Origin: Patescibacteria group bacterium
GTDB taxonomy: Bacteria; Patescibacteriota; Microgenomatia; UBA1406; GWC2-37-13
Reading direction: 5' to 3'
Length of the DNA: 43,222 nt
NCBI GenBank assembly: GCA_026416975.1
Contig: JAOAEC010000003.1
Coordinates: forward strand, 1 to 43,222
Shown here: positions 1 through 43,222 of the stretch, in pieces
Layout of the letters: every line of letters starts with the position of its first letter
How positions within the stretch are numbered: position 1 is the stretch's first letter
Made by a program: the position numbers and the translations under genes
Notes under the pieces: generated by a model
What the model was told of the DNA's origin: nothing
Databases searched by the model: none
Seen by the model: only the letters and a program-made list of their open reading frames with translations

Positions 1-2
1 AA

Positions 3-191
3 TTTATTGATGGACATGAGGAATATGCTTTAGAGAGCATTGATGAATTTAATTCTCGTTTAATTGATTATTTAATCTGGTACAATACAAAGCGAGTTCA
101 TAAATCATTAGGCAATGTTTCACCAATTGATAACTTATTAAAAATTTTACCTAAAGAGTCTCATATGTATGTGACTTATACAGATTCTTGA
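3..191 (+). pseudogene. C-terminal end of an integrase-core (rve) transposase, truncated by the window edge
   Basis: Frame 3 reads FIDGHEEYALESIDEFNSRLIDYLIWYNTKRVHKSLGNVSPIDNLLKI..., the typical YNxxRxHxSLGxxSP end of IS3/IS481-type transposases. Whether the gene is intact upstream cannot be seen. Confidence 0.75.
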
Positions 192-221
192 TTTTTTTTT
201 ATCTTATAGTAAAATTAACCC

Positions 222-1412
222 ATGAGAAATAAAGAATTTTGTATTGGAATTCCAATATATTCCCAAGAAAGTCTTGGTCTTATTCATTTTGCTATAAAAA
301 ATATTAAACAGAGTGAAGGATTTGAGGAATATAACCCCCCCATTATTTTAGCAATAAATGGCCCTAATAGTGATGAATTAAGTAAACAATTAAAAGAATT
401 ATTTGATGTAGTAATTATTAAATCACTACCAGGCGTAGCTCAAGCATCTAGAGCTCTTGCTAGATATGCCATAGAAAAAGACTTTCATAGAATTGTTTTA
501 ACTGATCTTGACATTTACAGATTCCCTTGCGCTATATCAAATCTTCATAAAGAATCAAGGAGAGTCGGGGATAAAACTTGTTTAATTTATGGAAATTATT
601 CTGCATATCCAATTGAGGTTTTAGAAGCTGCTGGGTATCAAGTAGAACAAGAAGAAAAACTTTTATGGCGAATATTTCAAGCAGATAAACATCCATTAAT
701 AAGACCTTTTGTAAAAAAACAAAGAGAAAAAAGATTTAAAAGTTCCTTAGTTATTGGAAATCCTAGGCCTTTTTTAGAAGGATTAAGTTGTCAAAATATC
801 ACTACAGATAGTGTTATAGCAGGAAGAGGCTATAACCGTTATCAACTCCATAACGCAGCGTTTTTCCACCATGGAAGATTTGATTTATTAGACTATATAT
901 ATGCTAGATTTCGACATATAAAAGCAGCAATAAATGAAGGAAGATTTAATACAACATATTATCGCCAAGAAGTTATTTATACACCAAATGAAACAGAAAC
1001 TATAGCAAAAACAATTTTGAGTGAATATCCAGAAAGCAAAGATCATGAAGAAGCAATATCATTTTTCTTAATTCAGTCAGCATTAAGACATGTTATTTAT
1101 AATATTGGAAGACATTTGTTTCTATACGATGATCGAAATTTTCTTAAAAAATTTAAGAATCCAGGATTACCTATTGAGGAAATAATAAGAAGAGATATTA
1201 CTAATTTTTCCAGTGCGGAAGAGACCGTAGAAAAATTAATTGGTTTAATTGCAGATAAAATAGATCCATTTAGTAAAGTAACGACAGGGGTCGGAATTAC
1301 TCAAGAAAAATGGAGATTACCAGTTGATTGCCAGGAACTTATTAACCAATCTCCTTATTTAAGAGGAATTATACATGCTTGGCTAGGATTAGCTAATGAA
1401 GAAAAAATTTAA
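222..1412 (+). CDS. Glycosyltransferase-like (GT-A-like) protein
   Basis: 396 aa ORF; N-terminus IGIPIYSQESLGLIHFAIKNIKQ...PIILAINGPNSDE...VIIKSLPGVAQASRALARYAIE..IVLTDLDI resembles a family-2-like GT with a DxD-like motif. Confidence 0.5.
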   Translation: MRNKEFCIGIPIYSQESLGLIHFAIKNIKQSEGFEEYNPPIILAINGPNSDELSKQLKELFDVVIIKSLPGVAQASRALARYAIEKDFHRIVLTDLDIYRFPCAISNLHKESRRVGDKTCLIYGNYSAYPIEVLEAAGYQVEQEEKLLWRIFQADKHPLIRPFVKKQREKRFKSSLVIGNPRPFLEGLSCQNITTDSVIAGRGYNRYQLHNAAFFHHGRFDLLDYIYARFRHIKAAINEGRFNTTYYRQEVIYTPNETETIAKTILSEYPESKDHEEAISFFLIQSALRHVIYNIGRHLFLYDDRNFLKKFKNPGLPIEEIIRRDITNFSSAEETVEKLIGLIADKIDPFSKVTTGVGITQEKWRLPVDCQELINQSPYLRGIIHAWLGLANEEKI

Positions 1413-1423
1413 AAATTTTTATT

Positions 1424-2092
1424 ATGTGCAAAAAAGAAAAGACTTTAAATCAAGAGGGTATAAAAAGAGAAAATTATCTATCGCAAATTCAAAGAATTTA
1501 TCAACAATATGAACCTCCATCGTATTTGGTCTTAACTGGTTCATGAACAGTAGAGGCAATAAGCAAAAAAATACTTTCTCATAATGATATTGATATGAAT
1601 ATTTTTTTTCCTAAAGATCAAGGAGAAATAACTCTTCCTTCCTTAGATGGATATTCAATAACATTAAGAGAAAATAGTGCTATCTTATTTCCTAAAAAAC
1701 AATTGCCTGGTTTTCTAAATATAGAAATTTCTTTTTACAGATACAAAGATATCGTAATAGGAGATAGTGGAGATATTATAGTTTTCTATAATAATGGAAA
1801 TATTATTTATCAATTTCCAATAATAACCTGTGAAATAAATTCTTCTTCTGGTATTATTAGAGTTTTAACAAAATCTTTAGAATATCAAATTGCCACTTGG
1901 CTTATTAGAATTTTTGGGAATCCAACAAATCCAAAAAGAAGCGTATTACCTAGAGATATTGAGCATTTAAGAACTTTAATTTCTTTACCTTATAATATAG
2001 ATAAAGTTCAACAATATATTCGAACTCACCCTCAATTTGATGGAGAAGAAAATCAAATTTTAAATATGTTGTTAAAATTACTAAATTTTTAA
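1424..2092 (+). pseudogene. Nucleotidyltransferase-like gene interrupted by an in-frame TGA
   Basis: ATG at 1424 reads MCKKEKTLNQEGIKRENYLSQIQRIYQQYEPPSYLVLTGS*TVEAISKKILSHNDIDMNIFF...; TGA at 1544-1546 lies in the GS...DxD motif. The ORF track only shows the part after the stop (1595..2092). Confidence 0.6.
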
Positions 2093-2203
2093 TTTTTTTT
2101 AAAAAATTTAGAACTTCATTTTAGTTATATAAAATAAAAAATAGCTGTTTTTTTGATTTTTTTTAATAGTAAAATTGTACTTAAATAAATTTAATGAAAA
2201 TTT

Positions 2204-3316
2204 ATGGATTATAATAACATTCTTTCAAAATTAGAAACTCTTTATAATTATGCTAAAAATTCAAAAACAAGAAAGTCGTTTTTTCTTTCATTAATCAATT
2301 ACTTTGACTTTCTATATAAAGAAAAGGCTTTGTCTTTTATTTTTAATTTAATACAAGAAATAAGAAAAAAAGATCTTAAAGAAATTGATCAGGCATATAA
2401 TCAAAGTTTGGAAGAATTAAGAAATACTTTAATTAAAATAAAAAAATTTACAGAAGAAAATCAAATAAAAAATAAAGCTTTCTTAGATGAACTTAAAAAA
2501 TTTGAAGACCTTGAAAAAAGAATAATAGAAACTACAGGTGATGAAATTGAAGAAAGATTTAAATGTCTAACAAGAGGCTTATATTATTTAATAAATTCTG
2601 AAGGTATAAAATACAAAAATTTTTATAAAAACTTTGCTCAATTTAGCGATGATCTTAAGGAAATTGAATGGACTTTTTCTCCCAATTCTTATAAATACCT
2701 AGATCTTCTCTCTAAAATCGGCAGAATAAAGAATACTAGACCATGGTTCTTTTTTGAAAAAATAAAAATGTTTTACGAATATTACTTCAATATCGAAGAA
2801 TATCAAAAAGAAGCAAGAGAAAAATTTTTTGAAATGGTCGGTTTACTTTATATCAAAGAAGATATAAAGACTATTTTAAATAAAGAAAACGAACCAACAA
2901 AATTTATAAAAAAAGAAGATTATGAATACTATTTAGACAACATGCATTTTTTTGTAAAAAAGTCTCTTTATGATAATTTTAATTTAAAAACTAAGAATTA
3001 TTATTGGAATTACGACTCAAAAAGAGGAATTTTTACTATAAACAAAGAAAAAGTCTTTTTTAAAAAAGAAAGCTTTAGAGCAAAATTGCTTGAACTTTTA
3101 ACAAAAAATGAAAAAAATATTAAAAAGAACTGGAGCTGGGATGAAATAATCGAGGAAATTGAAGGCGTTTTAGATGAAACAAAACAAAAAGAACAAAAAA
3201 ACAGAGTTTATGAAACTGGAAGAGACATAAACGAATATATCGCCTCAAAAACAGGAATTAGAGATTTTCTTTTAGTAAACACTCAAAATATTCAAATAAA
3301 TCCAATTTACCTTTAA
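2204..3316 (+). CDS. Hypothetical protein with coiled-coil/helical N-terminus and possible C-terminal winged-helix domain
   Basis: 370 aa ORF; C-terminus YDSKRGIFTINKEKVFFKKESFRAKLLELLTKN... looks like a wing/helix DNA-binding module; no confident family. Confidence 0.55.
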   Translation: MDYNNILSKLETLYNYAKNSKTRKSFFLSLINYFDFLYKEKALSFIFNLIQEIRKKDLKEIDQAYNQSLEELRNTLIKIKKFTEENQIKNKAFLDELKKFEDLEKRIIETTGDEIEERFKCLTRGLYYLINSEGIKYKNFYKNFAQFSDDLKEIEWTFSPNSYKYLDLLSKIGRIKNTRPWFFFEKIKMFYEYYFNIEEYQKEAREKFFEMVGLLYIKEDIKTILNKENEPTKFIKKEDYEYYLDNMHFFVKKSLYDNFNLKTKNYYWNYDSKRGIFTINKEKVFFKKESFRAKLLELLTKNEKNIKKNWSWDEIIEEIEGVLDETKQKEQKNRVYETGRDINEYIASKTGIRDFLLVNTQNIQINPIYL

Positions 3317-3320
3317 AATA

Positions 3321-3350
3321 TCGGCTCCGACTCGGCTCCGATAATCTCCG
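3321..3350. repeat. Short GC-rich tandem/inverted repeat upstream of the spoVG-rep module
   Basis: TCGGCTCCGA-C-TCGGCTCCGA-TAATCTCCGA; two exact decamers (3321-3330, 3332-3341) plus a third partial unit. Confidence 0.6.
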
Positions 3351-3374
3351 AAAGTCTTTTTATAAACTCTCTTC

Positions 3375-3554
3375 ATGCAAGAAAATAATTTTTCAATAAA
3401 AAGAAAGTTTAGGGTTAAGGATATTTTTCAACAAAAAGAAATGAAACAAAAATTAGTCGATTATTTTTCTATATTAATTGAAATTAATAAAAGAAAAAAA
3501 TATGAAAATAAAACCAAAAATAACAGAAATAGAAATAGTTCCAATCAAGCCTAA
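3375..3554 (+). CDS. Small hypothetical ORF (59 aa)
   Basis: MQENNFSIKRKFRVKDIFQQKEMKQKLVDYFSILIEINKRKKYENKTKNNRNRNSSNQA*; overlaps the spoVG start. Weak. Confidence 0.25.
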   Translation: MQENNFSIKRKFRVKDIFQQKEMKQKLVDYFSILIEINKRKKYENKTKNNRNRNSSNQA

Positions 3555-3801
3555 AAACGGAATTGTTGGTTTTGCTAGCTTTGTTTTAAATGATGTTTTG
3601 TATCTAGGTTCAATTGCTATTATGACAAAGCTTAATGGAGGATATCGGCTTGTTTATCCTACAAAAAAAATCGGTGACAGAAGAATAAATATTTATCACC
3701 CCATAGAAAGAAATTTTTCTTTAGAAATTGAAAAGGTCGTGATTGAAAAATTTGAAAATTTAATGAAAAAGTATGATCGATACAATAGTTTTGACGCTTA
3801 A
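3502..3801 (+). CDS. spoVG: SpoVG-family protein
   Basis: MKIKPKITEIEIVPIKPKNGIVGFASFVLNDVLYLGSIAIMTKLNGGYRLVYPTKKIGDRRINIYHPIERNFSLEIEKVVIEKFE follows the SpoVG pattern (I.i.p......G.as..lnd...v..i.i....G..v.yP.kk......i.hPi). ATG at 3502 preferred over TTG at 3478. Confidence 0.75.
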   Translation: MKIKPKITEIEIVPIKPKNGIVGFASFVLNDVLYLGSIAIMTKLNGGYRLVYPTKKIGDRRINIYHPIERNFSLEIEKVVIEKFENLMKKYDRYNSFDA

Positions 3802-4915
3802 AGAAAATATGTTTGCTATAATCGAACACAATAAATTTAATCCGCCGACAAGCTTTATTTATAAAAATGATTTGCCTATCCGTAATCATTTTTTAAAATG
3901 TGTCCAAAATCCTTCTTTAAAAGAACTTAAGAATGGGATCTATAAACCCAGATTAACACTTATACAAAGAATTAATCATTATGGAAAAACAGAAAGGAAT
4001 TTAAGGATGGAATTCTCCTGTCCAAAAATTATTTATTTAAATAACATTAATGAATTAGAAGAAAAAGACTTTCTAAAATTAATAGCAAAGCTAAAAATTT
4101 TATTAAAAAATATGGGGGTTTTTGTTTTTGAAAAATTTCTTATTAATGCTCCTGTATCTGCAATACATTTTTCAAAAAATATCATTCTTGATGATTTTTC
4201 AATTCCCTACTCTTATATAAGTTATCTAAAAAATATCCAAATCAATAAAAAATTAGATAGCAATCAAACTGATTATAGGAATGACGGATTAAGTTTTAAA
4301 TATCGGGCTAATTCCTTTGAGGTTGTATTTTACGATAAAATCCATGACCTTAAAAAAACAAAAATAAGTTACAAGCGGACAGAGGATAAGGAAGAAAACT
4401 TACTACAACTTAATATTCTTGACTGGATTGAGAATAGCAAAAAAACTCCACTTGAAATTTTAAGATACGAAGTGCGTCTCAATACCAGACAAAAAATTCT
4501 TCAGATTTTAAAAAAAATTGGTTTAGACTGGGATCTTTCAAAAATTACTTTTAATAATTTATTTAAAAGAGATCTTTCAAAGAAAGTGCTTTTGTATTTT
4601 CTTGAAAAAATAAAAACAAGTTTTACTGAGTTAAAAAATAATGATTGTGATGATTATAGACAAAACTTTTTAAAAATTCTTTTTAAATTGAAAGGTAAAA
4701 AGAATGTTGCTTTAAGAATATTCGGTGCCTATATATTAGCAGAAAAATACGGCTTAAGAGAAATTAGAAATCTGTTAAATATTAAATCATACAAACAGTG
4801 GTATTTGTTAAAAAAAGAACTCAGTGAAAGAAAAGAAATTAATTTTGAAAAAATATTTTTTCCTGTATTTAAACAAATTAAGGAGTTTAAGTCTTTTAAA
4901 CTTGAAAATTGTTAA
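3773..4915 (+). CDS. Phage/plasmid replication initiation protein, gene II/X-like
   Basis: 380 aa; MIDTIVLTL start, ...FEVVFYDKIHDLKK... and ...LEILRYEVRLNTRQKI... are characteristic of gpII/X (Phage_CRI) rolling-circle Rep proteins. Confidence 0.6.
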   Translation: MIDTIVLTLKENMFAIIEHNKFNPPTSFIYKNDLPIRNHFLKCVQNPSLKELKNGIYKPRLTLIQRINHYGKTERNLRMEFSCPKIIYLNNINELEEKDFLKLIAKLKILLKNMGVFVFEKFLINAPVSAIHFSKNIILDDFSIPYSYISYLKNIQINKKLDSNQTDYRNDGLSFKYRANSFEVVFYDKIHDLKKTKISYKRTEDKEENLLQLNILDWIENSKKTPLEILRYEVRLNTRQKILQILKKIGLDWDLSKITFNNLFKRDLSKKVLLYFLEKIKTSFTELKNNDCDDYRQNFLKILFKLKGKKNVALRIFGAYILAEKYGLREIRNLLNIKSYKQWYLLKKELSERKEINFEKIFFPVFKQIKEFKSFKLENC

Positions 4916-4937
4916 TAAATGATAAATAATTATAAAT

Positions 4938-5123
4938 ATGATAAAAAATAATTTTGAAAATCAATTTTACACAATTGAAGAAATTGCCAAAATATTAAAG
5001 GTGTCTTATCTAACAGTATATCGCTGGATTAGAGCAAAAAAATTATCGGCATATAAAATCGAAAAACAGTATCGAATAAAAAAAATTGATTTTGATTTAT
5101 TTATTAAAAATTACAAAAAATAA
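4938..5123 (+). CDS. Excisionase-family / HTH_17 DNA-binding protein
   Basis: FYTIEEIAKILKVSYLTVYRWIRAKKLSAYKIEKQYRIKKIDFDLFIKNYKK is a canonical HTH_17 domain. Confidence 0.85.
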   Translation: MIKNNFENQFYTIEEIAKILKVSYLTVYRWIRAKKLSAYKIEKQYRIKKIDFDLFIKNYKK

Positions 5124-5126
5124 TTT

Positions 5127-5831
5127 ATGAAAAAAATAAGTAAGATAGATAAAAAAATAGATATAAATTTAATAGATTTAATCAAAAAAGATTTACCATT
5201 TATTTTTGAAGATGGTAAAGTAAATATTCAAAAACTAAAAAATTTAATAAACGGAAAAGTGATTGAAAATGAAGATGATCGTTTTTATTTTAATTGGTCG
5301 GGTAAGAATAAAGTTTATAAAGCAATTGAATCTCCTGCATACTCTACTTTAATACCGCTTAAGAATAAATCAGTTGACTTTGAAAAAACAGAAAATATAG
5401 TAATTATCGGTGAAAATCTAGAAACATTAAAACTCTTACTTCGGCCATATTTTGGTAAGGTGAAAGTTATATACATTGATCCTCCCTATAACACAGGAAA
5501 AGATTTCATCTATAAAGATGACTTCTCAATTCCTCTTAAAACTTATCTTGAAAAAACAGGTCAAATTGATACAGAAGGTAATAAGCTAACAACAAACACT
5601 GAAACCAGTGGACGATACCATTCAGATTGGCTTAATTTTATGTATCCAAGATTATTTTTAGCAAGAAGTCTTCTAAGTGATGATGGGGTAATTTTTATCT
5701 CAATAGATGACAATGAATTACATCATTTAAGAATGATTATGGATGAGATTTTTGGAGAATTACTAACGACATTTATGACAAATTTTATAAAGAATTTAGG
5801 GCTAAAATCGATGAAATTGACGAAAAATTAG
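5127..5831 (+). pseudogene. N-terminal part of a type III-like (Mod) DNA adenine methyltransferase, 3'-truncated
   Basis: VIYIDPPYNTGKDFIYKDDF (DPPY motif) ... SGRYHSDWLNFMYPRLFLARSLLSDDGVIFISIDDNELHHLRMIMDEIFGE; family homology ends near 5755. Confidence 0.75.
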
Positions 5832-6091
5832 CCAATCTTCAACAAGCAGAAGACAATTATTATATTAATGCAAATTACTTATTAGAACTTGCTAACCGTT
5901 CATATGAACTTTTCTTAAGTTCGAAAATGGAAGAAAAAAGACTTCTTATTAAATTGACACTTTCGAACTTAAGAAGCGATGGAAGAACTCTTTATTATAA
6001 CCTTCTAAAACCCTTTAATTACCTTTACGAATTCTCAGATCGTCCAATTGGGCTCCCCCGCCAGGTCTCGAACCTGGAACCTTGTCGTTAA
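5756..6091 (+). pseudogene. C-terminal remnant of a large serine recombinase
   Basis: In a different frame: RITNDIYDKFYKEFRAKIDEIDEKLANLQQAEDNYYINANYLLELANRSYELFLSSKMEEKRLLIKLTLSNLRSDGRTLYYNLLKPFNYLYEFSDRPI, typical of resolvase-family C-termini; stop at 6089-6091 lies inside tRNA-Asn. Confidence 0.7.
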
Positions 6092-6125
6092 CAGCGACCT
6101 GCTCTACCAATTGAGCTACAGGGGA
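6053..6125 (-). tRNA. tRNA-Asn (GTT)
   Basis: Minus strand TCCCCTGTAGCTCAATTGGTAGAGCAGGTCGCTGTTAACGACAAGGTTCCAGGTTCGAGACCTGGCGGGGGAG: complete cloverleaf, anticodon GTT. Confidence 0.92.
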
Positions 6126-6367
6126 ATAAATTTTTTCAAAAACTGTCTTCCACGATAACTTTTTAATTGTTTTTCTCTAATTAATGCTTCTTTTCTGGTT
6201 TTATAAATCTCTTTATAAATTATATTCCATTCACCGTCAAACCTGCTTGTAAAACTGTTTTTAAAAATTCTTTCTTTATGAAAATTTAATCTTTCTTCTA
6301 AGTTTTTAGTTTGACCAATATAAATTTTTTTATGTCTTTTATTATAAAGGACATAAACAAAAAACAT
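6116..6367 (-). CDS. Small GIY-YIG nuclease-domain protein
   Basis: MFFVYVLYNKRHKKIYIGQTKNLEERLNFHKERIFKNSFTSRFDGEWNIIYKEIYKTRKEALIREKQLKSYRGRQFLKKFIPL; canonical GIY-YIG (VYVLYN..KKIYIGQT.NLEERL). Confidence 0.9.
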   Translation of the reverse strand: MFFVYVLYNKRHKKIYIGQTKNLEERLNFHKERIFKNSFTSRFDGEWNIIYKEIYKTRKEALIREKQLKSYRGRQFLKKFIPL

Positions 6368-6391
6368 ATTTATAAAAAACCTGCTTTTACC

Positions 6392-6407
6392 TCCGCCAAC
6401 TGGCGGA
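6392..6407. repeat. Palindromic REP-like hairpin TCCGCCAACTGGCGGA
   Basis: TCCGCC-AACT-GGCGGA; a second copy lies 36 nt downstream. Confidence 0.7.
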
Positions 6408-6422
6408 TGAGCTACAGGGGAA
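6408..6422. repeat. 15-bp direct repeat of the tRNA-Asn 5' end
   Basis: TGAGCTACAGGGGAA at 6408-6422 equals 6112-6126, the tRNA-Asn 5' end on the minus strand; the GIY-YIG ORF lies between. Confidence 0.8.
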
Positions 6423-6442
6423 ATAAAAAAATTAAAAATTCA

Positions 6443-6460
6443 ATCCGCCGGCTGGCGGAT
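6443..6460. repeat. Palindromic REP-like hairpin ATCCGCCGGCTGGCGGAT
   Basis: ATCCGCC-GGCT-GGCGGAT; related to 6392-6407. Confidence 0.7.
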
Positions 6461-6643
6461 CAAAAGTTAAAAATTATTTTAAATTCTTCTTTTTAAATAT
6501 TTTCTGCCAAAACTAATTTTAAAAGAGCTTGTTTTTTTGTTGTTAACAAATCTTTGTCCTAACTATCTATTCAAAATTTATATGATAGTTTATCAAGTTT
6601 TTAAATATTTTAACAAAAAAAGCTTAAAATTCTATCGTTTTTA

Positions 6644-7336
6644 TTATCTTACTGCCATCTCTTTATCCGGCGAGCTGCCTTTAAAATAAATTTTGCCGTT
6701 AATGTTGGCTAATTTTTCAATATTATAACTTGGTTGTCTGTCTTTAATCACTTTTTCCACCAAATCATTTAATTTAGGGCCGTATTGATTAATTAGATTT
6801 CGGGGGACATTGATGCGGGATATTTGGGCTTTTTCAACAACAATCCGGCTTTGGTTGTTTTCTATCTCTCCTGAAACCTTAAGATAAACCGGAAGATTAG
6901 CGTTAGGAATTTTAAACTTGGCTGCCGCTTTAATAATCTCATCTTTGGCCACTCCTAAGGCAAGAAGATAATTAAATGCGTCCTGATAATCCACTGTTGC
7001 CGCTCCTTCAACTGTTCCATCAGGATTAACCCGAATCTGAACGTTTTGAAAAGGAAAATATGAATAGTTTTTTCTTCTGTTATCAGCTAAAGCTGTTGCC
7101 TCCTGGCTGGTAAAACTCTGTTCCACGGGATGAGAGCCGGAAACAATCAATGTTTTTCCCAAACTTTTAGCTTTTTCCTCTGAAAGAGATTGATATTCAA
7201 CCGCTAATTTACGATAAGCTGAATCTAGGTCTTTTTTTGTATACTGAACGCCAAGACTTATGGGTTTTAAAAAATAAAAAAATCCAAAAACAACTATTCC
7301 GAAAAAAATAAGAAAAAGAAAAATAATTTTTTTCAT
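6644..7336 (-). CDS. Hypothetical membrane-anchored protein
   Basis: 230 aa with a single N-terminal TM segment (IIFLFLIFFGIVVFGFFYFL). Confidence 0.6.
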   Translation of the reverse strand: MKKIIFLFLIFFGIVVFGFFYFLKPISLGVQYTKKDLDSAYRKLAVEYQSLSEEKAKSLGKTLIVSGSHPVEQSFTSQEATALADNRRKNYSYFPFQNVQIRVNPDGTVEGAATVDYQDAFNYLLALGVAKDEIIKAAAKFKIPNANLPVYLKVSGEIENNQSRIVVEKAQISRINVPRNLINQYGPKLNDLVEKVIKDRQPSYNIEKLANINGKIYFKGSSPDKEMAVR

Positions 7337-7363
7337 AATAAGAATAATTTTAAACTAATCTCT

Positions 7364-7945
7364 TTAAAAAGGCAAGGTTAAAGGAATATTGTTGTTGGGA
7401 GAGTCTTCTTCTAAATACTTTTTCCAGTTAACTTTAATCTCTTCTTTGCCTTTAGAAGTTAAGTAATAAATTCTGCCGTTTTTAACACCAAAATCAAAAA
7501 CCTCTTTTGTTAATATCACATCACCAATACAATATTTTTTAAGTTCGTCCATCTTCCCCTCTTTATAAAAATCAATTGCCATTAAACCATGACCCGTTTT
7601 TTTCTTTTCTAAAGTCGCTTGTAAAATATCGTTTAGAGCCAGTCTTTTGCCAATTTTTGTACGAATATCTTCCAAGATATCAAAAGCGGCAAAATGAGAA
7701 ACTTCTCCCGGATAATATCGTTGAAGCACTGGAAGATCAAACTCTTTAACATTAAAACCAATGATATAAGAGCTTGATTCCAAAAGAGGAAAAAGTTTAT
7801 TTAACTCATCTTCTAAAAAAACCTTTGTTTGATTATCGCGGTAATCAAAAATCGCTGCCACCGTCACCTCCAATTTTTTAGGGTCGCTAAACTGGCGAAA
7901 AGTATATTTTGTTTCCAGATCTAAAACCAATGGAAACTTTCTCAT
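7364..7945 (-). CDS. Ribonuclease H-like / DnaQ-like 3'-5' exonuclease domain protein
   Basis: FPLVLDLETKYTF...YIIGFNVKEFDLPVLQRYYPGE...FDILEDIRTKIGKRLALNDILQATL...KKYCIGDVILTKEVFDFG: DEDD-type motifs. Confidence 0.7.
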   Translation of the reverse strand: MRKFPLVLDLETKYTFRQFSDPKKLEVTVAAIFDYRDNQTKVFLEDELNKLFPLLESSSYIIGFNVKEFDLPVLQRYYPGEVSHFAAFDILEDIRTKIGKRLALNDILQATLEKKKTGHGLMAIDFYKEGKMDELKKYCIGDVILTKEVFDFGVKNGRIYYLTSKGKEEIKVNWKKYLEEDSPNNNIPLTLPF

Positions 7946-7947
7946 AT

Positions 7948-8352
7948 TTAGTTAAGTTTTTTATGAGGAATTTTTTTTCTAAAAACCTCCATCTCAATCA
8001 AGGGGGGTAAATTTGACAGATTAATCTTTTGATCAAGAGAAAAGCGACCAAGCTTGCTTTCAAGACTTTCTTTTGCCTCATTGATCATCTCAAAAAATAT
8101 CTCTTTTTCTCTTGGAGAAAGTTTTTTAAACTCTTGATTAAAAAACTCGTCTAACTTGCCAATCTTCCATAAACTTTCCACCAACTCATTTTTTTTAGCA
8201 GATAAAAGGCTGATATTCCCAAAAATCGGTTTTATCTGAAAACCCATCATCTTAACCTCCTGCCACATTTTTTCTACCCTTGGTTTGTTGTTTAAGATTC
8301 GTTGCAATTTTTCCAAAGCAGTTAAAAAATCGTCTTTTTTTTGCCTTATCAT
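7948..8352 (-). CDS. Hypothetical protein
   Basis: 134 aa ORF collinear with its neighbour; no family recognised. Confidence 0.5.
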   Translation of the reverse strand: MIRQKKDDFLTALEKLQRILNNKPRVEKMWQEVKMMGFQIKPIFGNISLLSAKKNELVESLWKIGKLDEFFNQEFKKLSPREKEIFFEMINEAKESLESKLGRFSLDQKINLSNLPPLIEMEVFRKKIPHKKLN

Positions 8353-8369
8353 AGGATTATAATAATACT

Positions 8370-8801
8370 ATGTTAAAACAAAAACTGCAACAAGATCAGA
8401 TTAATGCTTTAAAAACCGGCCAAAAAGAAAAATTGGCGGTTATCAGATATGTTTTGGCAAAGATTAAAAACAAAGAGATTGAAAAACAAAGCCAACTTAA
8501 TGATGAGGAAACAATTGCGGTAATGCGAAAAATTTTAAAAGAACTGGAAGAAACTTTAGTTGCTGCTAAAAACAATCAAAGACAGGAATTGGTTGAAAAA
8601 ACCAATCAAGAGATAGAAATCATCTCCTCTTACCTACCTCAAGAGCTTTCTGATGAGCAGTTAAAAGAAGAGGTGGAAAAAATAATCAAAACCAACCAAG
8701 AAATCTATCAAAAAAATCCCAAGGCAATCATTGGTCTTTGTGTTAAGGCTTTAAAAACCAAAGCCAATCCTCAAAGAATTATCAAAATCCTTGGCTTATG
8801 A
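8370..8801 (+). CDS. yqeY: GatB/YqeY-domain protein
   Basis: LKQKLQQDQINALKTGQKEKLAVIRYVLAKIKNKEIEKQ...EEKTNQEIEIISSYLPQELSDEQL pattern. Confidence 0.85.
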   Translation: MLKQKLQQDQINALKTGQKEKLAVIRYVLAKIKNKEIEKQSQLNDEETIAVMRKILKELEETLVAAKNNQRQELVEKTNQEIEIISSYLPQELSDEQLKEEVEKIIKTNQEIYQKNPKAIIGLCVKALKTKANPQRIIKILGL

Positions 8802-9133
8802 ATTTTTTAAAAAAAATTTTTTTTCTTTTTTTAAGTTTTTTTTTAATCTTTTCTCTTTTAAAAAACATTATTAATCATCAAAAAAAACTTCAGTTTTATC
8901 AAGAGTATGAAGAACAACTAAAAAAAGAGCGAAAAAAAAATATTGAACTAAAAACCGAGATTGCTAGAAAAAATGATCTTTATTATGTTGAGAAAATCGC
9001 CAGAAACAAGCTTAATCTATCTAAAGAAAACGAGATGGTGATTATTCTTTCTCCACCCTCACCAACACCAACAATCATTACTCCTACACCAGCGCCTAAC
9101 TGGTATCTTTGGTTTAAAGTATTTTTTAATTAG
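8798..9133 (+). CDS. FtsB/DivIC-type septum formation protein
   Basis: Single TM followed by coiled coil and YYVEKIARNKLNLSKENEMVII (DivIC motif); ATGA overlap with yqeY. Confidence 0.75.
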   Translation: MNFLKKIFFLFLSFFLIFSLLKNIINHQKKLQFYQEYEEQLKKERKKNIELKTEIARKNDLYYVEKIARNKLNLSKENEMVIILSPPSPTPTIITPTPAPNWYLWFKVFFN

Positions 9134-9147
9134 GTAAAATAAGAGTT

Positions 9148-9597
9148 ATGAAAATTATTAATCGTCGCTTTCACTACCAGTATCAGGAGATTGAAAAATA
9201 TCAGGCAGGAATTGTCTTGACTGGTCCTGAGGTTAAGTCAATAAAAAACGGTCGCTTAAAACTTGATGAGGCTTATATAAAAATTATTGGCTCAGAAGCA
9301 TATTTAATTAACGCCCAAATTCCTTTATATCAATATGCCAGAGATGAAGATTACAACCCAACCCGTTCTCGAAAACTTCTTTTAAATAAAAAAGAATTAA
9401 TTCGCTTAAAAACCAAGATTCAATCCAGCCCCGGATTGACAATAACCCCTGTTTCCTGCTATAATAAAGGCGACTTGATTAAATTGGAAATTGCTTTGGT
9501 TAAAGGGAAAAAAGAGGTTGAAAAAAGAAGATTGGAAAAAGCAAAAGATATTAAAAGGGCGACGGACAGAGAGATAAAAGAGTACCTTAAAAAATAA
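9148..9597 (+). CDS. smpB: SsrA-binding protein SmpB
   Basis: INRRFHYQYQEIEKYQAGIVLTGPEVKSIKNGRLKLDEAYIKI...; directly upstream of tmRNA. Confidence 0.95.
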   Translation: MKIINRRFHYQYQEIEKYQAGIVLTGPEVKSIKNGRLKLDEAYIKIIGSEAYLINAQIPLYQYARDEDYNPTRSRKLLLNKKELIRLKTKIQSSPGLTITPVSCYNKGDLIKLEIALVKGKKEVEKRRLEKAKDIKRATDREIKEYLKK

Positions 9598-9649
9598 ATC
9601 ATTTAGAGTTTAGAATTTAGAATTTTTAATTTTCGCTAAAAACAAGTTT

Positions 9650-10040
9650 GGGGATGACAGGTATTGACGAAAAGATTGCTCTTTTAAAAATGGCGAGGGC
9701 GGATCTATCTGTTAAATAGAAAAAAACAACTGCTGAAAAGGCAGAAGCTGCTTTTTATGCCCGCAACGCTAACTATGCTTACGCATATGTTAACTAAACA
9801 GGCATAAAGGCTCTCTTTTTGGGTTTTTTCCGGTTCAACCTAAAAAGGGATAAACCAACCGGAATTGGTTTTTAAAAAAGTTTTCGGTCTTTTTAAAAAC
9901 CAAGCTTTTTAAAACCGACGGTTCAAACAAGGTTTGATGGTTTTTCTTGTTTAAACAAAGTTTAAAAACCATCTATCTCTCGCTAAACATTTTTAAAAAC
10001 GCCTTTTCGGACTCCGGTTCAAATCCGGACATCTCCACCA
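9650..10040 (+). ncRNA. ssrA: Transfer-messenger RNA (tmRNA)
   Basis: 5' GGGGATGACAGGTATTGACG pairs with 3' ...CCGGTTCAAATCCGGACATCTCCACCA (TLD and encoded CCA); internal tag ORF ending at TAA 9795-9797; next to smpB. Confidence 0.93.
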
Positions 10041-10059
10041 AAATAAACACTTGATATTA

Positions 10060-10213
10060 AACGTATAATATAGAATATGGAGCTTGGAACGCAGAACATA
10101 TAATATTAATAAAAAATGTCAAAAATCAAAACTAAAAACTTAAAACTAAAATCTAAAACCTTAAACAATTAATCCTTCTAACTCCTAACTACTAGCTACT
10201 AACTACTAAATTA
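10060..10213. repeat. Degenerate heptad-phased intergenic tract A (22 units)
   Basis: AACGTAT AATATAG AATATGG AGCTTGG AACGCAG AACATAT ... AACTAAA AACTTAA AACTAAA ATCTAAA ... TAACTCC TAACTAC TAGCTAC TAACTAC TAAATTA: constant 7-nt phase. Confidence 0.75.
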
Positions 10214-10391
10214 ATTTTTAATCAATAATTAATAAATTAATACTTTTAAAACCTTTAAATTTTTCTCACCTGTTATAATTTTCTAAACTCTTTCAACAAA
10301 CGCGTTCTATTTTATTTAAAGTTTAAAATTTAAATTAATCTAACACGCTAATCTGATATAGATTGTTATAATAAGATATTTTAAATATAGA

Positions 10392-10420
10392 TTGACAAGA
10401 AGCCAAAAAAATACTATGCT
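10392..10420 (+). promoter_or_regulatory. Sigma70-like promoter for the HU gene
   Basis: TTGACA-17 nt-TATGCT. Confidence 0.55.
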
Positions 10421-10458
10421 GTTGCTGTTTGACAATCATTATTAGTTTAAAAATAGCC

Positions 10459-10470
10459 AAAGGAGGTGAT
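10459..10470 (+). promoter_or_regulatory. Extended Shine-Dalgarno of the HU gene
   Basis: AAAGGAGGTGAT, full complement of the usual 16S 3' tail, 5 nt before ATG 10476. Confidence 0.8.
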
Positions 10471-10475
10471 AGAAC

Positions 10476-10748
10476 ATGACAAAAGCAGACTTAATCGCTC
10501 AGGTAGCCAAAAAAGCCGGTTTAACCGCTAAAGCCGCCAAAGACGCTGTCACCACAGTTTTCTCAACCATTAGTGACGCGATGAAAAGAGGTGAAAAAGT
10601 GGTCGTCACCGGTTTTGGCACCTTTTTAGTCCGCAAAAGAGCTGCTAGAAAAGGACGCAATCCTCAAACTGGGGCTGAGATTCAGATTCCTGCTACTAAA
10701 ACACCTGGTTTTACCGCCGGAAAAACTCTTAAAAGATTGGTTAAGTAA
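10476..10748 (+). CDS. hup: HU-family DNA-binding protein
   Basis: [89 protein letters not shown]. Confidence 0.97.
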
Positions 10749-10766
10749 ATTTACTTTTTTAAAAAC

Positions 10767-10801
10767 AAACAACCGCTCTTTAAAAGGGCGGTTGTTTTTT
10801 T
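10767..10801 (+). terminator. Rho-independent terminator after the HU gene
   Basis: AACAACCGCTC-TTTAAAA-GGGCGGTTGTTTTTTT stem plus T-tract. Confidence 0.85.
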
Positions 10802-10832
10802 ATAGATTGTTTGTTAAAATAAATCTTGTTCT

Positions 10833-11378
10833 ATGACTAAAAAGATCGCTTTTGGTTTAAGTGTTTTTTTGTTTTTTATTTTTGTTTTCACTGGCTTTTA
10901 TTGTTTAAACTTTTTTGAGTCAGAAACCGTTCTCGCTCAAGAAAAGGTCGCCTACAATCTTTCCTATCCGGGAATCTTGCCCGATCATCCGTTATATTTT
11001 ATAAAAACAATTAGAGATAGATTATTGGATTTTGGCACCCGCGACTATATTAAAAAAGCCCAACTTTATCTTCTTTTTTCTGATAAAAGAGCTAATGCCA
11101 GTCTTTTTTTAATAAAAAAAGGAAAAAATAAACAAGCGGTCACGGTTTTTTCTAAAGGAGAAAAGTATTTTTTAAAAATTCCTTCGCTCTTAACAACCGC
11201 TAAAAAACAGGGTATTAGTCCACCGGCCGGTTTTGTTGAAAAGTTAAAATTAAGCAATCAAAAACACCAAGAGGTTGGTCAGGAGCTTTTAAAAACCGTT
11301 CCTCAAAGCCAGATAGATGAGGTAAAAAAAGTAATGAAAATCACCCAAGAAATCAGGGTTCTTCTAGAAAAACTTTAA
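10833..11378 (+). CDS. DUF5667-like secreted protein
   Basis: Signal peptide, then LSYPGILPDHPLYFIKTIRDRLLDFGTRDYIKKAQLYLLFSDKRANASLFLIKKGK. Confidence 0.65.
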   Translation: MTKKIAFGLSVFLFFIFVFTGFYCLNFFESETVLAQEKVAYNLSYPGILPDHPLYFIKTIRDRLLDFGTRDYIKKAQLYLLFSDKRANASLFLIKKGKNKQAVTVFSKGEKYFLKIPSLLTTAKKQGISPPAGFVEKLKLSNQKHQEVGQELLKTVPQSQIDEVKKVMKITQEIRVLLEKL

Positions 11379-12598
11379 TCTCTTTTTAAAACCAAACCAA
11401 AAACTATTGCTAAAAGAAAAAAGTTTTGTTGTAAGGTAAGCCAATAATGATCAAAAAATCCAGTAAAGATAATAGTCAATAGTAAATAATCAATAGTAAA
11501 TTTTCTTTTTTTAAGGAAAAAAAATAGTTTATAAAAAAGAAAAAAAGCCATTGGGATTCCTATCTCGGCGATAATTAATAAAAAAATGTTGTGAACTGGT
11601 TGATTAAAAAAAAGAGGGTATGGGGAGGAAAAATGGTTTTGAGCTAAAAGATAGTTTCCTAATCCTACCCCAAAAAGAGGGTGTTGAATAATAATAATAA
11701 GGCTGTTTTTAAAAAGCTCCACTCTTTTTAAAAAAGAATGGGGGTCGCCCTTTCCTTGTAAAAAAATCAAAGAAAGAATAAAAAAGGTTGTTGTTCGTGA
11801 AAAAAAACAAAGTCCGCAGTTTTTGTTATTCTTTAAAAAATAAATTAGGTTTAAAAATAAAAAACCAATAATGGCGATTTTAGAAAAAGAAAGAAAAATC
11901 AAGCTGGCGCTGACAAAAAGAATAAAGAATCGCCAATAAAAAAACCGGTTAATTTTTTTATTGGTTAAAACAAAAAAATAAAGTAAGAGATAAAAACCAG
12001 CCAAAGAATTAGGATGAGAAAAACTGGCGTAGGGTCTTAAAATCTCTTTGCCAAAAAAACTAATTTTGGCAATTCCCGGTGTTATTAAAGTAAAATATCG
12101 TTCACCTAAAAAATAAACAACTCCTTGAAGAGAACGTTGATAAAAAAGCTGAAAAATCGCCAGCGTTAATTCTAAAAAACCATTAGCAGCAAAAGCCAAA
12201 AGAATTTTTTTAAAAGAAAGTTGGTTTTTTGTAAAAATAATAAAAACTGCCAACCATTCTAAAACCTTAACTGAGTAATAAAAAGCAACCTGTTTATTTA
12301 AGGCAAAAATAAAATTAAAAAACAACAAGAAAAACAACCAATAATTTTTTTTAAAAAAAGAAAAAACTGTTTTTAAATTCAAACATAAAAGAAAGAAAAA
12401 AATTACATCGGTAAGATAAATTTTTATGGCCAAATAATCAACCCTAACGCCAGAAAGATAGGAAAAACCAAGAAAAAAGTGTTTTGCTAACTGAGTTGGT
12501 AGAAAAAGCAAAAAAACAACCATTAACCATTGAGAAAGTTTCTCTTTAAAAGAGAGAGGGTTGTTTTTTTTCTTTGGTTGGTTGGTTTCTGTCTTCAT
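11375..12598 (-). CDS. O-antigen ligase/polymerase-like membrane protein
   Basis: Multi-TM; ...SFSHPNSLAGFYLLLYFFV...HPLFGVGLGNYLL...PVHNIFLLIIAEIGIPMAFFLF: Wzy/WaaL signature. Confidence 0.75.
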   Translation of the reverse strand: MKTETNQPKKKNNPLSFKEKLSQWLMVVFLLFLPTQLAKHFFLGFSYLSGVRVDYLAIKIYLTDVIFFFLLCLNLKTVFSFFKKNYWLFFLLFFNFIFALNKQVAFYYSVKVLEWLAVFIIFTKNQLSFKKILLAFAANGFLELTLAIFQLFYQRSLQGVVYFLGERYFTLITPGIAKISFFGKEILRPYASFSHPNSLAGFYLLLYFFVLTNKKINRFFYWRFFILFVSASLIFLSFSKIAIIGFLFLNLIYFLKNNKNCGLCFFSRTTTFFILSLIFLQGKGDPHSFLKRVELFKNSLIIIIQHPLFGVGLGNYLLAQNHFSSPYPLFFNQPVHNIFLLIIAEIGIPMAFFLFYKLFFFLKKRKFTIDYLLLTIIFTGFFDHYWLTLQQNFFLLAIVFGLVLKRD

Positions 12599-13889
12599 TT
12601 AAATTTTTTTGGGAAAAAATTTTAACCGCGCCAAAAACGCCGTCATAACCTGGGTCAACAAAAACACCTCGATCTCTAACAATCTCAATTGCTTGTTTAA
12701 TTTTTTTACCAGCAACCGCCTCAATCTCGTTTAAAGTTTTTTTTAAAAGAATCTCAAACTCGCTCCCTAAATTTTCGATTAACCATTGATACTCTTTTTC
12801 CGCCTTAGTTATTGATCCTTGATTAATCTCAGTTAAAACCTCCAAAAGAGGCACTAAAGAAACAAAAGGTATCCGTTTTTTTTCTTTATCATAAACAAAA
12901 GTTACCCCGTTTTTGTTTTTTAAAAACAAAAGGTCGTCTTTTTGAAGAATTTTTTCTGATAAATCAAGTACTCGATTCTCTACACCAATAGTCAATGGCT
13001 TTTTGCAAACCGGACAGATGGTGTCTTGCTTTTTTACCTCTAAAGGAGAAAGTTTGACCTGACACTGACGATGGCCTGACCAGTGATATTTACCTTCTTC
13101 TGGAAAAAACTCAATTGTATAACCAATTTTTAATCTTCCGTTTGGATCTTGTTTTATCGCCTTAATAATGTCGTCATAAGAGATATTGATCATTGACTCG
13201 TTTTGATCTTTAGCAATAAAAACCGTTGCCTCCCGACCTAATTTTTGGGCCGAATGAGCATCAGAAAAAGAAACAATACTCCGATTTTTTAATTCTTTTA
13301 TCTGCCAATTCATAATCGGATCTGAGGAAAGACCGGTTTCTATTGCGTAAATATACTTTGAATAGTCTTCAAAACATTCCTCAATTGAGTTAAAACCGGA
13401 CTTTGAACCATATAAAGAAAACCAAGGCGTCCAGACATGGCAAGGAATTAAAAGGGTCTTTTCGTCAATCTCCAAAATCATTTTTAACAACTTTTTGGCA
13501 GACAAACCAATAATTGGCCGGCCATCAGTATAAAGATTACATCCGTATTGATTTAACTTATTAATAATCTTTTCACAAACCTCAATTGAGGGAGAAAAAA
13601 TCAGATTATGAATCCGTCGGGTTTGCCCAGCCTGGGAATAGATGCTAGAAATCTCTGTTGTTAATAAAAAATAGGTTTCACCGGGCTTTTTTTTTAAAGT
13701 ATAAATACCAGAATTTGTTTCAATTAACTCTTCCTTAATTGAACGAAACCATAAAGGGTGAGTCCAGTCAGCCGTGGCTACTAATTTTATCCCTTTTTTA
13801 GCGGCAAAACTAGAGATTTCTTCCAAGGTCATTCTTTGAGAAACCGCCCGCGAGTATTTTGAATGAAGATGGAGATCACTAATAATTGA
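12546..13889 (-). CDS. Endonuclease Q (EndoQ) family PHP-domain protein
   Basis: ISDLHLHSKYSRAVSQRMTLEEISSFAAKKGIKLVATADWTHP...TTEISSIY...RRIHNLIFSP...TDGRPIIGLSAKKLL...IPCHVWTPWFSLYGSKSGFNSIEECF...ETGLSSDPIMNW...SFSDAHSAQKLGREATVF plus CPVCKKPL zinc-finger half. ORF track start is 13919; ATG near 13889 (MSIISDLHLH) preferred. Confidence 0.85.
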   Translation of the reverse strand, partial: SIISDLHLHSKYSRAVSQRMTLEEISSFAAKKGIKLVATADWTHPLWFRSIKEELIETNSGIYTLKKKPGETYFLLTTEISSIYSQAGQTRRIHNLIFSPSIEVCEKIINKLNQYGCNLYTDGRPIIGLSAKKLLKMILEIDEKTLLIPCHVWTPWFSLYGSKSGFNSIEECFEDYSKYIYAIETGLSSDPIMNWQIKELKNRSIVSFSDAHSAQKLGREATVFIAKDQNESMINISYDDIIKAIKQDPNGRLKIGYTIEFFPEEGKYHWSGHRQCQVKLSPLEVKKQDTICPVCKKPLTIGVENRVLDLSEKILQKDDLLFLKNKNGVTFVYDKEKKRIPFVSLVPLLEVLTEINQGSITKAEKEYQWLIENLGSEFEILLKKTLNEIEAVAGKKIKQAIEIVRDRGVFVDPGYDGVFGAVKIFSQKNLNEDRNQPTKEKKQPSLF

Positions 13890-13927
13890 CATAGACAATA
13901 TTTTAGCAAAAAAACACATTAAGTCAT

Positions 13928-15391
13928 TTAAATGCTTGTTGTTGTTTCCGCTCGTGTTTCTCTAATGACGGTAATTTTAATCTGACCAGGAAAGACATCA
14001 AATTTTTTCTCTAACTCTTCTTTTATTTTAACGGCCATTATTCGCACATCATCGTCGGTTGTTTCTTCGGACTTAACAATCACTCGCAACTCTCTTCCTG
14101 CCTGAAGAGCATAGGCATCAACCACTCCTTTTTGATTTTTTGCCACCTCTTCAATGGTTTTAATTCTTTTTAAGTATTCTTGAAAATCTTCATGACGAGC
14201 ACCAGGTCGACCGCCAGAAACCGCATCAGCAATATAAACAATCACCGCCTCAACCGAAGAAAAAGGAACATCTTCATGGTGAGAAGCAACACAATCAATT
14301 ACTTTTTGGGGGAAACGATATCTCTTTAAAAGCTCAACTCCCAGCTCAATATGAGAACCTTCTTTATCAGTAATCACCTTACCAATATCATGGAGAAGAC
14401 AACCTAATTTTACTGTATTAACATCGGCTTTTAACTCATTAGCCAAAGCCACACCAATCCTTGTCTCTTCTAAAGTGTGGGCGATCATGTTTTGACCATA
14501 AGAATAACGATATTTAAATTTCCCCAAAAGTTTAATTATCTCTGATGGAAGATTATAAACGCCAACCCGATGAGCCAGATCATCGCCAGCTCGATAAACT
14601 ACTTTTTCTACCTCCTCTTTGGTTTTTTTAACAATCTCCTCAATTCTTGCTGGTTGAATTCGGCCGTCTTTAATTAGTTTTTCCAAAGACAATCGGGCAA
14701 TCTCCCGCCGCATTGCGTCAAAAGAAGACAGTCTAATCACTCCTTCTTCCTCTAAGTCAACATCAACGCCGGTAGCCAACTCAAAGGCCCGGATATTTCT
14801 TCCATCTTTACCAATAATTCTTCCTTTAAAATCCTCGTTGGGTAAAGAAACTGTTGATAAGGTAAACTCGGCCACTAAATCAGTGGCTCCATATCTCATT
14901 GCCTCAGCCAAGATCTCTTTTGCTTTTTCATCAGCTTTTTGTTTGATCTCCTCTTCTGCTTGTTTAACTCTTTTAGCAATCTCCTCTTTTAACTTTTCTT
15001 CCCAACTAGACAACAAAAGCTCGCGTGCTTTTTCTTTAGTTAAGTGCGCCACCTTTTCTAGTTTTTGCAAAATCATCTCTCTTTTCTCTTCCCATTCTTG
15101 TTTTAATTTGGCAACAATCTCTTTTTCTTTAACTAAATTTTCTTTTTCTTTTTCTAATTTTGTCTCTTTTTCTTCTAAAAAATGTTCTTTTTTTGCCAAT
15201 CTTTTTTCCGCTTCAAACGCTTCATTAAGGCCTTTTTTTGCTTCATTAATAATTCTTCTTACCTCATCTTCTGCTTGACGCCGAATATTTAATGCCTCTT
15301 CTTGAGCTTTAAGAATTATTTCCTTAGCTGCTTGTTCTTTTTCTTTTTGCTTTTTTAAGGAAAAAATTTTTTTAAAGGCTTTAAAAAACAT
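13928..15391 (-). CDS. rny: Ribonuclease Y
   Basis: Coiled coil, then KH (FKGRIIGKDGRNIRAFELATGVDVDLEEEGVIRLSSFDAMRREIARLSLEKLIKDGRIQPARIEE) and HD (GCLLHDIGK). Confidence 0.95.
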   Translation of the reverse strand: MFFKAFKKIFSLKKQKEKEQAAKEIILKAQEEALNIRRQAEDEVRRIINEAKKGLNEAFEAEKRLAKKEHFLEEKETKLEKEKENLVKEKEIVAKLKQEWEEKREMILQKLEKVAHLTKEKARELLLSSWEEKLKEEIAKRVKQAEEEIKQKADEKAKEILAEAMRYGATDLVAEFTLSTVSLPNEDFKGRIIGKDGRNIRAFELATGVDVDLEEEGVIRLSSFDAMRREIARLSLEKLIKDGRIQPARIEEIVKKTKEEVEKVVYRAGDDLAHRVGVYNLPSEIIKLLGKFKYRYSYGQNMIAHTLEETRIGVALANELKADVNTVKLGCLLHDIGKVITDKEGSHIELGVELLKRYRFPQKVIDCVASHHEDVPFSSVEAVIVYIADAVSGGRPGARHEDFQEYLKRIKTIEEVAKNQKGVVDAYALQAGRELRVIVKSEETTDDDVRIMAVKIKEELEKKFDVFPGQIKITVIRETRAETTTSI

Positions 15392-15404
15392 AAGAAAACA
15401 AGGG

Positions 15405-15505
15405 TGTCTTTAAGGAAGATATTCTTAGTAATTAATTTTTTTATGAAAAGAATAACTCATCATAGTAGTCAATTTAAAAATAAAATTTATATCTCCTTAA
15501 AGACA
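15405..15505. repeat. 101-bp element bounded by an inverted repeat (MITE-like or structured intergenic element)
   Basis: TGTCTTTAAGGAAGATA (15405-15421) versus reverse complement of TATCTCCTTAAAGACA (15490-15505): 12 bp perfect then GATA with a 1-nt offset. Confidence 0.55.
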
Positions 15506-15525
15506 AATTTTTAACTAAAACTATT

Positions 15526-16008
15526 TTACTCTTCTTGTTTAAACTTTTCAATTGTTTTTTTAACCGTTTCAAAAGAAAAACCCCGCCTTAAAAGAAAACT
15601 AACCGCTTTTTTATATCTCTTTTCCCAAGAAATTTTTTTCCATCTTTGCCAACGACCAGCTAAACTTTTATAAGCTAACTCTTCATCATTAAGCGGGTTT
15701 TGAGAAAAATATCTCTCTATCAACTTATTGGCTACCCCATGTTTTAAAAGCTCTCTTTTTAAAAAAAGGATGCTTTTAGGTTTCAGTTGGATTTTTTCCT
15801 CAATAAAAATCTCAATGAATTTCTCATCATTAATTAACTCTTCCTCTTTTAGTTTTTTTATTATCTGCTCAATAATTATTGATGAAAGCTTATATTTTCT
15901 AACTTTTTGAGAAAGATAGTCTCTTATCTCTTTTTCTGTTCTTAAACGAAATTTTAGAAAAAAAAGGCTTTTTTGGAAAAGTTTCTCTAAGGCTTCTTTT
16001 TCATTCAT
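15526..16008 (-). CDS. recX: Regulatory protein RecX
   Basis: LRTEKEIRDYLSQK...IIEQIIKKLKEEELINDEKFIEIFIEEKIQLKPKSILFLKRELLKHGV; directly downstream of recA. Confidence 0.88.
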   Translation of the reverse strand: MNEKEALEKLFQKSLFFLKFRLRTEKEIRDYLSQKVRKYKLSSIIIEQIIKKLKEEELINDEKFIEIFIEEKIQLKPKSILFLKRELLKHGVANKLIERYFSQNPLNDEELAYKSLAGRWQRWKKISWEKRYKKAVSFLLRRGFSFETVKKTIEKFKQEE

Positions 16009-16011
16009 AAC

Positions 16012-17013
16012 TTAATTTTTTTTTAACATCTTGTCATAGATTTCTTTAATCAGTTGAGATTTTAGCTTTTCATTTTTAACCAATATCTCTTTCACCTGAT
16101 CTTTTCCTTGACCCAAAACCTTATCTCCCATCTTTAAAAATGAACCGCTTTTGGTAATTAAACCGGCGCCAATGGCTGCATCAATAATTCCTTCTTCCTT
16201 ATCAATTCCCTCATTGGTAATAACCAACTCTGCCTCTTTAAACGGCGGTGCCACCTTATTTTTAACAATTCTTACTCGCACTCTAGCGCCATAAACCTGA
16301 TTGTTTTTCTTTAAAGTCTCAATTTTTCGGCAGTCCATCCGCACCGAAGCATAAAACTTTAAAGCCAGACCGCCTGGAGTTGTTTCCGGATTACCAAACA
16401 TAACACCAATTTTTAAACGAATCTGGTTGGTAAAAACAATGGTTGTTTTTGATTTGGAAACAACCCCGGCTAACTTTCTTAAGGCCTGCGACATTAGTCT
16501 TGCCTGAAGACCAATCTGCGACTCGCCCATCTCGCCCTCTATCTCTGATCGAGGAACTAACGCTGCCACCGAGTCAATAACAATAATATCAACTCCGCCG
16601 GAACGAATCAAAGACTCAGCAATCTCTAGTGCCTGTTCACCAGTGTCTGGTTGAGAGACTAAAAGATCTTCCAACTTTACTCCTAATGTCTTTGCCCAAG
16701 CCGGATCTAAGGCGTGCTCAGCATCAATAAAAGCGGCAATACCGCCGGCTTTTTGCGCTTCGGCAATTAAAGTCAGAGAAAGGGTGGTTTTTCCTGATGA
16801 CTCTGGACCAAAGATCTCAATGATTCTCCCTTTAGGAATACCACCAACTCCTAAAGCTAAATCTAATGGCAAAATCCCGGTCTTAATCACATCAACCGCC
16901 ACTACTGGTGACTGTCCCAATCTCATAATCGCTCCTCGACCATACTGTTTTTGAATCTGTTCAATGGCGATTTTTATCGCCTGCAGTTTAGGATTTTTTT
17001 CTTCATTTTTCAT
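16012..17013 (-). CDS. recA: Recombinase RecA
   Basis: [86 protein letters not shown]. Confidence 0.99.
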
Positions 17014-17068
17014 ATTTTTTATTTTTAAATTTTAAAATTGTTAATATTTGTTAATATTATTATATTAT

Positions 17069-17989
17069 TTAAAAAACATAGATTAAACCAATAACAATTG
17101 CTCCCCATAAAAAAACCGTAATAATTAAAGGTTTGTCAGTGGTGACAATTTTTTCCGGTATTTCTCCTTCATATTTCTCATAAAGAAGTTGGGCGTAACG
17201 AGAGATACCATAAACCACTAAAGGAATGGTCATCATTAACCACTTTCTTCCTTCAAAACCGGAAAAACTATGACTAAAATACTGAGAAAGCCAGGTTTCA
17301 ATCAATGGTGGTTTTTCAAAATAAGTGTAGAAAGAATAAGCAATAATCGTCATTGTGGCAAAGGTATAGGTTAAAAAGTCCAAAAAATGCTCATTATAAC
17401 GATAAAGAGAAAGACGCGCCTCTTTGCCGCTACTTACCAACTCAGCATGTCTTTTTACCGAAGCCATAAATAAAGAACCAAAAAATATTGTTAAAATAAG
17501 CCAAATCGGAATATGATAACCACTGACTACCTCGCCAGCTAAAGCGCGAATCATAAAAGAAAAAGAAATGGTAAAGATATCAATCACTGGATATTTTTTA
17601 AAATAAAAAGAATAAAAAAAATGAAGAAGAATAAAAACCAAACTTAAAAGAAAAAAGTTAGTTGAAAAAAACAAAGAAATCACTAAAGAAATAATTATTA
17701 AGATAAAAGCCATAAAACTTGCCTCGGCTAAAGAAATCTTTCCTGAAGCAATCGGCCGGTTTTTTTTAATAGGATGTTTTTTGTCGTAAGGATAATCAAT
17801 AATATCGTTTAAAAGATAAGAAGCCGAGGACAAAAGACAGAAAACAAAAAAAGCGTTTAGGGTGTTTATAAAAACCAACCTATTAAAAAGCTTTCCGGAA
17901 AAGATAATTGCTGTAAAAACCGCTAAATTCTTAATCCATTGATTAGCTCTCAAAGCATAAAAATAAATTATTAATCTTTTTTTTATCAT
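17069..17989 (-). CDS. UbiA-family prenyltransferase (decaprenyl-phosphate phosphoribosyltransferase-like)
   Basis: ALRANQWIKNLAVFTAIIFSGKLF...SYLLNDIIDYPYDKKHPIKKNRPIASGKIS: NDxxDxxxD motif. Confidence 0.85.
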   Translation of the reverse strand: MIKKRLIIYFYALRANQWIKNLAVFTAIIFSGKLFNRLVFINTLNAFFVFCLLSSASYLLNDIIDYPYDKKHPIKKNRPIASGKISLAEASFMAFILIIISLVISLFFSTNFFLLSLVFILLHFFYSFYFKKYPVIDIFTISFSFMIRALAGEVVSGYHIPIWLILTIFFGSLFMASVKRHAELVSSGKEARLSLYRYNEHFLDFLTYTFATMTIIAYSFYTYFEKPPLIETWLSQYFSHSFSGFEGRKWLMMTIPLVVYGISRYAQLLYEKYEGEIPEKIVTTDKPLIITVFLWGAIVIGLIYVF

Positions 17990-18028
17990 TTTAAAAATAT
18001 ATTATAGTATAATAAAACATAAAAAATT

Positions 18029-19105
18029 ATGATTGATCTTGATAATATAAAAGACTTTTTAAAAAGCTCAGACAACCAAAAGGTTGTTCAATCATTAGAC
18101 AATCTAAATCATCAGATAGAACAATCGTTTATTGAGGTAGAAAAAACTTCTTTTCCTTATTTTTATAAAAAAGCAAATAACATTGTTATCTGCGGCATGG
18201 GGGGTTCGCGCTTTCCAGCCTTAATTATCAAAGAGCTTTTTAAAGATGAGTTGTCTTTGCCAATAATTATTAATGATGATTACCTTTTACCAGGTTTTGT
18301 TAATAAAAAAACCCTTGTCATCCTTTCCTCTTACTCAGGAACAACTGAGGAAGTTTTAATTAACGCTCAAAAATCATTAAATAAAAAAGCACTTATTTTT
18401 GCAATAACTAGCGGCAACCAACTAGCAAAAATCTGTCTTGAGAAAAAACTGCCGGTGTATGTTTTTAGACCATTATATAATCCTTCAAATCAACCAAGAA
18501 TTGGTTTTGGTTATAGTATTGGTGCTCTTTTATCTTTTTTAATAAAACTTGGTTTTTTAAATGTTGATAAAAAAAAAGTGATGGTGGCTATAAAAAAAAT
18601 ACCAAAATTAACCGCTAGTTTTAAAACTGATATAGAAACTAAAAAAAACCCCGCCAAACAACTGGCTTTAAGCCTTTATCAAAAATATCCTTATTTTACT
18701 GTGGCTGAGTTTTTAACTGGTTGGGGAAATGCTTTAGCCAATCAAACTAACGAAACCGCCAAAAATATCTCAATCTTTCGAGTTATTCCCGAGCTAAATC
18801 ATCATCTAATGGAAGGGTTAAAACATCCGCAGGAGATAAAAAAACTTTTGGTTTTTGTCTTCTTTTATTCTTCACTATACTCTTCTTCTATCCAAAAGAG
18901 ATTTCTTATCACTAAAGAGGTAGTAGAAAAAAATCGGATAAAAACTCTCTGGTTAACTTTTTCTGGAAAAGATAAGATAGAACAGGTTTTTGAAGCAATG
19001 GCTTTGGGAAGTTACTTTACCTTTTATCTTTCTCTTTTATATCAGGAAAATCCCTCTCTTATCCCCTATGTTGATTATTTTAAAAAGCGTTTAAAAGAGA
19101 TTTAA
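18029..19105 (+). CDS. Bifunctional phosphoglucose/phosphomannose isomerase (SIS domain)
   Basis: NNIVICGMGGSRFPALIIKELF...VILSSYSGTTEEVL...PRIGFGYSIGALLSFLIKLG...NETAKNISIFRVIPELNHHLMEGL. Confidence 0.85.
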   Translation: MIDLDNIKDFLKSSDNQKVVQSLDNLNHQIEQSFIEVEKTSFPYFYKKANNIVICGMGGSRFPALIIKELFKDELSLPIIINDDYLLPGFVNKKTLVILSSYSGTTEEVLINAQKSLNKKALIFAITSGNQLAKICLEKKLPVYVFRPLYNPSNQPRIGFGYSIGALLSFLIKLGFLNVDKKKVMVAIKKIPKLTASFKTDIETKKNPAKQLALSLYQKYPYFTVAEFLTGWGNALANQTNETAKNISIFRVIPELNHHLMEGLKHPQEIKKLLVFVFFYSSLYSSSIQKRFLITKEVVEKNRIKTLWLTFSGKDKIEQVFEAMALGSYFTFYLSLLYQENPSLIPYVDYFKKRLKEI

Positions 19106-19144
19106 TAATTCAGATTTTCCGAAAAAATTAAATTATTAGATTTT

Positions 19145-20218
19145 TTATAAAAAATTTACCAAATCAAAAAAAATTTTTTTTAGAATTAAAAAATCATTAA
19201 TATTAATCCTTTCTCTTGTTGTATGAGGTTCGATCACACCATCAGACAAAACAACGGTTTTAATTTTTCTAAAATTTAAAATATTCGCATCACTAATTCC
19301 TGATTTATTAAGAAAATAGGGTTTAATTTTGTTTTCTTTAATAATTTTAAAAATTTTTTTTAAAAATTTATCATTTTTTTTATGTTGATATCCGGGGCAA
19401 TATCCATCAAATTTTATATTGATATTTCCCTTAAATTTTTTTTGAATTAAATTAATTGTTTTTTTAAATTTGTTTTTTAAATAAATAAAATTTTTATTAT
19501 CATAACTTCTGATTTCGCCTTTAATAATGGTGTTTTCTGGAATTGAATTTATTGCCGTTCCAGAGTTTAATAGGCCAATATTGACAGTGGTATTTTTTTT
19601 ATTGCTGTAGCCTATTTTTATTTTTTTAAGAAATTCAATTGTCGGCAAAAGAGAGTTTATTCCTTTATCTGGGGTTGAAGCATGGGTTGATTTTCCTAAA
19701 AATTCAATATAAAAATTTATGATTTCTGGAGAGCGAAGAACAATTCCACCAACCGGATTGGCATTATCAAAAATTATCCCAGTTTTTGCCTTTAGCCAAT
19801 TAAAAGGAAAAAACTCTATTCCACCGCCAGTTTCTTCTTTTACAGAAAAAATTATTTCTAGGTTTCGATTAATCTGATGGTTGATTAAAAGGTCAACTAA
19901 AAGAGCAACAAAAACTTTGTTGTCTGCGCCAAGAATTGTCTTTCCGCTTGAGGTTAAAAAACCGTTTTTAATCTGAGGTTTTATTCCTCTTCCTGGTTCA
20001 ACCGTATCCAAATGAGCACAAAAAAGAATTGGTTTCCCCTTTCCTTTTGTTTTTACAAAAAGATTGCCTATTTTATCAATTTGATAGGTAAAATTCTTTT
20101 TGTTTTTGATTAAATTAATAATAAACTCCCTAATTTTCTCTTCTTCTCCAGAAACACTATTAATTTGTATTAATTTGATAAAAAGATTAACAATGTCTTT
20201 CATTGTTTTCATTATACC
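19145..20218 (-). CDS. M20-family metallopeptidase (PepT-like)
   Basis: KPILFCAHLDTVEPGRGIKPQIKNGFLTSSGKTILGADNKVFVALLVDLL...ILVSVKEETGGGIEF-like EETGG, STHASTPDKGINSLL. ORF track start is 20251; an internal ATG is probably the real start. Confidence 0.82.
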   Translation of the reverse strand, partial: GIMKTMKDIVNLFIKLIQINSVSGEEEKIREFIINLIKNKKNFTYQIDKIGNLFVKTKGKGKPILFCAHLDTVEPGRGIKPQIKNGFLTSSGKTILGADNKVFVALLVDLLINHQINRNLEIIFSVKEETGGGIEFFPFNWLKAKTGIIFDNANPVGGIVLRSPEIINFYIEFLGKSTHASTPDKGINSLLPTIEFLKKIKIGYSNKKNTTVNIGLLNSGTAINSIPENTIIKGEIRSYDNKNFIYLKNKFKKTINLIQKKFKGNINIKFDGYCPGYQHKKNDKFLKKIFKIIKENKIKPYFLNKSGISDANILNFRKIKTVVLSDGVIEPHTTRERININDFLILKKIFFDLVNFL

Positions 20219-20874
20219 AAAATATAACTGAAGGCTTTCCCCATCCCTCAAAAATATTTACACCACCAATCCAAAATTCAGTGTAGTTATTAGTTTCTTC
20301 CGGTGATAAGGGTTGTTCTATCCATCCTCCTAATCCTCTAAATAGGTTCAATGATGGTACATTACTTGCCTCAACAACAGCAAATAAAGGAACTTTGGGA
20401 ACAGATCCTTGATCATATTGAGCGGTTAAATCTTTGACTAAAGCTTTAATTAATAATTTAGCAAGCCCAAACCCACGAACTGCTGGATCAACATATACAC
20501 TACCTAGCTCTAAAGCCGCTATAACACTTTCTCCTTTTTCATTAGTTTTAAAACATGGATGAATTCTTGCGAATCCTATGGGAATTAAAAAATCAGGATC
20601 CATAATTAAAACCGCTAAGCCCGCCCGAATTGATTCTAATAATTCCTCAGGTGAGACTGGTAGCATTTGACTTTCACCATAAATTATCTGACTTAAAACA
20701 CTAGTTATTTCCAATAATAATCCAGGATATTTTTTTGCTGCTTCACTTAATTCAAAAGGCGGGACAAACCAACATTTATCAATAAATTTTTTTAATTCTT
20801 TCTTATCACCTTTCCAGGTTTTGTTCTTTAAATAGTGTTTCTAACTGAAATGATATTTTTGATGGCTGTTCCAT
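20187..20874 (-). pseudogene. GNAT-family acetyltransferase with an N-terminal frameshift
   Basis: ELGSVYVDPAVRGFGLAKLLIKALVKDL is a GNAT motif A. The reading frame continues upstream of the predicted TTG start (GDKKELKKFIDKCWFVPPFELSEAAKKYPGLLLEITSV) and joins MEQPSKISFQLETLF in another frame. Confidence 0.65.
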
Positions 20875-21186
20875 AATTTTTTCTAAGAATTTATAAAAAA
20901 ATAAAGAAATAAAAAAAGAGGAAGATCACCTTTGTCTGAAAATTGTTTTTAAAATTAATTTAAAAGTTTTTTTCATGTTTTTATTATACCATATTAAAAT
21001 TCTTTTTACCAAAAAACGTGCTAAAAATTAAAGTCTATTGTTTTGTTAAGGCTATTTTGACTAAAGGGATCTTCTAGAAACACAAAAAATTTTTATCTTA
21101 ATATAAAAATCTTATCTAAAATCTCTTTCTTAAAAACAATTCCCGCATTTTTCACTAAAAATCCCCGCAATTATCATTATTACAAT

Positions 21187-21860
21187 CTAAATTTTAATAT
21201 CACCATAAAACCAAAAATCAGCCGGAGTAGAGTATTTTAAAATTTCTCTCGCTTCATTTTTTAATCTCAACATAACTTTTGATAATTTCTTTATTAAAAA
21301 CATCCGAATCAATTAAAACCTCATCTGTTATTAAAACATCCATAATCTCAAAAAAAATTATTGGGGGTTTGGCTTGCTTTTTCATTTTCCCAAACATTTT
21401 CATCAAAAGAACCAAAACCCAATTTTTTTTGCTCAAGTCTTTCAGTCCCGTTTAGGCAAAAAACAACATCGCTGAAAAAGCTAAATAGGGATTAGGGTTG
21501 TATCAGGATAGCAAAACTTAATTATTTTACTTTTTTCCTTATTGTTAAAATACATCGGAATTTTTATTGCTGCGCTGCGATTTATTTTTGAAAAAGCAAT
21601 ACTATCATTCAAAATCGGCAACGATAAAAAAGCCTTATATTTATCTTCGGGTAATTGTTTAAAAAATTTAAACCCTGAATTAAGACAAGCTTTTTCATTT
21701 AAAATCAATGGTTTTTTATTTTTCACTACCCAACCAGTGTTTCCTTCTCCTTTTTTGAGAACAATCTTTAATATTTTAATTTTTTATAGGGTTTTTTGAA
21801 CTAAGAAGAATGAGTTTTTTCTCTTTTTGATCATAAATATAAATTAAACAATAATCAATT
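21187..21860 (-). pseudogene. Decayed GAF-domain protein with multiple frameshifts
   Basis: Fragments in shifting frames: IDYCLIYIYDQKEKKLILLSSKNPIKN / VLKKGEGNTGWVVKNKKPLILNEKACLNSGFKFFKQLPEDKYKAFLSLPIL / SDVVFCLNGTERLEQKKLGFGSFDENVWENEKASQTPNNFF / KNEAREILKYSTPADFWFYGDIKI. Confidence 0.6.
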
Positions 21861-21982
21861 TTAATATTTTTTTTCAAAAATTCTAATTAATTTTGTAAAA
21901 AAGAGTTAAAATCATTATTCTTATCAGAATAAAATTAGCTCATATTTCAAAAATTTTAACTATTTTATTTTTTATTATTTTT

Positions 21983-23251
21983 TTAATAGATAAATTTTAC
22001 AACCTCTTTTCCCAATTTAACCGCATAATTTGTTCCTCGATCATAAGGATAAGTCATCTCTAAATTAGCAAGGTAAAAATTTTTTGCCGGTGTAAAAAAA
22101 TTTGGTTTGTTTTTAATAAATTCTTTATTAAAAATTGGTTGAGCAAAATGAGTTTTAAACAAAAAACAATCGGTTATTGATGAACAATAATGAGGATTAA
22201 TAGCTTTTAGATAAGGAAGAATAAAATCAATTAACTCTTCTTTAGTCATTTTTAATATTGGATCGCTGTCTTCTAAATACCAACCCAAATAAACAATCTC
22301 TTTTCCCCCATAATGCTTTTTGTTAATAAAGTTAGTATGTTGAACTATAACCATCATGGGAATTTTTTCAGTTGATACATTAAGCCAATAAGTTTTATCC
22401 AAAAGAGGTTGTTTTGACTCAATAATTAATGTTATGGCTGATAAATACTCAATTTTGCGGAGATTTTGCGTAAATTCTGCGGAAAATATTTTTTCTGATA
22501 TCTGGCTTAAAAGCGGTGAAGGTAAGGTAGAGACAACTATATTAAATAATTGGTTATTAATAAGATATTTTTCTCCCCTTTTTTCAATTTTTATCACAGG
22601 TTGGTTTTTTAATATCTTAACTGATAAAAACCCTAATTTTTCTTCTAAATAATTAATAAAATTCTGAAAACCGCCAGTTAAATAACCCAACTTTTTGGTT
22701 CTTTTTTTTATTCGCGCCCAGATAAAGCTGGCTAAAATATTTTCCGCATATTTTCCGAATTTTTTCCGAAAAAGTTGTTCAAACAAGCTATTAAAACTTT
22801 TTTCTCCCATGGTTTTTAACAAAAAATTAATGGCGGTTTGTTTTTCGTATAAAGATAGGGGGGGCGAGATTTTTAAAAAAGCCAAAACCAAACCGGCGCG
22901 CAATCTATCAAAAAAAGAAAGTAAAGGAAAGTTTATTAATTGCCAAGGAGTATCTAAAGGATAAATTTTAGGTTTGTGGTTTAAGTATAAAGAAGCGGTT
23001 TCCGGAGTTTTAAAAAAAAGACCTTTAAAACCAATCTCATTAATAAAATCAATGATCTCCTTATCATTAGCAAACAAATGATGATAGGTTCTCTCTAAAA
23101 ACCACTGCCAATCTTTGTTTTTAAAACCACCAGCTAAACCACCCAACTTCTTTTCTTTTTCAAAAACCGTCACTAAAAAATTTTTTTTTGCCAGGTAATA
23201 GGCGGTTGTCAGTCCAGTTAAGCCGCCACCTAAAATTGCCGCTTTTTTCAT
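21983..23251 (-). CDS. FAD-dependent oxidoreductase (amine oxidase/protoporphyrinogen oxidase-like)
   Basis: KKAAILGGGLTGLTTAYYLAKKNFLVTVFEKEKKLGGLAGGF: Rossmann GxGxxG and GG doublet. Confidence 0.88.
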   Translation of the reverse strand: MKKAAILGGGLTGLTTAYYLAKKNFLVTVFEKEKKLGGLAGGFKNKDWQWFLERTYHHLFANDKEIIDFINEIGFKGLFFKTPETASLYLNHKPKIYPLDTPWQLINFPLLSFFDRLRAGLVLAFLKISPPLSLYEKQTAINFLLKTMGEKSFNSLFEQLFRKKFGKYAENILASFIWARIKKRTKKLGYLTGGFQNFINYLEEKLGFLSVKILKNQPVIKIEKRGEKYLINNQLFNIVVSTLPSPLLSQISEKIFSAEFTQNLRKIEYLSAITLIIESKQPLLDKTYWLNVSTEKIPMMVIVQHTNFINKKHYGGKEIVYLGWYLEDSDPILKMTKEELIDFILPYLKAINPHYCSSITDCFLFKTHFAQPIFNKEFIKNKPNFFTPAKNFYLANLEMTYPYDRGTNYAVKLGKEVVKFIY

Positions 23252-23272
23252 AGGTTATTATTATACTCATTA

Positions 23273-23347
23273 TACTTAGGTTTAAAAGTCTCTTCACTTA
23301 AATTAGATGTTTTAAGGTGGGCAAAGTCAAGTTGGTTGGAGATATAA
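23273..23347 (-). repeat. Dispersed intergenic element, copy 4 (short form)
   Basis: TATACTCATTATACTTAGGTTTAAAAGTCTCTTCACTT...TTTTAAGG...AGTCAAGTTGGTTGGAGATATA aligns with the reverse complement of 30138-30241. Confidence 0.7.
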
Positions 23348-23354
23348 TCTTTTT

Positions 23355-24344
23355 TTACGAGGTTTTGGAAGAAATCACCGCTATCTCCATTAAAACTGTT
23401 TCCAGAAAAATCGCTGTTGGCACCGCTAAAAGCACTCCTAAAACACCCGCAATTTTGCCGCCAATAATTAAGGCCATCATGGTGATAATTGGATTTAAAC
23501 CAACCGCTTTTTTCATCACTAAAGGAACAAGAAAATTATTTTCTACTTGTTGAACAATAAAATATAGGGCCAAATTGGCAACTCCTAAAAAAGAAGAAGA
23601 AGAAAGGCCAATTAATATTGCTGGCACTGCCGAAATCGTTGGTCCTAAATTTGGTATCACCTCAAACAATCCCGCTAAAACCGCTAAGGCTAAAGAATAA
23701 GGCATTCCAATCGCCTGTAAACCAATATAGGTCATTAATCCCACTAAAAACATTAAGGTTAACTCGCCCCAAAGCCAATGACTTAATCTTTTTTCTACCT
23801 TTTCAAAAATTCCAGCGATATCCTTTGATTTTTTTTGGCTAAAAAATTTTAATAAGGTTTTTTCAATTAAATCTTCTTCAACTGTAAAATAATAACTAAA
23901 AAAAATGGTTGAGATTAAAAAAACAGCGTTAGAAAAAATTCCTTTGATTAGGTCAAAAATTTTGTTAGTCAGGTTGGGAAGACTTTGAAAAAAAGAGTTA
24001 AGATCTAAAAATGACCCTTTGTTTAAAAAAACGCTTTCTGCTAATAATGGTAGCTGTCTAAAAAGAAGGGTGGTTTCTTTTATTAATGGCGGCAAAGAAA
24101 AAAAGATCAGACTAAAAAAAACTCCTAAAAAAATCAAAATTGCTATTAAGGCTGAAAGATAACGAGAAATCTTTATTTTTTCAAAAAAATTAACAAAAGG
24201 TTTAAGGGCACTCATAATAATAAAGGCGATAAACAAAGAAAAGATAAGGTCTTTTATTAACCATAAAAATTTCAAAAAAACAAAAAAGAGAAGAGTAAAG
24301 ATTATTGTTCGATGAGAAATCTCAAATTTATAAGTTTTTTCCAT
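23355..24344 (-). CDS. AI-2E family transporter
   Basis: ~329 aa multi-TM; ...GLFEVIPNLGPTISAVPAILIGL...LALYFIVQQVENNFLVPLVMKKAVGLNPIITMMALIIGGKIAGVLGVLLAVP. Confidence 0.92.
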   Translation of the reverse strand: MEKTYKFEISHRTIIFTLLFFVFLKFLWLIKDLIFSLFIAFIIMSALKPFVNFFEKIKISRYLSALIAILIFLGVFFSLIFFSLPPLIKETTLLFRQLPLLAESVFLNKGSFLDLNSFFQSLPNLTNKIFDLIKGIFSNAVFLISTIFFSYYFTVEEDLIEKTLLKFFSQKKSKDIAGIFEKVEKRLSHWLWGELTLMFLVGLMTYIGLQAIGMPYSLALAVLAGLFEVIPNLGPTISAVPAILIGLSSSSFLGVANLALYFIVQQVENNFLVPLVMKKAVGLNPIITMMALIIGGKIAGVLGVLLAVPTAIFLETVLMEIAVISSKTS

Positions 24345-24510
24345 TAGTAAAAGTATATACTCATGATCGTTTAATTTTCAACCTAATATTTACTTTTTTA
24401 TCTCTTTATTATTTCAACTACCTAATAATAGCAACCCACAAAGTTAATTTGGTATTAAAAATCAAGGGGACAAAGTCACAACGCTCGAGGGATCAAAGAT
24501 GAAGGATTTT

Positions 24511-25200
24511 TTAATGTCTTCGGGCCAGAGTAAAGGCAAAAACCTTGTTGGCGCCGGTTTTTTTTAAAACCCGAGCTGCTTCTTTAAGAGTGGCGCCAGT
24601 AGTGGCCACATCGTCTACTAAAATAATTTTTTTATTAATTAATGTTTTTTTATTAATTACCTCAAAAGCACCTCTAATATTAAAAGCTCTTTTTTTTCTT
24701 TCTTTAATCTGTGCCTGAGGAAAACCTTCCTTTTTTCTTAAAAGAAATTGAGCTTTGGGAAAATCTAAAAACTCTCTTAAAAAATCGGTTATTACCTCAG
24801 CCTGATTAAAACCTCGTTTTTTTTCTCGCAATAACGAGAGGGGAATTGGTTGAAAAAAAAACTCGGTTGCTAGTTTTTTATAAAAAGAGATCTTGTTCAA
24901 TCTTTCTGGTTTAATTATAATTTTAAACTCATTCCAAACAACCAAAGCTCTCTTATATTTAAAGCTTTTGATAATTTTTTTTAAAAAATCATTATAGTAA
25001 AAAACAGAAATTAAACCATCAAGACAGTCTTTTTTAAAACATAAAACATGAGTTAAACCAAAAGGACTTGGTTGGCCACAATAAAGACAACTGTCTTTTT
25101 GTATGTAAATTAATTTTTTTTCACATTTTGGGCAGATATAACAACCCAAAAACCCGCAACCTAAACAAAATTTTGGCAAAAACAAATCAGCTAAAGACAT
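24511..25200 (-). CDS. comF: ComF-family phosphoribosyltransferase
   Basis: CLGCG..GCYICPKCEKKL zinc ribbon; RGFNQAEVITDFL; KKIILVDDVATTGATLKEAARVLKKTGA. Confidence 0.9.
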   Translation of the reverse strand: MSLADLFLPKFCLGCGFLGCYICPKCEKKLIYIQKDSCLYCGQPSPFGLTHVLCFKKDCLDGLISVFYYNDFLKKIIKSFKYKRALVVWNEFKIIIKPERLNKISFYKKLATEFFFQPIPLSLLREKKRGFNQAEVITDFLREFLDFPKAQFLLRKKEGFPQAQIKERKKRAFNIRGAFEVINKKTLINKKIILVDDVATTGATLKEAARVLKKTGANKVFAFTLARRH

Positions 25201-25344
25201 TTTATTGATTAATTATTATAAAAACAATAATAGCGAAAATTGTTCACAAAAAAAATGAAAAAAATACCTTTTTCTTTTTTTTAAAATTTTTTTAAGGCTA
25301 ACTTCTTTTATTGATATATTTTTTATATATTTTGACCTCTTGAA

Positions 25345-25392
25345 TGAATACCATTAGTGTTATAAATTTTAAAAGGACACAAAATATAGTAA
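25345..25392 (+). promoter_or_regulatory. Tandem NrdR-box-like sites upstream of nrdR
   Basis: Proximal ACACAAAATATAGTAA (25377-25392) fits consensus acaCwAtATaTwGtgt at the conserved positions; distal half-site in TGAATACCATTAGTGT (25345-25360) starts exactly 32 bp upstream. Confidence 0.6.
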
Positions 25393-25407
25393 ATTTATTA
25401 TTTTTAA

Positions 25408-25851
25408 ATGAAGTGTTTTTTTTGTCAAAATCCCGAAACCGAGGTAATAGAAACAAGAGTTTTTGATGATGGAACAACAATAAGAAGAAGAAGACGGTGT
25501 ATAAAATGCGATCGAAGATTTACCACTTATGAAAGAGTAGAGGAGTTGCCGATTTTGGTGATAAAAAGAGATGGTCGAAGAGAAAGATTTGACCGAGAAA
25601 AGTTAAAAAAAGGAGTAATTAAAGCTTGTGAAAAAACCGCTGTTTCTTTAAATCAGATTGAGGAGATTATTAATAAAATTGAGGAAGAGATTAAACAACA
25701 ACCTAATAGTGAAATAGAAAGTAAAGAAATTGGTAATTGGGTGGCTAAAGAGTTAAAAAAGATTGATAAGATAGCTTATATTCGCTTTGCCTCGGTTTTT
25801 CGTCGGTTTATTGATTTAGAAGATTTTAAAAAGGAAATTAAAAAGTTATAA
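25408..25851 (+). CDS. nrdR: Transcriptional repressor NrdR
   Basis: MKCFFCQNPETEVIETRVFDDGTTIRRRRRCIKCDRRFTTYERVEELPILVIKRDGRRERFDREKLKKGV. Confidence 0.98.
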   Translation: MKCFFCQNPETEVIETRVFDDGTTIRRRRRCIKCDRRFTTYERVEELPILVIKRDGRRERFDREKLKKGVIKACEKTAVSLNQIEEIINKIEEEIKQQPNSEIESKEIGNWVAKELKKIDKIAYIRFASVFRRFIDLEDFKKEIKKL

Positions 25852-25865
25852 TCTAAAAGCTTTTT

Positions 25866-28244
25866 ATGAAATTAATCGGCGTTTCCGAAAAGGTTTTCTT
25901 GGATCGTTATGCCTTAAAAGATAAAAAAGGTAATTCTGTTGAAAAAACACCCGAGGAAATGTGGAAACGAGTGGCTAAAGCTGTTGCTCAGGTAGAAAAA
26001 AATGAAAAAAAACAAAAACAATGGGAAAAAGAATTTTTTTGGGCAATGAAGAATTTTAAATATATTCCTGGGGGCAGAATTTTAGCCGGTGCTGGCTCCG
26101 GTTTTGCGGTTACTTATTATAATTGTTTTGTTATTCCTTCACCTAAAGATTCCCGGGATGGAATTTTGGAAACCTTAAAACAAATGGTTGAGATAATGGC
26201 TCACGGTGGCGGAGTAGGAATTAATCTTTCTTCTCTTCGACCCCGAGGAGCGCGGGTTAAAAAGGTTAATGGTTTTTCCTCAGGTCCGGTTAACTGGGCG
26301 GAGCTTTTCTCAACCGCCACTAAAGATATTATTCAACAAGGTGGTAGTCGTCGCGGCGCCTTAATGTTAATGTTGTGGGATTGGCATCCAGACATTGAAG
26401 AATTTATTACTGTCAAACAAGACCTAAAAAGAATCAATGGTGCCAATCTTTCCCTTTGTGTTTCTGATAAATTTATGAAAGCAGTTGAAGAAGATGCTGA
26501 TTGGCCACTGGTTTTTCCTGATTTAGATAATCCTGACTATGACAAAATTTGGGATGGTGATTTAGAAGAGTGGCTTAAAAAAGGAAAAAAAGTTAAAGTT
26601 TACAAAACCGTTAAAGCAAGAAGGATTTGGGATTTAATTGCCCAGGCTGCCTGGAAATCAGCTGAGCCAGGCGTGGTTTTTATGGAGCGATATAATAAAC
26701 TTTACAATAACTGGTACTGGAACAGAATCAACTGTGTTAACCCGTGTGGAGAAGAGGGATTACCCCCATGGGGTGTTTGTAATTTAGGCTCAATTAATCT
26801 TTCGGCTTTAGTCAAAGGTGATGGAGTGGAAAGAAAAGGAAGATTTGATTTTAAAACCTTAAAAAAACTGGTGGCAGTAGCAGTCAGATTTCAAGACAAT
26901 GTTGTTGATATGGATCCTTATGTTTTTGAAGGAATAAGAAAAACCCAACTTGAAGGAGAAAGACGAATTGGAGTAGGAACTATGGGTTTGGGAGACGCTT
27001 TAATCAAACTTCACTTAAGATATGGTTCTAAAGAATCATTAAAATTTATTGATAAGGTTTATCGAATTATTCGAGATGTTGCTTATGAAACCTCCGCATT
27101 AATGGCTAAAGAAAAAGGCGCTTTTCCAAAATTTGATAAAAAATTATTTTTACAGGGAGAGTTTATCAAACAACTTCCTCAAAATATTAAAAAATTAATT
27201 GAAAAAAATGGAATTAGAAACTCTCTTCTTTTAATGCAAGCGCCCACAGGCTCAACCTCTTTAATGACCAACACTACCTCTGGAATTGAACCGGTTTTTG
27301 AGTTTGAATTTATAAGAAAAGATCGTTTGGGCACCCATATTATCCGTCACCATTTATATGAAAAATGGTACCAAAAAAATGAAAAAGGGCTTAAAGAAGG
27401 AAAAATTAAAAAACCAGAATGGTTTGTTAGTAGTAATGAATTAACACCAGAAGATCATGTTAGAGTTCAGGCAGCAATCCAAAAATATGTTGATGCCTCA
27501 ATCTCAAAAACCGTTAACGCGCCTAAAAATCATACCGTTGAAGATGTAAAAAAACTTTATACTTTGGCTTATAAATTAGGTTGCAAAGGAATCACTTATT
27601 TTCGCGATGGCTCAAGAGAAGGGGTGTTAGAAAGAAAAGAAGAAAAAAAAGAAGAACCCAAAACAACCTCTCAATTGCCATCATATATTATTAAACCTCG
27701 ACCTTTGGTGGTTCATGGTTCAACCTATAGAATTGAAACACCAGTAGGCGTGGCTTTTATCACTATTAACACCAATGGCGGTAATCCGCCAGAACCGCTT
27801 GAGGTTTTTATTAGTGTAGGAAAAGCAGGAACCGATGTTTATGCTATGGCCGAAGGTTTAGGAAGAATGATCTCATTAGCACTGAGGTTTTCTTCTCATC
27901 TTTCACCCACTGTAAGAATTAAAGAAATTATTGAGCAACTAAAAGGAATTGGTGGCGCCCGAACCTTGGGTTTTGGCAAAGAAAGAGTCCGTAGTCTTCC
28001 TGATGCGGTGGCTAAAGTTTTGGCAATGCACTATCATCTTAATAGCGAGTTAAAAAACTTTTTAGAAAATGATAAAAAAAACAGTCAGCCGTCTTTAATC
28101 CAACAATCAACCCAGGCTTCTCTTATTGGAGAAGAGGGAAAAAATAATTCCTTTTTTGATATTTGTCCTGCTTGTGGTGAAGCCTCTTTGGTTCATGAGG
28201 AAGGATGTAAAAAATGTTATGGTTGTGGATATTCAGAGTGTTAA
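25866..28244 (+). CDS. nrdJ: Vitamin B12-dependent (class II) ribonucleotide reductase with C-terminal TSCPD domain
   Basis: YIPGGRILAGAGSG, VVFMERYNKLYNNWYWNRINCVNPCGEEGLPPWGVCNLGSINL, MQAPTGSTSLMTNTTSGIEPVF, PEPLEVFISVGKAGTDVYAMAEGLGRMISLALR, C-terminal CxxC motifs. Confidence 0.95.
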   Translation: MKLIGVSEKVFLDRYALKDKKGNSVEKTPEEMWKRVAKAVAQVEKNEKKQKQWEKEFFWAMKNFKYIPGGRILAGAGSGFAVTYYNCFVIPSPKDSRDGILETLKQMVEIMAHGGGVGINLSSLRPRGARVKKVNGFSSGPVNWAELFSTATKDIIQQGGSRRGALMLMLWDWHPDIEEFITVKQDLKRINGANLSLCVSDKFMKAVEEDADWPLVFPDLDNPDYDKIWDGDLEEWLKKGKKVKVYKTVKARRIWDLIAQAAWKSAEPGVVFMERYNKLYNNWYWNRINCVNPCGEEGLPPWGVCNLGSINLSALVKGDGVERKGRFDFKTLKKLVAVAVRFQDNVVDMDPYVFEGIRKTQLEGERRIGVGTMGLGDALIKLHLRYGSKESLKFIDKVYRIIRDVAYETSALMAKEKGAFPKFDKKLFLQGEFIKQLPQNIKKLIEKNGIRNSLLLMQAPTGSTSLMTNTTSGIEPVFEFEFIRKDRLGTHIIRHHLYEKWYQKNEKGLKEGKIKKPEWFVSSNELTPEDHVRVQAAIQKYVDASISKTVNAPKNHTVEDVKKLYTLAYKLGCKGITYFRDGSREGVLERKEEKKEEPKTTSQLPSYIIKPRPLVVHGSTYRIETPVGVAFITINTNGGNPPEPLEVFISVGKAGTDVYAMAEGLGRMISLALRFSSHLSPTVRIKEIIEQLKGIGGARTLGFGKERVRSLPDAVAKVLAMHYHLNSELKNFLENDKKNSQPSLIQQSTQASLIGEEGKNNSFFDICPACGEASLVHEEGCKKCYGCGYSEC

Positions 28245-28280
28245 AATAAATAAATATTTTTAAAATTCCTAAAAACCAAA

Positions 28281-28802
28281 ATGCCAATTTATACTAAAAA
28301 GGGTGACCAGGGAAAAACTTTTGGCAACCAGAGTCAACCGGTTTTAAAATCAGATGATTTAATTGAGGCTTTCGGAAGCGTTGATGAGCTTTCTTCTTTT
28401 ATTGGTTTGGTGGCAACCAAGGTAAAAGAAAATGACTTAAAACTCTTTCTTAACTTAATTCAAAAAGATCTTTATTTCTTAAACGCTTTTCTTTTTAAAA
28501 ATAAGGGTTTTGAAAAAATCTCTAAAAAAAGAGTTAAAATTTTTGAACAAAAAATTGATCAAATTCAGTCAAAAACACCAAAAATCAATCGTTTTATTCT
28601 TCCTTTTGGCACTGAGTTATCTTGTTGGTTTCATGTTTTAAGAATTGTTTGTCGTCGAGTTGAAAGACGGGTGGTTAATTATTTAAACAAAAATAAAAAA
28701 GATGATTTAAATATTATTATTCCTTATCTTAATCGTTTATCCGACCTTTTTTTTGTTCTTGCTCGCTGGTTTAATAATAAAAACAAAGAAATTCTTGTTT
28801 AA
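28281..28802 (+). CDS. PduO-type cob(I)alamin adenosyltransferase
   Basis: MPIYTKKGDQGKT...KSDDLIEAFGSVDELSSFIGL...FILPFGTELSCWFHVLRIVCRRVERRVV...LNRLSDLFFVLARW. Confidence 0.92.
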   Translation: MPIYTKKGDQGKTFGNQSQPVLKSDDLIEAFGSVDELSSFIGLVATKVKENDLKLFLNLIQKDLYFLNAFLFKNKGFEKISKKRVKIFEQKIDQIQSKTPKINRFILPFGTELSCWFHVLRIVCRRVERRVVNYLNKNKKDDLNIIIPYLNRLSDLFFVLARWFNNKNKEILV

Positions 28803-28807
28803 ACCTA

Positions 28808-29275
28808 TTGTTTGATAAAACAATGTTTGATTATAATAAAACTATGGTTAATAACAACAACTATACTCCTCTTAATGTTGATCAATTAAAAAAAAGGTTT
28901 GCCACCACCACTTTTGTGGGAAAACCAAAAGAAGCAGAACCAGTTATGGCCAAACCAGAGATGGCCGAAATTCAAGAGGTGGTGGAAAAAGAAACGCCAC
29001 CAGAAGTAAAACCATATGTTCAAAAAAGAGAAGAAACAATCAAACTCCCTCCTGATTTAAAAAAATTAGGTCTTCAACCAGTAAACACAACCAATTTTCC
29101 CCAGTATCAAAACCTAAAGTTGCCGATTAGCGATGAAAAAATTATTATTGGTCTTCGTGCGCCGGTCTCGTCTTCCCTTCGTTGGTTAGCCACTTTGGCT
29201 GTTTATCTTCTTAAAATGGCCCACATTCAATTAAAAACTATTCATGGCCATATTGTAAGAGTAATTAAAAATTAA
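28808..29275 (+). CDS. Hypothetical protein, Pro-rich with C-terminal hydrophobic region
   Basis: 155 aa ORF; start could be an internal ATG. Confidence 0.55.
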   Translation: MFDKTMFDYNKTMVNNNNYTPLNVDQLKKRFATTTFVGKPKEAEPVMAKPEMAEIQEVVEKETPPEVKPYVQKREETIKLPPDLKKLGLQPVNTTNFPQYQNLKLPISDEKIIIGLRAPVSSSLRWLATLAVYLLKMAHIQLKTIHGHIVRVIKN

Positions 29276-29889
29276 GGAGTTGGGGAAGTGTTGCTAAAAC
29301 CGGGAATCTTTAAAACACCATTAGCTAAAAGGTTGATAATAAAAACAGAAAAAACTGTAAAAAGAAGACCAATAATCGCTCCATAAATCACTCTTTTACC
29401 ATAATTAAGTTTTTCTGGCTCGTTTTGCGAGGTAAGAATAAGAAATGAGCCGTAAATAAAATAAAGAAGGGCAATTCCGCCAACAATGGAAAAAATAATA
29501 TCTAATAATTTTTTAACCAAACTGGCAGCCGCTCCTTCATTTTGAAAACTTCCCAGATCGGTTTTAATACAACCAATCATTGTATAGGTTCTTCCTGGTT
29601 TTGGTTGGGGAGGAAGACCGGTTTGGTCATCAATAATTAGTGTTTGGTTTCCTAAAGCGACACTATTATCAGGAAGAGTGGGAAAAATCTCTTCATATAA
29701 ACAAGCAGCGCATTTAGCCCAATCAGAAGGTGGATCATTATTAAGACAATAACCACACTGATCGCAAGTTGCCAGTCTGTCTTGAAATGCAGGAGTTGAG
29801 TCTATAGAAAAAACCCTATTTGGATAGATTAAAACAAAAAAATAAAAAAATATTAAAGATAACGTTAAAAATTTTTTAAAAAACTCCAT
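29272..29889 (-). CDS. VirB2/pilin-like membrane protein
   Basis: Signal peptide, Cys-rich segment, and two C-terminal TM helices (LVKKLLDIIFSIVGGIALLYFIYGSFLILTSQNEPEKLNYGKRVIYGAIIGLLFTVFSVFIINLLANGVL), typical of CPR T4SS pilin-like proteins. ORF track start is 29967; internal ATG preferred. Confidence 0.65.
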   Translation of the reverse strand: MEFFKKFLTLSLIFFYFFVLIYPNRVFSIDSTPAFQDRLATCDQCGYCLNNDPPSDWAKCAACLYEEIFPTLPDNSVALGNQTLIIDDQTGLPPQPKPGRTYTMIGCIKTDLGSFQNEGAAASLVKKLLDIIFSIVGGIALLYFIYGSFLILTSQNEPEKLNYGKRVIYGAIIGLLFTVFSVFIINLLANGVLKIPGFSNTSPTP

Positions 29890-29926
29890 AATTTTTAGTA
29901 TAACAAAAAACAGAGCATCAAATGTA

Positions 29927-30094
29927 AAACGTAGAACTTGGAACATAAAACTTAGAACGTAGAACATGAAACATAAAACAAAAAATCTCCCTTCATACTT
30001 AATACTTGATGCTTAATACTAATTTTAAAACTTTAAACAAAATAAATCCGAAATTCTAAATCCTAAATGCTAACTACTAACTACTAGCTCCTTT
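29927..30094. repeat. Degenerate heptad-phased intergenic tract B (24 units)
   Basis: AAACGTA GAACTTG GAACATA AAACTTA GAACGTA GAACATG AAACATA AAACAAA AAATCTC CCTTCAT ACTTAAT ACTTGAT GCTTAAT ACTAATT TTAAAAC TTTAAAC AAAATAA ATCCGAA ATTCTAA ATCCTAA ATGCTAA CTACTAA CTACTAG CTCCTTT. Confidence 0.8.
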
Positions 30095-30137
30095 TTATAA
30101 TTTTGCATTTTTCTTTTATCTCCTAACTCATAACTAA

Positions 30138-30241
30138 TATATCCAACTAACTCGAATTTACTTGCCTTAAAACACCGGAAAGGTGACCGGACGAACTCCC
30201 TTCAGGTGAAGAGAGTTTCAAATCTAAGTATAATGGGTATA
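30138..30241 (+). repeat. Dispersed ~104-bp intergenic element, copy 1
   Basis: TATATCCAACTAACTCGAATTTAC...GGTGACCGGACGAACTCCCTTCAGGTGAAGAGAGTTTCAAATCTAAGTATAATGGGTATA. Confidence 0.75.
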
Positions 30242-30264
30242 TATAATTAAATAATAATTAGCCT

Positions 30265-31950
30265 ATGAAACGATTATTAGTTTTTTTTCTTATTGTTTTT
30301 GGTCTGTTTTTTTTTCTTCAAAAAACCTTAGCTGAGTCGATTGATGATGAGATTGAAAAAATTAAACAAGAGTTAGGTGTTTTAAGTCAAAACTTAAAAG
30401 AAAAAGAGGCGGATTTTGAAAAGATTAATCAAAAACTTAATCAGATTAAAAATCAGGTTGTTTTAATTGAGCAGGAGATATTAAAAAAAGAGACTGAGGT
30501 AAAAAAAGGTGAGGTGGCTTTAGGTTATCAAAAAAAAATCCTTAATCTTAGAGCCGCATCATACTATAAAAACATTACTAAAAGTTCTTTTTCTCTTTTA
30601 TCTTTTATTGCTGCTGAAAATCTTGGTCGTTCGTTAGAAAACTTTTTTTATCAAAAGTTTCTGGTTGACGAAGACAGAAAAACGATTTTAAAAATTATTT
30701 TTTATATTAAGAATTTAGAAGAACAAAAAAAACTCTTAGAAGAAGAAAAAATCAATCTTGTTGCTTTAAAAAAAGAGGTTGATCGTCAGTCTAGGCTTTT
30801 AAACCAAGAGATTAGTCAAACCAGGGAAAAAATCGCCTCTCTTACTGCTCGTCAACAACAGCTTTTGGCGCAAAAATTGGCCTCTCTTAATATTCCTCGT
30901 TCTGCTGGAACCGGTCTTCGCGGCTGTGTTGATGATCGAGAAATTGATCCGGGTTTTTCGCCTCGTTTTGCTTTTTTCACCTTTGGCGTTCCTAACCGGG
31001 TCGGTTTAAATCAGTGGGGAGCAAAAGGAAGAGCTGAGGCCGGCCAAAACGCCGAAGAGATCCTCCGCGCCTACTATGAAAATTTTGAGTTAAAAAAAGA
31101 CTATGATACGGGTATTAATATTGAGGTTGAGGGCTTTGGTGTTTTTAACATTGAAGATTATTTAAAAAGAATCTATGAGATGCCGGCTGACTGGCCACTT
31201 GAGGCGCTTAAAGCCCAGGCAGTAGCTGCCCGTTCTTATGCTTTGGCTTACACTAATAACGGTACTCGTCCTATCTGCGCCACCGACTACTGTCAGGTTT
31301 TTAAGCCTGAGGAAAAAGGTGAACTATGGAATCAAGCGGTTGAAGAAACGCGCGGTTGGGTAATGATTCAAAACAACTCGCCCATTAAAGCCTGGTATTC
31401 ATCCACCCATGGTGGCTATATTTTTAACTCAACCGATGTTGGTTGGTTAAACGCCTCTTGGACAAAACACGGCCCCGATTATTCTGGTTCGGTTAACTCT
31501 TTTTCTGAACTCCAAAACAACGCCTACGACAAAAACTCACCTTGGTTTTATTGCGATTGGGGCTCAAGATCAGAATATAATAAAACCGCCTGGCTTAAAC
31601 CAGAAGAGGTGGCTGATATAGTCAATGTAATTTTATTAGCTCGCTATCTTTCTTTAGAAGATAAAGAGCATCTTTATCAGGTTGATAAACCTAATCCAAG
31701 TGGTAAAGAAATCTGGGACGCAAGCCGGGTAAAAAATGAGTTAATAAATCGAGGTAGTTCTTTTTTTTCAAGTATTAATCATGTTTCGGTGAATGTTGAT
31801 TTTGGTTATGGAAAAACCGTCTCCTTAACCTTTCAAGGTGATGGCGGAAGTGTTTCAATTGATGGTCGCGAGTTTAAAGACTGGTTTAATCTTCGCGCTC
31901 CTTCTAACATTCAAATCGTTGGCCCCTTGTATAATGTTGAAAAAAAATAA
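30265..31950 (+). CDS. Secreted coiled-coil plus SpoIID/LytB-domain protein
   Basis: Signal peptide, PcsB-like coiled coil, then NRVGLNQWGAKGRAEAGQNAEEILRAYYENFEL...EDYLKRIYEMPADWPLEALKAQAVAARSYAL...KAWYSSTHGGY (SpoIID). Confidence 0.9.
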   Translation: MKRLLVFFLIVFGLFFFLQKTLAESIDDEIEKIKQELGVLSQNLKEKEADFEKINQKLNQIKNQVVLIEQEILKKETEVKKGEVALGYQKKILNLRAASYYKNITKSSFSLLSFIAAENLGRSLENFFYQKFLVDEDRKTILKIIFYIKNLEEQKKLLEEEKINLVALKKEVDRQSRLLNQEISQTREKIASLTARQQQLLAQKLASLNIPRSAGTGLRGCVDDREIDPGFSPRFAFFTFGVPNRVGLNQWGAKGRAEAGQNAEEILRAYYENFELKKDYDTGINIEVEGFGVFNIEDYLKRIYEMPADWPLEALKAQAVAARSYALAYTNNGTRPICATDYCQVFKPEEKGELWNQAVEETRGWVMIQNNSPIKAWYSSTHGGYIFNSTDVGWLNASWTKHGPDYSGSVNSFSELQNNAYDKNSPWFYCDWGSRSEYNKTAWLKPEEVADIVNVILLARYLSLEDKEHLYQVDKPNPSGKEIWDASRVKNELINRGSSFFSSINHVSVNVDFGYGKTVSLTFQGDGGSVSIDGREFKDWFNLRAPSNIQIVGPLYNVEKK

Positions 31951-31954
31951 TTTT

Positions 31955-32058
31955 TATATCCAACTAATTTAAATTTATAAGGTTTAACACCCTAAACCAC
32001 TTCATAACAAACGATATGGAACTGGTTCATAGGCGCAAATCTAAGCATAATGGGTGTT
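31955..32058 (+). repeat. Dispersed ~104-bp intergenic element, copy 2
   Basis: TATATCCAACTAATTTAAATTTAT...GCGCAAATCTAAGCATAATGGGTGTT; same length and same ends as copy 1. Confidence 0.7.
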
Positions 32059-32094
32059 TTTTATTATTAGGTTTGTTAATAATAACAATTATGA

Positions 32095-32314
32095 TTATTC
32101 TAATTGTGATCTTAATTCTTTTATTATTATTAACTCATCAATAATTTGATTTCCGTAGTTAATTCGTTTAGGATTAGTTTCAATTTGATTATGCCTTTTA
32201 ATTAAAGATATTGCGTGTTTTAATTTATCAACCTTGTTAGCATAAAAGATCAGGATTTATTAATGTTGCCAGTTTTTTTCTTATATTTTCTGGAGTAATT
32301 TGGTCTCCGCTCAT
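32095..32314 (-). pseudogene. Small frameshifted ORF (~72 aa if repaired)
   Basis: MSGDQITPENIRKKLATLINPDL | YANKVDKLKHAISLIKRHNQIETNPKRINYGNQIIDELIIIKELRSQLE*; interval is 220 nt = 73 codons + 1, i.e. one extra base near CTTTTATGC. Confidence 0.5.
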
Positions 32315-32324
32315 GTGGTTTTAT

Positions 32325-32428
32325 TATACCCAACTCGCTTAAGTTTTTATACCTAAAAATGGTTGGGGTTGACTGGATGTTTGCTAAAGTTTCCTTTCAG
32401 GTAAAGAATTGATAAATTTAATGATCTT
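32325..32428 (+). repeat. Dispersed intergenic element, copy 3 (degenerate)
   Basis: TATACCCAACTCGCTTAAGTTTTTATACCTAAAAATGG...GTTGACTGGATG...TTCCTTTCAGGTAAAGAATT; partial alignment to copy 1. Confidence 0.5.
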
Positions 32429-32483
32429 GAAGAACCCACACATTCTTGACGACAGCTTTTTTTTATTATATGATTAATCCGTT

Positions 32484-32801
32484 ATGGTAAAAAAAATTTC
32501 TCAAAACGATTTTCAAAAAGAGGTTTTAGACGCTAAAGGAGTGGTTTTTGTTGATTTTTATGCTGACTGGTGCGGTCCTTGCCGGATGACGGCGCCAATA
32601 ATTGACGCTTTGTCTCAAGAAAAACCCGAGGTAAAATTTGTTAAATTAAACGTTGATCAAACACCAAACTTAGCCTCGCAATACTCAATTTTTTCTATTC
32701 CTACCTGTGTTATTTTTAAAAATGGCCAGGTTGTTTCTCAATTAGTAGGAGCTCGCAGTAAAGAAGAATTTCTTCAGGAGATTAATAAGTTTTTAGATTA
32801 A
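32484..32801 (+). CDS. trxA: Thioredoxin
   Basis: VVFVDFYADWCGPCRMTAPIIDALSQEKPEVKFVKLNVDQTPNLASQYSIFSIPTCVIFKNGQ: WCGPC motif. Confidence 0.96.
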   Translation: MVKKISQNDFQKEVLDAKGVVFVDFYADWCGPCRMTAPIIDALSQEKPEVKFVKLNVDQTPNLASQYSIFSIPTCVIFKNGQVVSQLVGARSKEEFLQEINKFLD

Positions 32802-32809
32802 TTAGTTAA

Positions 32810-33136
32810 TTAATTATTCTTTTTAACTCTTTTTAAAAACAACCCTCCGGGTAAACCTAAAAGACTGGTTAAAAGAATCGCTGTTGGCGAACCAGTGTTA
32901 GGAATTGAAGTGGCTGGCCTTGTTTGATAAGGTTGATAGTTTTTATTAGAAACAGAAACTGAGGAAATAGCTTTTGGTGTTGGAGTAACTTCTTCCATTG
33001 TTGGTGTTGGGGTGTTTTTATTTGCCAATCCCGGAGCGACTTTTTTTAAATTAATTTTTCCACTAATAACGGCTAAAAAAACAACGACAACAACCAAACC
33101 TAAGATAAAAGAAACAATTTTATTAAAGTTTTCCAT
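32810..33136 (-). CDS. Secreted Thr/Pro-rich protein with LPXTG-like C-terminal sorting signal
   Basis: N-terminal TM, TPTPTMEEVTPTP linker, C-terminus SIPNTGSPTAILLTSLLGLPGGLFLKRVKKNN (xPxTG, hydrophobic, basic tail). Confidence 0.6.
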   Translation of the reverse strand: MENFNKIVSFILGLVVVVVFLAVISGKINLKKVAPGLANKNTPTPTMEEVTPTPKAISSVSVSNKNYQPYQTRPATSIPNTGSPTAILLTSLLGLPGGLFLKRVKKNN

Positions 33137-33212
33137 ATGACTATATTATACCATTATAGGATATTTTTTTCAACTGCTTGACTTTTTTTTAAAAAAAAAG
33201 AATAATAAAGAT

Positions 33213-33803
33213 ATGGAAAACCTAGAAAAAGAAAGTGTTGTTCAGAATTATGATAACAACATTAAAATTGAAGAAAAAAATCCCCAGGTGGTTTTTTCTT
33301 GGAAAGCACCCTTGCGACCATATAAAAAAAGAGGTAAACTAATCTTAAGATTTTTTTTAGCGGTTGCCTTTCTTTTGTCGGTGATTATTTTTTTCTTTGG
33401 TGATCAAATTCTTATCATCCCCATCTGGGCTCTTTTGTTTCTTTTTTATGTTTTAACCATCACCCCGCCGCCTGAAGTAGAGAATAAGATCACTTTATTT
33501 GGAGTTGAAACCGCTGGTATCACTCTTCGTTGGGAAGCTTTGTCTCATTTTTATTTTCGTAAACGATTTGGTTTTGATGTTTTAACTATTGTTAGTCAGC
33601 CACCATATTTTTATCATGTCTATTTAGTTATTCCAAATGAAACTATAAAGAAAAAAATAATTGTTTTTTTATTACAACATCTTATTTATCAAGAAAAACC
33701 AGATAAAAGCTTTACTGATAAGGTGGTTGATTTGCTTTTAACTCTTATTCCTGAAGAAGAAGACGAAGCTTCTCCTCAAAAAAAGATGGTGCCAACTCCT
33801 TAA
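33213..33803 (+). CDS. Hypothetical protein with two TM helices
   Basis: 196 aa; hydrophobic hairpin ILRFFLAVAFLLSVIIFFFGDQILIIPIWALLFLFYVLTI. Confidence 0.6.
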   Translation: MENLEKESVVQNYDNNIKIEEKNPQVVFSWKAPLRPYKKRGKLILRFFLAVAFLLSVIIFFFGDQILIIPIWALLFLFYVLTITPPPEVENKITLFGVETAGITLRWEALSHFYFRKRFGFDVLTIVSQPPYFYHVYLVIPNETIKKKIIVFLLQHLIYQEKPDKSFTDKVVDLLLTLIPEEEDEASPQKKMVPTP

Positions 33804-34368
33804 CCCCAAAAATCCTTCCCCAAATTAAAACCCCCTCATCGCTGGAAACTAAATATCCATCTTGTTCTTTGGCTAACACAATCATCTCAAGATCGGTTAA
33901 ACTATCTAAAAAACCAGCTCGGGTGGCTTTACGATAACGGTCGCGAAAATTTTTAATAATCTCACCAATTTTCATTTGAAACTCTTTTTTTTCCAACTTT
34001 CCTAAACCCAACATTAGTTTACCAGCTTTTTCTATTTCCTCCTCACCAATATTTAGCCCACGATAACTTCGTTGACGAATCTCGTTTATTAATTTATAAA
34101 AAACCCTGGCAGAAAAACTTATTTTATCAATCTCCGGTGACTTAATCAGCAATAGAGAAAGAAATTTTTTAACAAATGATTCTTCTTTGTTTTCAAAAAA
34201 ACTTAAAAACTCATCAACCGCTTTTGGTGGCATAAAAAACAAGGCTTTGTTTTTGAGTTTTTTTATTATTTGACTAAGATTTTTTATTAATTCTTCTGGA
34301 TTTTTTCCTAAACCAATCCCTGATTGAAAATTAAAAAAAAGGTTGGTGTCTAAGACAAACTTCTCCAT
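33745..34368 (-). CDS. HARP-type protein-only RNase P (PIN-like; 'RNA ligase partner' / Aq_880 family)
   Basis: MEKFVLDTNLFFN...LFFMPPKAVDEFLSFF...LLIKSPEIDK...FYKLINEIRQRSYRGLNIGEEEIEKA...NFRDRYRKATRAGFLDSLTDLEMIVLAKEQDGYLVSSDEGVLIWGRIFGVKEL; overall order matches HARPs ([50 protein letters not shown]). Confidence 0.8.
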   Translation of the reverse strand: MEKFVLDTNLFFNFQSGIGLGKNPEELIKNLSQIIKKLKNKALFFMPPKAVDEFLSFFENKEESFVKKFLSLLLIKSPEIDKISFSARVFYKLINEIRQRSYRGLNIGEEEIEKAGKLMLGLGKLEKKEFQMKIGEIIKNFRDRYRKATRAGFLDSLTDLEMIVLAKEQDGYLVSSDEGVLIWGRIFGVKELAPSFFEEKLRLLLQE

Positions 34369-34405
34369 ATGAAATAATTATACTGAATATTTTTAAAACT
34401 TCCTC

Positions 34406-34434
34406 TTGACATTCGTTAACTTCTTGTTTATTAT
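34406..34434 (+). promoter_or_regulatory. Sigma70 promoter for dnaA
   Basis: TTGACA (34406-34411), exact 17-nt spacer, TATTAT (34429-34434). Confidence 0.75.
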
Positions 34435-34435
34435 C

Positions 34436-34454
34436 TGTGGATAAGTTGTCCACA
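34436..34454. promoter_or_regulatory. Pair of DnaA boxes at the dnaA promoter
   Basis: TGTGGATAA (perfect box, minus orientation) followed by TTGTCCACA (one mismatch to TTATCCACA). Confidence 0.75.
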
Positions 34455-35804
34455 TTTTTATTTTTATTTTTTATGTTAGATCGTTTTTGGAATGGTTTTT
34501 TAAATTTTTATCAAAAAAGTTTCCCAGAAAAAAACTCTCTTCTTTTGTCTTTTTTAAAACAAATTAAGCCATTAGAAATTAGTGGAAAAAAAATTTTTTT
34601 AGGTTGCCCTAATTCTGGGATTAAATTTTATTTAGAAAAAAAGGCTTTTTTAATAGAAAAACTTCTTTATAATTTTGAAAAAAGAAAAATCGCGATTGAA
34701 TTTGTTGTTTTACCACCAAAAATAAAAAAAACCTCTTCACCTCTTTTAGATTTCCAACCATCAACCAATGATGTTTTATCTATGGCTGGTATCTCTTCTT
34801 CTTACTCTTTTGAGAACTTTGCTGTTTCTTCAACTAATCAAGTTGCTTTTGCTGCTGCTCAAGCAGTGGTTAATTCACCGGGAAAATCCTACAATCCATT
34901 ATTTTTGTATGGTGGTGTTGGTGTTGGTAAAACCCACCTCGCCCAAGCAATTGGAAGAAAAATTCTTGAAAATGATAAGAAAAAAAAGGTTTTGTTTTCA
35001 CCAGGAGATCTTTTTATTAACGAACTAATTGAGGCAATTAAAGAAAAAAACACGGTTAACTTTCGTAAAAAATATCGACGACTAAACCTTTTAATTGTTG
35101 ATGATATTCAGTTTATTGCCGGCAAGCAGGCGGTTCAAGAAGAGTTTTTCCATACTTTTAACTCAATTGTTTCTGCTGGTGGTCAGATTATTTTAACCTC
35201 AGACCGACCGCCAAGTGAGATAAAAAACCTTGAAGACAGATTAAGATCGCGTTTTTCTGGTGGTTTAATTATTGATATTCAACCACCAGACTTTGAGTTA
35301 AGATGTGCTATTTTACTTATTAAGGCTAATGAAAGAAAAATTAATATTGATATTGAGGCGGTAAAAGTGATTGCTGAAGAAGTAACTGATACCCGCAGTC
35401 TTGAAGGAACTCTTCTTTCAATCTATGCTAAAAACCTAAACAACAACACTGGGGTTTCTTTAGAGGTAGTCTTAGACTATTTTTCTAAAAACAAAAAAAA
35501 TCAGATTAAAAAAATCTCACCAAACGATGTTGTTAAAATGGTTTGCTCTTATTACAATATTAAACAATCACAGATAAAAAACGAAACCCGAGAAAGCTAT
35601 GTTGTTCTTCCTCGTCAGCTAATTATGTATATTTTAAGAACGGCTTTAGGACTAAAGCTTAGTCAAATTGCTTATTTTTTAAATCGAAAAGATCATACCA
35701 CTATTATTCATGGAATAAAAAAAATTAACCGCCTCTTAATTAAAGACCCTCTTTTTAAACAAGAGGTTGAAAAAATAATCTCTTCTTTTAGGTTATCAAC
35801 ATAG
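34437..35804 (+). CDS. dnaA: Chromosomal replication initiator DnaA
   Basis: NPLFLYGGVGVGKTHLAQAIGRKI, LLIVDDIQFIAGKQAVQEEFFHTFNSI, LEDRLRSRFSGGLIIDIQPPDFELR, RKDHTTIIHGIKKI. Probable real start is the ATG near 34473 (MLDRFWNGF). Confidence 0.97.
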   Translation: MDKLSTFLFLFFMLDRFWNGFLNFYQKSFPEKNSLLLSFLKQIKPLEISGKKIFLGCPNSGIKFYLEKKAFLIEKLLYNFEKRKIAIEFVVLPPKIKKTSSPLLDFQPSTNDVLSMAGISSSYSFENFAVSSTNQVAFAAAQAVVNSPGKSYNPLFLYGGVGVGKTHLAQAIGRKILENDKKKKVLFSPGDLFINELIEAIKEKNTVNFRKKYRRLNLLIVDDIQFIAGKQAVQEEFFHTFNSIVSAGGQIILTSDRPPSEIKNLEDRLRSRFSGGLIIDIQPPDFELRCAILLIKANERKINIDIEAVKVIAEEVTDTRSLEGTLLSIYAKNLNNNTGVSLEVVLDYFSKNKKNQIKKISPNDVVKMVCSYYNIKQSQIKNETRESYVVLPRQLIMYILRTALGLKLSQIAYFLNRKDHTTIIHGIKKINRLLIKDPLFKQEVEKIISSFRLST

Positions 35805-35916
35805 CTTTTATCATTTTTCCCCATCGTTTTTTTTTATTTTTTTCTGTCTTGAAAACTTTTATTTTTTTTTATACACTTATACCCAGTTTCTATTACTACT
35901 ATTTTTATAATCTAAT
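35793..35916. promoter_or_regulatory. Candidate oriC/DUE between dnaA and dnaN
   Basis: TTATCAACA box at 35793-35801, then very T-rich spacer up to dnaN; DnaA boxes also upstream of dnaA. Confidence 0.45.
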
Positions 35917-37029
35917 ATGTCTGATACTTTTTTTTCAATAAAAAAAGATCTTTTTTTAAATTTTTTAGAAAAATCTACTTATTTTTGTTCAGGAAAAGGT
36001 TTAATTAATCAGGTTCTTCAAGGTGTTTTAATTAAAGGAGAGAGAAATATAATTCATTTTTATAGTAGTAATTTAAATAGTTTTTATCATGGTGAAATAA
36101 AGATAAATGAAAAAATAGAAAAAAAGTTTGAGGTTTTAATTGAACCTAGGAAAATAATTGAGTTTTTAAACTATTTACCAAAAGAAAAAATAAACCTTTC
36201 TGTTTTAGATAAACAAATAATTATTTTTCAAGATAAGACCCAAGGAACTTTTCCTTTAATAAAATATGATGATTTCCCCCTTCCGCCAATAAAAAAAACA
36301 GAAGAACAAAAAATTAAGACTAACTTTTTAAAAAACAACTTATTAAAAATTCTTTTTTCTACTGCTAAAGATGAAAACAGGCCAGTTTTAACTGGAGTTA
36401 ATTTTACTTCTAATGAAGATTTCTTAATTATGGTGACAACCGATGGTTTTAGACTATCTTTAATAAAAGCGGAAAAACAAATAAAAATTCCCAATCTTAT
36501 TATTCCCTCTTTATTTTTAGAAACAGTTATTAGATTAATAAAAGAAGAAACTGTATTTTTTTATTATTTAGATGAAGAAAAGATGGTTGTTTTTAAAACA
36601 AAGGAAGATGAGTTTTATTCAAGAATAATTGAAGGAGAGTTTCCTCCTTTTGAGAAGGTGATTCCAGAAAAAACCAACACCCAAACAACGGTTTCAAAAG
36701 ACGATTTTTTTAGAGCGATTAAAATTATTTCGGTTTTTGCTAAAGACATGGCTAATATTGTTATTTTGGAAATAAAAAAAGATCAATTAATAATCAAACC
36801 AAAAACCGGTGAGGAGCAAAACACAACCACAATTGAATCAAAAACAGAGGGAGAGGAGCAAAAAATCGCTTTTAATTTTAGATTTTTACTTGATTTTTTA
36901 AATAACATTGATGAAAAAGAGATAATTATAGAAGTCAATAAACCAGAAGCGCCAGTAATTTTTAAAACAAAAAACAAGAACTACCTTCACCTGATAATGC
37001 CGATTCGTTTACAAACAAACGAGGAGTAA
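35917..37029 (+). CDS. dnaN: DNA polymerase III beta subunit (sliding clamp)
   Basis: RPVLTGVNFTSNEDFLIMVTTDGFRLSL; C-terminus APVIFKTKNKNYLHLIMPIRL; directly after dnaA. Confidence 0.95.
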   Translation: MSDTFFSIKKDLFLNFLEKSTYFCSGKGLINQVLQGVLIKGERNIIHFYSSNLNSFYHGEIKINEKIEKKFEVLIEPRKIIEFLNYLPKEKINLSVLDKQIIIFQDKTQGTFPLIKYDDFPLPPIKKTEEQKIKTNFLKNNLLKILFSTAKDENRPVLTGVNFTSNEDFLIMVTTDGFRLSLIKAEKQIKIPNLIIPSLFLETVIRLIKEETVFFYYLDEEKMVVFKTKEDEFYSRIIEGEFPPFEKVIPEKTNTQTTVSKDDFFRAIKIISVFAKDMANIVILEIKKDQLIIKPKTGEEQNTTTIESKTEGEEQKIAFNFRFLLDFLNNIDEKEIIIEVNKPEAPVIFKTKNKNYLHLIMPIRLQTNEE

Positions 37030-37031
37030 TT

Positions 37032-37913
37032 TTAAAGCTCTTCGATTTTTTCCCGTTTTTTAACCTGAGAATTAACTAAAGAAAGATATCTTTCTGTAGA
37101 AGAAAGCCTTCGGTGACCAACAATTTTCGACACATATTCTAAGGAGGAACCTTTAATTAATTGATGGGCAATAAATGTGTTTCTTAAATCATTAACAGTT
37201 GCTTTCTCAATTCCCACTTCATTAAAATAACGGGAAATTATTTGACGAATGTTTCTTATTAAAAGAGGCTTACCATTTCGGGTAATAAATAAAAAATCTA
37301 AATCTGTTTTTGGTCTAATTTTTAAATAATCATCAATTGCTTTTTTAGCGGCTGGATTTAGAAAAACGTTTCTTTCTGGGCTTTTTCCATAAGGACGAAT
37401 ATAAAGAGAGTTGTTTTTTATATCACTTATCCTTAAAGAAGCTAATTCACCAATTCTAATTCCAGTTTGAAGAAGAATCTCAATAATAGCATAGCTTCTT
37501 TTATCTTCCCGAGCAGCGTCGCGAAGAGCCCGGTACTCCATTTTACTTAAAATTCTTGGTGGGGTTTGGGAATATTTTGGATGAGCTACTTCAAGGGCGG
37601 GGTTTTGACTAATAAGATTGTTATTTTTAAGATAGCGAAAAAAAGTGCGAATGGAGTTAAGCTTTCTTGAGGCGGATTTTTGAGTATAGTTTTCTGAAAG
37701 AATTTTTTTAATAAAAGCAACTATATCCTCTTTTTTTATTTCTCGAACATCATATTTTTCCTGACCGGCTAAAAATCCAACAAACTGAGAAAGATCTTTT
37801 TTATAGGCAATAAGGGTAAATTGTGACATTCTCTTTTCTTTTAACCAGTTAATAAAAGACTCAATTAGGTTGGGAAGGAAATAATTTTCCATACTTAACC
37901 TATAATATACCAT
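37032..37913 (-). CDS. Tyrosine recombinase XerC/XerD
   Basis: N-terminal SAM-like domain; LLQTGIRIGELASLRISDI; VNDLRNTFIAHQLIKGSSLEYVSKIVGHRRLSSTERYLSL. Confidence 0.93.
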   Translation of the reverse strand: MVYYRLSMENYFLPNLIESFINWLKEKRMSQFTLIAYKKDLSQFVGFLAGQEKYDVREIKKEDIVAFIKKILSENYTQKSASRKLNSIRTFFRYLKNNNLISQNPALEVAHPKYSQTPPRILSKMEYRALRDAAREDKRSYAIIEILLQTGIRIGELASLRISDIKNNSLYIRPYGKSPERNVFLNPAAKKAIDDYLKIRPKTDLDFLFITRNGKPLLIRNIRQIISRYFNEVGIEKATVNDLRNTFIAHQLIKGSSLEYVSKIVGHRRLSSTERYLSLVNSQVKKREKIEEL

Positions 37914-37987
37914 AAAAAGATAAAAAAAACAAGCTTGAATCTAAGAAAAAATAATGGTATGATATTTAGTCTAAAAAGGAGAAAAAA

Positions 37988-39055
37988 ATGAGCGAAGACG
38001 ATAAAAAAAATCAACACCCAATGGCAACCTTACTTAAAAAAATACCCCAATCTCAAATAAGAAAAAATCAAGAGATTGAGGCAAAGATTGTTTCTTTGTC
38101 AAAAAAAGGGGTGTATTTTGATTTAGGAAGCAAGGCTTATGGTGTTTTAGGAAGAGAAGAACTGCAAGAAATCTCCACCTATCTTCCTTATTTAAAAAAA
38201 GGCGACAAGATTATGGTTAAAATCATTACTCCTGAGGCAAAAGACGGCAACCCAGTGGTTTCTTTAAAAAAATTTTTTTATAAAGGAAAATGGGAGATTT
38301 TAAAACAAAAAAAAGAAAAAGAAGAAGAGATTGAAGTGGTTTGTGGCGATTATGGTAAAGGGGGTGTTTTTGTTGACTTTATGGGAATAAGAGGGGTAAT
38401 TCCTAAAATTCAATTAACCGAAGAGTATCTTAATAATCCTAATAAATTAGCCGGTCAAAAAATTAAAGTTAAGGTTTTAGAGGCGGACGAGAAGAAAAAC
38501 CGATTAGTTGTTTCTCAAAAAGCGGCTGCCTTAAAAATTTCTCAAGAAGAACTTAAAAAAAGGTTTGATAAGATTATTGAAGGAAAAAAATATCAAGCCA
38601 AGGTTTTAGGAGTGTCAGAGTTTGGTGCTTTTTGTGAGGTTGATGGAATTGAGGGATTAATTCATATTTCTGAGCTTTCTTGGGAAAAGGTAACTAACCC
38701 ATCTTTATATCTTAAACCAAATGAAATAGTTGAGGTAATGGTGGTGGAAAAAAACCCCCAAACTTTAAAACTTAATCTTTCTTTAAAAAGATTAACTCCG
38801 GATCCTTGGGAAAAAATTGAGGAAAAATATCCTAAAGATAAGGAGATTGAGGGCGAGGTAGTTCGTAAAGAAAAATATGGTTATTTTGTTCGTTTTGAAT
38901 CAGGGGTTGAGGGATTAATTCATAGCAGTAAAACAAACAAAAAAGAGTTAAAAATTGGCGAAAAGATCAAGGTTTACATTGAAAAAATCAATAAAAAAAA
39001 TCGACGAATCAGTCTTCTTCTTCCTCAAAAAGAAAAACCAGTAACCTACAGATAA
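37988..39055 (+). CDS. rpsA: S1 RNA-binding domain protein (30S ribosomal protein S1-like)
   Basis: Four S1 repeats including KYQAKVLGVSEFGAFCEVDGIEGLIHISELSWEKVTNPSLYLKPNEIVEVMVVEKNPQTLKLNLSLKRLTPDPW. Confidence 0.85.
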   Translation: MSEDDKKNQHPMATLLKKIPQSQIRKNQEIEAKIVSLSKKGVYFDLGSKAYGVLGREELQEISTYLPYLKKGDKIMVKIITPEAKDGNPVVSLKKFFYKGKWEILKQKKEKEEEIEVVCGDYGKGGVFVDFMGIRGVIPKIQLTEEYLNNPNKLAGQKIKVKVLEADEKKNRLVVSQKAAALKISQEELKKRFDKIIEGKKYQAKVLGVSEFGAFCEVDGIEGLIHISELSWEKVTNPSLYLKPNEIVEVMVVEKNPQTLKLNLSLKRLTPDPWEKIEEKYPKDKEIEGEVVRKEKYGYFVRFESGVEGLIHSSKTNKKELKIGEKIKVYIEKINKKNRRISLLLPQKEKPVTYR

Positions 39056-39103
39056 TTTATAGCTGTTATAATGATTTTATAGTTATAACCGTTATAAAAA
39101 TCT

Positions 39104-39925
39104 ATGGAGATCGGAGGACACCCAATTCCTCGTCAAATAACCACCTTTGAGTTTAAACTCATTGGTTTTTTAACCTTACGCCAGTTTATTTATTTGGTTG
39201 TTTTTTTTCCTTTAGGATTTATTGTTTATGCCCTTTTTCCTATTCCATTATTAAATATTTTTGCAGGAATAAGCGTTGCTGGTATGGGATTGGTTCTAGC
39301 CTTTGTTCCTATAAATGATCGACCGCTTGAGGTTTGGATAAAAAACCTAATTAAAAGATTAACCTCTCCCACCCAATATACTTACCATAAAGAAAACAAG
39401 CCCCTGTATTTTTTAGATGATCTATATTTTGTTTCTGATCCTCATCGGGTTATTTCCCACATTGAGTCACAAGAAAAACTAAATCTTTATTTATTCCAAA
39501 CTAAAAAAAACCCCACCCAAACAAGCAGTCAAAAAAAACAAATAACTAATAAGCTTTTTTTTGGTCAAAAAAACACTGGAAAAAAACAAGCGACAAAAAC
39601 CCAAACCCAAAACCAAGTTGTACAAAACCAAACTGTAACCCAAACAAGAAAAACTACCCCATTTTTTACTGGTGTGGTTAAAAACAATAAACAAATTCCT
39701 CTTCCAGGAATTCTTTTATATGTTAAAAACGAAAAAGGGACGGTTCTTCGGCTTTTAAAAACCAATCCTTATGGTATTTTTGCCACCTTTAATCCTTTGC
39801 CGGCGGGTGAGTATTTTTTTGAGATTAAAGATCCAAAAGGTGGATTCTTTTTTGATACAATGAAAATTAGGATAGAAAATGAAAACAAAAAACCAATTGA
39901 AATTTATTCAAAAGAGATGATATGA
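39104..39925 (+). CDS. PrgI-family T4SS-associated membrane protein with C-terminal carboxypeptidase-regulatory-like domain
   Basis: MEIGGHPIPRQITTFEFKLIGFLTLRQFIYLVVFFPLGFIVY...PINDRPLEVWIKNLIKRLTSPTQYTY; C-terminal GVVKNNKQIPLPGILLYVKNEKGTVLRLLKTNPYGIFATFNPLPAGEYFFEI. Confidence 0.8.
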   Translation: MEIGGHPIPRQITTFEFKLIGFLTLRQFIYLVVFFPLGFIVYALFPIPLLNIFAGISVAGMGLVLAFVPINDRPLEVWIKNLIKRLTSPTQYTYHKENKPLYFLDDLYFVSDPHRVISHIESQEKLNLYLFQTKKNPTQTSSQKKQITNKLFFGQKNTGKKQATKTQTQNQVVQNQTVTQTRKTTPFFTGVVKNNKQIPLPGILLYVKNEKGTVLRLLKTNPYGIFATFNPLPAGEYFFEIKDPKGGFFFDTMKIRIENENKKPIEIYSKEMI

Positions 39926-40578
39926 GCGTTCAAAAACCAACCTCACCAATCAAGGCATCAACCCAGTCCTTTTTAGAGATTGAGGAGATAAAGGACGATA
40001 TTTTATTAATGAAAGATTTTTCTGCCGCTATAATTATTGAGGTAGGCGCGGTTAATTTTTGGCTTTTGTCAGCTGAGGAACAAACGTCAATTATTTATGC
40101 TTATGCCGGTCTTTTAAACTCTCTCTCTTTTCCGGTTCAGATTCTAATTCTTTCTAAAAAAATGGACATTTCTTCTTATCTTGATTATTTAAACACCAAG
40201 ATTAATCAACAAATAAACGAAAAAATAAAGGATCAACTTAAAAAATATCAAGAGTTTATTAAAAACATCGTTAAAATTAATACGGTTTTAGAGAAAAGAT
40301 TTTTTTTTGTGATTCCCTTTTCACCTTTGGAGTTAGGTGTTTCTGGAGCTAATGTAAGCGGATTAAAAAAAGAGTATGTAATTACTCGAGCAAAAACATC
40401 GCTTTATCCTAAAAGAGATCATTTAATCAGGCTTTTGTCAAAAATTGGTTTGCGAGCAACGGTTTTGGGAAAACAAGAGATAGTTGAGCTTTTTTATAAT
40501 CTTTATAACCCCAGCGCCACTGGTAGAAAACTGGCGTCGATTGATAGTTATACCGATGTGGTTTTAACCACCGGTTAG
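39922..40578 (+). CDS. TraC N-terminal-like conjugal transfer protein
   Basis: SFLEIEEIKDDILLMKDFSAAIIIEVGAVNFWLLSAEEQTSIIYAYAGLLNSLSFPVQILILSKKMDISSYL; ATGA-overlaps PrgI-like gene and precedes virB4-like. Confidence 0.75.
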   Translation: MSVQKPTSPIKASTQSFLEIEEIKDDILLMKDFSAAIIIEVGAVNFWLLSAEEQTSIIYAYAGLLNSLSFPVQILILSKKMDISSYLDYLNTKINQQINEKIKDQLKKYQEFIKNIVKINTVLEKRFFFVIPFSPLELGVSGANVSGLKKEYVITRAKTSLYPKRDHLIRLLSKIGLRATVLGKQEIVELFYNLYNPSATGRKLASIDSYTDVVLTTG

Positions 40579-40594
40579 ATATTTTAATTAAAAA

Positions 40595-42334
40595 ATGTTT
40601 AACTCAAACAATAATAAAAACCAACCAACAACAAAATCAAACAGTGTAGCTAATTATTTAGCCAAAGGTGCTTTTTCTTTAAAAGATATTATTGCCCCCT
40701 CTTTTATTGAGGTGGATTTTAATCATTTAAAAATTGATGAAAAATATTATCGAACATTATATGTGACTGGTTATCCTCGTTATGTTTCTGCTAACTGGCT
40801 TTATTCTTTAATTACTTTTGATCATCCTTTATATATCTCAATGTATATTTATCCAACCGAGTCAAAAAGCGTTTTAGAAGACCTAAAGAAAAAAATTGCC
40901 GAGATGGAGGTAACAATTGAAAGTGATATTAAAGCAGGAAAGGTGGTTGATCCAACGGTTCAGGTGGCTTTAGATGACGCTTTAGCTTTACAGGCTGAGT
41001 TGGCAAAAGGAGCCGAAAGATTTTTTCAGTTTGCTCTATATATTACCATTCCTGCTGATAGTTTAGATGAGCTAAATACTATTACCAAAGAGATTGACTC
41101 GGTTTTATCCTCCCTTTTAATTATTGCCCGGCAAGCGACTTTACAAATGGAAGAAGGATTTAAATCAACCCTACCAATGTTTTATGATAAACTTCAGGTT
41201 TGGCGCAACATGGACACAACCTCTTTATCGCTTACCTTTCCTTTTGCTACTGCCTCCTTAACTAGAAATGAGGGAATTTTATATGGGGTTAATCAACACG
41301 ATGGTAGTTTAATTATCTTTGATCGGTTTACTTTGGAGAATGCTAACTCAGTCATTTTAGGCAAGTCTGGTGGTGGAAAAAGCTTTTTAGTAAAACTAGA
41401 GTCATTGCGACTTTTAATGATGGGAGTGGATGTAATTATTATTGATCCGGAAAATGAGTATAAAAAATTAGCCGAATCAATGGGAGGAGAGTTTGTTGAA
41501 TTTTCTACTACTTCTAATTATAAAATTAATCCTTTTGAGATTAATACAATTGATTCAGAACCAGATGAGCTGGCAAACAAAATTTTAGACCTTCATTCAT
41601 TAATGAAGGTGATTATGGGAGAGCTAACTCCTTCGCAAGACGCTTTGTTGGATAGAGCTTTGGTGATGACTTATCAGCAAAGGGGGATTACTCAAGATCC
41701 AGAGACATTTAAAACAGAACCGCCGCTTTTGGAAGACCTATATAAGGTTCTTTTAGGAATGGAAACAGCTGAGGCCAAAGAGTTGGCTAACCGATTAGAA
41801 AAGTTTGTCCAAGGTTCAGCCGCCGGAATTTTTAATCAACAATCAAGCTTTGATATTAAAAATCCATTTACGGTTTTTGGCATTCGCGATTTAGAAGAAA
41901 ATCTTCGACCAGTGGCAATGTATATTGTTTTAGATTATATCTGGAATCGGGTGCGTAAGGAAAAGAAAAAAAGAATTTTAGTGGTTGATGAAGCTTGGTA
42001 TTTAATTAAACAAAAAGATTCAGCTGCCTATCTTCACAGTTTTGCTAAAAGAGCCCGCAAATATCTTTTAGGACTAACCACCATTACCCAAGATGTAGAA
42101 GATTTTCTTTCCACCGAAGAGGGGAAAGCGATTATTACTAACTCAAGTTTACAGATTATTTTAAAACAATCAACCGCAGCTGTGGAAAAAATTACTGAGA
42201 CATTTTATTTAACCGGCGGCGAAAAACATTTTTTGCTTTCAGCCGGGGTAGGTGAGGGACTCTTTTTTGCCGGTCACTCTCATGTTGGTTTTCGAGTGAT
42301 TGCTTCAGAAGATGAAAAAGCTTTAATTGAGTAA
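40595..42334 (+). CDS. VirB4-family type IV secretion ATPase
   Basis: SVILGKSGGGKSFLVKLESLRLLMMGVDVIIIDPENEYKKLAESMGGEFVEFS; RILVVDEAWYLIKQKDSAAYLHSFAKRARKYLLGLTTITQDVEDFL. Confidence 0.95.
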   Translation: MFNSNNNKNQPTTKSNSVANYLAKGAFSLKDIIAPSFIEVDFNHLKIDEKYYRTLYVTGYPRYVSANWLYSLITFDHPLYISMYIYPTESKSVLEDLKKKIAEMEVTIESDIKAGKVVDPTVQVALDDALALQAELAKGAERFFQFALYITIPADSLDELNTITKEIDSVLSSLLIIARQATLQMEEGFKSTLPMFYDKLQVWRNMDTTSLSLTFPFATASLTRNEGILYGVNQHDGSLIIFDRFTLENANSVILGKSGGGKSFLVKLESLRLLMMGVDVIIIDPENEYKKLAESMGGEFVEFSTTSNYKINPFEINTIDSEPDELANKILDLHSLMKVIMGELTPSQDALLDRALVMTYQQRGITQDPETFKTEPPLLEDLYKVLLGMETAEAKELANRLEKFVQGSAAGIFNQQSSFDIKNPFTVFGIRDLEENLRPVAMYIVLDYIWNRVRKEKKKRILVVDEAWYLIKQKDSAAYLHSFAKRARKYLLGLTTITQDVEDFLSTEEGKAIITNSSLQIILKQSTAAVEKITETFYLTGGEKHFLLSAGVGEGLFFAGHSHVGFRVIASEDEKALIE

Positions 42335-42406
42335 TGGTTTGATATAATAGAAAAAGACAACGATCTGTTATTCAACCGCTTCGGTTGACAACCGGTTGAT
42401 AACATT

Positions 42407-42482
42407 GGGCCCGTAGTTCAGCGGCTAGAATGCCTGGCTGGCAGTCAGGAGATCACCGGTTCGAATCCGGTCGGGTCCACCA
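42407..42482 (+). tRNA. tRNA-Ala (GGC)
   Basis: GGGCCCGTAGTTCAGCGGCTAGAATGCCTGGCTGGCAGTCAGGAGATCACCGGTTCGAATCCGGTCGGGTCCACCA; G3:T70 pair, anticodon GGC, encoded CCA. Confidence 0.95.
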
Positions 42483-42489
42483 AAAAAAA

Positions 42490-42517
42490 TTAAAAATTAA
42501 AAATTAAAAATCAAAAA
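42490..42517. repeat. Heptad-phased A/T tract C
   Basis: TTAAAAA TTAAAAA TTAAAAA TCAAAAA just after tRNA-Ala. Confidence 0.6.
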
Positions 42518-42526
42518 TTATAAAAA

Positions 42527-42964
42527 CTACATTTTAGAGAGAAAGTCTTTTAAGATAAGATAGTATTTTTCTAAGCTTTTTATATCAACCCATTCGTTGT
42601 CGGCATGAAGATTAGCACCAATCGGGCCAAAAGTTACTCCATCACAGTTAACTTGATTATAGTGACGAATATCTGAGCCTCCATGTTTGACAATAATTTT
42701 TGGATCTTCACCGATTATCTTTTTAGCTGATTTTTTAAGAGATAAAACAAATTGATTGTTTTCCTTAGTAAACTGAGGTGGTTCAAAAAGAAGAATTTCT
42801 ATTTTTCCCAAATCGCCAACAATGTTTTTAATTTTTTTCTCTAAAATTTTTTTGCCTTGAATAAAATTTTTTCCTTTAAATTCTTCGGGAATGTAGCGAA
42901 TATCAAAAGAAGCCGTTGCCATCGGGAATTTTTTAATTAGATTAAAATTTGAGTTAAAAAACAA
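42527..42964 (-). pseudogene. C-terminal fragment of an M20/DapE-type peptidase
   Basis: FPMATASFDIRYIPEEFKGKNF...KKIIGEDPKIIVKHGGSDIRHYNQVNCDGVTFGPIGANLHADNEWVDIKSLEKYY: dimerisation and C-terminal catalytic part only. Confidence 0.7.
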
Positions 42965-43010
42965 AGAAACCTATTATTTAAGAATTTATTTTACAAATTG
43001 ATTTTTTAAT

Positions 43011-43220
43011 TTATAGAGAAATCTTTATTTTATTTTTATAACTTATTAAATTTATTGGTCTACCAAAGGAAAAATCTATGGTTTTTAAAGAAGTGTTTAA
43101 TACCGCAGAATAAATTGTTTCTGATCTGGATATTCCATAAGGAAAATTTTTTGAATTACTCATAATTTTATATAAGTCATTTTTCGATTTTATAGATTTA
43201 CTTAATGATCTAAGATTTAT
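43011..43220 (-). CDS. C-terminal end of a hypothetical protein running off the window edge
   Basis: Open frame INLRSLSKSIKSKNDLYKIMSNSKNFPYGISRSETIYSAVLNTSLKTIDFSFGRPINLISYKNKIKISL*, stop 43011-43013. Confidence 0.5.
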   Translation of the reverse strand: MNLRSLSKSIKSKNDLYKIMSNSKNFPYGISRSETIYSAVLNTSLKTIDFSFGRPINLISYKNKIKISL

Positions 43221-43222
43221 AT

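Follow-up and report, generated by a model that had tools for sequence, protein, structure and literature searches.

A probable copy of a dispersed, non-coding heptad mosaic between divergent genes of a Patescibacteria group bacterium

The divergent gap and its heptad arrays

The stretch of DNA analysed here, 43,222 nucleotides in length and called the window in the following, is one contig (C33) of a 672-kb assembly of 43 contigs. Tract B, at positions 29927–30094, lies in the gap between two divergently orientated genes (Table 1). Inspection of the sequence reveals -10-like boxes for both of them, with TATACT at 29897–29902 on the minus strand for the left gene, and TATAAT at 30229–30234 and again at 30242–30247 for the right gene; a consensus scan of the 375-nt gap for promoters and terminators yielded no signal exceeding shuffled sequence and no significant promoter. 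The nominal left open reading frame (29272–29967) covers the first units of tract B solely through an upstream ATG, and the description of the tract as intergenic in the initial annotation is correct provided that the minus-strand gene begins at its ATG at 29889. To the right of the tract, positions 30175–30217 form a compact hairpin-like stretch (ACCGGAAAGGTGACCGG, AACTCCCTTCAGGTGAAGAGAGTT), of which no second full copy was found in the same genome.

Table 1. Coordinates of features in the window, and sites of the palindromic element of genome G006
Feature	Position	Strand	Description
Tract A, second mosaic copy in the window	10060..10221	+	71%, E 2e-14 (blastn, tract B as query); downstream of tmRNA, upstream of HU
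Left flanking gene	29272..29889	-	predicted membrane protein, signal-like N terminus
Whole divergent intergenic gap	29890..30264	.	375 nt
Array M1	29927..29982	+	about eight heptads, consensus RAACNTR
Junction, AAATCTCCCTTC region	29983..29995	+	common to copies C7 and C11; not heptadic
Array M2, ACTTAAT-like	29996..30023	+	two heptads more than C7/C11; register off M1 by 5
Linker, TTTTAAAACTTTAAACAAA region	30024..30042	+	common to other copies
Array M3	30043..30090	+	ATYCTAA, then CTACTAA/CTACTAG
Degraded right part of mosaic	30091..30148	+	T-rich/CTAACT-rich
Right flanking gene	30265..31950	+	ATG at 30265; coiled coil and SpoIID-like C-terminal part (sequence-based name)
G006 element sites	L088 4076-4253, 17633-17789, 19626-19753; L288 1971-2088; L312-L331		

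The strong period of 7 originally reported over 29927–30094 is borne out by autocorrelation. Shifted by 7 nt, tract B matches itself at 0.652, whereas dinucleotide shuffles give 0.318 ± 0.035 (z = 9.5). The values for shifts of 14 and 21 nt are 0.58 and 0.52, against ∼0.32 in shuffled sequence (z = 7.4 and 5.7, respectively), and none of 1000 shuffles attained a self-match of 0.65 at any lag between 3 and 30. The excess at multiples of 7 has disappeared by 35–42 nt and the match falls below background at 49–84 nt. The coherence of tract B is limited to ∼28 nt. The tract consists of three heptad arrays (M1, M2 and M3) and short junctions, with the arrays mutually out of register: the relative phases that give the best match between them are 5 and 2 instead of 0. 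The further claim that 24 consecutive 7-mers keep one phase had to be abandoned on account of these register shifts and the loss of the excess by 35–42 nt, and the count itself is uninformative because any 168 nt divides into 24 heptads. A phase of 7 nt over a long range was likewise rejected by the lag test and by the comparison across arrays. Units 8–10 of the original division (AAACAAA AAATCTC CCTTCAT) are a junction, and are heptads of neither adjoining array. Within M1, columns 2–4 are invariant (8/8) and column 6 is T in 7/8 units, with columns 1, 5 and 7 variable.

A dispersed mosaic family

With tract B as a blastn query, the genome that carries it yielded 57 matching places, of which the best reaches 76% over ∼145 nt. 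A profile of seven copies identified the long homologues C7, C11, C5, C22 and C39 and the shorter homologues C13 and C9, in addition to tract A of the window. Tract B thus belongs to a non-coding mosaic family that is dispersed through this genome in about nine copies; the initial annotation had considered tract B alone, and missed the recurrence of the same ordered mosaic at many loci. The order of modules in the alignment runs from the RAACNTR array through the AAAAATCTCC junction, the ACTTAAT array and the AAAACTNTAAA linker to the ATCCGAAATTCG array, AATCCTAAATG, the CTAACTACTAGC array and the AATTTCTAATTT array. Single copies lack some of these modules and keep the order of the remainder. 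In co-directional gene settings, copies are orientated both in sense (two) and in antisense (four).

As in small mobile elements, homologous copies of the family are present at many unrelated loci. A search, which was not exhaustive, detected no terminal inverted repeats at the ends of tract B, whose left end is an open-ended RAAC array, and no target-site duplication was identified in comparison with empty sites that are diverged and belong to other genera. The sole pair found by a repeat-pair search measures 15 nt (80%) and is internal to the tract. The arrival of tract B as a unit is therefore something that we infer, and the attachment role once suggested for it gains nothing from terminal repeats within the reach of that search.

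Array lengths differ by 7, 14 and 21 nt between tract B, C7 and C11, and most array gaps of at least 7 nt in the best-aligned copy pairs measure 7, 14 or 21 nt. When all copy pairs are pooled, the gaps show no excess of lengths divisible by 7, which we attribute to unreliable alignments between distant copies. M3 of tract B also lacks 32 nt found in C7, C11, C5 and C39, at a site between two AAATTC words, and this difference is best read as a putative microhomology deletion in tract B. Adjacent units in the arrays of this genome and its relatives share variant bases more often than permuted units (0.466 vs 0.375 ± 0.018), which points to slippage plus drift, by which units are duplicated and then diverge. 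The steps of 7, 14 and 21 nt between the closest copies and the sharing of variants by neighbouring units thus both support the repeated slippage or expansion proposed at the outset.

Mosaic copies can also hold a module with a period of 9 nt (TGATTTAACCGATTTAACTGATT; L072 3610–3670, L062 7450–7510 and L069 1150–1290), and period 7 is therefore not the sole period used. A second repeat family in the same genome, near-identical at C3 and C4, consists of AATGACAAAGAAAATTAAAAATCAAAAGTT followed by TTATACRTTA heptads (L068 1669–1840 and L074 994–1171).

The 295 kb sampled from this genome held 60 period-7 segments and the 334 kb sampled from its relatives held 38, against 0–1 in block shuffles; control periods of 5, 8, 10, 11 and 13 gave 0–4 segments, and periods of 6, 9 and 12 gave 5–16. 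The sampled stretches were mostly picked around matches, and genome-wide densities were not estimated from these counts. Four stretches of contigs picked without regard to matches (∼51 kb) contained two period-7 tracts and no overall lag-7 excess in their intergenic DNA; the tracts are therefore local and spread unevenly. Some of the other heptad tracts of this genome lie inside open reading frames. Heptad runs within long open frames were observed at L071 7230–9168, L070 9736–9840 and L062 1608–1732, where three units (21 nt) would mean seven extra codons.

Orthologous gaps and heptads in related genera

The protein encoded by the right gene has matches in 31 of 36 other genomes, and of the 29 orthologous loci examined, 24, from as many other genera, have the left partner next to the right gene. 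Heptads are missing from 23 of these 24 orthologous divergent gaps. In 21 of these genera the two gene starts are separated by an estimated ∼160 nt at most, against 375 nt here, and the remaining three gaps, of 193–319 nt, are also devoid of heptads. The short gaps often contain two -10-like boxes tens of bases apart, as seen by inspection. The sole heptad-bearing gap is that of G003 (L249), with a TAGTAGT-type run whose words are unrelated to those of tract B. In G016 (L223), four AATAATA units lie beside the divergent gap, within presumed signal-peptide codons of the left gene. All comparisons of orthologous sites are between genera, and therefore do not fix the timing of an insertion. The adjacency of tmRNA and HU that defines the site of tract A occurs in none of the other genera examined.

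Another copy, C39, sits between rpsG and fusA, in a gap of 251 nt here vs 6–159 nt in relatives. In several genera this gap contains heptads with words that differ from those of the present genome (ATTACGN, ATAACGY, GTAACAC and GTAACGT). Heptads were found in 5 of ∼14 rpsG–fusA gaps, against 3 of ∼82 other gaps (Fisher p = 0.0014; gaps of 58–400 nt passing a per-gap shuffle test, with the class chosen post hoc and the denominators tallied by eye). The rpsG–fusA gap, though picked post hoc, looks like a heptad hot spot with differing words and frequent hairpins across genera (L283–L311).

Hairpins are formed by the rpsG–fusA heptads of several relatives, with fold z-scores of -3.3 to -5.0 and, in some cases, a following run of T. 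More generally, the heptad tracts of relatives frequently consist of inverted pairs that fold strongly, and z falls below -3 in 9 of 29 of them, vs 2 of 50 in the present genome. G006 contains a sharply bounded, palindromic element of ∼120 nt that is built from heptads and present in at least 14 near-full-length copies (Table 1); most copies fill the space between adjacent genes, and one adjoins rpsG.

Unit words are shared with relatives at 46% vs 6.6%. A vocabulary common to distant phyla was considered and rejected, as words outside the RAACNTR pattern gave 0.06 vs 0.045 at random. At least 120 stretches from many phyla contain the RAACNTR pattern as such, a count made without a control and for which no enrichment is claimed.

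Origin of tract B and its relation to known repeats

We consider it likely that tract B belongs to a dispersed, non-coding repeat specific to this lineage, a mosaic of degenerate heptad arrays in fixed order, and that this copy was inserted between divergent promoters and is mostly neutral. The comparisons above establish the dispersal of the copies, their common module order, length differences, mostly by whole units, between the closest of them, and the short, heptad-free orthologous sites. Whole blocks would be copied to new intergenic places, and the present copy would have arrived as an insertion between two divergent promoters that lie close together in most relatives, pushing them ∼300 nt apart. 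Arrays inside the copy would then lengthen or shorten by whole heptads, through slippage or unequal exchange, and their units would drift through point mutation. The element would be mostly neutral, exerting at most a spacer effect on both promoters.

An alternative is that the arrays were born in place by local slippage of 7 nt, owing to replication or repair that favours loops of this size, and that no blocks were dispersed. An excess of heptads has been described in many unrelated bacteria (PMC6344855), and a hypothesis cited in PMC4692102 ties heptamers to the stretch of DNA that DNA polymerase holds, proposed to be 7 nt. The sharing of variants by neighbouring units would also fit, as would differing words at the same gap across genera, such as the unrelated heptads in G003. 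However, several loci of this genome share one order of unrelated modules, together with the same non-heptad junctions, and independent birth therefore does not account for the copies; we regard it as an unlikely origin. Equally tentative is the wider idea that the heptad arrays of this lineage are the bodies of small mobile or copied elements, in which periodicity, and sometimes a hairpin, is kept while words are replaced between genera; if true, some active mechanism would be needed to write or homogenise the 7-nt units of both arms.

The insertion of a mostly neutral mosaic is also preferred over an array bound by a protein at 7-nt spacing with its phase under selection. The invariant columns of M1, alternating with variable ones, are what such an array might look like, but register is lost between arrays, and the heterogeneity of columns across arrays barely exceeds random (0.70 vs 0.60), too weak for the degenerate positions to be retained as a binding code. 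The lack of heptads in all but one of the orthologous gaps and the change of words from genus to genus further make this improbable. The selection on 7-nt phase through protein wrapping that had been envisaged is also at odds with copies that face either way.

Still less probable is an RNA hairpin element that serves in termination, attenuation or processing, as suggested by the folded rpsG–fusA heptads of related genera and by the palindromic element in G006. The predicted RNA folds of tract B (z = -0.9) and of the C39 copy (z = +0.16) are nothing unusual, strong folds are rare among the heptad tracts of this genome, and Rfam covariance models matched nothing in the window beyond tmRNA and two tRNAs, leaving tract B unmatched. 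An RNA function for this copy appears unlikely, since copies occur in both orientations relative to genes and the apparent -10 boxes of both genes (located by inspection) are downstream of tract B, so that the tract is probably in neither transcript. That chance, low complexity of an AT-rich region or an assembly artefact produced the pattern is scarcely credible in view of the shuffle tests on the tract and on the sampled segments, and of a contig that runs on at both sides into genes that are syntenic in relatives.

Among short, non-coding, multicopy repeats, BOX, BIME, ERIC/RU and MITE-like families have ordered modules (BOX) or form intergenic palindromes (ERIC-like). To our knowledge, the bodies of these families are not heptad arrays. 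By description, the G006 element resembles ERIC-like palindromes between genes, and the family of tract B, for which no terminal repeats were found, is set apart from MITE-like families.

Intergenic heptamers are abundant in prokaryotes, with no established function (SPADE survey, PMC6344855), and intergenic tandem heptamer repeats of prokaryotes were described by Mrazek (2007, as cited in PMC4692102). Tract B is like these repeats in its period of 7, above chance over several units, in its tandem arrangement and in an intergenic position, which is mostly theirs too. The surveys deal with single arrays of one unit, whereas tract B is an ordered mosaic of several degenerate arrays belonging to a dispersed family. 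The TAACTGA repeats of Beggiatoaceae and cyanobacteria are, like the tract B family, intergenic heptamers at many loci, but they consist of one exact word, present in BOGUAY in 2–6 copies, for the most part immediately before start codons (PMC4679880). The words of tract B are degenerate, several in number and not tied to start codons, and TAACTGA was not found among its units (RAACNTR, ACTTAAT, ATYCTAA and CTACTAA). The GGGNATC heptamers of Xanthomonas and Nostoc share with the present repeats a heptameric unit, an intergenic position, some paired inverted copies and rapid length change between close species, but are G-rich with quadruplex potential (PMC4692102), in contrast to the AT-rich tract B with no G runs.

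Among the papers searched, in a collection covering few subscription journals, none was found to describe ordered mosaics of heptads, or palindromes built from them, for this lineage. Intergenic heptamers themselves have already been published (PMC6344855), and what is new are the ordered mosaics and, at orthologous gaps, the turnover of words. Dispersed ordered families, heptad-free orthologous sites and the replacement of words in the rpsG–fusA gap make a descriptive puzzle comparatively testable, and raise the questions of insertion versus birth in place, of drift versus selection, and of foldback forms as terminators.

Follow-up and report, generated by a model that had tools for sequence, protein, structure and literature searches.

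The ~100-bp repeat dispersed between the genes of this Patescibacteria group bacterium is very probably an IS630-derived MITE (non-autonomous DNA transposon). It belongs to a mobile-element family and is not a new kind of regulatory signal. The window, i.e., the whole analysed stretch of 43,222 nucleotides (contig C33), contains three clear copies of the repeat and one decayed copy. In the host genome as a whole (672 kb in 43 contigs, 78% complete), eight copies and one decayed copy are dispersed, at least five of them found outside the window by profile search. The features concerned are the following; the three genes are neighbours lying outside the element.

30138..30241, + strand: copy 1, complete copy of the predicted MITE (sequence; profile E 6.6e-25)
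30138..30161, + strand: left terminal repeat of copy 1, TATATCCAACTAACTCGAATTTAC; best match in the window to IS630 ends (19/22 with the IS ends alone, 20/24 with the wider set of terminal repeats)
30218..30241, - strand: right terminal repeat of copy 1, read inward TATACCCATTATACTTAGATTTGA, containing TATAAT; 19/24 to the terminal repeats of other genomes, ranking second among all window sites
31955..32058, + strand: copy 2, complete element (profile E 1.5e-18; alignment z 7.6)
32325..~32428, + strand: copy 3, left end preserved, right half decayed (profile E 0.005; left end 18/22 to IS ends)
23262..23347, - strand: copy 4, short, internally deleted subtype (profile E 6.2e-18; z 12.5)
30265..31950, + strand: SpoIID/LytB-domain protein (PF08486, TIGR02669)
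21983..23251, - strand: FAD-dependent oxidoreductase (PF01593, NF005560)
32484..32801, + strand: thioredoxin (PF00085, TIGR01068)
C22:27000-27110, C43:4131-4240, C41:26751-26855, C39:20410-20498 and C38:26831-26919: further copies outside the window (profile search)

The consensus of the element is TATAYCCAACTAACTYRAATTT-N-CTTAAAACA-N-GTGAAGARAnTTTCAAAYCTAAGTATAATGRGTATA. Each end terminates in TGGRTATA when read outward; the right end read inward (TATACCCATTATACTTAGATTTG) resembles the left one. The element of ~100 bp is thus flanked by TA and bounded by imperfect terminal inverted repeats (TIRs) of ~24 bp (TATACCCAACTAACTCRAATTTG...). In copy 1, a 100-bp body (30140-30239) is placed between the TA dinucleotides 30138-30139 and 30240-30241, which form a putative target-site duplication. 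The TA...TA flanks are present at copies 1, 4 and C43, and the right end of copy 2 is mutated (GGGTGTT). A search with an exact palindromic-end pattern, TATACCCA...TGGGTATA, gave no signal above the control. The copies range from 86 to 106 bp, a MITE size that leaves no room for a transposase gene, and fall into two length classes of about 104 bp and about 85 bp, the latter comprising copy 4 and C39, where an internal piece is missing (~20 bp in copy 4, which measures 85-86 bp).

Copies 1 and 2 were found where the initial annotation had placed them, each being 104 bp from end to end. Copy 3 had been described as aligning to part of the element; its left ~45 bp are real, but the right half is decayed. 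Copy 4 is inverted and shorter, as described, but extends slightly further than was claimed (23262-23347). Local alignments of copy 1 with copies 2, 3 and 4 scored above all of 1000 dinucleotide shuffles (z 7.6, 4.8 and 12.5, respectively). For copies 2 versus 3 and 3 versus 4 the score did not exceed the shuffles. Sequence likeness among the host-genome copies is only about 65-70%.

A genome scan for more copies, named beforehand as a test of the repeat, revealed the five loci outside the window. The first profile (R1), constructed from five copies by sequence only, gave E values of 9e-24 to 0.002 for these loci and led to the further copies on C43, C39 and C38. With the second profile (R2), which had included them, the values were 3e-20 to 3e-12. 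This eight-copy profile yielded 7e-25 to 3e-12 for its own eight members, which are not independent of it as they were used for building it. Copy 3, with its decayed right half, reached 0.03 with the first profile and 0.005 with the eight-copy one. Two look-alikes of the right end only (C1:21618-21645 and C11:46967-47022) were rejected as copies, being too weak (E about 0.3 to 0.8). At both places a right-end-like TTAAnnATAATAGGTATA stands just before the start of a gene (ileS and another one), the element being otherwise absent; these sites may be relics of solo ends or else promoters of the ordinary kind in this organism.

The affiliation with IS630 follows from the ends. Within the GTDB family of the host, 7 of 73 genomes have the IS630 catalytic domain PF13358. 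The protein of locus L138 is an IS630 transposase according to NCBIfam NF033545 (217.8 bits at a cut-off of 100), and the L137 and L139 proteins share 55% and 50% identity with it, respectively. The L138 gene has TATACCCAACTAACTCAGGTTTGC on its right flank, while the left end of this IS630 copy is missing; a second transposase-like gene (62-931; by eye, an IS481/IS3-type integrase core) is located directly upstream. The ends of the L137/L150 elements are TATATTCCCCTAACTCAGGTTTGC and TATACCCCTCTTCAATGAATTTGC, those of the L139 element TATACCCTTCTCAACTAAGATTGC and TATACCCCTCGTCAATTGAATTGC, and similar ends occur in the transposase flanks of L147, L149 and L194. A protein search of the genome contig collection added more Microgenomates copies with such ends, including one from Daviesbacteria (TATACCCAACTAACTCCAGTTTGC). 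L137 and L139 are 100% identical to the Roizmanbacteria contigs PFLI01000157 and LBTJ01000074, respectively, and the GTDB family of the window therefore includes Roizmanbacteria.

When the IS ends alone were compared with both strands of the window, the top three of ~86,000 22-mers were the left ends of copies 1 (19/22), 3 (18/22) and 2 (17/22). No repeat copies were used in this test, and it is free of the bias in the wider TIR set, whose selection relied in part on a pattern that the repeat copies had influenced. The right terminal repeats match the IS ends less well than the left ones. With the wider set, taken from other genomes, the top four window sites were both ends of copy 1 (20/24 and 19/24) and the left ends of copies 4 and 3; both ends of copy 4 were also among the top matches. 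Four sites scored at least 18/24 against 0.95 in shuffles, and 13 sites scored at least 17/24, seven of them known ends, where shuffles give 5.7. The element thus has its ends in common with autonomous IS630 elements of the same family. Allowing up to three mismatches, the TIR pattern was detected at more than 100 sites in 21 of the 73 family genomes (15 genera), most of the sites being in the relative G060, with one control hit.

The IS630 insertion sequences of Microgenomates (e.g., Roizmanbacteria LBTJ01000074 and PFLI01000157; Daviesbacteria LCBT01000003) share TIRs and TA ends with the window element. They differ in their size of ~1.1 kb and in encoding a DDE transposase, whereas the window element encodes no DDE_3 transposase. 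The host genome, at 78% completeness, contained neither a PF13358 match nor a match to the L138 transposase. The relatives G060 and G036 likewise yielded no IS630 transposase, and contigs of G060 end near such TIRs. TIRs lie less than 100 bp from contig starts in G059 (C19:62-85, C29:63-86, C39:62-85) and in G060 (C14:51-74, C20:69-92). This position would be expected if multi-copy IS elements had broken the assembly, and suggests that multi-copy IS630 elements interrupt the G059 and G060 assemblies and are missing from them.

Direct evidence of mobility comes from the related elements. The blastn search with copy 1 among 57 relatives, a method too insensitive for this purpose, gave no match. 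The eight-copy profile, applied to the 73 family genomes, found mostly chance or coding matches as well as two genuine intergenic ones with inverted ends (L072 and L079); other matches, including L071, L074 and L075, were rejected as glycosyltransferase coding sequence or chance matches. The G036 genome has at least five copies of its element, and the same query gave 39 matching pieces in G060. The G060 copies form two families of about 100 bp, AB (TACCCATCTTACTCCGATTTGC...TTGCAAACCTTAAGTTATCGAAGTA) and DC (TACTTCTATTAATTGAAATCGC...CAAAATCAACTAAGANGGGTA), whose homology to the window element outside the ends, like that of the G036 element, was assessed by eye only. AB is inserted in DC at the same TATA in about a dozen arrays, which may go back to a single event after which the composite itself moved; today these composites may be mobile as units of ~200 bp. 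In five arrays DC is inserted in AB at GGAT^TA^GATGGG: the filled site reads GGAT-TA-[TACTTC...GGGTA]-TA-GATGGG, and the uninterrupted one GGAT-TA-GATGGG. The nesting in G060 also includes a 99-bp element within a 100-bp element, again with the TA duplicated. At L110 7780-8180 (G060:C17) the nesting is triple, an AB lying in a DC that itself lies in an AB, and the TA duplications are exact. Removing the inserts from it produced a DC of 102 bp (one flanking TA included), with scores of up to 98/102 against natural uninterrupted copies, and restored an uninterrupted AB, each insertion having duplicated a TA. These arrays are direct evidence that the G060 elements insert as units at TA; the window copies themselves were judged by their TA...TA flanks. 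Together with the common IS630 ends, the nested insertions bear out the suggestion of the initial annotation that the repeat is a MITE-like mobile element.

The copies in G060 are young, while those in the host genome are old. The exact left-half pattern had no match in the genome contig collection, and neither the left- nor the right-half pattern had one in the viral contig collection; within the collections searched, the window subfamily is thus private to the host genome.

The closest known system, by analogy, is the repeat unit of pneumococcus (RUP) with IS630-Spn1, which mobilises it in trans (PMC2229807). Like the window element, RUP is non-coding, 107 bp long, dispersed between genes and bordered by TA; it has terminal repeats in common with an IS630-family element and inserts into other mobile elements (PMC2229807). 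The likeness is one of architecture; the host phylum is different and so, as far as is known, is the sequence. In addition, the window copies are old and diverged, and the inverted repeats are about 24 bp long in the window element and 9 bp in RUP (PMC2229807). Correia elements of Neisseria (CREE/NEMIS) are also similar in architecture, being about 105-155 bp long with TA termini and a 24-bp TIR, having long and short forms that arise by internal deletion, and often lying upstream of genes (PMC2229807, PMC10969869). Their TIR sequence appears to differ from that of the window element. An IHF site is a further Correia feature, and some copies have promoters at their ends (PMC2229807, PMC10969869). 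In the literature consulted, Correia elements have no such clear autonomous partner. The literature search found no paper describing MITEs in Patescibacteria/CPR genomes.

IS630 elements use TA targets. By analogy with IS630/Tc1-mariner transposition, a gene-less DNA of ~100 bp bounded by TIRs would be recognised by an IS630-type transposase supplied in trans, excised and pasted into a TA, which would be duplicated. The copies in the host genome were presumably moved in this way by an IS630-type transposase. Their movement appears to have ceased, because they are so diverged and no transposase was found. Their intergenic placement may reflect where insertions were tolerated.

It is hardly credible that the repeat encodes a structured RNA (riboswitch or leader) upstream of genes. 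The internal hairpins noted at the outset do occur in copy 1, which has two, and folding of copy 2 on the - strand gives a z of -2.3, but the hairpins are not conserved: the RNAalifold consensus of eight copies has 0 pairs, and the copy 1 hairpins are broken, by eye, in C43, the copy most like copy 1 in the middle. With no consensus pair and no Rfam match, the repeat is to be regarded as a DNA element.

The genes next to the copies are those named by the initial annotation: the SpoIID/LytB gene starts 23 bp after copy 1, the FAD-dependent oxidoreductase 10 bp after copy 4, and the thioredoxin gene follows copy 3. Copy 2 begins 4 bp after the SpoIID stop codon, and the right end of C43 is about 13 bp before a start codon. 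In the whole set, the genes at the copies (SpoIID/LytB, FAD oxidoreductase, a tRNA, a nucleotidyltransferase-like gene, membrane proteins) are unrelated. Together with the missing consensus RNA fold, this speaks against the other proposal of the initial annotation, a conserved regulatory or structured element with a coordinated gene set. Other intergenic observations were made in the window. The low-complexity runs at 10176-10208 and 29940-30130, variants of CTAACTACTAACTACTAGCTCC and AACATAAAACTTAGAACGTAGAACATGAAAC, are a different kind of repeat, which adjoins copy 1. Shortly past the right end of copy 2, at 32090-32143, a possible 16-codon ORF (MIILIVILILLLLTHQ) is strongly hydrophobic and may be due to chance.

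The motif TATAAT, found in copies 1, 4 and C22 and replaced by CATAAT in copies 2, C43 and C39, sits inside the right terminal repeat. At this position the repeats of relatives read ...TAAGATGGGTATA or similar, and TATAAT is therefore explicable as drift of the repeat. Sigma-70-like sites showed no excess over shuffles, and no -35 box was found at the standard spacing of 16-18 bp beyond chance. A promoter function is possible. It is quite improbable that the element is the regulatory DNA (operator and promoter) of a regulon, with a protein binding the conserved left part and RNA polymerase using the right-end TATAAT. Such a role would agree with the distances between right ends and start codons at copies 1, 4 and C43, with the xATAAT kept in six copies with intact right ends, and with the outward starts near the ends: 4 of 9 copies have such a start codon no more than 30 bp from one end, where insertion at random intergenic places would give 16%. 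This mild enrichment, with p about 0.04 in a test chosen afterwards, is no more than a hint. On the other hand, copies 2, C22, C39 and C41 have no start codon near the right end, and the conservation spans both ends, which are mutual inverted repeats matching IS630 ends. The unrelated genes, the promoter-like sites being no commoner than in shuffles and the relatives' elements without TATAAT at that place argue against a regulon as well.

Secondary recruitment of MITE copies as mobile promoters for some genes, as in Correia elements, is unlikely but deserves more credit than a regulon; it would add to the MITE reading and not compete with it. The same placement near start codons favours it, the left ends of C38 and C43 also face start codons, and sigma-70-like promoters are known from Correia elements and further prokaryotic MITEs (PMC10969869). 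The lack of a -35 box at standard spacing beyond chance weighs against it, and the gaps between genes in the host genome are so short (median 39 bp) that closeness to starts is largely forced. If it did apply, old IS630-type MITEs would be kept as portable promoters in this very compact Microgenomates genome, and the terminal repeat of a transposon now dead would start several unrelated genes; this outcome is doubtful.

A TA-targeting IS630/MITE system is thus present in these streamlined genomes, across at least 15 genera within a single family. The dozens of recent nested copies in the single species G060 make a natural record of insertion order. The TIR can serve as an annotation rule for otherwise puzzling intergenic repeats and probably for some contig breaks in these assemblies.
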